DNA from: Malus domestica
Lineage: Eukaryota > Streptophyta > Magnoliopsida > Rosales > Rosaceae
Assembly: GCF_042453785.1 (NCBI RefSeq)
Contig: NC_091669.1
Span: forward strand, 10,056,501-10,120,500
Length of the DNA stretch: 64,000 nt
Reading direction: 5' to 3'
A program made the translations under genes and the position numbers. Below, piece by piece: positions 1-64,000 of this stretch; the stretch's first letter is position 1; each line of letters starts with the position of its first letter. The notes under the pieces are model-generated. The model was not told the origin of the DNA, made no database searches, and saw only the letters and a list, made by a program, of their open reading frames with translations.

Positions 1-459
1 TATCACCTTTAAACTCATCCATCCATGCATGCATCCTGACCTTTCTTTCTTGAATACCAGCTTTGCAGCATATCCACACGTCCACACGCAACCTAACTCA
101 ATTTGAATTGTACCGCTTGCTTAGAGATATAATTTGCATCTTATTTATCCCATTTAAGAATACGCCAAGATAATCCATATTAAAAAATAATTACTATGAT
201 AAAAACCATAATATTATCCTTTAATAATAAAATTATCCTCATTTTTCCATTTGACGGTTGGGAGCTATGCTCACTCAACGGCCTTAATTGCACGGGCCAA
301 TGATGTAAAATTAGGTCCAAATAAAATCATATTCAACTCTAATTGTGGTGGTAAAAGTTAAAATGTCTCCAACACATGTAGGGTCAATTTGATTGTTTAA
401 CTTTTAACTCATAAGTAGTAAGAAGGATTACATGAAATTTAGAGTTAATATTATATTTT
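1..459. other. Intergenic, no gene seen
   Basis: AT-rich non-coding sequence. I see no open frame with a recognisable domain, no RNA gene and no element boundary in this stretch. Confidence 0.5.
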
Positions 460-625
460 TTTTAAACAAAAAAATATTTTCTATATTAATTGGTGATGAA
501 GTTGACTAAGTCTCATAAAGGGTTAGTAAAAGTGTGGCTTGAATTCGTTTTTTACAAGAATTGAACATATGACCTCTCACTTACAAATGAAGAGGAACAC
601 CACTAGACTGTAGTACTAAGTGGTG
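460..625 (-). repeat. SINE-like tRNA-derived retroposon, minus strand
   Basis: On the minus strand a segment with a box-B-like motif (about 560-580, 'gagaggtcatatgttcaattc') runs towards an A-rich end, seen on the plus strand as the T-run at 455-470. The same arrangement, with the phrase 'cttgtaagtgaaaggtctta', appears in the better-defined SINE at 37980-38148. I could not find a clear TSD, so the boundaries are approximate. Confidence 0.4.
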
Positions 626-1228
626 AGTTGAATAGTTGTTAGATGTTACATAAATTTTTGGAGTGTCAATTACAATTCACATATATTTATTGCTAACCTC
701 CAAGTTGGTAGAGTGTTGCCCCTACACCGAAGTTTGAATTTTCCTCCCATAATTTAAGATTTTATAATTTCATCATTTAAAAAACTAATAATTAGGTTAA
801 TGATAGGAAGATTAAATTTTGTAAACTAAATGACATAAAAGTTGATGATTGAATTATTATTTAAGTGTTGATTAGCGTGTTTATTTTTTATTAGTGTGAC
901 ACATCGTTTCGTCTACAAATTTAATCTATCTAGCAATACTCTAACAATTAATCTAAAATTAACAACATATATATATCTACACAGGGATTACAGAATTTAA
1001 ATAAACCCTGGATCTAATACAACACGTGCAAAACTTAATCTATCATTACAATTTTATGTGATAAATACACAAAGTCTATATAAAAATGCATGGCACATGA
1101 TCATACTTATATTATTTTTAGGACACAATTAATTAATTAGTTCAGTATAACAGCTGGCCATTTGACAAAGACAAAATATATATCAATGCAATTCCACGGA
1201 ATCCTCTACTCAAAAACCACTTAAAATA
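600..1228 (+). repeat. Left arm (part 1) of an inverted duplication of the UGT-A 3' flank
   Basis: Read in reverse complement, this matches 8380-8875, the sequence just beyond the UGT-A stop codon. Shared landmarks include the stretch around 690-760 ('caagttggtagagtgtt') matching 8690-8755, and the block at 1085-1200 matching 8405-8560. A Harbinger element at 1232-6643 splits the arm, which resumes at 6647. Confidence 0.65.
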
Positions 1229-2249
1229 TAAGAGCAGCTCCAGCCATGCATGTAGGCCGGGGGACTGGGGAGAGGAAAGGGCCCAAGGCCCTATGAATCA
1301 ACTCCAGCCTTGAAAAGCCCGAGCTGGTGGAGAAGGCCCGAGCAGAAGGCCCGTCAATTTTTGACAGCCCGTGAGCTCGAGCTCGAAACCCTTTTTTTAT
1401 TTTTTTCGGTCAGGCGCGTGCACCCCACTCGCGCGTGGGGGCGCGTCGCCCGACAACTTTTCAGAAAAGCAGTCCACTTTTGCAGTGGTCTCAGTTACCG
1501 TTGAAAAGCCACGTGGCTTCCCACGGTCCGTTCGATCTCAACGGCTCCTTAATTTGGACCGTTGGATCTCAACGGTTAAAAAAATAAAAAAAATCTTATT
1601 TAATATCAACCGTTCGATCTAAGATCAACGGTCGATATTAATATGCTTTATAAATAAAGAAAAAATAGTTTTAAAATTAAGAAAAGTTACTGTTGTGACA
1701 CGTGGCACAATCTGGAGTGTTAGAATTCAAATTTTTTAAAATCCAACAGCAGAGATTAATGATTTGAATAAAAATAAAAAAAAAATAAAAATCCGAAAAA
1801 ATTGTAAAATATCTGAAAACAATTTGTAAAAAATTGTTTTTACTTTTCTATAAATACCACTTCTTCTCCATCTACCTTACACCACAAATTCATATTTTCT
1901 CAACTACTTTCAATCAAATTCCTATCTTTCTCTCAAAGTTTCAATCCAATTTTTTTTCCACAAAATGACTACTGATGCAGGTACGAATTGGTCGCTTCTT
2001 GAAGATGTTGTGTTGTGCACTAGCTGGGTTGAAGTTACTCATAAATCCCTTACGGGTAATGAGATGCAGTTGCGAGAAATGTGGAGTTTAATTCATACCA
2101 AATTTCTTGAGCAAATGAGTGGGAAAAGAACCAAAGAATCGATGTCCAGTCGTTGGAAAATACTTAGCCATTCCTTTAGTACGTGGAGAGATGCCTTGAC
2201 ACGCGTAGTAATATTCGAAGTGGGGCAAATTATGCGGATGAGGTAAGAA

Positions 2250-2645
2250 TATATTATAATTATTTGTTTGTATTATTATTTTCTTACCTAATTTGATTAT
2301 AATTATTTGTTTGTATTATTGATTTGTTACCTAATTTCATAATTATTATTATTTGTTTGCATTATTTATTTGTGACCTAATTTCATTATTATTATTTGTT
2401 TGTATTATTTATTTGTTATTTGTTTGTATTATTTATTTGTTACCTAATTTCATTATTATTATTATTTGTTTGCATTATTTATTTGTGACCTAATTTCATT
2501 ATTATTATTTGTTTGCATTATTTATTTGTGACCTAATTTCATTAATATTATTTGTTTGCATTATTTATTTGTGACCTAATTTCATTATTATTATTTGTTT
2601 GTATTATTTATTTGTGACCTAATTTCATTATTATTATTTGTAGCA
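2250..2645 (+). repeat. Tandem repeat of about 45-50 bp in the ORF1 intron
   Basis: Roughly eight imperfect copies of a unit built from 'tttgtttgtattatttattt', followed by 'gtgacctaatttcattatt'. It fills the intron between the first and second ORF1 exons. Confidence 0.8.
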
Positions 2646-2782
2646 ACTTCAAGCACAAGATGGTATGCTGCCAAAATCAAATCAAGAAACAAATCATTCA
2701 ACTGGTGGGAATGTTGGAATATTGTTAAAGATTGTCCTAAATTCAAAGTTGTGCCTGTTGGTCCAGAAGTATGCATGAACAG

Positions 2783-3521
2783 TGTGGAGCCAAAAATATT
2801 CACTAGGCGACACGTGGACTTTTGGACAAAAGAGGACAAAAATATCCTTGAGGCATACCAGGATTCCTACGCGCGAGCAGCGGGCAATCATCTTTCAATC
2901 AAGTCAAAAATGCCCAAAAAAGGTAACAATTAAAAACCTCTTTCATCAAATCCTTTCTATAAGGTATTTCCCAAAACCTAGTATTTTCTATTTCATTATT
3001 TAGCTAATCAATTAGCTAAATAATATATACCTACCATATCTCCTAAAAGCATCCTTAATAGTCAATAAAATCACTCAAATTGATAGTCAAAGCCGGCCAC
3101 CACCATTCCCATCCTCACCTTTCCCATTTTCCTTATTAAAATAGTCATTCATTTTTATAACCACCCATTTATTCTTTTCATATTTAATTAGCCAATAAAT
3201 TGGTTAATTAAACATGAAATTGAACCCCACAAAAAACCTTTAGTGGCTGGTTACTTTTATTCAAAACTGGACAAGGCCTAACTCTATAAATAGGCACCTA
3301 TTCTCACCAAAAATTCATTCAAATCCTCTTGCAAAAAATCCTAAACACTCTAAACACTTTTTTTCTCTAAAATTCTAACTTTGGCATCGGAGGTTCTTCG
3401 GCCAAAACCCCCCCCCCCATTCATCGTGGGCGCGTGAGGCTTTTGGCCTTAACCTAAGGTGCTAGTTGTTTTGTAGGTGCAAAATCGTCCAAGATTGAGG
3501 AGAAGAAAATTTGCATCCACA
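2783..3521 (+). mobile_element. Solo LTR, same family as the LTRs in UGT-F
   Basis: It begins TGTGGAGCCAAAAATATTC and ends TTGCATCCACA, and has the internal landmarks of the 930 bp LTRs at 50021-50950 and 56969-57899, in the opposite orientation. No internal retrotransposon sequence follows. Flanking pentamers are AACAG (2778-2782) and AACAA (3522-3526), an imperfect 5 bp TSD. At 739 bp it is shorter than the young LTRs, and it contains a long C-run near 3410. Confidence 0.8.
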
Positions 3522-4645
3522 AACAACATCCCTCTACACAACACCTTTGTACACAGCACCCCTCCACACTCTACACTCGATCATGGCTCCCATGTTGATG
3601 AAGAAGATGGAGAAGAAGTGTCTGAAACGCCCATTCCTGAACAAGCGTCGGGGTCGACCCGTTATCCAATTAGGCCTCAAGGTAAGAAGGCTTCAAAGAG
3701 GAAAAGGAGTGCTTTCAAGAATGATTATGGAAAGTACATGCAAGAACTTGCTCGTCAAGGTGAATTGACGTTAGTACGGGAATTGGCGAAATATGAGGCT
3801 GAAAAGGCTAGAGATGAGGCAAAAGCTGCATCTATTCAACAAGCATTTCAAGCTGAACAGAGGGAAAGAGAGCTACTTAGACAAGAAAGGGAGTTGCTTA
3901 GAGAAGAAAGAATTGCACAACGAGATTGTGACATTATGAACACACGTTTAGAAGGGATGTCTCCAAATTCTAAATATTTTTGGCAGTCGGAGAAAGAGGA
4001 TGTGGTGCAAAGGAGGCGTGCAAGAGAAGCGAGATGAAGACAAGATGGTCCTAGCACAACAAGACAAGATGATCCTAGCACCATAGATTGGTTAAGTGAT
4101 GATGAATAGGGTACTTTTTGTAATCGGAGCCCATAGTTTTCCAATCACTTTGGGTTGTAATTTATTATTTATGTTGTTTCCATTTTATTGAAGTTAGTAC
4201 TTTATTTAAAGTGAGAGTACATGTATTTAATTTCGTAATATATTTATCCCAATAATAGAATATTTATTCATCAAATTGTTCACGTATAATGAAATTATAA
4301 AACACACCAAATAAAACTAAAAAACTCACCAATTGGAATTACATAAACACACCAAATAAAATAACATAAACATACGAAATAATAAAAAACTCACTACAAA
4401 AAACACACCAAATAAAATTACAGAAACATTCCAAATAATTCACACCAAATAAAATTACATAATCATACGAAATAATAAAAAACTCACTACAAAAAACACA
4501 CCAAATAAAATTCCATAAACACACCAAATACAAACAAACATACTAAATAAACTTAAGTATCTTCAGCTTGTTTCAATGCCCACTGGTGCTTTATCAAGTC
4601 AATTTGCCAATTATTGTGCATAGATGACCTTTGAAGTGCAGTATA

Positions 4646-5968
4646 TCATTGAATGACCCTTTCATTGTAACGTCCATCCCTTTCTAATGGCTCGTGTTGC
4701 ACGGGTTCTTCGGTGGCATCATGCGCACAATATATCCGTGTTCTTGAATTGTTCATCGTGTCTGGCTCTGGCTCATATTCATCAACCGCATCATAATCGA
4801 ACTCATCTTCCACAATCATGTTGTGAAGAATGACGTACGTCATCATGATGGATCGAAGTGACTCTACATAGAACATTCTGGCAGCACCCCTGACGATCGC
4901 CCAACGAGCTTGAAGGATACCAAAACAACGCTCCACATCCTTCATGCACCTCTCTTGACAGCTTGCAAAGTGTTTTTCCTTTGCACTTGGCGGATGTGGC
5001 ACTGTTTTGACAAATGTTTCCCACCGTGGGTAAATGCTGTCAGCTAGGTAGTATGGCCCGTCGTACCTACGTCCATTGACGACCTACGTGACTTTTGGTG
5101 CCTTTCCTTGCAGGATGTCGTTGAACACCGGGGATTGGGTAAGGACGTTGAGATCATTTTGAGCCCCCGAAACCCTGAAAAAGGCGTGCCATATCCATGT
5201 ATCAAAAGATGCCACTGCCTCCAAAATGATAGATTTTGCTCTTTTTCTGTCCCCATATACGCCTTGCCATGCACTTGGAGAGTTTTTCCACATCCAGTGC
5301 ATACAATCGATGCTTCCTATCATCCCAGGAAAACCTCGCATCTCGCCCTTCTTAAAAAATCTTTGCAAGTCCATGCGAGTAGGTTTTCGGAGGTACTCTG
5401 CGGTGTACAAAGATTCGACTGCTCCGAAAAACCTCATCAGGGCCTCAAGAATGGTTGATTTCCCCATCCTCGTTATCTCATCCACTTGGCCTGCAGATGC
5501 TTCATACGCAAGCATCCGTAACGCAGCAGTGATTTTTTGCTGAGGCAGGATACCCATAACACCACAAGCATCATTCTTTTGCACAAAGTTAGAATCATGG
5601 TTGCAAACATCAGTCATGATTCTGTTGAACAAATGTCGTTCCATTATAAAACGGCGTCTGAAGTACGTATCAGGAAATGCACTGTTATGGATAAAGTAAT
5701 CGTCCAACAGCTCTTCACCCAGTCGTTGCCTGCTTTTATCAAGGTTTCTTGAACGGTTGGGCCTACATATCTGAGCAACAGTCTGGATGACTCGACGGGA
5801 ATCTGAGGCTCTGACCATTCTTGTTTCGTCATCTCTCCTTCTACGCTCCTCATCTTCTTCCATCTCATTTTCGGCTATCTGAAGGTTGAACATTTCTTCA
5901 AATTGGTTAAACAATTCTTCATCTTGCTGATCGATTTCCCACATCATCCTTGATGAAGAAGCAGACAT
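4646..5968 (-). pseudogene. Harbinger DDE transposase (HARBI1-like), one premature stop
   Basis: This is the catalytic nuclease that cuts and moves PIF/Harbinger elements (DDE_Tnp_4 family). ATG lies at 5966-5968. The frame encodes an acidic N-terminus, then a region found in plant HARBI1-like proteins (DYFIHNSAFPDTYFRRRF), then the core. The first catalytic Asp is in GSIDCMHW, the second in YYLADSIYP and the Glu in ERCFGILQARW. A TAG at 5084-5086 interrupts the frame between the first and second Asp, in KVT*VVNG, where relatives usually have an aromatic residue. Beyond it the same frame stays open to 4646. The full product would be about 440 residues, a normal length, so a single base change appears to be the only coding lesion. 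Confidence 0.88.
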
Positions 5969-6646
5969 TGTAAGGATGGATGGTGAAGAAGAAGCAGAAA
6001 CTATTAATAATGAGATAAAGATGTTGAGAAAATTGGTGTGAGATTTGTGAGGATGGATGGTGGATTATATGGACGATTCAGAAAGGATCGGATTGTAGAT
6101 GAGGCCACGTGGCATGCCGTCATTCGTTAAAAATATGATCGAAATCTATCGTAAAGATTCTGAAAAGACAATGACACGTGGCACGATCGTATTGGATAAA
6201 AATCTTATCGAAATCGATCTCCAATAATTATCTTTTCGGATAATGACACGTGGCGCAATTTTGAACGAGTTAAAATCTGATCGAAATCTATCGTCAAAGA
6301 TTCTCAAAAGATAATGACACGTGGCACGATGGCATTGGATAAAAATCTTATCGAACTCCATCGCTAAATAATTGTTTTTTTTATAAAATGACACGTGGCG
6401 CAACGAGAACGATTTAAAAAATCTTATTTGAAATTACAAATAATTTTATTTTGTATTATTTAAACAAAAAAAAACTAATATTTTATTGCCTATTGTCAGG
6501 GGGGAGGGCTCCAAGGGTGGAGATGCAAATGACAATTACTGTTCATTAATGGCAGTTACTATTCATTAAAGGCAGTTACTATTCAATAGGGTGGATTCAA
6601 TAGTGGATTGCCAGGGGGGAAGGCTCCATGGGTGGAGTTGCTCTAA

Positions 6647-6790
6647 AAGGCATGGCATCTCATGATGTATTATAATTCCTAGAAAATCACGAGGAAGATT
6701 TCACTTGGACGCTTGTCACCGTTTATTTAGACAAAGTCACAAAGACTAATAACACACGTTCAAAGAAACAGGTCGTTTAATGAAAGGGAT
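6647..6790 (+). repeat. Left arm (part 2) of the inverted duplication
   Basis: Continuation of the arm after the Harbinger element. Its reverse complement matches about 8250-8390. Shared pieces include the 'gacaaagtcacaaagactaataacac' region and 'atcacgaggaagatttcactt', both written within this stretch. Confidence 0.65.
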
Positions 6791-6805
6791 TTTCATTTTT
6801 TTTTT

Positions 6806-6932
6806 TAGAAAAAAACTAATGAAAATGGCTTGAAAACTTTGAATAGTATCAGGTGTGATTTTTTAGTGTAAAAATATGGTTTTTCGTTAAGGTGAACAAT
6901 ACTGTGAGCTTTTCGTTAAAACTCCTTTTTTT
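6806..6932. repeat. MITE-like repeat ('aatgaaaatggcttgaaaac' family)
   Basis: The same sequence pattern (aatgaaaa-ggcttgaaaact, then agtgtaaaaatatgg, then cgttaaaactcc) recurs at 15010-15165 and, more diverged and reversed, at 38745-38885. Related ends occur at 20440-21625 and 32511-33612. I read it as a short non-autonomous DNA transposon. Ends are approximate. Confidence 0.5.
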
Positions 6933-7249
6933 TTAAATGAGAATTAGTTGGGGGCTTACACAATATCGAATTTCAACGATTTCAATTTTTTATTTTTCAA
7001 ATTGCACCTCATAGATTATCTTTACAAAATATTAATCAAATCGGAAATATTTGAGTAAGGAAATTGACGAATATTTTGTTATATAGAAAACAATGAAATT
7101 TTATCGTGATAAGTAAATAGGAAAATAGTTTAGGATAAAATTGAATTTTTGTCAAGATGATCTATGAATCGAGATTTATAAAATAGACTGTTCAAATCAT
7201 TGAAGTTCGATATGGAATAAGTCCCACAACTAATCTCTTTTAAATAAAA

Positions 7250-8231
7250 GGGTAAATCGCAAAAATGGTCCATGATATTTGCATAATTCATCACTTTGGT
7301 CCCTGAGATTCGAAATCGATAAAATGGTCCTTGAGATTGTCCATCATCCATCATTTTTGTCATTCCGTTAAAAACTCCGTTAAGTGTTCTGGAGCTCTTT
7401 GACGAAAAGTTGGGCAATTTTCAAAGTTTCGTAACTCAATTATTTCTTAACCAAATTTGACCCATAATATATCATAATGAAGATAGGAAAGTGTAGAATA
7501 AGATTATACCTATATCAAAGGCCAATGGTTGTCGGAGATGGTTGGATTATAGCCTTAAACTTTAAACATTCATAACTTTTTCAATACTGAACGAAATCGA
7601 GTGATTCAAAAATAAAAATCATACTTCTCGACGAGACGAAGAGAATGATACCTTTTTTGATGGCTAACTCACTGTGTTTTAGTCGGAAAATGGCTCGAAA
7701 GTGGCTAACTCGAGACTAAGACAACCACTTTCGAGCTGTTTTCCGGCCAAACCACGGCAAGTTAGCCATAAAAAAAAAAGGGTACCATTCTCTTTATCTC
7801 GTCGAGAAGTATGATTTTAGTTTTTGAATCACTTGATTTTGTTGAGTATTGAAGAAGTTATGAACGTTTAAATTTTGCCTAGTTTCCGGCGAGTTTTCGA
7901 GTTTCACTCGGACCAGTCAACTTTGAGGTTTTTTTCCGGCAATCTCTGGCAACCATTGGCTTCTAAATAGTTATAATCTTATTCTACACTTTTCTATCTT
8001 TATTTTGATATATTATGGGTCAAATTTGGTTAAGAAATGATTGAGTTACGAAGCTTTGAAAATTACCCAAACTTCCGGCCAAAAGCTCCGGGACACTTAA
8101 TGGAGTTTTTAATAGAAGGACCAAAACGATGGATGGTGGACAATCTCAGGGACCACTTTTATTGATTTGGAATCTCAGAGACCAAAGTGATGAGTTATGC
8201 AAATCTCAGGGACCATTTTAGAGATTTACCC
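7250..8231. mobile_element. Mutator-like foldback element (TIR-MULE MITE)
   Basis: The 982 bp element starts 'gggtaaatcgcaaaaatggtcc' and ends with its near reverse complement ('ggaccattttagagatttaccc'). The arms pair over nearly 500 bp each. It is flanked by identical 9 bp repeats TAAATAAAA (7241-7249 and 8232-8240), the TSD length of Mutator-like elements. No transposase frame is present. Confidence 0.85.
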
Positions 8232-8249
8232 TAAATAAAAATAAAAATC

Positions 8250-8875
8250 TCTTATCTTAAACGAAATGTTTCTTTATGTATGTGTTATTAGTCTTTGTGA
8301 CTTTGTCCAAATAAACGGTCACAAGTGTCCAAGTGAAATCTTCCTCGTGATTTTCCAGGAATTATAATACATCATGAGATGCCATGTCTTTTATTTTTTT
8401 AAGTGGTTTTTCAGTAGACGAGCATGTGTAATCGCATTGATATATTTTTTTTGTTTGTCAAATGGCCGGCTGTTCTACTAAACTAATTAATTTCCTACAT
8501 CCTAAAAATAATGTAAGTATGCTCATGTGCCATGCATTTTTATATACACAAAATTGTATTGACAGAGTAAGTTTTGCATGTGATGTATTAGATCCAGGGT
8601 TTAATTAAATTCTGTAATCGCTGTGTAGATATATGATTCTGTTGTTAATTTTAGATTAATTGTTAGTCTTTCAAATGATGAAGTTATAAAATTTTAAATT
8701 ATGGGAGAAAAATTCAAACTTCGGTGTAAGGTAACACTCTACCAACTTGATTATTTGTTGACACCACAAAATCTTAATTTTAGAAGGATAACAATAATAC
8801 ATAAAAACTGTTATTGACATTTCAAAAGTTTCATATAACATTTAATAACTATTTATTTCTGAAGCTATTGCTACA
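8250..8875 (-). repeat. Right arm of the inverted duplication, 3' flank of UGT-A
   Basis: Reverse complement of 600-1228 plus 6647-6790, with many small differences. It stops close to the UGT-A stop codon, so the duplicated segment is the gene's downstream flank and not its coding part. Confidence 0.65.
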
Positions 8876-10589
8876 CTAATTTTTTTTTCTTGATAGCACT
8901 TTATTGACTAAATTGTCCAGGTTTGTGCATGAGGAACCATGTGGAGTGCTGGCTTCTTCTGCAAGTTTCTTCCACTGCATGACCTTCATTTTCATTTTTT
9001 TACCCTTTTCTCCCTCCACTAACTCTCTAACAAGCTTCTCTACTTCTGCTCTTTTGACATCATTACTAATCTCCATCCCAATGCCCCATTCATTGCAAGC
9101 ACACCAAGTGTTAGTTTGTTGGTCAGCAAAGAAAGGCCAACAAAGCATAGGAACTCCTGCACACAAACTTTCCACAATCGAATTCCAACCGCTATGTGTT
9201 AAAAACCCTCCAACTGAAGGGTGACTAAGGACTTGCTCTTGTGGACACCAACTTGCTATCAAACCCCTCTCCTTAGTTTCAGCTACAAATTCAGGTGACA
9301 AAATCGCGGATTCACCGACAATCAAATCAGGCCTGATTACCCAAAAGAATGGAAGCTTGCTATTTGCAAGTCCCCATGCAAACTCTACAAGATGTTCTGG
9401 TGTCATGACTGCTATGCTGCCAAAATTCACATAAACAACTGAATTTGGTGGCTTTGAGTTTAGCCATTCAAGGCACTCAGTTTCTTCTCTCCATAGGCTA
9501 TATCCGACAGCGTTCAAAGGATCTTTTGGTAAGTGATTGAGAAGCAATTGGAGAGGGCCAATGGCATAGACAAGTGGAAGCATTGAAGAGAGAGCATTCA
9601 AAACATCTGGCTCCAATGTTTCAAAAGTATGAACAACAACTGCTGAAGCCTTATCAACTCTCTCCACTGATTCCAAACTGAGGTTAAACACGCTGTCATT
9701 TGGATTCGTAGTTCGAAAGTTTGCCGGTAGATCCCTTAAACGAATATCCTTCATTCCTGGAATCCAATCTATTACCTTGTCCAAGAAGCCATTTGTCAAA
9801 CAGCTCTCATCTACATATATAATTAACACTCAAGTAAGAGTAATTAAATGAAATGAAACGTCATACGTTTAGAAACAAGAGATTGATTAATAGGACGAGT
9901 GATGGGCATGGGCTCTCCCAGAGTGTGTAGGACCGTACGTTTTGCGTTCTACACCTAATCCGAGGAGCTAATATGGTGCAATACAGTATTTTAATGTTTT
10001 GTTAAAAAAAAACAAAGGTTTAATCAATTAACTTATTCAGATAATTTTTTTCATTACCTTTGAGTGGTGCAATACCCTTTTCCACCAAAGTAGGGTATTG
10101 TTTATAGCCCATGAAACTGCTTGCAGAAATGGTAAAGAAGATTACCAAAGGGAGTCCAATTTCTTCAGCGGCTGTGATTGTAAATGGCATGAAACCATCT
10201 GAGAAAATGCAAGTAACTGGAGGACTAAAATTATTGATTGAAATCGCCGCGTCATTGAGTTTTATGAGGAGGTCTCGAAACGGAGGCAAAAGGTTTTTGC
10301 TGATGGCATCGGATGCTAAAGAGACGTCTTGGGTGGCATCTTGGTTGGAGTCTGGTGGAAGGCCGTCTGGAATGGTTTCGAATCGAAAATCAGGCAAGCC
10401 ATCGAGGGAGTTGGGTCCAAGAGATTTAAGAAAGCGGCTGTGGTTGAACTCTGTGTTGACAAAGGTTATATGAAAGCCTCTATGGTGGAGTAGCTTTGAA
10501 AATTTAAGCATTGCCTTTATATGGCTTTGAGCTGGTGCTGGAATACAAACAGCATGAGGTTTGTTGTTAGCTACTGCCTTGGAATCCAT
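8876..10589 (-). CDS. UGT-A: UGT85A-type UDP-glucosyltransferase, intact
   Basis: Cytosolic family-1 glycosyltransferase predicted to move glucose from UDP-glucose to a small acceptor. Exon 1 is 10058-10589 (ATG 10587-10589, donor AAAG|GT) and exon 2 is 8876-9810 (acceptor GTAG|AT). They join in phase to 488 residues, the usual UGT85 length. The catalytic His is in PAQSHIKAM (His23) and the partner Asp in TCIFSDG (Asp131). The 44-residue sugar-donor (PSPG) box spans about 365-408, starts WCPQEQVL, contains THSGWNS and ends ADQ; the terminal Gln is usual for UDP-glucose users. No signal peptide. UGT85A members include cyanohydrin and 7-deoxyloganetin glucosyltransferases, but the acceptor here is unknown. 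It is one of the two undamaged genes of the cluster. Confidence 0.93.
9811..10057 (-). other. UGT-A intron
   Basis: 247 bp GT-AG intron at the position shared by every copy in this cluster. It interrupts the codon after Leu-Lys-(Gly), in phase 1. Confidence 0.85.
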
Positions 10590-10629
10590 CTTAGATTGTG
10601 CTTATGCGTTTGTGCTTGCACTAAGCACA

Positions 10630-10641
10630 AATATATATAAG
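10630..10641 (-). promoter_or_regulatory. TATA-like box of UGT-A
   Basis: On the minus strand TTATATATATTT lies about 40-50 bases upstream of the UGT-A ATG. It sits at the edge of the 20 bp repeat that flanks the 10655-11430 insertion, so sequence further upstream is displaced by 776 bp. Confidence 0.5.
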
Positions 10642-10654
10642 AGACACTTTGAAT

Positions 10655-11430
10655 GCGGTCCCTAGCTATCAATATTCTTTGATTGAAACCTTGTTAGTTT
10701 TTAGTTTTTGATTGAGGTCCCTGACATTAATGTAATAATGTAAGTTAATATATTTTTTAAATTAAAAATTAAAAATTGAAATTTGTAATTGTTTATATTA
10801 ATGAGATTTTAAATAAAACCCATAATTTATGAGATTAAAAATAATAAAATATAAATTATAATCTCTATTATATTGTGTGTGTGCGCGCGCGCGTGTGTAC
10901 ATATATGTATGGGTACATTAACCAAAATTAACAAAAAAAGTTATTGTACCAAAACATGGATACATTCTCAAATCAACGAAAAATAATGTACCCATATAAG
11001 TTTAAACATAGATTAAAAATTTTGAATGGATTTTATATTAAAAAAGGGTACATTTTATATATAACAAATTGATATATTTGAGAATGGGTACGTTTAAGAT
11101 TAAAAAAATTGAAAAATTATATGAATGGGTACATTTAAGATTAAAAAATTGAGAATCTTTTTATATATAAAAGAAACTAATAGGTACAAACTTAATTTAA
11201 TTTAATTTTTTATTGTTTTGGAAATGTTTGAATTGAAAATTAATTAGAAGTTTAATAGAGGTGTGAGTATTAAACCCTAAATTAATTACTAATTTTTATA
11301 TTAAAAAATTATATAATAAACATGTAAATTCATTATCACATTAATGCTAGGGATTTAAATCAAAATTTGAGAACTAATAAGGTCTTAGTCAATGAACAAT
11401 AAGAACTAGGGACCGGATACTAATTTTTCC
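10655..11430. mobile_element. 776 bp inverted-repeat element in the UGT-A promoter
   Basis: A 20 bp direct repeat flanks it exactly (10635-10654 and 11431-11450). The ends are inverted and similar: 'cggtccctagc' and 'attaatgtaataatg' on the left match, in reverse, 'ctagggaccgg' and 'cattatcacattaatg' on the right. The interior is AT-rich with a TG/CG microsatellite near 10875-10900 and repeated 'gggtacatt'. No coding frame. The 20 bp duplication is longer than any common DNA transposon class makes. Confidence 0.7.
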
Positions 11431-11450
11431 ATATAAGAGACACTTTGAAT

Positions 11451-12988
11451 ATATGTATATTTGTGCAGATTAGTACTGTTTTGAAAAGTAGACACAACTG
11501 AAGTCAAATTGAATACGTGCTCCTTTAAGACGTGCAGGTTGCGCAAAAATTAATCTTGGGCGACAAGGTAATTGACTAATTGTCTTTTGTTTCATGACAA
11601 AGGCATTCAGTGCAATCAAATTAGGAACCTTAAAGGTGTGTTTGTGGTATAGGATTATGTCGAATTAGATTAGTATTAGAGACTAAGCTAGACTGTCTTG
11701 CCTTGAACTAAAGCTAGTTTAGTGTTTATTTATTTATTTATTTTTATTACTAAAAACTGCTTTACTTTAAAGTTATTTGGACAACAGCTTTTAAAATAAC
11801 TTGTAGATTACTTTTAAAAACAACTTTAATAAAAGAATAATGCTGGTTAAATAAAATTTTAAAAATTAAAAGATATTAAAGTAGATGATTAATTTATTAA
11901 GAATATAAAAATTGAAGAATCATTCATGATGCATGTGAGTATATATCGTAAACAAAAATATACAGTAGCTAGTGGATTCAAAGTTTACTTTTATTTAAGA
12001 GAGAGAAAGCGATGAGAGAAATACTTGCGACTTCTTCTGTCATTTTGTGGAGATATTTTTCAACTTCTTCTGTCATTTTGTGGAGATATTTTTCAATTTC
12101 AGTACAGCTTTCAATGGATAATATATCTGCATTACATCGTAGTGCATATATGCCTAACAATGCGTGTATTATTTTATGACAATATGAGAGTCGAGTAGAA
12201 GCGTGGGTGTAAGTGAAACGTTAACAAGTGCTATAAATAAGTTATTAAAACACAGCCATACAATTTGGCAGTTTTTAATAATTATTTTGTGTCGCATTTA
12301 TAATAAATAGTTTTATATCACAGTCTTCTAAAATATTACGACCTCGTCTATTAGGCCTCGTTTATTGTATTGCAAAAATTTTGTTTTGAAGCTGTATCTC
12401 TATATAAAGTGAGCACCCTAAAATGATGAAACATTCAAAATACCATAAATTGCCCCTTAAGAATTTCATAAATTACAATTGAACCAAAAGAAGCTAAATT
12501 ATTTAACCATATTTTTATTTTGAATGAATTTAACAATTAAAATTATAGAAAAAAAATTAAAAAAAACAAAACAAAACCTCCCACGTTAGTGGGTGGTTTC
12601 ATGTCTTTAATTCATTTCTTCTTCTTTTTTAAAATATATTTTTTAAAATATGTAAATTAATTATTTAAATAAAAATATATATAAAAATGTCAATTACCAA
12701 ATGCGTATGCATGTGACAACATGCTAATAATTAATAAATAGCCCGTATAATACATTTTGTGGCCTTGTCTATAATTTTTTTTTTCTTTTTGTTGTTTTTT
12801 TCTGCTATATTGCTAAAATATTTTTTTAGCTTCTGAGTTTGCTCTGCAAATGATTGTAATTAAGCATTCAATTCTAATTTGAATTTTATTATTTGAGATA
12901 ATGGTCCTTTATATTTGCACTTCATCCTTCTAGTTCTGAAGACCAACAACAACAAAACAATAACCAAAAAAAAAAAAAAAAAAAATTA
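11451..12988. other. Gene-free stretch between UGT-A and UGT-B
   Basis: AT-rich sequence with no recognisable gene. It holds a fragment near 11640-11735 resembling the Tourist-like element at 31321 (gactaagctagact), the short tandem duplication at 12030-12095 and an A-run at 12966-12984. Confidence 0.5.
12030..12095. repeat. Tandem duplication, 33 bp x 2
   Basis: Two adjacent copies of a 33 bp unit beginning 'acttcttctgtcattttgtg'. Similar words occur in the 5' flank of UGT-C (about 23750-23775), so this may be a decayed piece of a UGT promoter. Confidence 0.7.
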
Positions 12989-14597
12989 TTAACAATAAAT
13001 TTCGTACGGATGTGTGGCATCTAACTTTATCCTAGTAACACTTGATTCACTAAATTGTCTAAGTTTTTTGATGAAGATCCATGTGGACTGGTAGCTTCTT
13101 CTGCAAGTTCTTTCCACTCCACCACTCTTTTTCATCTTCTTACCCTTCTCCCCATCCATTAATTCTCTAACAGGCTTCTCTACTTCATCCCTCTTCACAT
13201 CATTACTAATTTCCATGCCAATGCCCCATTCGTTGCAACTATAGCGGCAGTCCATCTGCTGGTCGAAGAAGAATGGCCAACAAAGCATAGGCACTCCTGC
13301 AGTCAGGCTCTCAATAGTTGAATTCCAACCACTGTGTGTCAAAAAACCTCCCACTGATGGGTGGTTGAGGACTTGCTCCTGTGGGCACCAACTTGCTATT
13401 AGACTTCTTTCCTTTGTTTCAGCCACAAACTCGGGTGGCAAAATCGCGGATTCACCATTAACAAGATCAGGCCTAATTACCCAGAAGAAGGGCAACTTGC
13501 TGTTTGCAAGTCCCCAACAAAACTCCACAAGTTGTTCAGACGTCATGACTATTACGCTGCCGAAATTCACATACACAACTGAATTTGGCTCCCTAGTGTT
13601 TAGCCATTGGAGGCACTCAGTTTCTTCTTTCCATAGACTGTATCCAATATTCAAGGGGTGTTCTGGTATCTTATTAAGATGTAATTGAAGAGGGCCAATG
13701 GGATACAAAAGTGGAAGCATAGATGAGAGAGAATCCAAAACATCTCGCTCCAAGGCATCAAAAGTATGAAGAACCACTGCTGAAGCTTCACGGACTCTAT
13801 CGGTTGATTCCATCATGAAGTTAAACATTATGTCATCGGGATTTGTTGTTCGAATGAAGGTTGGGAGATCCTTTAGACGAATATCCTTCATTCCTGGAAT
13901 CCAATCTATGACTTTGTCCAAATAGCCATTTGTCAAATAGCTCTCCTCTAAAAAAAAAAAAAAAAAAAAAAAACAAAGAATTTTCATTTGCATGTCTAGA
14001 AACAAGGAATTGAGAGCGAACCACAAATTAATTAAAACTTCAGTAGTTGTGCATATAATATATTTCACCTTTGAGTGGTGCCAGGCCTTTTTCGATCAAA
14101 GCACGAAATTGTATAAGTCCCATGAAGCTGCTGGCAGCAATAGTGTAGAACAGTATTATAGGGACTCCAATTTCTTCAGCAGCTGTGATCGTGGATGTGG
14201 ACATGAAACCATCCGAAACTATGCAAGTCACTGGAGGATTGTTGGATGTTGTTATGGCATCATTGTTGAGCACATTGAGGAGGTCATGAAACGGAGCCAA
14301 GAAATTTTGTTTTCTTATCGCATCAACAAGCAAAGTGGGATCTTGGGTGGTATCTCCATCAGAATCTGGAAGGCCATCTGGGATGGCTGCAAACCGAAAA
14401 TCAGGTAAGCCATCAAGGGAGTGGGAGCCTAAAGATTTTAGAAAGCGCCTGTGGTTGTACTTGGAGTTGACAAAGGTAATATGAAAACCTCTATGGTGGA
14501 GGAGCTTTGCAAATTTAAGCATTGCCTTGATATGGCTTTGAGCCGGGAGTGGAATGCAAACAGCATGAGGCTTAGTAGCTACTGCTGTGGGATCCAT
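12989..14597 (-). CDS. UGT-B: UGT85A-type glucosyltransferase with frameshifted C-terminus
   Basis: Exon 1 is 14069-14597 and exon 2 begins at 13947 after a 121 bp intron whose acceptor end is a long T-run. His22 (PAQSHIKAM) and the whole PSPG box (about 363-406, WCPQEQVL to FDQ) are intact. Near 13105-13115 the gene lacks two bases compared with UGT-C. The frame then leaves the family ending (KKLAEEATGPHGSS, NLVNQVLL) and runs through unrelated residues to a stop at 12989, giving a 495-residue product. The old ending is still readable in the other frame, with its stop at 13027-13029. The lost C-terminal helix normally packs against the N-terminal domain, so the product is probably weakened or inactive. 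A sequencing error is possible. Confidence 0.85.
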
Positions 14598-14640
14598 TTT
14601 AGGTTTTGCGTTTGCATTGCAGCGGTTGCAGTAATGCAGA

Positions 14641-14654
14641 CCATTTATAGTGCT
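14641..14654 (-). promoter_or_regulatory. TATA-like box of UGT-B
   Basis: The minus strand reads GCACTATAAATGG about 45-55 bases upstream of the ATG. UGT-C has the related GCACTATAATAG at the same relative place, which supports a conserved core promoter. Confidence 0.6.
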
Positions 14655-14753
14655 ACTGGTCTACTTTTCTGCGTCTTCTTAATTTGTCTCTCTTTGTTTC
14701 TTCCACAAGTCTAGGAGGTCAAATTATCTTAGTTTGAAGGCTTTTGGGTTGTG

Positions 14754-14776
14754 AGAGAGAGAGAGAGAGAGAGAGA
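14754..14776. repeat. (GA)n microsatellite
   Basis: About eleven GA units in the 5' flank of UGT-B. Confidence 0.9.
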
Positions 14777-15009
14777 ACGGTCAAGAAAAAGAAGCGTGAC
14801 TATTAGGCACATTGAACCTAGGAGATGAAGAGGCAAACTTGAAACTGGAATCTTCTCATGGCCTCGGCTGTCTTTTTGTATATCTACTTTGGTAATTTGC
14901 ATTTTGATCTAAACTCTAATCTGCTGCCACATGTATGACATAGATGAATTGTAATGTTGCTGCTCTATAGCCTTAGCAGCTGTCCTATGTACTGGGAATC
15001 ACAAACTTT

Positions 15010-15165
15010 CTCGGAAAAATTAATGAAAATAACTTGAAAATTTTAAGTTTTAAGGATAAAGACAAAATAAAGGGTAAACTGAATAGTACCAAGATTGACT
15101 TTTTAATGTAAAAATGTGATTTTTCATTAAAATAAACAGTACCAGAAGCTTCTTGTTAAAGTTTT
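15010..15165. repeat. MITE-like repeat, same family as 6806-6932
   Basis: Contains the family words 'taatgaaaataacttgaaaa', 'tttaatgtaaaaatgtga' and 'cttgttaaagttttcaact'. Ends are approximate and I found no TSD. Confidence 0.5.
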
Positions 15166-15770
15166 CAACTTTCTCTTCGTGCAAAAGCTTGTTCTCTATT
15201 TCTTTTGTTCTGCCGCTGCCGCCTTTAAATCAGATCACCATCTTTTTCTCGTCTATTCATTCTAATTGTGATTTGGATGAAGATGGTCTGAATGCCTAGA
15301 CCCTTTCCTCCCTGTATGTTTTTTTTTCCCTGTCAAATTGTATCTGATTGATCATTACAAATTAGTATAAAGGAAAGCTTTGTTTTGTTTACTAGTTCGT
15401 TTTCGTGGTCGTTTTCATAGACAGTACAAAATAATTACAATTATTGTACCCTCGCAGCTAATTAATTAGATATAGGTAAAATGGCATTCGTCAATCATGC
15501 AGCCATCACAGAAATGATATATATGGGGGTACACATCATTAGATAATATAACTTATGCCGTGATGCACAACCGCACTACCAACATGTTGCCAATGAGTTG
15601 ATGGTCGATCACACCTTAATTCGAACAGTCCAGCCTCGTCTGATAGAAAGGTTTTTGTTTTTTTTTTTTTTATCCTGTCAATAGTTAGGGGTTCTGAGGG
15701 GAGGAGGAAAAGAGGGTGGGGAGAGGCGAACTTTGGTGAGGAAGGCTGAAGGGTGCTTGGTTTTCATTAT

Positions 15771-15978
15771 GGAAAGAGATCCTTTTCGGATCTCTTCCTC
15801 CAAAGCCCAGTATCAAGTGATCTGGGTCCTTGAAATTTGATCAAACGGCAAAAAATTATTATAACTTTTAAATTTTTTTACTAACTTCTCTGTTTTTAAT
15901 CGTTGGATTAAATTTCAAGAGTCCGGATCATTTGATCCCTAAGGTTTGGAGGAAGAGATCCGGAGAGGATCTCTTTCC
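15771..15978. mobile_element. Mutator-type MITE, 208 bp
   Basis: Starts 'ggaaagagatccttttcgga' and ends with the reverse complement of 'ggaaagagatcctctccgga'. Perfect 9 bp flanking repeats TTTCATTAT lie at 15762-15770 and 15979-15987. The terminal repeats extend about 37 bp. No coding capacity. Confidence 0.88.
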
Positions 15979-15987
15979 TTTCATTAT

Positions 15988-17893
15988 AGCACAAACCCTC
16001 CTCATTTGATTGATAGGATTGACTGGGACTATTTACTATATTAAAGATATTTTGAAGGAAGGAATAAATAACAAGCTTTTTATTTTGTCCAAATTGAAGT
16101 TTACTCATAAAGAATAGTTGTTCCTTTTAATCCTACCATTTTTGTGATATTTAGTAGGAATATCTATTCTTCATGAGAGCCTTCAACTTCAATAAAATAA
16201 GAAATTTGTCATCCATTTCTTCGTTTAAAGTGTCTTCAATATAATGAATAATTGAGACAATGTCCTCTATAATTTCTCTTTCCTTTTTGTTTTATTTTTT
16301 TTTCAGTCTGCCTGTATAACTCACATATAAGCATAAAATTTACTGGATTGATTAAATTTTGCACCTTCAAGGTAACATGTAATAATTTGATTCCCCCTCT
16401 TGAACTATCAAAATGCATATGGTACTGTACCAATAAAATAGGTTTGTTATTTGATAAAATAAGGTCATAAACAATACTTACCTTTTTATGTCAAAAGATG
16501 ATACATTGTGTTAAGTTCGAGTCATATTAGGCGGGCTTGTAGTTCATACAAATGTAGATTAAGCTAATTATCATGACAGTTTCATACTCTCACTTACACT
16601 CGGATTGATACCATAACACCCATATATTGAGGTTTTTGTAATTTCATAAAAAAATCCTTGAGATTTTCAAAATTACAATAGCACTTCTTGAGTATAAAAT
16701 TGATTTCACAAAATTCCATTTACTAAAATTTCATCCGAAAACTTGTCATATTATAAAAAAAAAGTTATGAGATTACATGGACACCTGTTGGAGGTAATTA
16801 CACGGACACCCCTTGAAATAATCCTATCAAATTTATTATTTTTTCACATAACTGCCCTGAGGTTTTAACCGTTACAATATATAAATACATTATGACCTTA
16901 CAAAATTGAACGAGCCAAACCTCTGAGTTGCCATATCACTATTTTCACCAAGAGTGAGAAAAAAAAAACGAATCAAGAAATAGGAGGTGTAAAAGAGTAA
17001 TAGGTCTCTCAAGTATGTCAAGTTGCTATATCCATTGAGAGTATATTTTGGATGTTCCATTGTTACACACTTTTGAGTATTATTTCTATCTCATGTTATT
17101 TCTATTGTTAAATATGTCATGGGCTCATCAAAATTCCAACACATCCAATATCGCATGTATCAGATGAAAAGTAAAGGGATTAAAAATAGACTTGTCCACG
17201 TTAAATAGCCAGGTCATCCACTTAATTTTCCCATTACACGTGTCAAAGGGTGCAGTTCTAATCTCTCCAAATAACACGTTTCTTTGGATCCAGCCATCCA
17301 GGGTGCTTGCTGATCGCGGTGAAGACGCTTAATTAGCAGAGCTGCAGATAAGCATCGAGGGCAGCCAAAATAGGAGATTAAAGAAATTTCAAGGAAAGAA
17401 GATTACACCATCTTTAAAGGAAATGTCAAATTATTATAGTCAAATTACAATGGATGACTGATATGGCAATTTAAAGTTTTATGTCAAATTTTATATTTCT
17501 CAAACTGAATTGTCAAATATTATTTTATTATTTAAATAGAATTTTAAATACTTGTAATTATTAAAAAGTTTCAAAATTTTTATTGGTTCAAATGTTAGTG
17601 GAATAAGGGATCCACAATTAAAATGAATTAACAATAAATTCCACATCAATGTCAAATTTAATTTCAAATCACAAAACCTTCAATTCTAGTCAGCAAATAA
17701 CATTTTGGTTAAAGAGACTTTTAATGTCAAATATGCATAGTGACATTCCATCTAAGATTTTAACATCTCCATTGGAAATGCTCTTAGCATTCAACAAATT
17801 GAGGGAAGGGAGACGAGGAATCAAAATAGGATTTGATTTCCTCTAAGAGGAATGCTGCTACATTCTCCACTTGCCTTCCTCTATTTGTCTTTT
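15988..17893. other. Gene-free stretch
   Basis: AT-rich, no recognisable gene. The piece at about 17395-17795 (repeated 'atgtcaaatt', ending 'ccattggaaatgctcttag') looks like a decayed MITE, but I cannot define its ends. Confidence 0.4.
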
Positions 17894-17899
17894 CCCACT

Positions 17900-19723
17900 G
17901 TCACAACCCGTCCCGAATTATTGTTAACGATGGTGTGAAATGTCTAAATTTCCCTTGGACATTGAATATGATATGTGGTTTTGTGGCTTAAGTTTGGGTT
18001 TTAAACTAAATTGGTTAGTTCCTAAGTTTTTGGAACTTAGAGTTAGTAATTTTGGTTGTGATTAGTGACCCAAAACTGGACCACACACTCACACTCACAC
18101 ACACACACCTCTCGTTGACCTTTCTCTCTCCTCCCTCTCTCGGATCTTCTTCCATTTCCGTACAACATGTATGGACAACCCTCAAACCCTTTCAATCTCC
18201 ACAGATCGAGATTGTGATTGCTGTTTTTAAACTCCTTGCAAGCTCAGGAGTTGTTCTATACCTGTGGTTGGCCGAGAAATCTTCGAAAACCTGAGGAACC
18301 ATAACCTCCGATTCGAGGTATTGTTCATGCACACGTAAATGTGGAGTTTTTGGAAGATTCTAAGGTTATAGGAAGCTTTAGATCGTCCCCACGAAACTTG
18401 GAGAAGAAAAATGAAGTGATTTGGACGTCGGGAAGTTGAGTTTCGACGAGATGTAGGTTTAGCAAGATTATCGAGGGATTTTCCGATGAGTTCCGTCGGT
18501 TTTAGGGCTTTTCAAAGGTATGGTTGTCTTCTATTCATCCTAAGCTTCAATTTGGTTTAAGTTTTATGAAATTTTGTGGAAAATTGAGTGAGAAATGAAG
18601 GTTTTATTATTTTCCAGAAACCATCAACGCAGAGCTCACCGGTGCCAGACTCCGGCGAGCTGAGGAAGATGAAGGAGCATATTCCGTCATATCTGACGGA
18701 ATATTCTAACGGCAAAGGTAACGCCGTTAACATCTGTTAAGGTTTTAACGGAATATTCCTAACGGCGGTTAGGGATTCCGTTAGGATTCCCTGTGTATGG
18801 TTGCGCGTGTTGCCGTGCACTTACCAGCGTGTGGGTGGTCGGAAAATTTTTCTAAAAATATGGGGATGTTCGTGAGGTTATGTAGATCACGTTGGTATAT
18901 TCAAACATCCCATTTGAGCAATGTATGAGAAGTTATTAACTAGTTTTGTCTATGCGCTTTAAATATGTTTATTCAGTTATTTCGCATATAGGTGAGACCT
19001 ATCCCGAGGACGAGCGTAGTCAAGGGCGGCTTGGGAGCTACGACCCTTTGACATACTAGTGAGTGGGCTTTTGGTTTTCAGTATATAATTATATACTTGA
19101 AATTTTCCCAGAAAATGTGTTTAAATGATAGTATGCTTTGAAATGCCATGCATATAAATTTATATTCAGCATATGAATTAGTATATGATGCATAATATGA
19201 ATTGGTGTTGTGGACGCTCAGGTAAGTACCTGGTGAGTTATGTTTTGTTATATGAGATATTGATAATGTGAGACGTGATTGAGAGCTCATAAACCTGCAC
19301 CCAGGGTAATTGTGATTTAGCCAGAGATAATGTCACCTCCCGCACCATATGCTCACATTGGATCCAATTTAGATGCACAATCTTGTAGTACAAACCATTA
19401 TAGGTGGTTCCGACTCATAGGTGACTCGCAATTTATCACACAGCTATAATGAGAACGTAGTAATGAGCATAACTATATTACACCCAGTCTTGTCGTACAG
19501 ACCTTTACCGTGGTTCCGACTCGTGTGCAGTGTAGTGCCGTATAGGTCACTTGTAGTGACTCCGACTAGATTGACTAATGAGCTATGAATTCAGCCGTAC
19601 AGACTTCTACAGGGGTTCCGGCTAATATGTTATTTTTCCATGAATTTATTTTCACCTTAGTTACTTATTCTGTTTTATATTTTGGCATGGTATACTTATG
19701 AATATGGATATGTGAAGCATGAT

Positions 19724-19769
<46 letters not shown>

Positions 19770-20202
19770 ATATGTTTATATTCCATTTCTGGGAAAGTTA
19801 TACATGTTTTACGGTAAGGGGTTAGAGCATTTAATAAATGAAATGGTTTGAAAAGCTTTATTTTTGCCCACTCACACTTTCTGTTTTGCGCCCCTCCTGG
19901 TTTTAGATAAGCTTGTTTGTTGGTGGCTCAAGAGGATTAGTGGAGGTTCTGATAGACTATCACAAATGTAAGACATCTTTGGATGTCATTTAATTAGTAC
20001 TGGTTTTCTGGACTGAACTTAGGCTACTTACGCTCTAATTGTGTTTTCACACATGTTCCAACACTTATCTTAACTAGTACTCTTATGAGTTGGTTTTCAT
20101 TTATTCGTATTTCTCTGCTATCATTATTGCTTCTGCACTGTGCACATGGTTACGTCACCCTCACGTGATGGCCAGCATGCCTCGATCTCGGTCGGGGTGT
20201 GT
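17900..20202. mobile_element. Unclassified 2.3 kb element, copy 1
   Basis: Begins 'gtcacaacccgtcccgaa' and ends 'ggtcggggtgtgt', roughly inverted ends. It is flanked by the 6 bp repeat CCCACT (17894-17899 and 20203-20208). Its interior around 19288-19650 (aaacctgcaccc, 'gtcacctcccgcacc', 'cacattggatccaattta', repeated 'gtacagac' with 'ggttccgact') recurs in the element at 34675-37835. It contains (AC)n near 18080-18108 and (TA)n near 19727-19757. No transposase or retroelement domain found. Confidence 0.65.
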
Positions 20203-20208
20203 CCCACT

Positions 20209-20439
20209 CAATAGATGCCATGTGAATTTATCTTACACTCAAATCTATGTATTAAATGTGTTTAAAATTTCATTCTTTTCTTTTCAATAGTGCCCTAATT
20301 AAATCTCATATGTCAACTAAATCATTAAATTATCTACTAAATTTGACAAATTTGCTTTAATCCTGTTTGTGTTTTTCTTCTTTTCGATGTTATGCATTTA
20401 AATACTAATGAATACTTATGGCTTCTTATGTCATGTTGC
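20209..20439. other. Short spacer, no gene seen
   Basis: AT-rich spacer between two transposable elements. Confidence 0.4.
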
Positions 20440-21625
20440 TACTTTCATGAAAAGGGTTTGGATTAAGTTTATTTTAATAAAAAATAATGCTATAACTTTA
20501 TTTAATTAAAAAGATTTAAATTTTAATGAAAACCCCTTAAATTTTAATAAAAAGGACAAAAGAACTTAAATTTTAATGAAAAAGACATATTTTTAATAAA
20601 AATGACAAAAAATCTAACACGCAGACTCACGGTACACTGTTTATGAAACTTACTACACTGTTTATAAAAACTTACGACACTGTTTATGAAACTTACAACA
20701 CTATTTATGAAACTTACGACACTATTTATAAAACTTACGACACTATTTATGAAAACTTACTAAAATGAAACTCTAAGGGTCCTATCTTTTTGCACATAAA
20801 TCCTTCTCCCCCACATTCTTCTCCCTCTTTGAACCAGACTGCTCAACACCGACTTTGCCTGTCAAACTGGTAGCTCCACCATTGGCATTACGTCCCACAA
20901 CTAACTGTCTCCCTTCACCATTGCATGTTTGCAGAGACCCATCAACTCCCGAGTTTAGCGAATTCGCATTACCATCTACACTACTATCATTTTGGTTAAT
21001 TGAATTACCAAAAACTTCAAAATGTTCATTACTTCCATCTAATCCAACCTTTGCCCATCTACCCATCTCCTCCACACTATGACTAGCTTCTTCACTCTTG
21101 CCCTGTCTCCACCCTTTGATATCATCAAAATTCACATCCACTCCACTACTTCCCACAAACCTAAAGCTCTCACTCTCATCCACAGGATCAAAGTAATCCC
21201 AGGAAGAATCTTCATCCGGCAGAGGAGGAGGCGGAGGCGGCAGTGGAATATCCTCATCCATGTAACTACAGCTAACCAGATTGAACCTTAGAGTCACAGA
21301 AGCGGCACCTCCTTACCTCATATAACGCAACCTTGCCACAGGAGGCGAAGCGGGCCTCTCGTTGCATAGAGATGAGTCCGAAGCGTCGGTCAAAGGCGAC
21401 GACGACGGCGAGGGGTAGAAAAAAAAATCTATTAAACAAAAAGATGGGAGGAAAAAAATGGAGTGTTTGAAGTTTTTTTTGGGGGGGGGACAAGTTGGAT
21501 GTGTTAGGTTTTTATTTATTTTTTATTAGTCTTTTGTCCTTATTATTAAATAAAGTTATTATTAAATAAAGTTAGTGGGTGACTTTTAATTAAAATGTAA
21601 AGATTTGAAGTCATTTTCATTAGTT
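20440..21625. mobile_element. Non-autonomous element carrying a host gene fragment
   Basis: The left end ('atgaaaagggtttggattaa') and right end (reverse complement 'aatgaaaatgacttcaaatc') are inverted versions of the family ends seen at 32511-33612 and 6806. Between them lie AT-rich arms and a GC-richer host gene fragment (20782-21297 plus flanks to about 21470). I could not fix the TSD, so boundaries are approximate. Confidence 0.5.
20782..21297 (-). pseudogene. Captured fragment of an NRG2-like (DUF630/DUF632) gene
   Basis: The open frame encodes 171 residues and probably starts inside, at the Met of MDEDIPLPPPPPPLPDED. The proline run followed by SSWDYFDPVDESESFRFV is characteristic of the region between DUF630 and DUF632 in plant NRG2/ROLLING AND ERECT LEAF 2-type proteins, which are nuclear or plasma-membrane regulators. 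The DUF630 and DUF632 domains themselves are absent, so it is a partial copy. It sits between inverted repeat arms of a non-autonomous element, suggesting transposon capture. Identity rests on the short motif and is from memory. Confidence 0.55.
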
Positions 21626-21857
21626 TTTTTTATTTTTTTATTTCGAGTTGATACATAATATAATACACGTTTAATGCCTAACAATGAGTGTATAATTTAA
21701 TAACTGATGAGAAGCAAGAAGAATTACGTTGAAAAATTATTGTATGGTACCGCAATATTACATGTTTTATACAACAATAGTTGATTATTATTTAAGGCAA
21801 TGAACAACAATAACAAAGCATTGACAGGGCCAAAAGAATACATGACCAGAAATATTC
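21626..21857. other. 3' flank of UGT-C
   Basis: AT-rich sequence immediately downstream of the UGT-C stop codon. No separate gene or repeat recognised. Confidence 0.4.
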
Positions 21858-23449
21858 TTATGGATGATGACGTCTAGTTTTTCTTAGTAGCACTTGATTC
21901 ACTAGCGTGTCCAAATTTTTGGATGAAGAACCATGTGGACCAGTAGCTTCTTCTGCAAGCTTCTTCCACACCATGACCTTATTTTTCATCTTCTTACCCT
22001 TCTCCCCATCCATTAACTCTCTGACAAGCCTCTCTACTTCATCCCTCTTCACATCATTACTAATTTCCATGCCAATGCCCCATTCATTGCAACTATAGCG
22101 GCAGTCCATCTGCTGGTCGCCGAAGAATGGCCAACAGAGCATAGGCACTCCTGCAGTGAGGCTCTCAAAGGTTGAATTCCAACCGCTGTGTGTTAAAAAT
22201 CCTGCCACTGATGGGTGGTTAAGGACTTGCTCTTGTGGGCACCAACTCGCAATGAGACTTCTTTCTTTTGTTTCATCCACAAACTCCCGCGGCAAAAGTG
22301 CTGATTGGCCAATAACTAAATCAGGTCTAATTACCCAAAAGAAGGGCACCTTGCTGTTTGCAAGTCCCCAGCCAAACTCGACAAGATGTTCAGGTGTCAT
22401 AACTGTTATACTGCCAAAATTCACATACACAATTGAATTTGGCGCCTTAGTGTTTAGCCAGTCAAGGCAGTCTGTTTCTTCTTTCCATAGGCTGTATCCA
22501 ATATTCAATGGGTGATCTGGTATTTGATTGAGATGTAACTGAAGAGGGCCAATTGGATAAACAAGTGGAAGCATAGATGAGAGAGCCTCCAAAACATCTG
22601 GCTCTAAGGCATCAAAAGTATGAAGAACAACTGCAGAAGCTTCATGAGCTCTATCGGTTACTTCCATCAAGAAGTTAAACATGATGTCGTCGGGATCTGA
22701 AGTCCGAATAAAGGTTGGGAGCTCCCTTAAACGGATATCTTTCATTCCTGGAATCCAATCTATAACCTTTTCCAGATATCCATTTGTCAAACAGCTCTCC
22801 TCTACCAAAAAAAAAAAAAAAAAGAGTGAGAATTTTCATTTGCATGTTTAGAAACAAGCAATTAAGAGCGAATAATAAATTAATTAAAGCTACAGTAGTT
22901 GTATAGATAATATATTTCACCTTTGAGTGGTACCAGGCCTTTTTCGATCAAAGCACGAAATTGTATGGTTCCCATGAAGCTGCAAGCTGCAATAGTGTAG
23001 AACAGAACCATAGGGACATCAATCTCTTCAGCGGCTGTGAGTGTGAACGTGGACATCAAACCATCTGACACTATGCAAGTTACTGGAGGATTAATGGGTG
23101 TTGATGTGGCATTATTGTTGATATTCATTAGTAGTTCCCGAAAGGGAGCCAATAATTTTTGTTTTCTGATTGAATCACAAAGCAAAAGGACGTCTTGGGT
23201 GGTATCTTCATCTGAATCTGGAAGGCCGTCTGGGATGGCTTCAAACTGAAAATCAGGCAAGCCATCAAGGGAATTGGGGCCCAGAGATTTTAGAAAGCGC
23301 CTGTGGTTGTACTTGGAGTTGACAAAGGTAATATGAAAACCTCTATGGTGGAGAAGCTTTGCAAATTTAAGCATTGGCTTGATATGGCCTTGAGCTGGAG
23401 CCGGAATGCAAACAGCATGAGGCTTTGTAGCCGCTGCTGTGGAATCCAT
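21858..23449 (-). CDS. UGT-C: UGT85A-type UDP-glucosyltransferase, intact
   Basis: Exon 1 is 22921-23449 (ATG 23447-23449) and exon 2 is 21858-22801, separated by a 119 bp GT-AG intron with a long T-run before the acceptor. The product is 490 residues. Catalytic His22 lies in PAQGHIKPM, Asp129 in TCIVSDG, and the PSPG box at about 363-406 starts WCPQEQVL, contains THSGWNS and ends with Gln. It differs from UGT-A in the acceptor-side region (for example PIGPLQLHLNQIPDHPLN against AIGPLQLLLNHLPKDPLNAV), so the two may use different acceptors. UGT-B and UGT-C share the LHLN form and are closest to each other. The C-terminus ends VLLRKTRRHHP. No lesions seen; with UGT-A it is the best candidate for an active enzyme. 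Confidence 0.93.
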
Positions 23450-23489
23450 TTTAGGTTTTGTGTCTGCATTCCATTGCTCGTACGAATCC

Positions 23490-23502
23490 AGACTATTATA
23501 GT
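23490..23502 (-). promoter_or_regulatory. TATA-like box of UGT-C
   Basis: The minus strand reads GCACTATAATAG about 45 bases upstream of the ATG, aligned with the UGT-B box. Confidence 0.55.
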
Positions 23503-24109
23503 GCTACTGAGCTACTATTCAACATCTACTTTTTTGTCTTCTTGTGCAGACGGTTAGGTAAATTTAAAGAGATATGAAAGAATATAGGCAAGGTTTTCAA
23601 TTGAGAAAGACAGAACGACAACTATTTGATCGCAACTTCCCAGGTTTTCCCCTCATTTGATAGGGATAGAGAAATGCTTTACAATAGTGTAAGGATTAAG
23701 AAATTTACAGGGAAGATGATTTACAGTAATTAGTGGAATCGGACGTAGTGGCTTCTTGTATTCTTCTGTCATTTTGTTTTATATTGCTGAAGTAATACTT
23801 TACCATCTCAATTTTCTTTGGTTGTGCTGGAGTTGTTATTCTGAATTTCTATAAAAATTGGATGCTGTATTGTATCCTTGAGTAATTTATAATTTATTAT
23901 TACTTTAGTCTAAAGAAAGGTTTGGAATTGGCACAGTAGAAATGAATAGTGTTTTGCACTGAATTTCATTCTATATACAACTTTGCCACTATTTTGTTTG
24001 TTGACCAAAATGAGTGGGCTTCGGTGGTGACGATTGAATGGGTTAAAGCTCTGAACGTCAAATGCCTATTTTACCCTATCTACATTCTAAATCCGACGGA
24101 CCGGATTGG
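23503..24109. other. 5' flank of UGT-C
   Basis: No gene. The section around 23680-23790 resembles 48425-48590 ('agggaagatg', 'agtggcttctt', 'tatattgctgaag'), which is the displaced 5' flank of UGT-E. The two genes therefore share upstream sequence as well as coding sequence. Confidence 0.5.
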
Positions 24110-24560
24110 AAATTGCATGGGTATTTGGTCATTCTCAGTTTGAGAGAGTGGTGGTGTGCCTGGGTTCAATGGGATCGAGGGAGTAGGTGAGGGATGTGCC
24201 AGTGTTACAGAGGGTGAGGGAGGAAATTGAGAGGGAGGCAGATTGTATGCCCTCCTAGTTGTGGTGCAATTCCATATCTTCTTATTTTGTGCAGTCACGG
24301 TTAAGCTACGTTAATATTTTATATTTTTATTATTTTTTATCTTATTATCTTTATTAAAAAATTAATATAAAATGTTGACGTGACTTAACCGTGACCGCAC
24401 AAAATAGGAGCGCATGGAAGGTCACCACAACTAGGAAGGCAGACAATCTGCCTCCAATTGAGAGAGGTTGTCAGTGTCACTGACCCGATTGAGGGAGAGA
24501 TTTTGTGAGGATTCCACTGACTTGATTGACTGAGGATGGTCTGACATTCGGTAAGGCAAA
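24110..24560. repeat. Large imperfect foldback (inverted repeat)
   Basis: The left arm (about 24110-24310) and right arm (about 24376-24560) are reverse complements. The best match is 'ttttgtgcagtcacggttaa' on the left against 'ttaaccgtgaccgcacaaaa' on the right, and both arms carry 'aggcaga' and 'ctagttgtggt' in opposite orientation. The loop is AT-rich. Probably a MITE, but no TSD was found. Confidence 0.6.
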
Positions 24561-25012
24561 AACAAAAAGAGAGAGGCGGGTTGCAAAGGCAAAGAGAAAG
24601 AGGGAGGGGTGGGGGCACTGAATAGGAGCAAGTAAGGCTCTTCTGAACAGGAGCAAGCAAGGTGTTTTGATGCCTTATTTTGGTGGTGAAAGGAAGGGTC
24701 ACATGTAGAGAGAGAGGTTTCCTTTCGTGCACATTACCGTTTCGATCGGTTTCGATTGCTTCAATAGCAAGCCACCACCACCTAGAACAAAAAATAAACA
24801 CCCGCCACTGCTTTTCAGCCGTCATCTCCGGTGATCCATTCAAATCTCCGATCGAAACAGGTATTTACTTCCGATTCCATTGATTTCAGATCGTTCAAAT
24901 TTTCATTATAATTCGCAATCAATCTCCCAAATTTGTTGGATTTAGTGCTTTGTATCTGAATTATTTCTGAAATTGTGTGATGAGTTGAATGCAGAGAGAA
25001 ACTTAGGGCAAG

Positions 25013-25061
25013 ATGAGCGACGTATTCGAAGGGTACGAGCGCCACTACAGTGAGCTCTATA
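25013..25061 (+). pseudogene. Fragment of a VTI1-type v-SNARE gene (first codons)
   Basis: ATG at 25013 is followed by SDVFEGYERHYSEL, very close to the start of plant VTI11/VTI12 (MSDVF-GYERQYCEL), Qb-SNAREs of the Golgi, trans-Golgi network and vacuole. After Leu the similarity ends and the frame closes at a TAG about 30 bases later. A possible donor GTGAGC starts at 25050. Upstream sequence (24760-25012) has leader-like character with a possible intron start (AACAG|GTATTT, near 24858). None of the later exons was found in the following 5 kb, so this is a truncated copy. Confidence 0.55.
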
Positions 25062-27504
25062 TTTATTTTTGTGAATTTAATATATACATGTAGTTGCGCT
25101 ATATTTTGATGATTTATGTTGTATTGAATTTATGTTGTACTTTATAGTTAGGAAGATTTAACGATGCTTTTTCTATGTACTTTACTTTATTATGTTTTGA
25201 TAAACGGAGGTTCAGCCACAGGTTACTGAAATGATCACTTATATATATAGCCTCCACCACAAAGTAATTTCCTAAGAAATGTGTAGTACTTTGTCTTCTG
25301 GGTTAGTGTTCTCTAATTTAGATTAGACATTAGGGCTTTGAGCTTGGTAAGGTTTCTTTTCTTGATGCACCTCATTTTTTTATTTATTGTTTTTCTTTTT
25401 GGAGTTTTTGATTTACGAATAAATTCTACATTTAAATTCTCTTTTTGTGATCCTGCAGATTTTGTCTCTGTAATCAAATGGTTGATATCGCTGTCTGATT
25501 TCGTTCTTCTTCACTTTCAAGAAGCACCGGTGTTTACTGAAGGTATATAATCCGTTTAGACATTTAGTTTTCAATGTATCAAGTATTTTGCGTTGTTAGT
25601 TTTCTATTACTTTTGTTGCTGCCTGCCTTTTTTTTCTATTTTTTTCGTTTTTATCTGCTTCTCTTTCACTTTTGTGCAACCCATTGTCCTCAGTTTATAA
25701 TATTTCGTTGGATAATTTGATTGCCTAATGTATTCTCAAGCGATATCTTTGGTTTTAAACTGTTCTAACCTGTTTAATCTTTAAATTGTTCAATGTTAAC
25801 CCCAACATTTTATTTTCATTCTGTACGCATTGGAACCAAACTTAATTGGTGCTAAAAATGTATAGAGCCTTTAACTATACCATGAATGCAATGTTAGCCC
25901 ATAAATAATTATAAAAGTAACTTTGTCATGGGCTATAATCATATCCAACATCGTTCCATGATTGTTACCAACCTTTAAAATCAAATTTAGCATCAGTATG
26001 TTTCACCTCTCACCGTTATCAATTGTTCTTAACATATGATCATCAGATCCCAATATGTTGACCGTCGTTTTCCCTACCTTATCGTATGTGAAACGATTAT
26101 ATTTGCACTCACTTTTATTCATTGGAAAACAGTATTTGTGTCTCTCCTTATCCAGTCCTTGGTGCAAAATGTTTACAATTTGAATCTGTTTCAGCTTCCT
26201 ATAGCCACATTGGAATCAATCTGAAAGAACTGCGTCTATTCGCGGTCTTTAGGGTATAACATTGATCACTCTCAAGTTTTAATTTCTTTTTCAACATTTT
26301 TTCCTTTTGCATTTCTAAAAAAGAAAAACTTTATTCAATATATACTGATATGGTCACTTATAGCATAAAAAAACTTCCATCTTTTTTGTCAATATTTAAG
26401 TTTTTCTTATTTTTCTTCATGAACCAGGTCAACCCATAACTCTATAACCATCCACGTATAGAACTTATCCATTTTTATCATTGTGGTATCAATACAAATT
26501 TACTCTTATTTGTTGAGGTGGGATTGGTCTTAAAACACAGGAACCAGAATTTAATTGATCCCATTGTTCTGTGCACAAAAATTCCATCGACCCAAAAACC
26601 TCACTTGGAAAACAAACGTATTTACCTCTTTTTTTCTTTTCTTTTTTTTCTGCTTCTCCTTAGTTTTTACCTATTTCATTTCTTTTTCGCATCATTCTCT
26701 CTTTCATGATTAGGTTTAGCACACAGTTTTTAAACCTCTTAAACCCTGTTCGTTTTAAGTTTTTTGCTTCATTATTTAACATTCATTTGGATTTGTGATT
26801 GATGTCAACTTGGTCAGGTTTTCATACTTGCAAAGCATCTTTACAGTAATGCCTTTAAACTGTCAAATTTTCAATGAAAAATCTTGAGAGCCTTATTCAA
26901 TATTTGGCGATTAGATGAAACATCAACATAATTTCCCTCGCTTTGACCGATTCTCTGATTAAAGTCCGGAAAAATACAATGAAAAAGATGCAACTTTTTT
27001 ATGGGATTGACAATTTTCGGCTTAGTTTTGGCTAAAAAAGAATTAGTGTTACTTATTAAGTTGAGTTAACAAATTTGCAGGATGCAACAGAGCACATAGA
27101 ACAAGTTTTCAAACGAGTTAAGAAGATCTAGCTGAAAAGAGCATACAAGACAGAGCACATAGAACAATTAGTGTTACTTATTGTGTTGGATTTTGATGTT
27201 TAGGTTCTGCTGCTTAGTAGACTTTATAGTGTTCTAAATCTGTTTTGTAAATGTGCTTAAAGATTGGACATGTTATTGAATATTAGCCATGTAGTTTGAA
27301 TTGGATATGTGATTGAATATTAGGTATTTAGTTTGAATTGATTTGGATATGTGGTTTATTGAATTGGAATTTGGATATGTGCTAATTTGAATTGGAAATG
27401 TTGAATTAGAGATGTGCTACTTTGAATTGGATAGGTTGAATTGGAGTGTGCTATATTGATATGTGATGAACTAATGGTTACAGAACACACACGCGCACAC
27501 TCAC
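25062..27504. other. Gene-free stretch
   Basis: AT-rich, T-rich sequence like plant introns or 5' flanks. One possible exon on the plus strand (25460-25542, between CTGCAG and AAG|GTATAT) has one open frame but no recognisable motif. Nothing else supported. Confidence 0.4.
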
Positions 27505-27628
27505 CAGTCATCACATACTCTGGGGCTGCATAACCATAGGTTCCCATAACTCGCCTCAAAACATGAGTTTTATCACCCTTAGTACCATCTTTCGCAAGTT
27601 CGAAATCCAAAAGTTTGGCATTGTAATC
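27505..27628 (-). pseudogene. Single exon of a receptor-like cytoplasmic kinase (RLCK VII type)
   Basis: A 124 bp segment bounded by good splice sites: acceptor TTTTAG|GATTAC at 27628 and donor GACTG|GTGAGT at 27505. It encodes [15 protein letters not shown], then GDKTHV, then [17 protein letters not shown], the activation segment of PBS1-like/PBL kinases (subdomains VII-VIII). The metal-binding DFG motif reads DFE, replacing an almost invariant glycine. No neighbouring kinase exons (VAIK, HRDLK or the C-lobe) were found, so this is an isolated exon. It is probably a captured or duplicated fragment, not a gene. Confidence 0.7.
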
Positions 27629-28140
27629 CTAAAATAACTCATTCATTTAACACATATGAAAATTATGCATTTTCATAATTAAAGTTTGAAATTGTCATCA
27701 TTCTGTTCAAATGCACCATTTCCTTTTTGTTTCCCTTCTCTCATCTTGCAAGCACTCATGGTGTCCATTTCCTTTTAATTTCGGTTAATGCAGGTTCTGA
27801 AATTTGTGATGATCATTTTCATATTTCTATAAATTTTGAGAGAAAAAAGCATGTGAAAAAGCACATTAGTCTCTAGGTGTAAATCACATTAGTCTAATTA
27901 TGGCTAGGATAAAAAGACCATGTCATAAACTGTGGCTTGGTTACACTGCAATTTCAATTTGGGATTTGAATTTGTTTACAAAATCACGATCCTTTTTAAA
28001 ATTTAGAAAAGAGCATGTTAAAAGACCAATTTTCTTTACAGGAACTTGAATAAAAAGTAGGCCATGAGTGAAAACCAACCAGCAAAGATTATGCTGATTC
28101 ACTAATTTAAACATAAACCAGCTTTGAGAGTCATGCTCAC

Positions 28141-28269
28141 CCATTGTCGTTTTCCTTGCGAGCATAGTTCCTACCCAAAGTTTCCCAAACTATGTTCTCA
28201 AACCGCTGCATCGGCATATCTTTCCAACTTCTAATGGTCTTTGGTGCTAGAACATCTTCTAACTTCATT
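28141..28269 (-). pseudogene. Unrecognised exon-like segment with intact splice sites
   Basis: 129 bp between acceptor TTTTTTTAG at 28270 and donor AATGG|GTGAGC at 28141. One frame is open throughout and encodes MKLEDVLAPKTIRSWKDM followed by PMQRFENIVWETLGRNYARK. The composition is protein-like and very different from the AT-rich surroundings. I do not recognise the family. It lies about 500 bp from the kinase exon, on the same strand. Confidence 0.4.
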
Positions 28270-30288
28270 CTAAAAAAATTGATTCATAAGTACAGACACC
28301 TAAAAGCAACTAAGTAAACAGTTTAATCAAGAAGCAAATTGGAAGTAGAACCAAATAAGCCACAGTCCAACTTTCGCACACCCTCCGATGTAATTTAATA
28401 TCATAAACAGTCTCCTGAATTCAAGTTTGCCTAGAGCTTCTAATTATGTGTGCCCATCGTGTCTTTCTTGGTCTACAACCAAGGACTGATTAGTGAGAGC
28501 TTCAAAAATAGATGGTTATCACAAACAAACAATTGATCATGATGATGTTTTTTGTAATTTGGGTTTATAGTGCTTCTAAATGCTGTTTTAATTGAGTTTT
28601 CTGTGTTTGGTCGATTTGTTGTTGTGGATGGGTGATGCATTTTTTTTCTTTCAGTTAGGAAACGGTGTCGTTCAGAGTTTGTAATTTTTTGTTGGGGTTT
28701 TTTCAAGCTACTGTGTTAAAGGTGTATGATGTGTTTTTTTCTTTTCGCTTTATTTTTGCTGATTTGGGATGGTTTTTACATTATATTTTTGTTATGAGTT
28801 TGTTGTCCCATTTTTGTGATGAACTTGAATGAAATGGGATTGGAGGGTGATAAAAATTTCTAGCTAGCTAGGGAAAGGTCACAGTGTTCAGATTTTGCAG
28901 GTGGGATATTAGGGTGAGGGAAAAATGGGAAAGAGAGCATGGAAGACAAATTTAGGATTAGAGATAGGAAAACTAATCAAAAGATTATGACACAGGAATG
29001 GGTTGGGTTAATTTGGATTTTTTTTTTTTTTTTTTAACTGATTTGGGATTTTTTTTTTTTTTCTGTGATTGCCAAGTCAGCTTGAAAGAGAGCAATAACC
29101 AAATTATTCGAGGATAGGTTCTCTACATAATTAGGTTCATGCATTTAGCTGATTTCCTTCTCCATGCACATATGGAAAGGGCCTGCTCATACTCTTTGTC
29201 AGTCACGGATTTTGTCGAACATGTCCCGTGCATTTCGGTAATTGAAATGTTGGCCAAACTGGATATTGCACTGACATTAATTTGCAAAAATAGTGTTTTT
29301 ATGCTGTTAACGGTGTCTCCGTTTGGTTGAACACTATTATGCCATATGCTCTCTCTGTTTGTAAAGCAAAATAAACTGGTTGGAGTATCTTCTAATGGGC
29401 TCCTGCAATCTTTTTAATTACTCTGTTATTTCCTTTAGTTATGGGCATCTGACTTTCTGTTTTATTTCTATATATGTTGTTCCAATAGAATCAAGTGCCA
29501 AAATTAGAATAAACATCCTTCAGTCAAGTTGGACACTTTTCCATATAATGTTTGGTTCAGGGATCCTTATACAAACATAATATTCTTATGTATTTCAATC
29601 AGACTTGACCATCATGATTTGATATGTGTAAACTGCAGCTTGGTTCTGTTTCTTCAGTTTCGTATGGAAACAGACCTTCTATTTTTTTTGCCCTTCAACA
29701 GTTGTGGTTCCAAAATCAGCTACTTGAACAAGTCCTTTAACACTTTCTGTTTTAAATTACCTGTTGAACTAGCTGCCTACACTGCAGGACACATATTATA
29801 TGTGTGAACCATATGTTCTACTGTTTCTTAAGGAAACAAATTTTTTTTTGGAAACCATCTCTTTCTAATCAAACACATACCAGCCTCATTCACTCATGTA
29901 TCCCTCTGTTTGTTTGTAATTGTCTTAAGTTTATTCAACTTAAATGTGTTTTATCCATCCGATTACTTCTGAAACAATTGGTGCTCGCAGCAACGCGTAG
30001 GTGTAATTTCTAGTAGATCCTAAAACCATGGCAGGAGAAAATCATGTGTGCCACCGCGTGAGTACACTCGAGTGTCTGCATCTATTGTCATGTGACACCA
30101 GTGACAGGGTAGAATCTCTCAGCAAACATAGCAAATAATGTAACATTAAGTTCAACCTGAAACTAATATCTAGACAAATTTGAAGATGGTGGCTGGCTAA
30201 ACATGATGCTAATTCATTAAACCAACAACTTCTATGACTTCAGTGCATGTTTTCTTCGTTGTTCTTAAGCAAAACATCTGGATTTTTC
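28270..30288. other. Gene-free stretch
   Basis: No supported gene. It has long T-runs near 29020-29062, and short open frames without recognisable motifs. It could be intronic remains of whatever donated the exon-like pieces nearby. Confidence 0.4.
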
Positions 30289-31243
30289 TTAAATTTGAAT
30301 TTGATTCACTAAGTTTTCTAAGTTTGCAGATGATGAACCATGTGGCATCTGATTGAGAAGTAACTGGAGAGGGCCAATGGCGTAAACAGGTGGAGACATA
30401 CTTGAGAGGGCATCCAAAACATCTTGCTCCAATGCATCAAAGGTGTATATAATAATTGCTGAAGCTTCATAAACTCTATTCATTACTTCAAAGATGTTAG
30501 AATTTTATCGTTGGGATTTGTTGTTACAAAGTCGTTGGGGAGATCCCTCAAACGGATATTTTTCATTCTTGGAATCCAATCTAGAACCTTGTCCAAATAG
30601 CCATTTGTCAAACAACTCTCATCCACAACACAAAATTTTTTATACACGTGTTATAAATAAGCAATTCAATGAGTTAACCATAAAAATCAGTGTGTTCAAT
30701 AGTTGTATGTATTTAGTGTTGAGTGGTGCAAGTCCTTTTTCGAAAAAGCACGAAGTTGAATAAGCTTATGAAGCTGCATGCAGCAATAGTGTAGAACAGT
30801 ACTATAGGGACTCCAATTTCTTCAGCAGCTGTGATTGTGAATGTGGACAATGAAACCATCTTAAATTATGCGCATCACTGGAGGATTGTTGGATGTTGAT
30901 GTGGCATCATTGTTGAGTTCATTGAGGAGGGCACGAAAGGGAGCCAACAAATTCGGTTTTCTGACATAGTCGGCAAGCAAAGTGAGATCTTGGGTGGTAT
31001 CTTCATCTTATCTGGAAGGCCGTCTGGAATGGCTTCGCAACAAAAATCTGGCAAGCCATCAAGGGAGTTGGGGCCGAGAGATTTAAGAAAGCGCTTGTTG
31101 TTGAACTCCGTGTTGACAAAGGTGATATGAAAACCTCTGTGGTGGAGGAGCTTTGCAAATTTCAGCTTGGCCTTGATATGGCTTTGAGCTGCAACTGGAA
31201 TACAAACATCATGAGGCTTATTAGGTACTTCTTCAGTATCCAT
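30289..31243 (-). pseudogene. UGT-D: degraded UGT85A-type pseudogene
   Basis: The start codon (31241-31243) and N-terminal region are recognisable ([10 protein letters not shown]). Around 31005-31015 a short deletion shifts the frame in the PDSDEDTTQ region. The intron donor is destroyed (AAAGGT replaced by AACACT near 30718-30722), and the acceptor is TGG instead of TAG (near 30628). In exon 2 about 194 codons are missing: the frame jumps from LLLNQMP to HGSSSANLENL (about 30343), removing the whole PSPG box. It cannot make an enzyme. The surviving exon 2 residues are closest to UGT-F (NLENLVNQIQ ending). Confidence 0.92.
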
Positions 31244-31320
31244 CCTATATTTTCTGTATGCCTATTATTCGTAAACTTTGTATTGCAGACTTGCAGTGGT
31301 TGCATAATGCAGAACATTTA

Positions 31321-32209
31321 AGGGGCGTTTGTTGTACCGGACTATCTTGGACTGGATTAACTTCAGGGACTAAGTTGGACTGGCTTAGAATAGACTAAGC
31401 TGGACTAACTTAATGAAGCGTTTGGTGCACTATCGGACTAAATAACTAAAATAATAAAAATAATAATTAATTCTTATCTTTTACAGTTTTTTCTTTTTCT
31501 TTTTTTCCCTTATCTAGAAAAGTCTCCCACCCCTAAAAGCTCTCCATCTTTTTCTCCTGCCTTTCCAACTCCCTCTAACTTTCTCTCTCTACTTTCTCCT
31601 TCATCGTCAAACTTCATTCATTTTCACTATTATCTGAAAAAGCCATTTTTGGATGTTGAAATTGCAGACCATCAAACACCATTTCTTTTCACTATTATTG
31701 TCAAACTCCACCCTTTTCACAACTCGAGCATTTTTGAAAAATATAATATGGGTTATGTAATTGATTTTTTGTTTTCTGGGTTTTGGCAGATCCGTGTCTG
31801 GGTTTTGGTGGGCGTCATGAAATTTGGTGACGGTGTCGTGGCGGATAAGTCGCGGTCGAGAGAGGTCGAGCAAGCCGAGGATCTGAACAGAGGAGAAGTA
31901 TTGCCTCTCGACTGCAAGATCGGTGATAAACACGAGATGCGCGCAGAGAAGCGCAAGGAGTCGTGAATCTGCCTGATTCTGGGTTTAAATTCAGGGCGAG
32001 GAGAGAGGAAAGAGGGAGTGAAACAGAGAGCAGGGAGAGTTCTTAGCTAGTCCCACGGTTTCGAGGGACTCTCGCTAAGAACCTTTAGTGTAGGCAAGTC
32101 CGGGCTAGTCTCATTAACACTAGTCCCGGATGATAACAAACACCGGACTGGACTAATAGTTAGTCCGGTCTAGTCTAGTGACAGTTAGTGAGGGCAACCA
32201 AACGCCCCC
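31321..32209. mobile_element. Tourist/PIF-like non-autonomous element in the UGT-D 5' flank
   Basis: Starts 'aggggcgtttgttgtaccgg' and ends 'gcaaccaaacgccccc', inverted ends. TTA flanks both sides (31318-31320 and 32210-32212). Inner arms also pair ('actagtcccgga' words). The middle (31600-31980) is GC-richer with an open plus-strand frame of about 105 codons that shows no known domain. The superfamily call rests on the 3 bp TSD and is moderate. Confidence 0.65.
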
Positions 32210-32510
32210 TTATGGTCCTAGTGAGAACTTTTCAATATGTTTGTGTGATAGAAGTTGAGATTTCGCAATAAAATCAATTAGCAAATTAGGGAGTAATCCA
32301 ACTCTTTTTGCGTACATGCAAAGTTTGGTAAAGTTCCCATGTAAGACATTTTTCGTTTTCTCACACATTTTCTCATATATGACGAATTTTCAATCAAGAC
32401 ATGTGGATAACCAAACTTAGTGGTGTGGAATACATGTGGACGTTTGGTTTCACATGTGAGCCAACCTATTCTGATTCTGTGAATCACATACAAGATTTTA
32501 AGGGGAGCTT

Positions 32511-33612
32511 TAATGAAACGGGCTTGGGCCAACAAATATTTAACCAAAAACCATCATAAAATGTTATTTAACCAAAATGGCTCAAAGTTTAATAAAAAAT
32601 CATCCAAAACTATTGTCTACCTTTTTCGAACCCTTATCATCCTCTTCCTCATCATTGTCCTCATCGTCATCCTCTTATCAGCACCATGTGTTAGTATTTT
32701 ATTCCAATCAGATCCAATAAGGACCTACGGTCCCAATGATGTACGTATATGTCAGGCATCTGTAAATAGAAAAAAAAAAAACCAAAACATAAAACTGTTT
32801 TTGGAGAACCCAAAACATAATATTGTGTTTGGAAAAAAAAAATCAAATACAATGTTTGTTTTTTCTATGCACAAACAAACACTGTATCTGGAAAGAAAAG
32901 AACCAAAATCCAGAAACAGTGACTTAAATTTCAGAAATAGTGACTTAAATTCCAAAAACAGTCTATGTTTTAACCTTTGATTGTTTCTTTTCTTTCATGC
33001 ATCAGTTGATTATATTTAAGAAACACGATGCTTATTTTGCTTTGAATCCAAATATAATGAATTTCACTATTTCTTTTCTAGCTTACATTTAAGAAACAGT
33101 GTGTCCATTTCATTTGGATCAAGAAACAATGACTTAGATTCCAAAAAAAATAACTTAGATTCCAGAAACAGTTTATTTTTACAATCTAGAAACAGTGACT
33201 CATCATTATTATTGAATAACATGCAAATCTCAAATTTATTTTCTGTAGAAACAAACGATGAACTCCACTAAAGAAGAAAAATTGAAAAACAGTACCTCAA
33301 ATACATTATGAATAATAACAACGATCACGTTTCAACGAAATAATACAAAATATAAATTAAATAGTATGAGGATCTATATTTTTGTTTCAAAGAAAAAGAA
33401 GAAGGTCTACAAAACAACGATGAACTCTATTAACGACGAAAATCTAGAACTCAACCTAAAAATGTTAGGGGTAAAATCAACAAATCATAATTTATTATAG
33501 TTAGACAATTTTTAGTTGGACTACTTTAATATGGGCCTTATACTAATCATTAAACATAACTTATAACATGGTTTTTGATTAAAACTAAAAATTTTCAAGC
33601 CCTTTTCATTAG
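32511..33612. mobile_element. Non-autonomous element with 'aatgaaa-gggctt' ends
   Basis: Left end 'taatgaaacgggcttgggcc' and right end, reversed, 'taatgaaaagggcttgaaaa'. Both continue with 'aaccaaaaaccat'-like words. The interior repeats 'cagaaacagtgacttaaatt' several times (32910-33200). No coding domain. Ends match those of the gene-fragment-bearing element at 20440-21625. Confidence 0.5.
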
Positions 33613-34674
33613 TTTTCATTTCTTCATGTTGAGACATTTCTTCACATCCTTACATTCCTATTCTTATCTTCACGCCAGTTCAGGCAGTGAAATATATAAT
33701 CTTGTTTGAGGAATCTTAAATGGGTGATTCAAGTTGAATAACGAGTCAATTGTAATAACAAAATAATCAGAAAGTCCTTTGGGTGTGATCATATGCTTGA
33801 TGTAAAAGACACATAAACCATGTAATATAAGGTTTCTAGAGAAAACTGTTTTGAAGAAAGTCCTTTGGGGCTTTTGATTGCCCAAAGTAGGATTGTATTT
33901 GGCTATTTAACACCAATTCCAACTTCAACTAAACATGAGGTTAATTGACAACGGAATTAATTCGAAATACAACTTTTTTTGAGAAATTTGGAAAAATAAT
34001 CAGAATTTGAACCTCGTATAAAATTATAGTAATTATTTTAATTTCATGTAATTATAACCAAAAATTATTATGAAAGTACTAATATACCCTTAAAAGTACT
34101 ATTACACGAAGTTGTCACTTGCAATTATTAGCTATGATTACAATGAGGAAGAATTATGAGTTCAAAGTGGATAGATTGAATAAGGATCATTTGGAAGTTA
34201 GATATATAGACGATAATGGCAAGTAACAACTTCGAATTAAATTTCAATGTCTCCACTTTGAACTCATAATTAAAATATTGACTATAATTTTAAATGGGGT
34301 CCAAATTTCGATTATTTTTTTCAAATTTCCCCTTTTTTGTGGGGGCTTATTTTAAACATTTAAAATGAGGAGTCTAAATAGAATCGATCCAACGCAAGCC
34401 ACTAATCCAAATTAACCAATCTCTATAATTAGTCCAAATCAGGTCAATCTTATAGATTAAGTGTGCGTTTAAGTGATTATTATCAGTGTGCCTTTATGTG
34501 ATTATTAATTTTTTTTTAACAAACGATATTATCTATACTAATTGACTAACAATAATATGATTCAAATTCGCTTTTTTTTTTTTTTTTTTATCAAAGTCGC
34601 CTTAACCTCTCATTATGAGTGTGTAAAAGGACGTTTCCGTTGAAATTACTCAAATATTCACTAGGTCTTCTATT
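33613..34674. other. Gene-free stretch
   Basis: AT-rich with no gene recognised. A T-run lies at 34570-34590. A loose inverted pair occurs around 34110-34145 and 34220-34270 ('agttgtcacttgcaattat' against 'aagtaacaactt'). Confidence 0.4.
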
Positions 34675-36198
34675 GTGACAACCCATCGCAAAATTTTACA
34701 ATTTTACAAAATTTAAAAGTGTGACTTTACGAAAATGCCCTTAGAGGCGAGGGTTTTAACTTCCGTTGACCAACATATAATGAGGTGTATAAATTAATCT
34801 ATTAGCGTTTTCTTGAAGTACTTTTGGTTTGGTCACTATTTATATATATATTTTTTATATATTTTTCTAAGTTATTTATTTTATTTATCATTTTAGTGAT
34901 TTGAAAAGAGTTGAAAAAGAGGAAAGAAGAAGGGGAAAACGGGGAGAAGGAAGACAGATGGGCTGCTGCCCAATCGCAGAAGAGGAAGAGAACTGCTTAA
35001 TTGGGCGAGAAGGAAAAGGTGAGCAAGGAGAGGGGGGGCAGAGACTGCCCAATCAGAAGAGGGAAAAGGAGAGAAAGGAGAGGAGAAGAAAAGCAGGGGA
35101 AAATGGAAAACTCACTCGGATCCCCACAACCCGGTTGCTACCCATTCTTTACCCATTCTCTTCCCATCGCCGATTCTGTCGGTTTTTCTGGCGATTTACA
35201 ACCTTCCACCCCTACCAAAAAACTCCATAGTCCTCCCTCTTCCATCTCCACTCAGAATTGATGGGGTTTAAGCTTGAATTTGGGTAGAATGGAACCTGTG
35301 GGTTCTGAGGGTGCCACAGCGAAATCCGACGATCGTGAAAGTAATGTCGACCACCACCACCACCACCAAACCACTTCTTCAAATGCCAGGAACAAAGCCC
35401 AAACAGTTTTAGGGGCGTTGGTGTTGCGGTTTGGTCAAATTGAAGAACACCCAAATACTAAGGTTTTCCGACGAGTTTTAGCAAAATTAGGGCTCTTCCA
35501 GGCCAAATTTACCTTGGCCGCAGGTATAAAGTTTACTCTAATATTTGAGATCTTCATTTATGTAATTTTTGAGAATTTTTAGAAATAGTTAAATTTTCCG
35601 GCTAGTTGATCGTTGAATCTAAATTCCCGATGATATGTGAATAGGCCAAAATATGAATCGACGATCCAACCGTTGGATCGTCACCAAACTTTAATATGTT
35701 ATAATACGTAATATTTAAGAACCATAGGAACTTATGGATCAAGAATCTGATGTACGGATCTTCCCAAATTGAATTTGGAAGTTCATAAAATAAATGCTAA
35801 CCGCCATTTGATTTTGGGCAATTGGTGGAGATCCGACCATTGGATCGTAATGAAATTTTAGTATGTTTGTTTTGCAAATCTTCCGGATCGAGTTATACAG
35901 GTTTGTAGACCTTACCGTCGATCTTTGATCGACAGTTGACTCGTAGTCAATGAGTCTCAAACTATTTGAGAATGTCCTTAAGGATGTGCTTTATGTGAAT
36001 TTTGTATTCTATTGATAAGAATTCTGAGATGTGATCCGATAATTGTTATAGGCGCCAATCTTTCGGGACGTCTCAATGCGCGTGCTAGAGAATCATAGTG
36101 TGGACTCTAGGTGAGTGGGTCTTTTTCTTTTATCACATGCATATAGTTGATAGTTCCATAAATGCTTCTAAATTGATTTATGCATTTTATGCCAGGTC

Positions 36199-36203
<5 letters not shown>

Positions 36204-36235
<32 letters not shown>
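36204..36235. repeat. (GT)n microsatellite
   Basis: About sixteen GT units within the element at 34675-37835. Confidence 0.9.
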
Positions 36236-36237
<2 letters not shown>

Positions 36238-37119
36238 CTAAAGTGCTAATAGATGGTTGAGTTGAGATTATATCATAGTATATCCATATGCATGTTATCT
36301 ACAATTAATTATTGCGAACTACGAATGGCTTGATCCCTGTTTGGGGTATGTAGGCAGTCTAGCAAGACGTTAGATGCAGCCATATAGGAAATGAGATTAA
36401 ATAATCAAGACAATAACCTTGTTTAAGGAATTGAGCGATGTGAGGGATATTGGTGAAAAATGTGCATTTTAACTTTATGTTTTGGTGATTAATAGTTAAT
36501 ACACCGTATTATATAATTGGAAATATTATGAAATGTTTTAATTTTAGATTTTATCATGGCATATCCATACGTATATTCCTTGCGCATAATTATTGTGAAC
36601 ACTCTGAAGCGAACACAATTGTACAGGTTGCATATGAATAGTACATGTGTATTAGATGCATTTAAAGCTCATAAACCTGCACCCCAAATGATTGTGATTT
36701 AACCAGAGATATAATACATGCCTGTTTATAATGTCACCTCCCGCACCCTATACTCACATTGGATCCAATTTAAGTGCACAGTCTTGTCGTACAGACCACC
36801 ATAGGTGGTTCCGACTCGTAGGTGATTAGCGATTTATCACATGGCTATCTTAAGTGCGTAGCATTGAGCATAATTATATTACACCCAGTCTTGTTGTACA
36901 GACCTTTTCAATGGTTTCGACTTGTGTGCAGTGTAGTGCCATATACGTCAATTATAGTAACTCCGGCTTATGTGCTAGCAATGATTGATGAGCTATGATT
37001 TCAGTCGTACAGGTCACTACAGGTGACTCCGGCTTATGTGTTAGCAATGATTGATGAGATATGTGATGAGATATGGATAAGTCGTACATGTCATTATAGA
37101 TGACTTCGACTTACGAGTT

Positions 37120-37330
37120 AGCATACGTGATGAATATGTGATGAGCTAGCATACGTGATGAATATGTGATGAGCTAGAATATGATGAATATGTGATGAAA
37201 ATGTGATGAGCTAGCATACATGATGAATATGTGATGAGTTAGCATATGTAATGAATACGTGGCGAGCTAGCCTATGTGATGAAATATGTGATGAACTAGT
37301 ATATGTGATGAGATATGGATAAATCGTACA
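37120..37330. repeat. Degenerate tandem repeat
   Basis: Repeated words of the form 'atgtgatgagctagcata' and 'gatgaatatgtgatga', about 20-40 bp apart, with interspersed copies of 'gtacaggtca' and 'tgacttcgactt'. Confidence 0.7.
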
Positions 37331-37979
37331 GGTCACCCTAGGTGACTTCGACTTGCGTACTAGTATAAGTTATTAATCGTATGATTATTTGACATTATTG
37401 ATGAGATGCTGTGTGTGGTATACTATGATTTTTCTGGAAATTATACAAGTGTTGTAGCGAGGGATTATAATGTTTTATATGTTTTATATTAGTATTTTAC
37501 TTACAGGGTCACTCACCCTTGTCTTGTCTTCACCCTCTAGGTTTTATTAGCTGCGTTTTCTTATCACCAAAGACTCGTGGCGATTCTTAGTATTGGAGAC
37601 TATTTCGAGGGTACGATTCTTAATTCACTTTTCTGTACTTGCTTATGGTTTAACGTCACGTGTGAAGTGGAATCATTCCCGCTCACCAGTGCACTCTGGT
37701 ATTTAGGCACTCTTAGGTTTAAATTTATTCATAATTTTCCACATCATCACACTTTATGGCTTCGTCACATTCCAGGTGTCGGCCAACACAGCTTGATTCG
37801 GAGTCCTAGTGGACATTTCGGGTCGGGGTGTGTCATCTATTCTTGTTGTCATTGCTGGAGATTTAATCCAAGTTTGTATGTAAAATTCAATGTTACAGCC
37901 AAGCATGAAGGCAGCGCATAAACGTGCTATATATAAAAGTTTTGTTTACATCTTCGCTTTCGTAAAAAGCATAAAATAA

Positions 37980-38148
37980 CTTTCATTTAGTATTACGATC
38001 TAGTAGTATTCATCTTCACTTGTAAGTGAAAGGTCTTAGATTCGATTCTCGCCGCCAAATGCGAATTTGAACTATATTATTGCTAGCCCATTGCGAGGCT
38101 AAGCCCACCCCTTTATCCTTAGTGTAGATAATACTATTTGTTAAAAAA
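37980..38148 (+). mobile_element. tRNA-derived SINE with long TSD
   Basis: A 169 bp retroposon with a box-B-like motif (ggtcttagattcgattctc, near 38030) and a 3' A-tail. A perfect direct repeat of at least 16 bp ending 'gcataaaataa' precedes it (ending 37979) and follows the tail (38149-38164). The long TSD, internal promoter and A-tail fit a SINE mobilised by a LINE. Confidence 0.85.
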
Positions 38149-38164
38149 AAAAAGCATAAAATAA

Positions 38165-38285
38165 GGAAAGTGTTATTGACACTCTAAAAATCTCATTCTA
38201 TACTCCTCACAAGTGTATTTTTCTTTCCTACTATAGAAAGTTTGGAGTGTAAAATGAGATTTTTGAAGTGCTAATAACAATTCCC
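38165..38285. mobile_element. hAT-type MITE, 121 bp
   Basis: Inverted ends 'ggaaagtgttattgac' and, reversed, 'gggaattgttattagc'. Both continue with 'aaaaatctcattyta'. Perfect 8 bp repeats TAAAATAA lie at 38157-38164 and 38286-38293, the hAT TSD length. It lies inside the SINE's downstream duplication. Confidence 0.8.
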
Positions 38286-38293
38286 TAAAATAA

Positions 38294-38744
38294 CTACAAT
38301 TATTAGACCCTAGTATATAAAAGGGGAAAGGGGTCATCGCTGAATCTTTTTCCTTGTGATCCTAGGGATCTCGTGATCGGGACCATTTATCGGACATCGT
38401 ACGGTAAGAAATCATTTTAAATTTTAAAATTAAATATAAATAATATCTAAATAAAACTAACCGTACGATGGACAATCCCGATCACGGAATCCCTAAGATC
38501 CGAGAAGGTTCTTCAATCATGCAGCTGCAATGAATATATGGGGTCGCCGAATCCTTTTCCTATATAAGGTTCTTCAATGATGCAGCTACAATGAATATAT
38601 GGGGTAACATATTAATGATCTGCGTCGGGTGTCCCATATATTGGTCATGATGCACAACCACGCTACCAAAACAAGCAAGCAAACGTTTGAGGTTGGCGGG
38701 CCTATCATTTATTACAGGGCATCTTAACGAAATATTTCTGGTAG
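38294..38744. other. Distal 5' flank of UGT-D with a foldback repeat
   Basis: Holds an inverted pair (38355-38415 against 38455-38510: 'gatcgggacc', 'cgtacggt'). The section near 38515-38690 ('caatcatgcagc', 'tgatgcacaaccacgctacc') resembles 15500-15590 upstream of UGT-B, so this is probably shared ancestral UGT upstream sequence. Confidence 0.5.
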
Positions 38745-38885
38745 TATTCACTTTTAACGAAAATGATATTTTTACTTTGAAAAGTCATTCCTGGTACTAT
38801 TCCCTTACACTTTTATTTTGTCACTTTCATTAAAACTAAAGTTTTTTAGGGCTTTTCGTTAGTTTTTCTTTTATTCTTTTATATG
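38745..38885. repeat. MITE-like repeat, family of 6806-6932, reversed
   Basis: Contains 'cattcctggtactattccc' and 'agggcttttcgttagttttt', reverse-oriented family words. Ends are approximate. Confidence 0.45.
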
Positions 38886-39581
38886 ATGCTGAGAATACCG
38901 TATACTCATATAGTTTCAAAACTCAGAGTTGGTGTAGGATAGTGGTACTTTAAAAAAAAAAATCAGTTTATTAAAAAATTGGAACATTAAATGTGTTCGG
39001 TAAAATTAAAAAAAAAAAATTGTTTTTAAAAAACAGTTGTCAATGACAATAAAAAAAGGCATAGAAAAATAGAAGTATAGTCTACCATGCTTCTAAAAAA
39101 GTTTTTTTTTTTTTTTCAAAGCATAGTGAACAATGCCTATTTAATGAAATTTTCAAACAACAAGTATACTTCTGCATATTTTACAAAATTACAATAATTG
39201 TTCCTGCATTATTTTATTTGGCAATTATTATGTCATATTTAGTAGCATATTTTTTAAGTCATTCATATTCAGAGCAATTTTATATAAAAGTTTATCAAAA
39301 CACTCTCGACATTGGTTTTTTTTTTCGTTAAAAGAATTTTTACAAAAAAAAAATAAAACCAAATACTCGATAACTTTGTTTTACAGTTGCTTATTCACAC
39401 AGCAGAGTAGAAATAATTTTTTTTTTAAATTACAGCAATACCAAACTAGTTCTTAGAACAATAATAATATGGGTAATTTTGAGATAGTACTAAACCACAT
39501 ACAGACATTTATTTATTTTTTAATTACGAACAATATTCTACACTAATGGACGAAAGAGTTCTAAATTACATACTCTCGCAT
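38886..39581. other. 3' flank of UGT-E, no gene
   Basis: AT-rich with several homopolymer runs. No gene or defined element recognised. Confidence 0.4.
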
Positions 39582-40572
39582 CTAGTTTTTTCTTAGTAGA
39601 ACTTGATTCACTAAATTGTCTAATTTTTTGTATGAAGAACCATTTGGCCCAGTAGCTTCTTTTGCAAGTTTCTTCCACTCCATGAGCTTATTTTTCAACT
39701 TCTTACCCTTCTCTCCCTCCATTAACTCCTTGACAAGCTTCTCTACTTCATCCCTCTTCACATCATTACTAATCTCCATCCCAATGCCCCATTCATTACA
39801 AGTATAGTGGCAGTTCATTTGCTGGTCGCCAAAGGATGGCCAACAGAGCATAGGCACTCCTATGGTCATGCTCTCAATTGTTGAATTCCAACCGCTGTGA
39901 GTTAAAAATCCTCCTACTGATGGATGGTTCAGATATCCATTTGTCAAACAGCTCTCATCTACAACAAGAAAATTTCATTTGCATGTTTAGAAAATAAGCA
40001 AGAGTTAACCACAAATTAAGCAATTGCTTCAACATTTATATATATTTCACCTTCGAGTGGTGCAAGTCCTTTTTGAACCAAAGTGCGAAATTGCATAAAG
40101 CCCATGAAGCCGAACGCAGCAAAAGTGTAAAGCAGCACTGAAGGGACTCCAATCTCTTGTGCAGCTGTGATTGTGAATGGGGACATGAAACCATCTGAAA
40201 CTATGCAAGTCACTGGTGGATTGTTGGATGTTGATATGGCATGGTTGAGTTTATTGAGGAGGCCACGAAAGGGAGCCAAGAAATTCTGTTTTCTGACAGA
40301 GTCAGCAAGCAAAGTGAGATCTTGGGTGGCATCTTCATCTGAATCTGGAAGGCCATCTGGGACGGCTTCGAACCGGAAATCAGGCATGCCATCTAGGGAG
40401 TCAGGTCCTAGAGATTTAAGAAACCGCTTGTGATTGAACTCCGTGTTGACAAAGGTAATATGAAAACCTCTACTGTGCAGGAGTTTTGCGAATTTAAGCA
40501 TTGCCTTGATATGGCTTTGAGTCGGAACTGGAATGCAAACAGTGTGAGGCTTAGTAACTACTGTTGTGGCAT
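39582..40572 (-). pseudogene. UGT-E: UGT85A-type pseudogene with internal deletion and lost start
   Basis: The relic start codon at 40570-40572 is followed by a 4-base deletion relative to UGT-C, which puts it out of frame and into an early stop. The next usable Met is at 40499-40501 (MLKFAKLL), beyond the catalytic His. Exon 1 ends normally at 40051. Exon 2 starts normally at 39958 (D)ESCLTNGYL, then jumps in frame to NHPSVGGFLTHSGWNS, missing about 184 codons. The lost part includes the acceptor-side loops and the first residues of the PSPG box (WCPQEQVL). The rest of the C-terminus is open to 39582. A composite LINE insertion sits immediately upstream, in the former leader. Confidence 0.92.
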
Positions 40573-40710
40573 TTTAGATTATGTGTTTGCATTGCAGTAA
40601 CTCCGCCGTGTAAGTTTATCTTACATTGCCGGTCCCAAGCCCGGATAAAGGAGGAGGGGGAGGGCGTCAGGTAGTCGACAGCCGACACTCCATGATCACG
40701 TCGAATCCTT

Positions 40711-43700
40711 ATGAAAATGAATCCAGAACGAAATCGCGCTAAAGCTAGGGCGTCACCCGTAAGTGGCGCGCTGTGTGGCCTGAGCACAGTGATAAGTGAG
40801 CAAGGGTCGCTGTATCTCCATCGGCACCCGGATACAGTGTTAAATGAGCAAGGGGGCTATAGAAACTTCTTTTCGAACGACTCAACTCAAAGTTGTTTGG
40901 GAGCATATGCTCCTATCAACTTTACACGGGACACACAAAAGAAGTACTTTGATCCTATTAGACGGGGAAGGGTGAAGAAGCTAGGACAGAAGGGTAGAGT
41001 TCAAGAGAGCAAAATGCGTTTAGGAACGTGGAATATAGGAACCTTGACGGGAAAATCTATGGAAGTAGTAGAAGTTATGGTGAGGAGAAGGATAAATATT
41101 ATGTGCCTACAAGAAACTAAGTGGGTTGGTCGTAAGGCAAAGGATCTAGAAAACTCAGGGTTTAAACTATGGTATTCAGGCACAAATAGAACGAGAAACG
41201 GTGTTGGCATCATCGTGGACAAGACCTTGACACAAGATGTTGTAGATGTCAAGAGGGTAGGAGATAGAATCATGGCAATCAAGATTGTAATAGGACAAGA
41301 ACTTATCAATGTGATTAGTGCGTACGCACCTCAAGTAGGGTTGGATACGAGTTCGAAGGAGAAATTTTAGGAAGACCTTGGAGACTTGGTGCAAGGAATT
41401 GCTCAGACGGAGAAGTTATTTATAGGAGGAGATTTAAATGGACACGTGGGCAGGGAGACAGGCAACTATGGAGGTTTTCATGGTGGCCATGGTTTTGGGG
41501 AGAGAAACGAGGATGGGGAAGCTATCTTGGATTTTGCAATGGCATATGATCTCTTCTTAGCCAACATCTTCTTTAAGAAGAGAGAAGAACATGTGATCAC
41601 CTACAAGAGTGGGTCGTCAAAAACACAAATAGATTTTCTTCTAATGAGGAAAGGGGATCGTATAACTTGTAAGGATTGCAAAGTTATACCAGGAGAGAGC
41701 GTGACTAATCAACATCGCTTGTCGGTGATGGATGTACATATCAAAAGAGTGAGAAAAAAGAACAAGACTTGGAAGTGCCCAAGGACTAGATGGTGGAATC
41801 TAAAAGAAGAAAAACAAGTCATTTTCAAAGAGAAAGTAATCACCCAGTGTGTGTGGGATAGAGAGGGGGAAGCTAACCAAATGTGGGATTCCATGGCTAG
41901 TTGTATCCGAAAAGTAGCAAAAGAGGTATTAGGAGAGTCCAAGGGCTTTACCCCACACCAAAAGGAATCTTGGTGGTGGAATGAGGAGGTACAAGCAAAG
42001 GTGAAGGCTAAGAAGGAATGTTGTAAAGCCTTATACAAGGATAGGACCGATGAAAATGGTGAAAGGTATAGAAAAGCGAAGCAAGAGGCGAAGAAAGCTG
42101 TGAGAGAAGCTAAGTTAGCGGCTTATGACGATATGTATAAGCGACTAGATACCAAAGAAGGAGAGTTGGATATCTATAAACTAGCTAGAGCAAGGGAAAA
42201 GAAGACAAATGACCTAAACCAAGTGAGGTGCATCAAGGATGAGGATGGAAAGGTTCTTGCTACAGAGAACGCGGTTAAAGACAGATGGAAAGGTTATTTT
42301 CATAATCTTTTCAATGAAGGACATGAAAGGAGTGCTTCTTTAGGGGAGTTGAGTAACTCAGAAGAGTGTAGAAACTACTTTTTTTATCGTAGAATCCGGA
42401 AGGAAGAAGTGGGTGTAGCTTTGAAGAAGATTAAGCATAGAAAAGCAGTAGGCCCAGACGATATACCAATCGAAGTGTGGAAAGTTTTGGGAGAGACAGG
42501 TATAACATGGCTCACTGACCTTTTCAATAGGATTTTGAAAACGAAGAAGATGCCGAATGAGTGGCGAATGAGCACTTTGGTGCCTATCTACAAGAATAAG
42601 GGCGATGTACAAAATTGCATGAACTATAGGGGAATTAAGCTAATGAGTCATACAATGAAGCTCTGGGAGAGAGTCATTGAGCATAGATTGAGGCAAGAGA
42701 CACGGGTTTCAAACAACCAATTCGGGTTCATGCCAGGACGCTCAACCATGGAGGCAATCTATCTCTTACGAAGATTGATGGAAAGATATAGAGATGGGAA
42801 AAAGGATTTACACATGGTCTTTATAGATTTGGAAAAAGCGTATTGTAGGGTCCTAAGAGACATTCTTTGGAGGATTTTAGAGAAGAAAGGAGTACGAGTA
42901 GCATATATCCAAGCTATACAGGATATATATGAAGGAGCAAAAACTGCCGTAAGAACTCATGAAGGACAAACCGAAAGCTTTCCCATAACTGTAGGATTAC
43001 ATCAAGGCTCATCCTTAAGTCCTTACCTTTTTGCGTTGGTAATGGATGAGTTAACAGGACATATTCAAGGTGATATTCCTTGGTGTATGCTTTTCGCAGA
43101 CGATATAGTGTTGATAGATGAAACTCAGGAAGGGGTAAATGCAAAGCTTAACCTTTGGAGAGAAGTGTTGGAATCTAAAGGTCTTCGCCTAAGCCGATCA
43201 AATACAGAATATATGGAGTGCAAGTTCAGTGCAAATGGAGGCCAAAACGAGTTAGGGGTGAGGATCGGAGATCAAGAAATACCAAAGTGCGACCATTTTC
43301 GTTACCTAGGATCTATCTTGCAAAAGAACGGAGAATTAGATGGAGATCTCAACCATAGAATACAAGCTGGATGGATGAAGTGGAAGAGTGCATCCGGCGT
43401 GTTGTGTGACCGCCGTATGCCACTGAAGCTCAAGGGAAAATTTTATAGGACGGCAATAAGGCCGGCGATGCTGTATGGCACAGAATGTTGGGCGGTGAAG
43501 CATCAACACGTACACAAAATGGGTGTAGCGGAGATGAGGATGCTTCGTTGGATGTGTGGGCACACGAGAAAGGATAAGATTAGGAATGAGGATATCCGGG
43601 GTAAAGTAGGAGTAGCCGAAATTGAAGGAAATATGAGAGAAAATCGGTTACGGTGGTTTGGACATGTGCAAAGAAGGCCTACTGACGCTCCGATTAGAAG

Positions 43701-43869
43701 ATGCGACTATGGGACAGAGGTTCAGGGCCGAAGGGGCAGAGGAAGACCTAGGAAAACTTTGAAAGAGACCCTAAGAAAAGACTTAGAGTACTTGGATCTA
43801 ACGGAGGACATGACACAGGACAGAACACAATGGCGTTCTAAGATTCATATAGCCGATCCCACTCAGTGA
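40711..43869 (+). pseudogene. LINE endonuclease-reverse transcriptase (RTE-like), one premature stop
   Basis: The open frame spans 1,053 codons with a single in-frame TAG at 41368-41370 (KEKF*EDL, where relatives have Trp). The N-terminal part is an apurinic endonuclease domain: [31 protein letters not shown] and [10 protein letters not shown]. The central part is the reverse transcriptase: [49 protein letters not shown] and the catalytic FADDIVLI. After FIDLEKAY the next residue is Cys where relatives have Asp (AYDRVPR). The C-terminus ([19 protein letters not shown]) is typical of this clade. There is no RNase H. It would nick target DNA and copy its own RNA into the genome; this copy is disabled by the stop. 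Confidence 0.9.
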
Positions 43870-44129
43870 CTTGGATTTTCCAAGTCTCCAACCGAGAAGT
43901 TTTCCTCACTCGGGAAATTAAGGGAACACTACCTCAACCTATATGCTCCACTCACAAAGCTTCAACATACAAGCTTCAACAAAAGAAAATTCAAAGAACT
44001 TAGCGAAGAAGGCTTTTGTGTATTTAACACAATATGTTGAAATGAAGGAAAGCTTATTTATTGATATCCCCGATAAGTTACAAATATGTACATATACTTG
44101 AGTCAAAATAAACAAACAAGAGGGAGCCT

Positions 44130-44810
44130 TCACAAAGGTTGCTTAGGAGAAGTCTCAGCAGTCGGTAGAGCCCTAGAAAGAGAAGGCACCGGAGGGGGAT
44201 CATTCGGAGCCTCAGTATTGGACAAAACCCTAGAAGGAGGAGGCATCAGAGATTGATCATTTGGAGCTTCATTACGCGGTACAGCCCCAGAAGACGAAGG
44301 CAATAAATGCCTTTGGAACAAACCCACAAATCTCTGATGATCAAGTAAAACCTGACCATCAGATTCCTTCATCTGGTCAAGCTTCCTCTTCATGTTTGTA
44401 GCATAGTCATGTGCGAGCCGGTGCAACTGTTTATTCTCATGCTTGAGCCCTCTAATCTCCTGTTTGAGACTCATCACTTCAGCCGCCAATGATTCAACTT
44501 GGCGGGTTCGAGCAAATAGGCGTTGGGCCATATTAGACACAGAACCTGCACACTGAACACTGAGAGCCAGAGAATCCTTAACAGACAACTCATCAGACCG
44601 TTTGGAAAGTAGTCTGTTATCTTTGGGAGTGAGAAGGTTCCTGGCCACTACCGCAGCGGTCATATCATTCTTCATCACGGAATCCCCAACGGTAAGAGGA
44701 CCAGTAAGGGAGACGAAGGATGGGCGCCATATGTTGTCTGGAGAAGGCGGGGCTGCCTCTTCAACAAGGTTCAAGTCAAAACGACGGTCGGAGGGGCCAG
44801 ACATTTTCAA
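44130..44810 (-). CDS. Coiled-coil protein of unknown function within the retroelement segment
   Basis: Intact frame of 226 residues; the second Met (MSGPSDRRFDLNLVEE) is an equally likely start. The N-terminal 80 residues are polar. Residues about 100-155 form a likely coiled coil (RQVESLAAEVMSLKQEIRGL followed by KHENKQLHRLAHDYATNMKR). The C-terminal part is Pro/Ser-rich with an imperfect repeat (NEAPNDQSLMPPPSRVL, then NTEAPNDPPPVPSLSRAL). I do not recognise a catalytic or nucleic-acid-binding domain. The leader region upstream (about 44815-44935) is intact. It is probably an accessory frame of a non-autonomous retroelement, not a host gene. Confidence 0.5.
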   Translation of the reverse strand: MKMSGPSDRRFDLNLVEEAAPPSPDNIWRPSFVSLTGPLTVGDSVMKNDMTAAVVARNLLTPKDNRLLSKRSDELSVKDSLALSVQCAGSVSNMAQRLFARTRQVESLAAEVMSLKQEIRGLKHENKQLHRLAHDYATNMKRKLDQMKESDGQVLLDHQRFVGLFQRHLLPSSSGAVPRNEAPNDQSLMPPPSRVLSNTEAPNDPPPVPSLSRALPTAETSPKQPL

Positions 44811-44966
44811 AGGTGTTGAAGAGAGAAGAGGTCGGACAAATCAAGATCTTAGAAGTGCAAGAATGGAGCTTCTACTGGTATATATTCAAGTGTGCTTTGG
44901 AACTTAATGTCAGCCCCTATAAAAATCTGCACTCGATGAAGCTTCAGAAATCGAAGAGGCGCCTGC

Positions 44967-45178
44967 TCAGAAATCGAAGAGGCGTTTGCTTTCTCAAAAG
45001 CTGGGCTGCTCAGAGACCACGAGGGTCGATCTCAGAAATCGAAGAGGTGTTTGCTTTCTCAAAAGCTGGGCTGCTCAAAGACCACAAAGGCCGATCTCAG
45101 AAATCGAAGAGGCTTGCTTTCTCAAAAGCTGGGCTGCTCAGAGGCCACGAGGGTCGATTTCAGAAATCGAAGAGGCAC
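44967..45178. repeat. Tandem repeat, about 65-72 bp x 3
   Basis: Three copies of a unit containing 'cagaaatcgaagaggc', 'ttgctttctcaaaagctggg' and 'ctgctcagagaccacgaggg'. It lies upstream of the minus-strand frame. Confidence 0.85.
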
Positions 45179-45498
45179 CTACTTTTCCAGCCTTGTCAGC
45201 ACCTGTCACACGCACACTCAGCTTTGCGGAAATTATGGGCATTCTGTCGAAGATTTCTGGCGAAGTAGAAAGCACATGAATCGTACTGTTCAATCACCCA
45301 CTTCCCACACGAAACAGTAGCTCATGGGTACCACAGATAACTTTGCCAAAGTTCTCTGACAAAGTTGAGACACGTGAAGCTTGCAGCTCCCACTACATCG
45401 CTCTGACCAAGAAGGGTAAAAGAATTGCAAAGAAACAACACTAACAAAGTTTAGACACATAAATTTTGAAGGTCTAGCTACCATATTATTACCCACAA

Positions 45499-46257
45499 GG
45501 GTAAAGGAACAGTACCACTGCTGGATAATTGGAAAGTCCCGGTGTGTCAACCTCTGTGCTTCGTGGCAAGGTAGACTAGCAAACATGCCCAACCTTTACT
45601 CACATTCGAGAAAACACTCCTAACAAGATTGCTTGCTCCAAAATCGAAGAGGCACCGCCCTCCGAATCTCGAGAGCCAGACTCCCAACATGATTACTTTC
45701 TCAAAAATCGAAGAGAGGGTAAAGGAACAGTACCACTGCTGGATAATTGGAAAGTCCCTGTGTGTCAACCTTTGTGCTTCGTGGCAAGGTAGACTAGCAA
45801 ACATGCCCAACCTTTACTCACATTCAAGAAAACACTCCCAACAAGATTGCTTGCTCCAAAATCGAAGAGGCACGGCCCTCCGAATCTCGAGAGCCAGACT
45901 CCCAACATGATTACTTTCTCAAAATCGAAGAGAGGGTAAAGGAACAGTACCACTGCTGGATAATTGGAAAGTCCCTGTGTGTCAACCTCTGTGCTTCGTG
46001 GCAAGGTAGACTAGCAAACATGCCCAACCTTTACTCACATTCGAGAAAACACTCCCAACAAGATTGCTTGCTCCAAAATCGAAGAGGCACGGCCCTCCGA
46101 ATCTCGAGAGCCAGACTCCCAACATGATTACTTTCTCAAAAATCGAAGAGACACCGCTCTCCGAATCTCGAGAGCCAGACCCCCAGCAGGATTGCTTTCT
46201 CAAAAATCGAAGAGGCATCGTTCTCCGAATCTCGAGAGCCAGACCCCCGACAGGTCT
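45499..46257. repeat. Tandem repeat, about 217 bp x 3 plus shorter end copies
   Basis: Units start near 45499, 45718 and 45935 with 'gggtaaaggaacagtaccac' and share 'ttcgtggcaaggtagactag' and 'ccgaatctcgagagccagac'. The last unit decays into about 65 bp copies of the 'atctcgagagccagac' part up to 46257. Confidence 0.88.
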
Positions 46258-47691
46258 GTAATCTTCACACGCAACATCAGCTTTCCAGATACCACAAACC
46301 ACTTTTTCAAAGTGCTCTGACAGAGTTAAAACATGTGAAGCTGGCAGCTCCTACTACCGTGCTATAACCAAGCAGGGTAAAGGAATAACATTATTACTTG
46401 ATGTTAGGGAGACTCCTATATATGTCGACTTCCATCCCTAACGGACAGGCAGACCTGCAAAAATGCTCAACCCTTTCTCTTATCTGAGAGGGCACTCCCA
46501 ACAAAGCCTTTCGAAATATTCAGCTTTCTTTCCCCCCGATAATACCTCTGTAAACAAGCTATACTAGAGCAAGAATATCTCATATCATCAGGGTTAAAAG
46601 CAAGAGTATCCCATATCATGCTTTTTCCCTGTCTTTTCCTTTGGCCTTGTTCTTACCTGCAAGACAAGGAGAAAGAGAGCAATCAGTCAACACTTGGAAT
46701 CAAGCTTCCAGCCAGGAACTGACTGCCTGGAACCCCTTACCTGATTACTTACCTGGCATTGCTCTCGAGTACTCATCTTCAACATCTTATGCTTCCAGGG
46801 AAGATACCGCATCTGCCTGAGGAACAGATAGGGCAAGTGAGAAGGATACAAGGAAGCATGTGGAGACAAGCGTAACAGCACACGTGCCGATACATCCACT
46901 ACTCTATCAAAAGCAAAAGTATCCCATATCAGCAGGGTCGAACGTACTCTAGATTTGATGGACTTGTTTTGACCCTCAAATTCTTCAGTCGGCCTTATAC
47001 TCTGGAGGAAACCAGAAAACCCTCCAGCCCAGTTCAAGAATAAGTCTGTGGAAAGTTACTTCTTCAAAAGCAAAAGTATCCCATATCATCTCTCCTCATT
47101 TTTCTTCTCTTTATCCTTCATGCTGCCTGCAAGATAGGGAGAATGTGAACAATCAGCCGGAGCTCTGATTGCTTACCTTGTCTGTCACCTCTTTCAGCAG
47201 ATCCCCCAGCTCGGCGACTTGGGGGACTCCTACTACATGGTTTGTATCTCGCTTGACCAAGCATGAAACTACAAGTAAGCTTCAAGTGAAATTGATACAT
47301 TACCTTGTGCATCTCCACCAGTTACAGATACCACCCCTGGATGGAGGAAGAGTACTTCCAGAGAAGATGCCACATCTACCTATGAGACAGATAAGGCAAG
47401 TCAAGACGATACCACACTCCGGTACTTAGAAGTTTCGTGGCTACGAGATCATTCTCCCACAATATTTCCTAATGTCATTTGTACTAAATCATTCACTTGT
47501 ACTCACTAAAGGAGAGCTTGAACCTATGTACTTGTGTAAACCCTTCACAATTAATGAGAACTCCTCTATTCCGTGGACGTAGCCAATCTGGGTGAACCAC
47601 GTACATCTTGTGTTTGCTTCCCTATCTCTATCCATTTATATACTTATCCACACTAATGACCGGAGCAATCTAGCGAAGATCACAAAAAGTG

Positions 47692-48273
47692 ACCGTTTTC
47701 GCTACCTAGGATCTATCTTGCAAGAGAACGGAGAATTAGATGGAGATCTCAACCATAGAATACAAGCTGGATGGATGAAGTGTAAGAGTGCATCCGGCGT
47801 GTTGTGTGACCGTCGTAGGCCACTGAAGCTCAAGGGAAATTTTTATAGGACGACAATAAGGCCAGCGATGTTGTATGGCACAGAATGTTGGGCGGTGAAG
47901 CATCAACGTACACAAAATGGGTGTAGCGGAGATGAGGATGCTTCGTGGGATGTATGGACACACGAGAAAGGATAAGATTGGGAATTAGGATATCCGAGGT
48001 AAAGTAGGAGTAGCCAAAATTGAAGGAAATATGAGAGAAAATCGGTTCCGGTGGTTTGGACATGTGCAAAGAAGGCCTACTGACGCTCCGGTTCGAAAAT
48101 GTGACTACGGGACAGAGGTTCGGGGCCGAAGGAGTAGAGGAAGACCTAGGAAAACTTTGGAAGAGACCCTAAGAAAAGACTTGAGTACTTGGATTTAACG
48201 GAGGACATGACACAAATGAGCGCAATGGCGTTCTAGGATTCATATAGCCGACCCCACTTAGTGGGAAAAGGCT

Positions 48274-48301
<28 letters not shown>
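47692..48301 (+). mobile_element. 5'-truncated LINE copy with (TTG)n tail
   Basis: Starting with 'gaccgttttcgctacctagg' it repeats the last 580 bp of the LINE (43290-43868) with scattered differences. The frame is broken by small indels (near 47907 and 47985). It ends 'ccccacttagtgggaaaagg' and then about nine TTG units (48273-48303). This is the only place where the LINE tail survives. Confidence 0.85.
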
Positions 48302-48306
<5 letters not shown>

Positions 48307-48316
48307 GCATTGCAGT

Positions 48317-48600
48317 GCAGATTATTCATAGTATTACTGTGCTAGTAGCGAGCTACTTTTCAACATATATGTGGTTCAAGTTGAATGGTAGATTTTCTTA
48401 TGGTTGAATTTAGAGGGAATGTATGCGTTAAGATCTGTAGGGAAGATGCTTTAAGATAATTTGGTTAGTAATTTGCTTTCCAATCAAAGCTGCCAACGAT
48501 AAGTGAAGCTAGACTTAGTGGCTTCTTCTGTTGTGTCATATAGCATTAAAGAATCACTTTTGCTTTTCTGTATATTGCTGAAGAGAAATGATAAACACAC
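48317..48600 (-). promoter_or_regulatory. Displaced promoter region of UGT-E
   Basis: Immediately after the right TSD copy, the sequence matches the upstream regions of UGT-B and UGT-C ('gtattactgtgctagtagcg', 'gagctacttttcaacat'). The TATA-like position reads CTATGAATAA on the minus strand. It lay directly upstream of UGT-E before the LINE inserted. Confidence 0.6.
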
Positions 48601-48789
48601 TCTTTTTCTACTTCTGCACACCTTGTTAGATCCTTTCTGTTGTTTTGTTTGATTTATTCAGCCTGATGACAAGCAATAAAGAGGGTATGTGAGATACTGT
48701 TTTTAATTAAATTGATCTTATTTGTCTTAGAAATTTTTGATTAAAAGTCCAAAAATATCAACACGAATAGAAGAACTAGCGCATTGTTG

Positions 48790-48793
<4 letters not shown>

Positions 48794-48857
<64 letters not shown>

Positions 48858-49064
48858 AATTGCTTAAGGGGAGGGATCCCCATTTTTTCAAAAAAATGGG
48901 GACACGCTCCCTACCGTTGGATTTGAATTAAATGAAATCCTGTGGTTGAGATTCTAAGGCCTGTGTTTTAATCTCAACCACACAATTTCATTAAAGTCAA
49001 TCTAACGGTGGGGAGCGTGTCCCCATTTTTTTTGAAAAAATGGGGATCCCTCCCCTTAAGCTCC

Positions 49065-49137
<73 letters not shown>
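48794..49137. repeat. (TA)n microsatellite interrupted by a MITE
   Basis: TA runs at 48794-48855 and 49068-49137 flank a foldback element, as if one long TA tract had been split. Confidence 0.9.
48856..49067. mobile_element. Foldback MITE, about 212 bp
   Basis: Inverted arms of about 70 bp: 'gcttaaggggagggatcccc' on the left pairs with 'ggggatccctccccttaagc' on the right. Arms also share 'ggggacacgctccc' / 'gggagcgtgtcccc', with further pairing at 'tctcaaccaca'. Its TSD cannot be defined because the surroundings are TA repeats. TA-targeting (Stowaway-like) is a guess. Confidence 0.75.
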
Positions 49138-49138
<1 letters not shown>

Positions 49139-50020
49139 CTTACAAAACCATTTCAAATAGTTTAATATCAACATGAATAGAAGAACTGATTTTCACACCA
49201 TTTTTAGTAACTAAATAAAACTGAAGATGTAGTAGCAGGCATAACATGTTGCTAGTTCTTTTGAACCGATAACTGTTAGGCATGCAATACATGTCTCTTA
49301 TTAGTTCCAATGCACAGCATCTAGATCTTTTTAGACTGAATTTGATTCACTAATTTTTCCAAGTTTGCAGATGAAGAACCCTGTGGACCAGTGGCTTCCT
49401 CTGCCAATTTTTTCCACTCCATGGCCTTATTCTTCATTCGCGTACCCTTCTCTCCCTCCATTAACTCTCTAACAAGCTTCTCAACATCATCTCTCTTGAC
49501 ATCATTATTGATCTCCATACCAATGCCCCATTTTTTGCAAGTATAGTGACAGTTCGTAGGCTGATCAGCAAAGAACGGCCAACACAGCATAGGCACTCCT
49601 GCAGACACACTTTCCACCGTAGAATTCCAACCACTGTGTGTCAAAAATCCTCCAACTGATGGATGGTTAAGGACTAGCTCTTGAGGGCACCAACTCGCTA
49701 TTAGACTTCTCCCCTTAGTTTCATCCACAAACTCGGGTGGCAAAATTGCTGATCTACCAACTACCAAGCCAGGCCTAATTACCCAGAAGAAAGAAACCTT
49801 GCTATTTGCAAGTCCACAACCAAATTCCACAAGTTGTTCCGGGGTCATGACCGTTATGCTGCCGAAATTCACATAAACAACTGAGTTTGGTGCCTTATCG
49901 TTCAGCCATTCGAGGCACTCTGTTTCTTCTTTCCACAGGCTATATCCCAGGGACTTCAAAGGGTGTTGTGGTATCTGATTGAGAAGTAACTGGAAAGGGC
50001 CAACGGCGTAAACAGGTGGA

Positions 50021-50950
50021 TGTGGATGCAAATTTTCTCCTCTTCGATCTTGGACGATTTTGCACCTACAAAACAACTAGCACCTTAGGTTAAGGCCAAA
50101 AGCCTCACGCGCCCACGATGAATGGGGGGGGCTTTGGCCGAAGAACCTCCGATGCCAAAGTTAGAATTTTAGAGAGAAATAGTGTTTAGAGTGTTTTGGA
50201 ATTTTTGCAAGAGATTTGGAATGAGTGTTTGGTAAAAATGGGTGACTATTTATAGGACCAAATTGGTCCACATCTTCAAGAAATGGCCGGCCCTTTCTTT
50301 GTGCTTTGGGATGAATTTTGTGGTTTTATTAGCCACTTTATTGGCTAATAAAATATAATAGAAATAAATGGGAAGTTACCCAATTGAATGACTAGCGTTA
50401 TTTGGCTAATAAAGTGGAAGAAATTTGAAAAGGTGTGGAGCAAAGAGAGGGAATGTGGCCGGTCTACTAGGTGGGATTTTAGGGTTTATTTTAGGTTTAA
50501 TTAGCCAATTAATTGGCTAATTAAATATGAAAGGAAATGTTTTAGTATTTATGGTATTGATTGGCTAATTTAAAAGGGAAGGAAAGGTGGAAAAGGTAGA
50601 AAAAGGTGATGGAATAGGCTTTGAATGGGGTAGCCGGCCCTATATCATTTTTTAGGTTTGAGTGGATGTTTCAAATTGATAATTAAGGGATGATTTTAGG
50701 AGATATGGGAAGAATATATTATTTAGATAATTAATTAACTAAATAATATATTAGGGAAATTAAGTTTTGGAAATAATTACCTAAAATAAGATAATTTGGA
50801 ATTGGTTACCTCTTTTGGAGCATTTTTTGAATTGGTTGAGGATGATTACCCACTACTTGCGCGTAGGAATCCCGGTAGGCCTCAAGGGTATTTTTGTCCT
50901 CTTTCGTTCAAAAGTCCACGTGTCGCCTAGCGAATATTTTTGGCTCCACA
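50021..50950 (-). repeat. 3' LTR (left copy), 930 bp
   Basis: On the plus strand it starts TGTGGATGCAAATTTTC and ends TTTTTGGCTCCACA. A minus-strand polypurine-like tract (AGGTGTGGGGGCATT) lies directly next to it at 50951-50965. Confidence 0.9.
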
Positions 50951-51277
50951 AATGCCCCCACACCTGTTGGGCTGCTTGCAGAAAAGGGCAACAGGTGTAG
51001 AGATTTTCTCGCTTTAGGCAACTCTGAATTGATTTCTATTTTGTTGTTGATTCTCTCTTTAAATGGAAATTAGATCCTTCTAGGAAAGGGAAATAAATTT
51101 CTCTCAAAGCCTATTTAAGTCCACCTTAAGTGGGTTATTAAATCAACTTTGGAGAGCGATTTATTCTACCCTACAAGAGAGAGATAGCTTAGAGGATATT
51201 TGTTCCCCCTCCTCTAGCAATCTTCTACATCTTGCCCGTGCAAAGGACCGTATTTCGTTGCTTTCTTCGTCTTCTTC

Positions 51278-54200
51278 GTGCCGCACCAATGTAAGAAAAA
51301 TTTAATTTTTCTTGCCTTATTCTTGGATAGTGCTATTGCGGGGTGGTGCGGCACGTCGGCTGGCAGGGGCCAGGAGCTGGCTCGGCATGAGCTGAGGAGA
51401 TGTCGTGGCAGGGACCACTGCTTGGGCAGCTTGGCTTGGCCTGAGCCAAGGGCAGCTTGTGCAGCTGGGGTCGAGGATTGTGGCGCTAGGGCACAGTGTT
51501 AGGCGAGCCGCATAGCTCATGTCCTTTGGGCTCTTGGACCTGACTCGGGCCAGGCTGGCGATTGAGAGAAATAAGGAGATTGCGGGTCTCATGGGCTGCT
51601 GGAATGTTGGGCATGTATGCCTTCTGCCTGCTGGAATGCTGGGTTGAGCTCCCCTGCTGAGTACCATGAATGTCGTTGGCTACTTAGTCTTCTTTGCTGA
51701 AAGAAAGGTGGGCTGCTCCAGAAAGATGAGGTAAAGAGGATCAAGGCGGATGCACTGGCTCGTCTGATCGCTGTCGTGGAGCTTACTATGAATGAAGATG
51801 GAAAGAAGAGATCTTCCCCGCCTGCTCATGAGATGCCTAGTTAAGAAAAAACTGAAGACTTCTTCTGCTGCTCATGAGGGTCCGCTTGCTACCGAGAGGT
51901 ATGTGATTGACATGACTTCTTCTAATGGGAAGAAAAATAAGGCTGCTAGATCTGAGCATGTGGCGTCTTCCATGTTGAGAATGGCTAGTACAATTGTGGA
52001 TAAGATTACTCAGCGTAAAGGTTTTATCATGCCCCCAGTGCCGAAGTCTGTAGGACGTTCTTTAGGAGCCAAGTCCGGTTCACCTTTGTAGAGACTTGCT
52101 ATTATGAAGAGTGGTAAGGTGGACTCTGCTGCTAAAGTGGCGCCAAAGCCTGCTCCCTTTGCTGCTGAGATTGATTCGCCTCAGATTCAAGATCTTAAGC
52201 TTGCAATTTCTGAGCTTCGTTTCGCTACTTATGCTAAGAAGAGAGTGGATGAGCTTTTCTATTTCTCTGGAAGACTTGTTTGCTTTTACTTTTAAGGCTT
52301 CCATTGGTGAAGTAGTTGGAGAAGTTAGTGCCCAGACTGGGGCAGCCGGGGGTGAAGCGTCGGATGATGCCGCTGCTAAGAGCGTTACGGCTGTTTGAAG
52401 GTGTGGCGACCGAGTAGTCGTGGGATGTCCAAGCTGCTGTAATGTAGTATTTTAGGTAGCCTTTAGGATTTTCTTTGTTTTTCCTTGTAGCTTTTGTTTT
52501 GCTTGAATTCCTTCGGCCTTTGCTAGTTGTTTATAAACATGTTTTCCTTCGTTTTTCTTCATCTTCACTTCTTTTGTTCATGCCCTAACCTTTAGACTTG
52601 ATAGACCAGTGGCAAGCATGCTACTTTTTTATAAGCAGACAAACTCGCGTAGCCTATGCAGCTGTAGGTGTTGGTGTAGAACTTTGCAAAGTTGTTAGCC
52701 ATAGGGTTGGCAGCCGGATGCCTTACTTACAGAAGCAGACAAGTCCGCGTAACCACTAGGCTGTTAACCTTGACTTTCTTCAATTCCGTAGGTTGCGTAG
52801 CAAGTATCACAACACTTTAGGACTTGGTGTAGGTTGTTTCGCGCTTGGCAAAGGTGAAGCTTATCGACTACGTAGCATGTCGGCAGTGGATAAAACTTCG
52901 TATATGCGCGCTAGCTTGTTTAACCTTTCACAAGAATGTGCGGTTGTATAAGTCTAGTGCGGCTTCACTGCTCGAAGGGCAAGCCGTAGGCAGTCTTCCG
53001 GAATCCGTAGGCTACCTTAGTGCACTCGGTAGCAGCTTTAGGATTCCAGGGCAGCCGTCCATTAGATGTACTGCGTAATGTGCCCTCTCCGTCTCTAGGG
53101 CCCGGTTCCCCATGGATTAGGCCAAGAGACCCAAAATCCTTCAGTTAGCTAAGCCTTGAAAAAGACCATTGCGGCTACTTCTAGGAATCCCGGCGCAAGC
53201 CATCGTGCATCTAGTTATACTAGGGCAGCCAGGCTCATCCACGTCTGGATATTCGGAGTGTAAAGTTTATCCTCCCGTCTTGGAGAGCTGACCCATATGG
53301 GTGTCGGAGAATTGGTTTACCCTCTCGCACTGGAGAGCATGGTTGGTCCCTCGGGGGGCGCAATTCCTGCGATGAGTCCCTAAGAAGGGCGCAGTCTTCT
53401 TTTGAAGTGCATGAGTGATTAGTTGTTGTAAGCATGCAGCCAAGCCAAGTTGTGATTACTTCTAAATTCCTCATTGAAAAACGAGTGAAACGAACGAGAA
53501 CTTTAGCTGTAAGGTAGGAACTGCATAACAACTGGATAGTCCTCAGCTTGTGAGGTGGTGCTCGTCGAGCTTATTGAGTCTTCGGGTTTTGATGTAGCGG
53601 GAGGTCACACATGGTACTTCTTCAGATTGTAGGCCATCCATTTCTTTTCAATCTTTTTGCCGCTTTATGGTGGTGAGGGTGTAATTACTCTTGCCCCTTA
53701 CTCTGCTGATCTTGTACGGATCTTCCCAGATGGGATCCATCTTTTTGAAGCCTTCTCTGCCGGCAATGATGAAGGCTTTTCTGCGTCGTCGACATGCAAA
53801 TGCCAGAAGTCTCCATCGGGTGGAGTAAGCGCAGCTAGAGTGTGCTTGGCTACTTCTGAGGCATCGTTGGGCCGCTCTGTTGCGTCACCTAGGCTCGGCG
53901 TGAAGACGCAGTAGGGAGCTGTGGAGATGGGGCCATGTCATACGCAACAGGAGATGCTCAACTGCCGGTATTGGGCACTCTAAAGTTGAATCATTAAGCA
54001 AGGGTCGGCTAGGGTCGTGTGATGCGCAGCAAGAAATGGTACTCAACTGCCGGTACATGTTGCTCCTATGTAGAATCTTTTAGGGTGACGAGGACAAAAC
54101 TTACTTTCGAGTGTGTCCTTCCAGTGTTGCGTTTGTCAGAAAACTTTACATCTGCCAAGGTCTACGCCTTTATCGTCGCGCGTCTGGATTGGGCAGAATA

Positions 54201-54436
54201 GTACGTCATTAAGATGATTGCATGCGTTTGAAAGTAAAACTTGTGCTTCTGGGTTGCAACAACTATCGCCAAAGTTAGCTTTTGAATTTTTAATAACATC
54301 GAGGAGAGCTTTTGAACTGTAGAATACAGGTAACTGTGGAATACAGGTAGTCGGGCCCCCATCTCTTTTCGCATGATGGTAGAGCTTATTGCTACTTTAG
54401 ATACCGTCAAACATGTGAATAAGTCATCCGCTGCTT
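51278..54436. other. Non-coding internal region of the LTR element
   Basis: Where pol would lie there is GC-richer sequence with only short plus-strand open frames (51792-52091, 52111-52398) that have no known domain. I see no retroviral-type protease, reverse transcriptase or integrase motif on either strand. Confidence 0.6.
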
Positions 54437-56803
54437 CTAGGGAGGTGATGTTGGGTACTTCTTCAAGTCCTTGAATGTGCATTGGCGAGCCTCATCCCAA
54501 AGTGCATACTTCTCTGCCAAAGCAAAAGAGTCTGCCAGAGTTAGATCTTCTTTCATGATCAATTTTCCGAATAGCGGGTGGTCTGCTGGAAGTCCTTTTT
54601 GGAAGGCTGCTCTAGCTATCGAGTCGTTGCATCCGACTATTTTTGCCTTCTCTACTTTGAACCTCCTCACATAGTCGCGAAGTGACTCATTTGGGTTCTT
54701 CTTGACGTTGAACAAATGATCAGATTTCTTTTTGATCGAGCGATAGGATGAATATTCTTTGGTGAAAACCAAAGAAAGTTCGTAGAAATTCCGGATGGAT
54801 TGTGGCGGCAGGGTGTAGAACCAATCTTGCGCCTCGCCTTGTAGAGTGGTGGCGAATATCTTGCACATGAGCTCATCGTTGTTTCGATAAAGGATCATTG
54901 CGCTTCGGTAGCGCTTTAAGTGTCTCTCCGGGTCTTCATCCCCTTTGAAAGATGTGAAATGTGGCATGCTGAACTCTCGTGGAGGCTCTGCCTGCTCGAT
55001 CTCGTCCGTGAAGGGTGACCTGCTTATGTTGGTCATGTTCCGTCGTAGTGCCTCGTCGGTGACCTCATTGCGTTGGAAATCATGCAATCGCTTGGTCAAG
55101 AGTCTCTCTACTTCTTCCTGAATTTGCCTTTGTTGGGGTAGTGCAGCTCTCGGCTGCCCCCAGCCATGACTTGCTGGTCTAGGCTGCTCTTCCATGTGTT
55201 TGGCTCGTCTATGCCGCAGATGCAGTGCATATGGTGCATTCCTAGCAGGCGAGCGAGTTCTTTGCAGGCTGCTGGTTGAACTTGAGCTGGATTGAGTGAC
55301 TGCTTCTCTCCGTCCGTCGTGCTGCCTACTTTGATGTGAGGTGGATGATGCTCCTTGTGGGCTTAGCCGCAAATGAACACTTTGTCTGGAAGGTTGCTCA
55401 TGTTGACTATCGGAGTGTGACCCCAACCGTGAATGTATGCTCATCCGTTGGCCTAGTCGAGAGTACACGCTCCTCCGCGCGCTAAAACGGGAGTATACGC
55501 TATCTCGGGAGCCCAATCGGGAATGTACACTGCCTGAACGTTCAGCTCGTGGCTGGTCGAATGGCTGCTTGCTGGGATGCTGCTGGAAAGGTTCGTCTGC
55601 CCTTGTCCTACTTCGGGATACCTCGTCCGGGGCACGTTGGATCCCGATGCGTTGCAAAAGTTGATTCACCAAAGTTGTCTGTTGTGCAAGGGCGCTCGTC
55701 AACTCTATGACTTGTCGAGACAAGTGTTGTTCGCCATTTGGATTGGAAGAGCTTGGAATGAATGCGCCTCCTTGAGCAGTGGAAGGGTGGTAGACTCCGG
55801 GCGCGAGATTTGAGTTGGGAAATGTCAAATCCGCGAAAAAATGTGGTGAGAATGCCCCCGGCTCGATGGTAGGTCCAGATGGTTGAGATAGTTTTGGGCC
55901 GACTTGGGCTGCTTGGAAAGCCACGGGAGCAGTGTGGGCCTTGAGAGTGGGCTGCTCGTCGGGAGTGGGCTGCTCGTTGGGAGCAGGCTGGGTCACGAGA
56001 GCAGGCTGCTTGGCAGGAGCAGGTTGCTTGGCGGGAGCAGGCTGGGCCACGGAAGCAGGCTGCTTGGCAGGAGCAGGTTGCTTGGCGGGAGCAGGCTGGG
56101 CCACGGAAGTAGGCTGCTTGGCAGGAGTAGGCTGGGCCACGGGAGTGGGCTGCTTGGCAGGAGCAGGCTGGGCCACGGAAGTGGGTTGCTCGACGGGAGC
56201 AGGCTGGATCACGGGAGCAGGCTGCTCAATGCGCGGTGCATGTGAATGCGAGGCTTGGGCTTGGGTCCACGTGAACTTGGATGGCACGGCTTGGATCGTG
56301 GTCTTGGTACCGTGAGCCTTGGATGGCACGGCTCGGGCCGTGGTGAAGGCTCCATGGACCTCGCCACGAGTGGCTACCGAAGTAGCCATCGTGGTGGTTC
56401 CCATGGTGGCCGTGGTGAAGGCATCATGGACCTCGCCGTGGGTGGCTACCGAGGTAGCCACCACGGTGGTTCCCATGGTGGAAGCTCGTGGTGATGATGT
56501 CGCTCCCCTTATTGTCGCATTTTGCCTTACGGATCTCCGGGTCGTGGTGAAGGCTCCATGGACCTCGCCACGAGTGGCTACCGAAGTAGCCACCGCGGTG
56601 GTTCCCATGGTGGCCGTGGTGAAGGCACCATGGACCTCGCCGCGGGTAGCTACCGAAGTAGCCACCACAGTGGTTCCCATGGTTGAAGCTCGTGATGATG
56701 ATGCCGCTCCCCTTATTGTCGCATTTAGCCTCACGGATCTCCGCAATCCCATTTCTTGAACATTAGAATTTTCACTTGTGGAATTTTCTAAATTTCTAGC
56801 CAT
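54437..56803 (-). CDS. Retrotransposon Gag protein
   Basis: The probable start is the ATG at 56801-56803 (MARNLENSTSENSN), giving 788 residues; the frame is open further upstream to 56947. Gag packages element RNA into cytoplasmic particles. The N-terminal third is built of repeats: first 'TMGTTVVATSVATRGEVHGA' units, then many QPAPAKQP / PVAQPTPAK units. A Ser/Arg-rich middle follows with repeated SVYSRLG-type motifs. The C-terminal quarter is the gag core: FTSFKGDEDPERHLKRYR, then LQGEAQDWFYTLPP, then NESLRDYVRRFKVEKAKI, then AFQKGLPADHP. It ends without a visible CCHC zinc knuckle or any protease domain. Confidence 0.88.
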   Translation of the reverse strand: MARNLENSTSENSNVQEMGLRRSVRLNATIRGAASSSRASTMGTTVVATSVATRGEVHGAFTTATMGTTAVATSVATRGEVHGAFTTTRRSVRQNATIRGATSSPRASTMGTTVVATSVATHGEVHDAFTTATMGTTTMATSVATRGEVHGAFTTARAVPSKAHGTKTTIQAVPSKFTWTQAQASHSHAPRIEQPAPVIQPAPVEQPTSVAQPAPAKQPTPVAQPTPAKQPTSVAQPAPAKQPAPAKQPASVAQPAPAKQPAPAKQPALVTQPAPNEQPTPDEQPTLKAHTAPVAFQAAQVGPKLSQPSGPTIEPGAFSPHFFADLTFPNSNLAPGVYHPSTAQGGAFIPSSSNPNGEQHLSRQVIELTSALAQQTTLVNQLLQRIGIQRAPDEVSRSRTRADEPFQQHPSKQPFDQPRAERSGSVHSRLGSRDSVYSRFSARRSVYSRLGQRMSIHSRLGSHSDSQHEQPSRQSVHLRLSPQGASSTSHQSRQHDGRREAVTQSSSSSTSSLQRTRSPARNAPYALHLRHRRAKHMEEQPRPASHGWGQPRAALPQQRQIQEEVERLLTKRLHDFQRNEVTDEALRRNMTNISRSPFTDEIEQAEPPREFSMPHFTSFKGDEDPERHLKRYRSAMILYRNNDELMCKIFATTLQGEAQDWFYTLPPQSIRNFYELSLVFTKEYSSYRSIKKKSDHLFNVKKNPNESLRDYVRRFKVEKAKIVGCNDSIARAAFQKGLPADHPLFGKLIMKEDLTLADSFALAEKYALWDEARQCTFKDLKKYPTSPP

Positions 56804-56949
56804 TATATTTTGCTTATACGTTTTATCAAAGAACCTTTGCAAGTAAAAAATTCTAATAATAAGAACGTATGAAAAATATTCAAATGGACTAGAAAATAAA
56901 GAAAAAACCTTTTTTGTGCGAGAGTCTTCTACGAGTATGGATTTCAACT

Positions 56950-56968
56950 CTCAATGAAAGCACCAATT
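56950..56968 (-). other. Primer-binding-site region of the LTR element
   Basis: The minus strand reads AAATTGGTGCTTTCATTGA directly after the 5' LTR. This is where the tRNA primer would anneal; I cannot say which tRNA from memory. Confidence 0.5.
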
Positions 56969-57899
56969 TGTGGATGCAAATTTTCTCCTCTTCGATCTTG
57001 GACGATTTTGCACCTACAAAACAACTAGCACCTTAGGTTAAGGCCAAAAGCCTCACGCGCCCACGATGAATGGGGGGGGGCTTTGGCCGAAGAACCTCCG
57101 ATGCCAAAGTTAGAATTTTAGAGAGAAATAGTGTTTAGAGTGTTTTGGAATTTTTGCAAGAGATTTGGAATGAGTGTTTGGTAAAAATGGGTGACTATTT
57201 ATAGGACCAAATTGGTCCACATCTTCAAGAAATGGCCGGCCCTTTCTTTGTGCTTTGGGATGAATTTTGTGGTTTTATTAGCCACTTTATTGGCTAATAA
57301 AATATAATAGAAATAAATGGGAAGTTACCCAATTGAATGACTAGCGTTATTTGGCTAATAAAGTGGAAGAAATTTGAAAAGGTGTGGAGCAAAGAGAGGG
57401 AATGTGGCCGGTCTACTAGGTGGGATTTTAGGGTTTATTTTAGGTTTAATTAGCCAATTAATTGGCTAATTAAATATGAAAGGAAATGTTTTAGTATTTA
57501 TGGTATTGATTGGCTAATTTAAAAGGGAAGGAAAGGTGGAAAAGGTAGAAAAAGGTGATGGAATAGGCTTTGAATGGGGTAGCCGGCCCTATATCATTTT
57601 TTAGGTTTGAGTGGATGTTTCAAATTGATAATTAAGGGATGATTTTAGGAGATATGGGAAGAATATATTATTTAGATAATTAATTAACTAAATAATATAT
57701 TAGGGAAATTAAGTTTTGGAAATAATTACCTAAAATAAGATAATTTGGAATTGGTTACCTCTTTTGGAGCATTTTTTGAATTGGTTGAGGATGATTACCC
57801 ACTACTTGCGCGTAGGAATCCCGGTAGGCCTCAAGGGTATTTTTGTCCTTTTTCGTTCAAAAGTCCACGTGTCGCCTAGCGAATATTTTTGGCTCCACA
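56969..57899 (-). repeat. 5' LTR (right copy), 931 bp
   Basis: Nearly identical to 50021-50950. It should contain the promoter of the element, reading leftwards. A solo LTR of the same family sits at 2783-3521. Confidence 0.9.
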
Positions 57900-58136
57900 G
57901 TGGAGACATAGATGAGAGAGCATCCAAAACATCCATCTCCAATGCATCAAAGGTATGTATAACAATTGCTGAAGCTTCATGTAGTCTGCCCATTCCTTCA
58001 AGTATGATATTCCAGATTGCATCATTGGGATTTGTTGTTATAAAGTTGTTAGGAAGATCCCTTAAACGAATACTTTCAATTCCTGGTATCCAGTCTACCT
58101 CTTGGTCTAAAAAGCCATTCGTGAAGCACCTCTCAT

Positions 58137-58691
58137 CTACAAACAGCCAAGTAATGCTTTATTAGTAAAAAGTATCTTCATTTGCTTGATTAACATATAC
58201 AAACTCTCTCATGGACAATTTGTCTTTTTTTGCCAATGCAACAATTGTCGTTCATGAACTTTGAAATTAGGACGTCTCCAACAAATTCGAAATTGGGTGC
58301 TACTAGATTAATTGATCATTAGCAACCACTGTTGTTGATTAATTAAAAAATTAGAACTAATAACCAAATTGTGAAACTGTTATTAGCACTTCAGAAAGTA
58401 ACCATGCCTTCTTCCCTTTCTTTATTTTTTTGGGTAATTGCTTATGTTGATTACCACTTTTTCTCACACTGCACATCCTTATTTATTTTTTACTATTGAA
58501 TTGGTTGAATAAATCAAAGCATAATCAATTAACAAAAATAAGCATGATGAAATTATTTCCCTTACTTTTTCACTAGGGAGGAGTGTAAGATGAATTTTTG
58601 TAGATTCAATAATAGTTTCCTAAAATCAGACCCCAAAAAAACAAAAACAAAAATAGTTTCCTAAAATCAAACAATTGCTTTAATTCTTTAC
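58137..58691 (-). other. UGT-F intron
   Basis: 555 bp GT-AG intron at the family position, with acceptor TTTGTAG|ATGAG. It is 4-5 times longer than in UGT-B, UGT-C and UGT-E. Confidence 0.8.
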
Positions 58692-59193
58692 CTTTGAGGG
58701 GTGCTAGTCCTCTTTCCACCAAAGCAGGATACTGCATATAGCCCATGGTGCTGCTTGCTGAATAAGTAAACAAGAGAATGACGGGGATGCCAAGTTGTTG
58801 AGCTGCAGGGGTTGTGAATGGCATGAAACCATCTGAAAAAATGCATGTCACTGGAGGAGTACTACTACTATTGTTGAGTTTCTTTATCAGATCAACGAAA
58901 GGTGCCAACAAGTTGTTTGTGACGGAATCTGCAAGCAAATTGAGGTCTTGGGTGGCATCTTCATCCGAATCCGGTAGGCCATCTGGGATCGTTTCAAATC
59001 GAAAATCATCAGGCAAGCCATAGAGGGACTCGGGTCCTTGAGATTTGACTAACCGCCTATGATTGAACTCGGTGTTGACATAGGTTATACGAAAACCTTT
59101 ATGGTGGAGAAGTTTTGCTAATTGAAGCATTGCCTTTATGTGACCTTGAGCCGGAGCTGGAATACAAACAGCATGAGGCTTGTTAGAACACAT

Positions 59194-60244
59194 CTCAGAT
59201 TTGTGGATGTCAGAGTGTATGCTTACTGTATGAGGGTATTTTAACAGCAAACGTGTATGGATCTATGAATTTGTAGTCTGTCTTGAGACAATGAATGGTG
59301 CAAACTTACAAAAAGTAAGGGCTGGATGTCAATAATTTTGGCAGTGCCGATGAAATTCACAGGGTGATGACAAAGCTAAATTAAAAGAACAAACTAACAA
59401 TGGGATGAAATAGAAAGCTAGGTCCCCTCCCCCCGCCCCCCAAAACCCCTCTTTCAAGATAACATTTAAGTGGCAAAGACACCACCCCCCAACCCCTCTT
59501 TCAAGATGACATTTAAGTGGCAAAGACCATCACGTAATGAGTACTATGGCCTAGTTCCCGCAACTCTACCCTAATAAGTTTTGCATTTCCCTTCATTTGC
59601 AGAGGACCCTCACTATGCTTCAATTCTAAATGCGTTATTACAATAATTTAAAGGAGGGAAGTTTTGAACTCGGATTACATGGGTAGAAAGTTAGAAACCT
59701 AACACTTTATCTATTAGGATGTTGGACCACGTGGATGACATAGATTTCAATGTGTTGAAAACACGGTATAGTACACCAAATATCATAATACAAGTGGTTG
59801 AACACTTGAAAAAACAATTTACAACCATTTATATTGTGACATTTGGTGTACCGAACCACGTTCTCAGCGCATGAAAACATAATTTCAAAGGCTTAGAACC
59901 TTTTGCTCATGCCGCCCCTATTTTCTATGCATTTTAGTTCAACACTAGATATTTGTACCCACACGTTGCTGAGGGATTGAAAATTTTATGAAAGATTATG
60001 CAACTTCATTCTCTTCATAAGCAATGTCTGAGTTAATTTTGTTCCATTTATGCAGCAATGAGAAATTGTAGAAAGGTAGAATTAACGTATGCCAAATGTA
60101 TTTCAATGGCACTAATTATATAGAATTGGAAAGTCAAATAAAACATATATAGCCACAAAATAGTAACTGGTGCAGATGAGATTAATCAACATCTACCAAA
60201 TCAAAAGTAGATGTACAATTGAAATAATAAACCTTGGTTTTTGT
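59194..60244. other. 5' flank of UGT-F and spacer
   Basis: No gene. It contains a 47 bp tandem duplication (59444-59527) and a C-rich tract near 59424-59442. A clear TATA box was not found. Confidence 0.4.
59444..59527. repeat. Tandem duplication, 47 bp x 2
   Basis: Two copies beginning 'aacccctctttcaagat', differing at one or two positions, in the UGT-F upstream region. Confidence 0.8.
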
Positions 60245-60388
60245 TCAAAAGGTCATGCAACGAGGGGAACATGATAAACCGGATAGAACACTATGAGAAC
60301 CAGTTTGGAAGAATTTTCCATAGTGATTCTTTCGTGCAACAACTACCATGAACTTTGGAGACCACCCTTCATCAAGAAGCTTGCAGGC
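60245..60388 (-). pseudogene. AGO4-clade Argonaute PIWI-domain exon fragment
   Basis: A minus-strand exon begins after acceptor TATTTCAG and encodes ACKLLDEGWSPKFMVVVARK followed by NHYGKFFQ. This matches a conserved PIWI segment of AGO4/AGO6/AGO9 proteins (ACKFLDE-W-PKFTVIVAQKNHHTKFFQ), nuclear Argonautes of RNA-directed DNA methylation. After FFQTGS the expected continuation is not recognisable (SVLSGLSCSPRC) and a TGA closes the frame at 60245. The following PIWI exons were not found downstream. It is therefore a degraded fragment or an exon of a decayed gene. A possible N-terminal exon on the same strand lies at 63360-63438, on the other side of a hAT insertion. Confidence 0.6.
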
Positions 60389-60397
60389 CTGAAATAC

Positions 60398-60400
<3 letters not shown>

Positions 60401-60431
<31 letters not shown>

Positions 60432-60432
60432 A
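60401..60432. repeat. (TA)n/(TG)n microsatellite
   Basis: TA units followed by TG units, just upstream of the Argonaute-like exon (in its intron). Confidence 0.85.
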
Positions 60433-60592
60433 AGAAATTTTAGATTTGAGCATTTCCTATTTCCAAGAAAGAATTAGAAAAAACATTTAAACTGGTGAAG
60501 GTTCAATTCATCATTTAAGACTTGGTCAAACTGTGATAAACTCACTCCATCCGTAAACAAAAGAAACCCAAACCAAGTTCAGCAAGAATTAT

Positions 60593-62532
60593 TAGGGGTG
60601 GTTCGGTATGGGATGCCGAACCGAAACCTTAGTCCCGATTCCCAAACCGAAAATTTTGGGATTCCCAATTTCAAGACCGGTCCCAAACCAAATTTTCAGG
60701 AATCCCGAAATAGTTTCTGTATTTCGGGACAATGGGAATCCCGAAATATTTTTGAACTTTTCAGCTTTTGGGCTATAATAACTTGGTTGTGGCTGTGCAG
60801 TGTGCAGAATAGCAAATCTGCACCGCATATCTTGGCTGTGCACTGCATATCTTGGCTGTGCAGTGAAGTGATCATCATAAAAGAACAGCACCACCTATCC
60901 ATTAAACACCACGAAATGAGCAAGACCATTTATTAATTTGAAACATAATATCAACACATGAGTCATGACTAATAAATTTCCAGATTAACTATCAATTTTC
61001 AGTTTTCACTACTTATTTCAACCACTTAACAAATACATACATTGCCCATAATTATATTCCAAAAAGGATGTTGTGTAAAGCAAACCCAAGTATACATTAT
61101 ACTACAGAAAGTGTTCACCTTTAGCTAAAATTTGAAGCCAGACTAGTGATAAAGATAACAGTAGAAATTATGTTTGGCTCCGGTTGTAGTGATAAACATC
61201 TGTAGAAACATGACTCCCACACATTTTACATTATTACATATAGTTGTTGGTAAACCTTTTCATATGCCATGATGATCCAAGTGACTTCATTTAAACCAAC
61301 TGCTCAACACACCATTTTTTTTCTTAAGATATCTCATTTCATATTTGTCCTTCCATACCACCAAATATATATACTCTCTCAAGACTCATCATGTCAACAG
61401 ATGAACATACATTGAAGTTTGAACAATCGTGTATACGCAAAAACAAAATAGCTTATAATTATATCAGGGGGCAAAAACTAGAGTTTACTAGGTTCCTTCA
61501 GAATCTCTTCTACGACTGACATAATTTGAGTCAGAGAAGTGGGATATGAACTTATAGTTTACATGTGTGCAAGTGTTCCCGTGAGTGAGGATCTGTGCAT
61601 GTGTAAACAGTTTAAAAGCACAGATAATGTCATGCTTTGATGACCATTCCAACAAAACGTTTTACAAGGAACAAAGAAACAAAAGTAAAAAAGCTCTGAT
61701 TGCAGAAGGTATTTTAGAAAACATGATTTACGTCAGGTTTCCTCCCCTCCCCCCTCTTTTAACCTCTCATTCCCTCTATAACCTCTCTGTCGATTCAAAA
61801 TCCCTAATTTTAAAAGCCCTAATTTAGAAACCCTAATTTCAGAATTCCTAATTCAGAAACCCAAATTCAAAATCCCTAATCGAATTTGGAATCAAACAAT
61901 TTGTATGAACTTTGGTTGAGTTTATTGCAGAAATTTCTTACCTTTTGCAGTGAGGAAGAGTGCGGACTGAGACGGAGAGTTTGATTCGGGAGCCGAATTC
62001 GGGTGGTATGGACAGTGTGTGAAGGCGCGATTCTGGTGAGGAGTGAGGACTGAGAGGAATGAGGACTGATGTGGGTAGATTCGGGATTCAGGCGATGGAT
62101 GTGGGAGGAGAGACAAATCGGCGAGGAGAGTGGTGAGGTTTCGTTCAAAAGATACTGAGGTGAGGTGAGGTGAGGTGAGGTTTTGAGTCTGAGGTGAGGT
62201 GAGTGTCGAGAGACTGAGAGAGAGAGTCGGAGACTGAGTTTGATAACTTTGATTTATATTCAACGGTTGAGATTAAATCTCAACATAATCCGACGTCTAT
62301 AAAAATTCTAAATATATATTTAAAAATTAAATAAAACATATATATATTTTTCTGTTCGGTTTGGGATAACCGAAATCCCAAAAACTTGAGACCGATTCCC
62401 GTGCCGAAATTTTGGGATCGGTTCTGTATTGGGTATCGAAATTTTCGAAAATTTCGGTTTGGGAATTTTTCGGTTCGGTTTCGGGAATTTTTCAGTTTGG
62501 TTTGGAATTTTTAGGATTTTTTTCTAGCCCTA
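60593..62532. mobile_element. Non-autonomous hAT transposon, 1.9 kb
   Basis: Starts 'taggggtggttcgg' and ends 'tttctagcccta', short inverted ends of hAT type. An exact 8 bp TSD AGAATTAT occurs at 60585-60592 and 62533-62540. Subterminal regions on both sides are rich in 'gggattcc' and 'ccgaaat' words in opposite orientation, which are likely transposase-binding repeats. The centre has an open minus-strand frame (61922-62263) that is low complexity, and no hAT transposase domain. Confidence 0.88.
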
Positions 62533-62540
62533 AGAATTAT

Positions 62541-63359
62541 GCACAACCTTTTTGAAAACTATATAATGAATTATAAAAAATTGTTAAACAAACATGGACC
62601 GGAGGTTATCTTAAAATTCATTTAAATGAAAAATGGTAGATTTGGTTCACTTGAGAGATGGTAACCTTTCAAAATACGATACTAATCAAAGTTGCATGTA
62701 AGGATGAAATGCATTAACACTTACACTTAATCACAAAAAACTAACAAAATTCTAATTTGTTTTTCTACTCAATGTTCTAGGAAATTGCCTAAACAGCAAA
62801 AAAACAATTGCACATGGAGCCTACAGGTCAAGATGATTGCCTGCCTTTTTATTTAAACCACAAATAAACACTTGCAATAGTTTCCTGATGACGATGGAGG
62901 GCATAATCAAAATGAATTTAACTCTTTATATATGTGGCATTACTCTTTTGAATAATACTACATCCGAAAAATATTATTTGATCCGGTTTACTGCTCTTTG
63001 AAGCACGATAAAAATCTAGCAACAATTCCGTAAAAAGAACATATATGTTACAAAATCGATTGAAAAAAATATAACAGAAGTCTACTCAATTCTTATTAAA
63101 GCATGCAAATTTCAATCTTTTGACCTCCTCTATTGGTGTCAACAATATCTAACTACTTTCCTTTATATGTAGTAATAAAATTTTCTTATATGCTTTCATT
63201 ATTGTTCCCTTTCCTACGTCATGGTTTCCCCGAATCTGTTTATTTCTAATCTAGCATTCCTTTACATGTCCACATATTTGCCTTCACTCCTCATTGCAAG
63301 TAAAAGCCAAAAAAGTAGAATTGCAATAAGCAGAAAAATCGAAGAAATCAAAGATTTAC
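62541..63359. other. Gene-free stretch, possibly intronic
   Basis: AT-rich with no recognisable coding segment. If the exons at 60245 and 63360 belonged to one gene, this would be its intron. Confidence 0.35.
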
Positions 63360-63438
63360 CTTAAATATGAAAAACGAATTTGAGACAATAATAGGTTTCT
63401 TAGACCTTCCACCATATGTTACCATGGTCCTGCCGCGC
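63360..63438 (-). other. Exon-like segment, possible start of an Argonaute-like gene
   Basis: Bounded by acceptor GTTATAG at 63439 and donor TTTAAG|GTAAAT at 63360. It contains an ATG (63423-63425) and encodes MVTYGGRSKKPIIVSNSFFI. The pattern G-x-K-x-P-I-x-x-x-x-N-x-F resembles the Argonaute N-domain start (RG-x-P-I-x-L-x-T-N-H-F), but the match is weak. A second short exon-like piece (about 63509-63538, ending GAAGAAG|GTAACC) lies upstream on the same strand. Confidence 0.35.
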
Positions 63439-63538
63439 CTATAACACAAACAAATAATATTTACAAATGAATATTAGATTTGAAAATCACTACAAAAAAA
63501 AGGGTTACCTTCTTCAAAACATATAGGACTGTAAGTCT

Positions 63539-64000
63539 GCAAACCATACCTCCAAAAAAGTTAAGAACCAAAGAAGCAGCAATCCAACACAGTTAAATCC
63601 CAAAGGAAGTTCAGTTAAATCAGTTTAAATGGAAAATGATTAGTCAAACTCAAACAACTAAATGGAGGAAAAATCAAATCGTAATATACAAATTAATTAT
63701 AGTCAGTTCCAAACTTCCAGAAGACCCTTGACATCTTAACTGTAGAAAGCAGATAGTGCGGTAAATTAAAATAAGATCCTTTAGAAGAAAAATTATTTTT
63801 TCTGGACTATAATAGTGAACTTTCATTTAATAAAAGCCAACATATGACTTTCATTTAAAAAAACGAAACTGAGATTCAAGTATTCAAAGTTACAATTCGT
63901 GCAGAATGGTAATCATACAATTAAAAAAAAATGGGCATGCAACACTAAAATACCTGTAATAGAAGCACACGAAGCGCTGGAAACTGGAATTTGCCTACTA
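63539..64000. other. Window end, no gene defined
   Basis: AT-rich. A possible exon end on the minus strand (TATTACAG|GTATTT near 63954) is too short to interpret. Confidence 0.3.

Follow-up and report, generated by a model that had tools for sequence, protein, structure and literature searches.

In the apple genome, the recent insertion of an apparently gag-only LTR retrotransposon has broken UGT-F, one of three tandem duplicates of a glucosyltransferase gene, most likely with the loss of a redundant copy rather than of an enzyme activity; we give this reading a probability of about 85%. The window was the 64,000-nucleotide stretch of Malus domestica DNA that was analyzed, NC_091669.1 (C9):10056501-10120500, in a genome of 651 Mb in 19 contigs. 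Positions given without a contig name are those of the window.

UGT-F runs on the minus strand from 59193 to 49321, and its exon 2 is split by an LTR element of 7,879 bp. On that strand, exon 1 (58692-59193, 502 bp, with the ATG at 59193) is followed by a GT-AG intron (58137-58691), by the piece of exon 2 upstream of the insert (57905-58136, 232 bp) and, beyond the insert, by the piece that extends to the stop codon (49321-50020, 700 bp). Joined together, the exon pieces (502+232+700) make 1,434 bp, or 478 codons, in frame. When each piece was translated separately, no stop or frameshift was found in them and their phases agreed. His18 (codon 59142-59140), Asp121 (codon 58833-58831) and a 44-residue PSPG box (49692-49561) were all kept, and we take these to be the catalytic residues and the box by the definition of the motifs. 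The earlier note had claimed that the gene without the insert has an open frame with all three features, which agrees with this result, and no additional stop appeared in the empty-site gene.

The downstream piece of exon 2 alone gave a UDPGT domain (PF00201, E 4.1e-26). The matches of UGT-F were named '7-deoxyloganetin glucosyltransferase-like', and the nearest solved sequence was 2pq6. The UDPGT domain, the PSPG box, the His/Asp pair, the single intron and the tandem cluster are shared with plant family-1 UGTs of the group that is presumably UGT85, from which UGT-F differs in being interrupted by an LTR element. Directly past the UGT-F stop codon, the segment 48793-49128 is self-complementary (90% over 340 aligned positions) and contains a long (AT)n run.

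The LTRs were located by self-comparison of the window and delimited by alignment. In the direction of the gene, the 5' LTR is 931 bp (56969-57899, minus strand) and the 3' LTR is 930 bp (50021-50950, minus strand), both with TG...CA ends. Reading of the sequence placed one copy of the target site duplication GTGGA at 57900-57904, on the 5' side of the element in the gene direction, and the second at 50016-50020, so the split of exon 2 with an exact duplication was as the earlier note had described it. A repeat pair of 930 bp that terminates exactly at a 5-bp duplication cannot be accounted for by chance, and the direct LTR pair, the TG..CA ends and the target site duplication are together those of an LTR retrotransposon, which has the same orientation as UGT-F. 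The sole differences between the two LTRs in global alignment were a substitution (C at 50901, T at 57850) and the length of a homopolymer run, by one G, the same two that had been counted by eye; one substitution in 930 bp is far from a large divergence. AATTGGTGCTTTCATTGAGAG follows the 5' LTR and the G-rich GTGTGGGGGCATT precedes the 3' LTR, and by reading alone they are candidates for the primer binding site and the polypurine tract.

In the allele as assembled, 246 native residues are followed by 32 LTR-coded residues and a stop (278 aa), and the reading frame ends before the PSPG half. The interrupted allele, which lacks the UDP-sugar-binding half, should therefore be inactive as predicted from its sequence. 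Transcripts may possibly be polyadenylated within the LTR, and the 3' LTR may possibly start transcription of the downstream half.

We then consider the element itself. Its gag frame (54437-56947, minus strand, 836 aa), the only long frame in the element, carried PF03732 (Retrotrans_gag) at residues 696-786 with E 5e-13. The internal region is overlapped by 58 stop-to-stop frames of at least 50 aa, and the gag frame and 10 of the 57 others were scanned for domains, with cut-offs of E<=0.001 for the gag frame and E<=1 for the 10 other frames. In these 11 of 58 frames, no significant reverse transcriptase, RNase H or integrase was found, and the best hit was RNase H with E 0.039, under the curated cut-off. 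Within the scanned frames the element thus lacked the three domains of an autonomous Ty3/gypsy element, and gag was the sole domain between its LTRs. Because only a gag frame was found in the frames scanned, the element is probably non-autonomous. It had been called a complete LTR element; this held for its structure (LTRs and target site duplication) but not for its coding content. In an extract of PMC6022998, TR-GAG elements are described as having only a gag domain, or gag and protease domains, between the LTRs. The UGT-F element resembles these non-autonomous retrotransposons in its LTR pair, its target site duplication and gag as the sole domain found, and differs from them in that weak remnants of the pol end are kept and its LTRs are common to a long, pol-bearing family in the same genome.

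When the LTR was compared with the rest of the genome, 10 further full-length matches at 98-99% were found among the 40 scored of 3,083 candidates. Matching LTR pairs elsewhere were spaced by 7.9 kb on C2, as in the UGT-F element, and by about 12.5 kb on C5 and C7. The two 12.5-kb pairs, at C5:38152102-38164565 and C7:11982218-11994762, are 98-99% identical to the LTR of the UGT-F element. A 4-kb sample between the LTRs of the long member on C5 contained RVT_1, RNase H, RVT_3 and integrase domains, and the order of reverse transcriptase, RNase H and integrase is that of Ty3/gypsy elements. Elements of the Tat lineage typically carry an additional RNase H. Three pieces of the UGT-F element, all on the minus strand (54475-54205, 53904-53787 and 53782-52749), resemble the part of the long family member from RNase H to beyond the integrase, with 66-79% DNA identity. 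Since the LTRs are 98% alike and the shared internal pieces only 66-79%, LTRs have probably been exchanged between autonomous and non-autonomous partners. Judging from the shared LTRs, a long partner that carries them would most likely have mobilized the UGT-F element in trans. More diverged pieces of this family's LTR (74-83%) lie at 2783-3523 and at C9:10030852-10031587, in the orientation opposite to that of the element in UGT-F.

The search for tandem copies covered 214 kb of C9 (10006501-10220500). Within this region there were two close, near-full-length copies of UGT-F on the same strand, named F2 and F3 (UGT-F itself being F1), together with shorter fragments and copies of less than 84% identity. 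In F2 (C9:10137139-10135157, minus strand) the frame stays open for 477 codons before its stop, and the ATG of this copy lies 21.4 kb upstream of that of UGT-F; 19 of 476 residues differ between the two, giving 96% protein identity. F3 (C9, from 10178640, minus strand) is interrupted by a stop at codon 260 and by an LTR insert in exon 2. This insert is a copia-type element of 4.7 kb (C9:10172026-10176767) with LTRs of about 285 bp that differ at one position and a target site duplication GAATA; within it, 1,367 codons lie open from stop to stop and encode gag, integrase and RVT_2 domains of copia type. The F3 insertion is young and independent of that in UGT-F. The introns differ by 4.0% between F1 and F2 and by 4.6% between F1 and F3, as against 0.1% between the LTRs, so the duplications occurred well before the insertion. 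At C9:10170843-10170935 the sequence matches the final 93 bp of UGT-F at 100%, and beyond this it matches the flank downstream of UGT-F at 97-99%; this is the remnant of another, mostly lost copy.

The insertion site is unoccupied in both close tandem copies, F2 and F3. It is also unoccupied in the pear protein P0104 (Pyrus communis, 495 aa), which runs uninterrupted across the site and shares 93, 95 and 96% identity with the three pieces of UGT-F; P0104 was the best match among the best 120 of 5,472 protein matches, its closeness being one of ranking and not of tree-based orthology. The protein matches considered were the best 120 of 5,472, of 4,853 and of 1,807, in a collection clustered at 90%, and this clustering hides single Malus alleles near P0104 in a cluster of 21 members. 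The Malus domestica protein P0133 (259 aa), which continues across the site without a break, was a candidate for the empty-site allele of UGT-F, and was rejected as being F3, since its residues 168-259 match the F3 locus at 100%. At the insertion site, another Malus domestica protein, P0134 (DVH24_032556), has the residues SSMSPL. These could be compatible with an LTR in this position in another apple assembly and a splice within it (CT^GTGGAG), but the other residues of P0134 are F3-like and it has a tail from elsewhere.

The age of the insertion was estimated from the single substitution between the LTRs (930 bp). With a rate of 1.3e-8 per site per year it was 41,000 years (95% Poisson 1,050-230,000), and at 4e-9 per site per year it was 134,000 years (95% Poisson 3,400-749,000); if the homopolymer is taken as a second event, these become 83,000 and 269,000 years. 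The higher rate is that applied to apple in an extract of PMC6445120, and the lower that applied to Rosaceae in an extract of PMC11197308. All estimates are far under the apple-pear split, quoted at 8.1 million years in PMC6445120. The LTRs could nevertheless give a falsely young appearance through exchange or conversion. That an old LTR pair was homogenized by gene conversion or by LTR exchange within the family draws some support from the short and long family members, in which LTRs 98-99% alike accompany internal remnants of 66-79%, as if LTR sequence were mobile between members. This explanation is nonetheless very improbable in view of the site left unoccupied in pear P0104 and in both F2 and F3, the exact target site duplication and an interrupted exon without stop or frameshift. 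The insertion in UGT-F is real, recent and ordinary in kind; its description as very recent was upheld by the single substitution between the LTRs and by the unoccupied site in P0104, F2 and F3.

Whether UGT-F was functional before the insertion is a more delicate matter. In an alignment with 120 full-length relatives, UGT-F departs from 3 of the 128 scored columns that are conserved in at least 95% of sequences, and the median relative departs from 1.5% of columns. Two of the three departures are common to pear, and the third, Asp329Gly, is its own, at a position where 97% of the relatives agree. The LTR insertion is the sole inactivating lesion seen, so the statement that no other lesion is visible stood in that respect, but this missense change exists beside it. 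A Trp to Cys change at 'FGCGLANS' was considered as a lesion and rejected, because the pear relative shares it. Between F1 and F2, dN was 0.018 and dS 0.033, giving a dN/dS of 0.55 (Fisher p 0.18); between F1 and F3, dN/dS was 0.40 (p 0.013). In the N part of exon 2, dN/dS was 1.35 against F2 and 1.17 against F3. Over the part aligned in all three copies, lineage-specific amino-acid changes numbered 3 in F1, 10 in F2 and 12 in F3 (the F3 stop included). In F1 alone, 3 of 6 changed codons were nonsynonymous, which was not significant (p 0.12). The number of coding substitutions expected to have accumulated after the insertion is only about 0.8, so the missing later decay tells little.

These values leave some room, in our judgment appreciably under an even chance, for a gene that had lost its function or selection beforehand, the LTR merely marking a dying duplicate. 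Such a history would suit the F1-F2 ratio, which is not significantly below 1, the high ratios in the N part of exon 2, Asp329Gly and the likewise broken state of B, D, E and F3, and the small number of substitutions expected after the insertion makes the absence of decay uninformative about it. It fits less well with F1 having fewer lineage-specific amino-acid changes than either F2 or F3 and neither stop nor frameshift, and with its upstream sequence, which is collinear with that of F3 over 1.2 kb at 95%. That the gene was functional until recently, as the earlier note supposed, is thus plausible and weakly tested, favored by the conservation (3/128) and the F1-F3 comparison and not significantly by that of F1 with F2. 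The evidence, short of proof, leans to function up to the insertion.

Our preferred history runs as follows. A family-1 glucosyltransferase gene of UGT85 type, part of a tandem cluster, was recently duplicated to give F1, F2 and F3. Between roughly a thousand and several hundred thousand years ago, a TR-GAG-like element of Ty3/gypsy type with gag only entered exon 2 of F1 in the orientation of the gene, its mobilization most likely supplied in trans by the long partner, and left a truncated, presumably inactive product. F3 was broken separately, by its stop codon and its young copia-type insertion, and F2 is still an open frame. The most likely outcome is that a redundant copy, on which selection had weakened, was lost.

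An effect on metabolite content, which the earlier note had raised, is made less likely by F2, because this copy is open and its predicted protein is a near-twin. A recent loss of a functional glucosyltransferase, with an intact allele still segregating and the polymorphism changing glycoside content, would accord with the open frame and conserved residues of UGT-F, the young LTRs and, in an extract of PMC6445120, the commonness of presence/absence differences of LTR elements between apple genomes. We regard it as unlikely, given the near-identical open F2 with its ATG only 21 kb off and the further open relatives A and C in the window. F2 may, on the other hand, be no substitute for F1, because about 5.8 kb of foreign DNA starts 365 bp upstream of its ATG: F2 is collinear with the upstream sequence of UGT-F for those 365 bp only, and collinearity resumes beyond the foreign block (C9:10137505-10143307). 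No terminal direct repeat pair was found in this block, and no target site duplication was seen by eye.

Among the other relatives in the window, B is broken by a frameshift at its 3' end, D by truncation and frameshifts, and E by an internal deletion in exon 2. The open neighbor C is 98.4% identical to a protein of Malus baccata var. baccata. UGT-F is thus not the only broken gene of this busy tandem cluster, in which several members are broken and its near-twin F2 is open.

The LTR element redTE is reportedly placed upstream of MdMYB1 in apple. The UGT-F element is like redTE, as presented in an extract of PMC6445120, in being an LTR element that alters a metabolic gene of apple; redTE is an expression enhancer, unlike the UGT-F element, which splits a coding exon. 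About 31.9% of intact LTR elements in HFTH1 apple are specific to that genome, the target site being present only once in Golden Delicious, and 12.05% of the HFTH1-specific LTR insertion events lie inside genes (PMC6445120). With these base rates, recent and possibly polymorphic LTR insertions in apple genes are ordinary. The UGT-F element is like the recent insertions that distinguish HFTH1 from GDDH13 in its LTR pair, target site duplication, youth and length (7,879 bp against a mean of 7,868 bp); unlike them, as far as the extract of PMC6445120 describes them, it sits in a coding exon, and it is known here from one assembly. No description of the UGT-F insertion was found among the papers listed on UGT85 or apple glycosyltransferases and retrotransposon insertion, as judged from the openings of the abstracts. 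UGT-F offers a clean, datable case of a tandem glucosyltransferase cluster losing a member by retrotransposon insertion, and the insertion is a possible marker for apple genotyping.

The repeated hits on one young glucosyltransferase subclade are the more unusual point and the one of wider interest. Exon 2 was hit in F1 and in F3 by unrelated young LTR elements, one gypsy-type and one copia-type, and foreign DNA lies close upstream of F2. It is a rather improbable suggestion that these mark a local insertion hot spot or an active shedding of the redundant subclade, and a hot spot cannot be claimed from only two insertions.

Other traces of mobile DNA were seen in the window. A frame at 5084-5968 (minus strand) has a Plant_tran (PF04827) transposase domain. 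An 827-aa frame with RVT_1 at 41386-43869 (plus strand), which would be LINE-like, has a 93% partial copy at 47686-48263, downstream of UGT-F.
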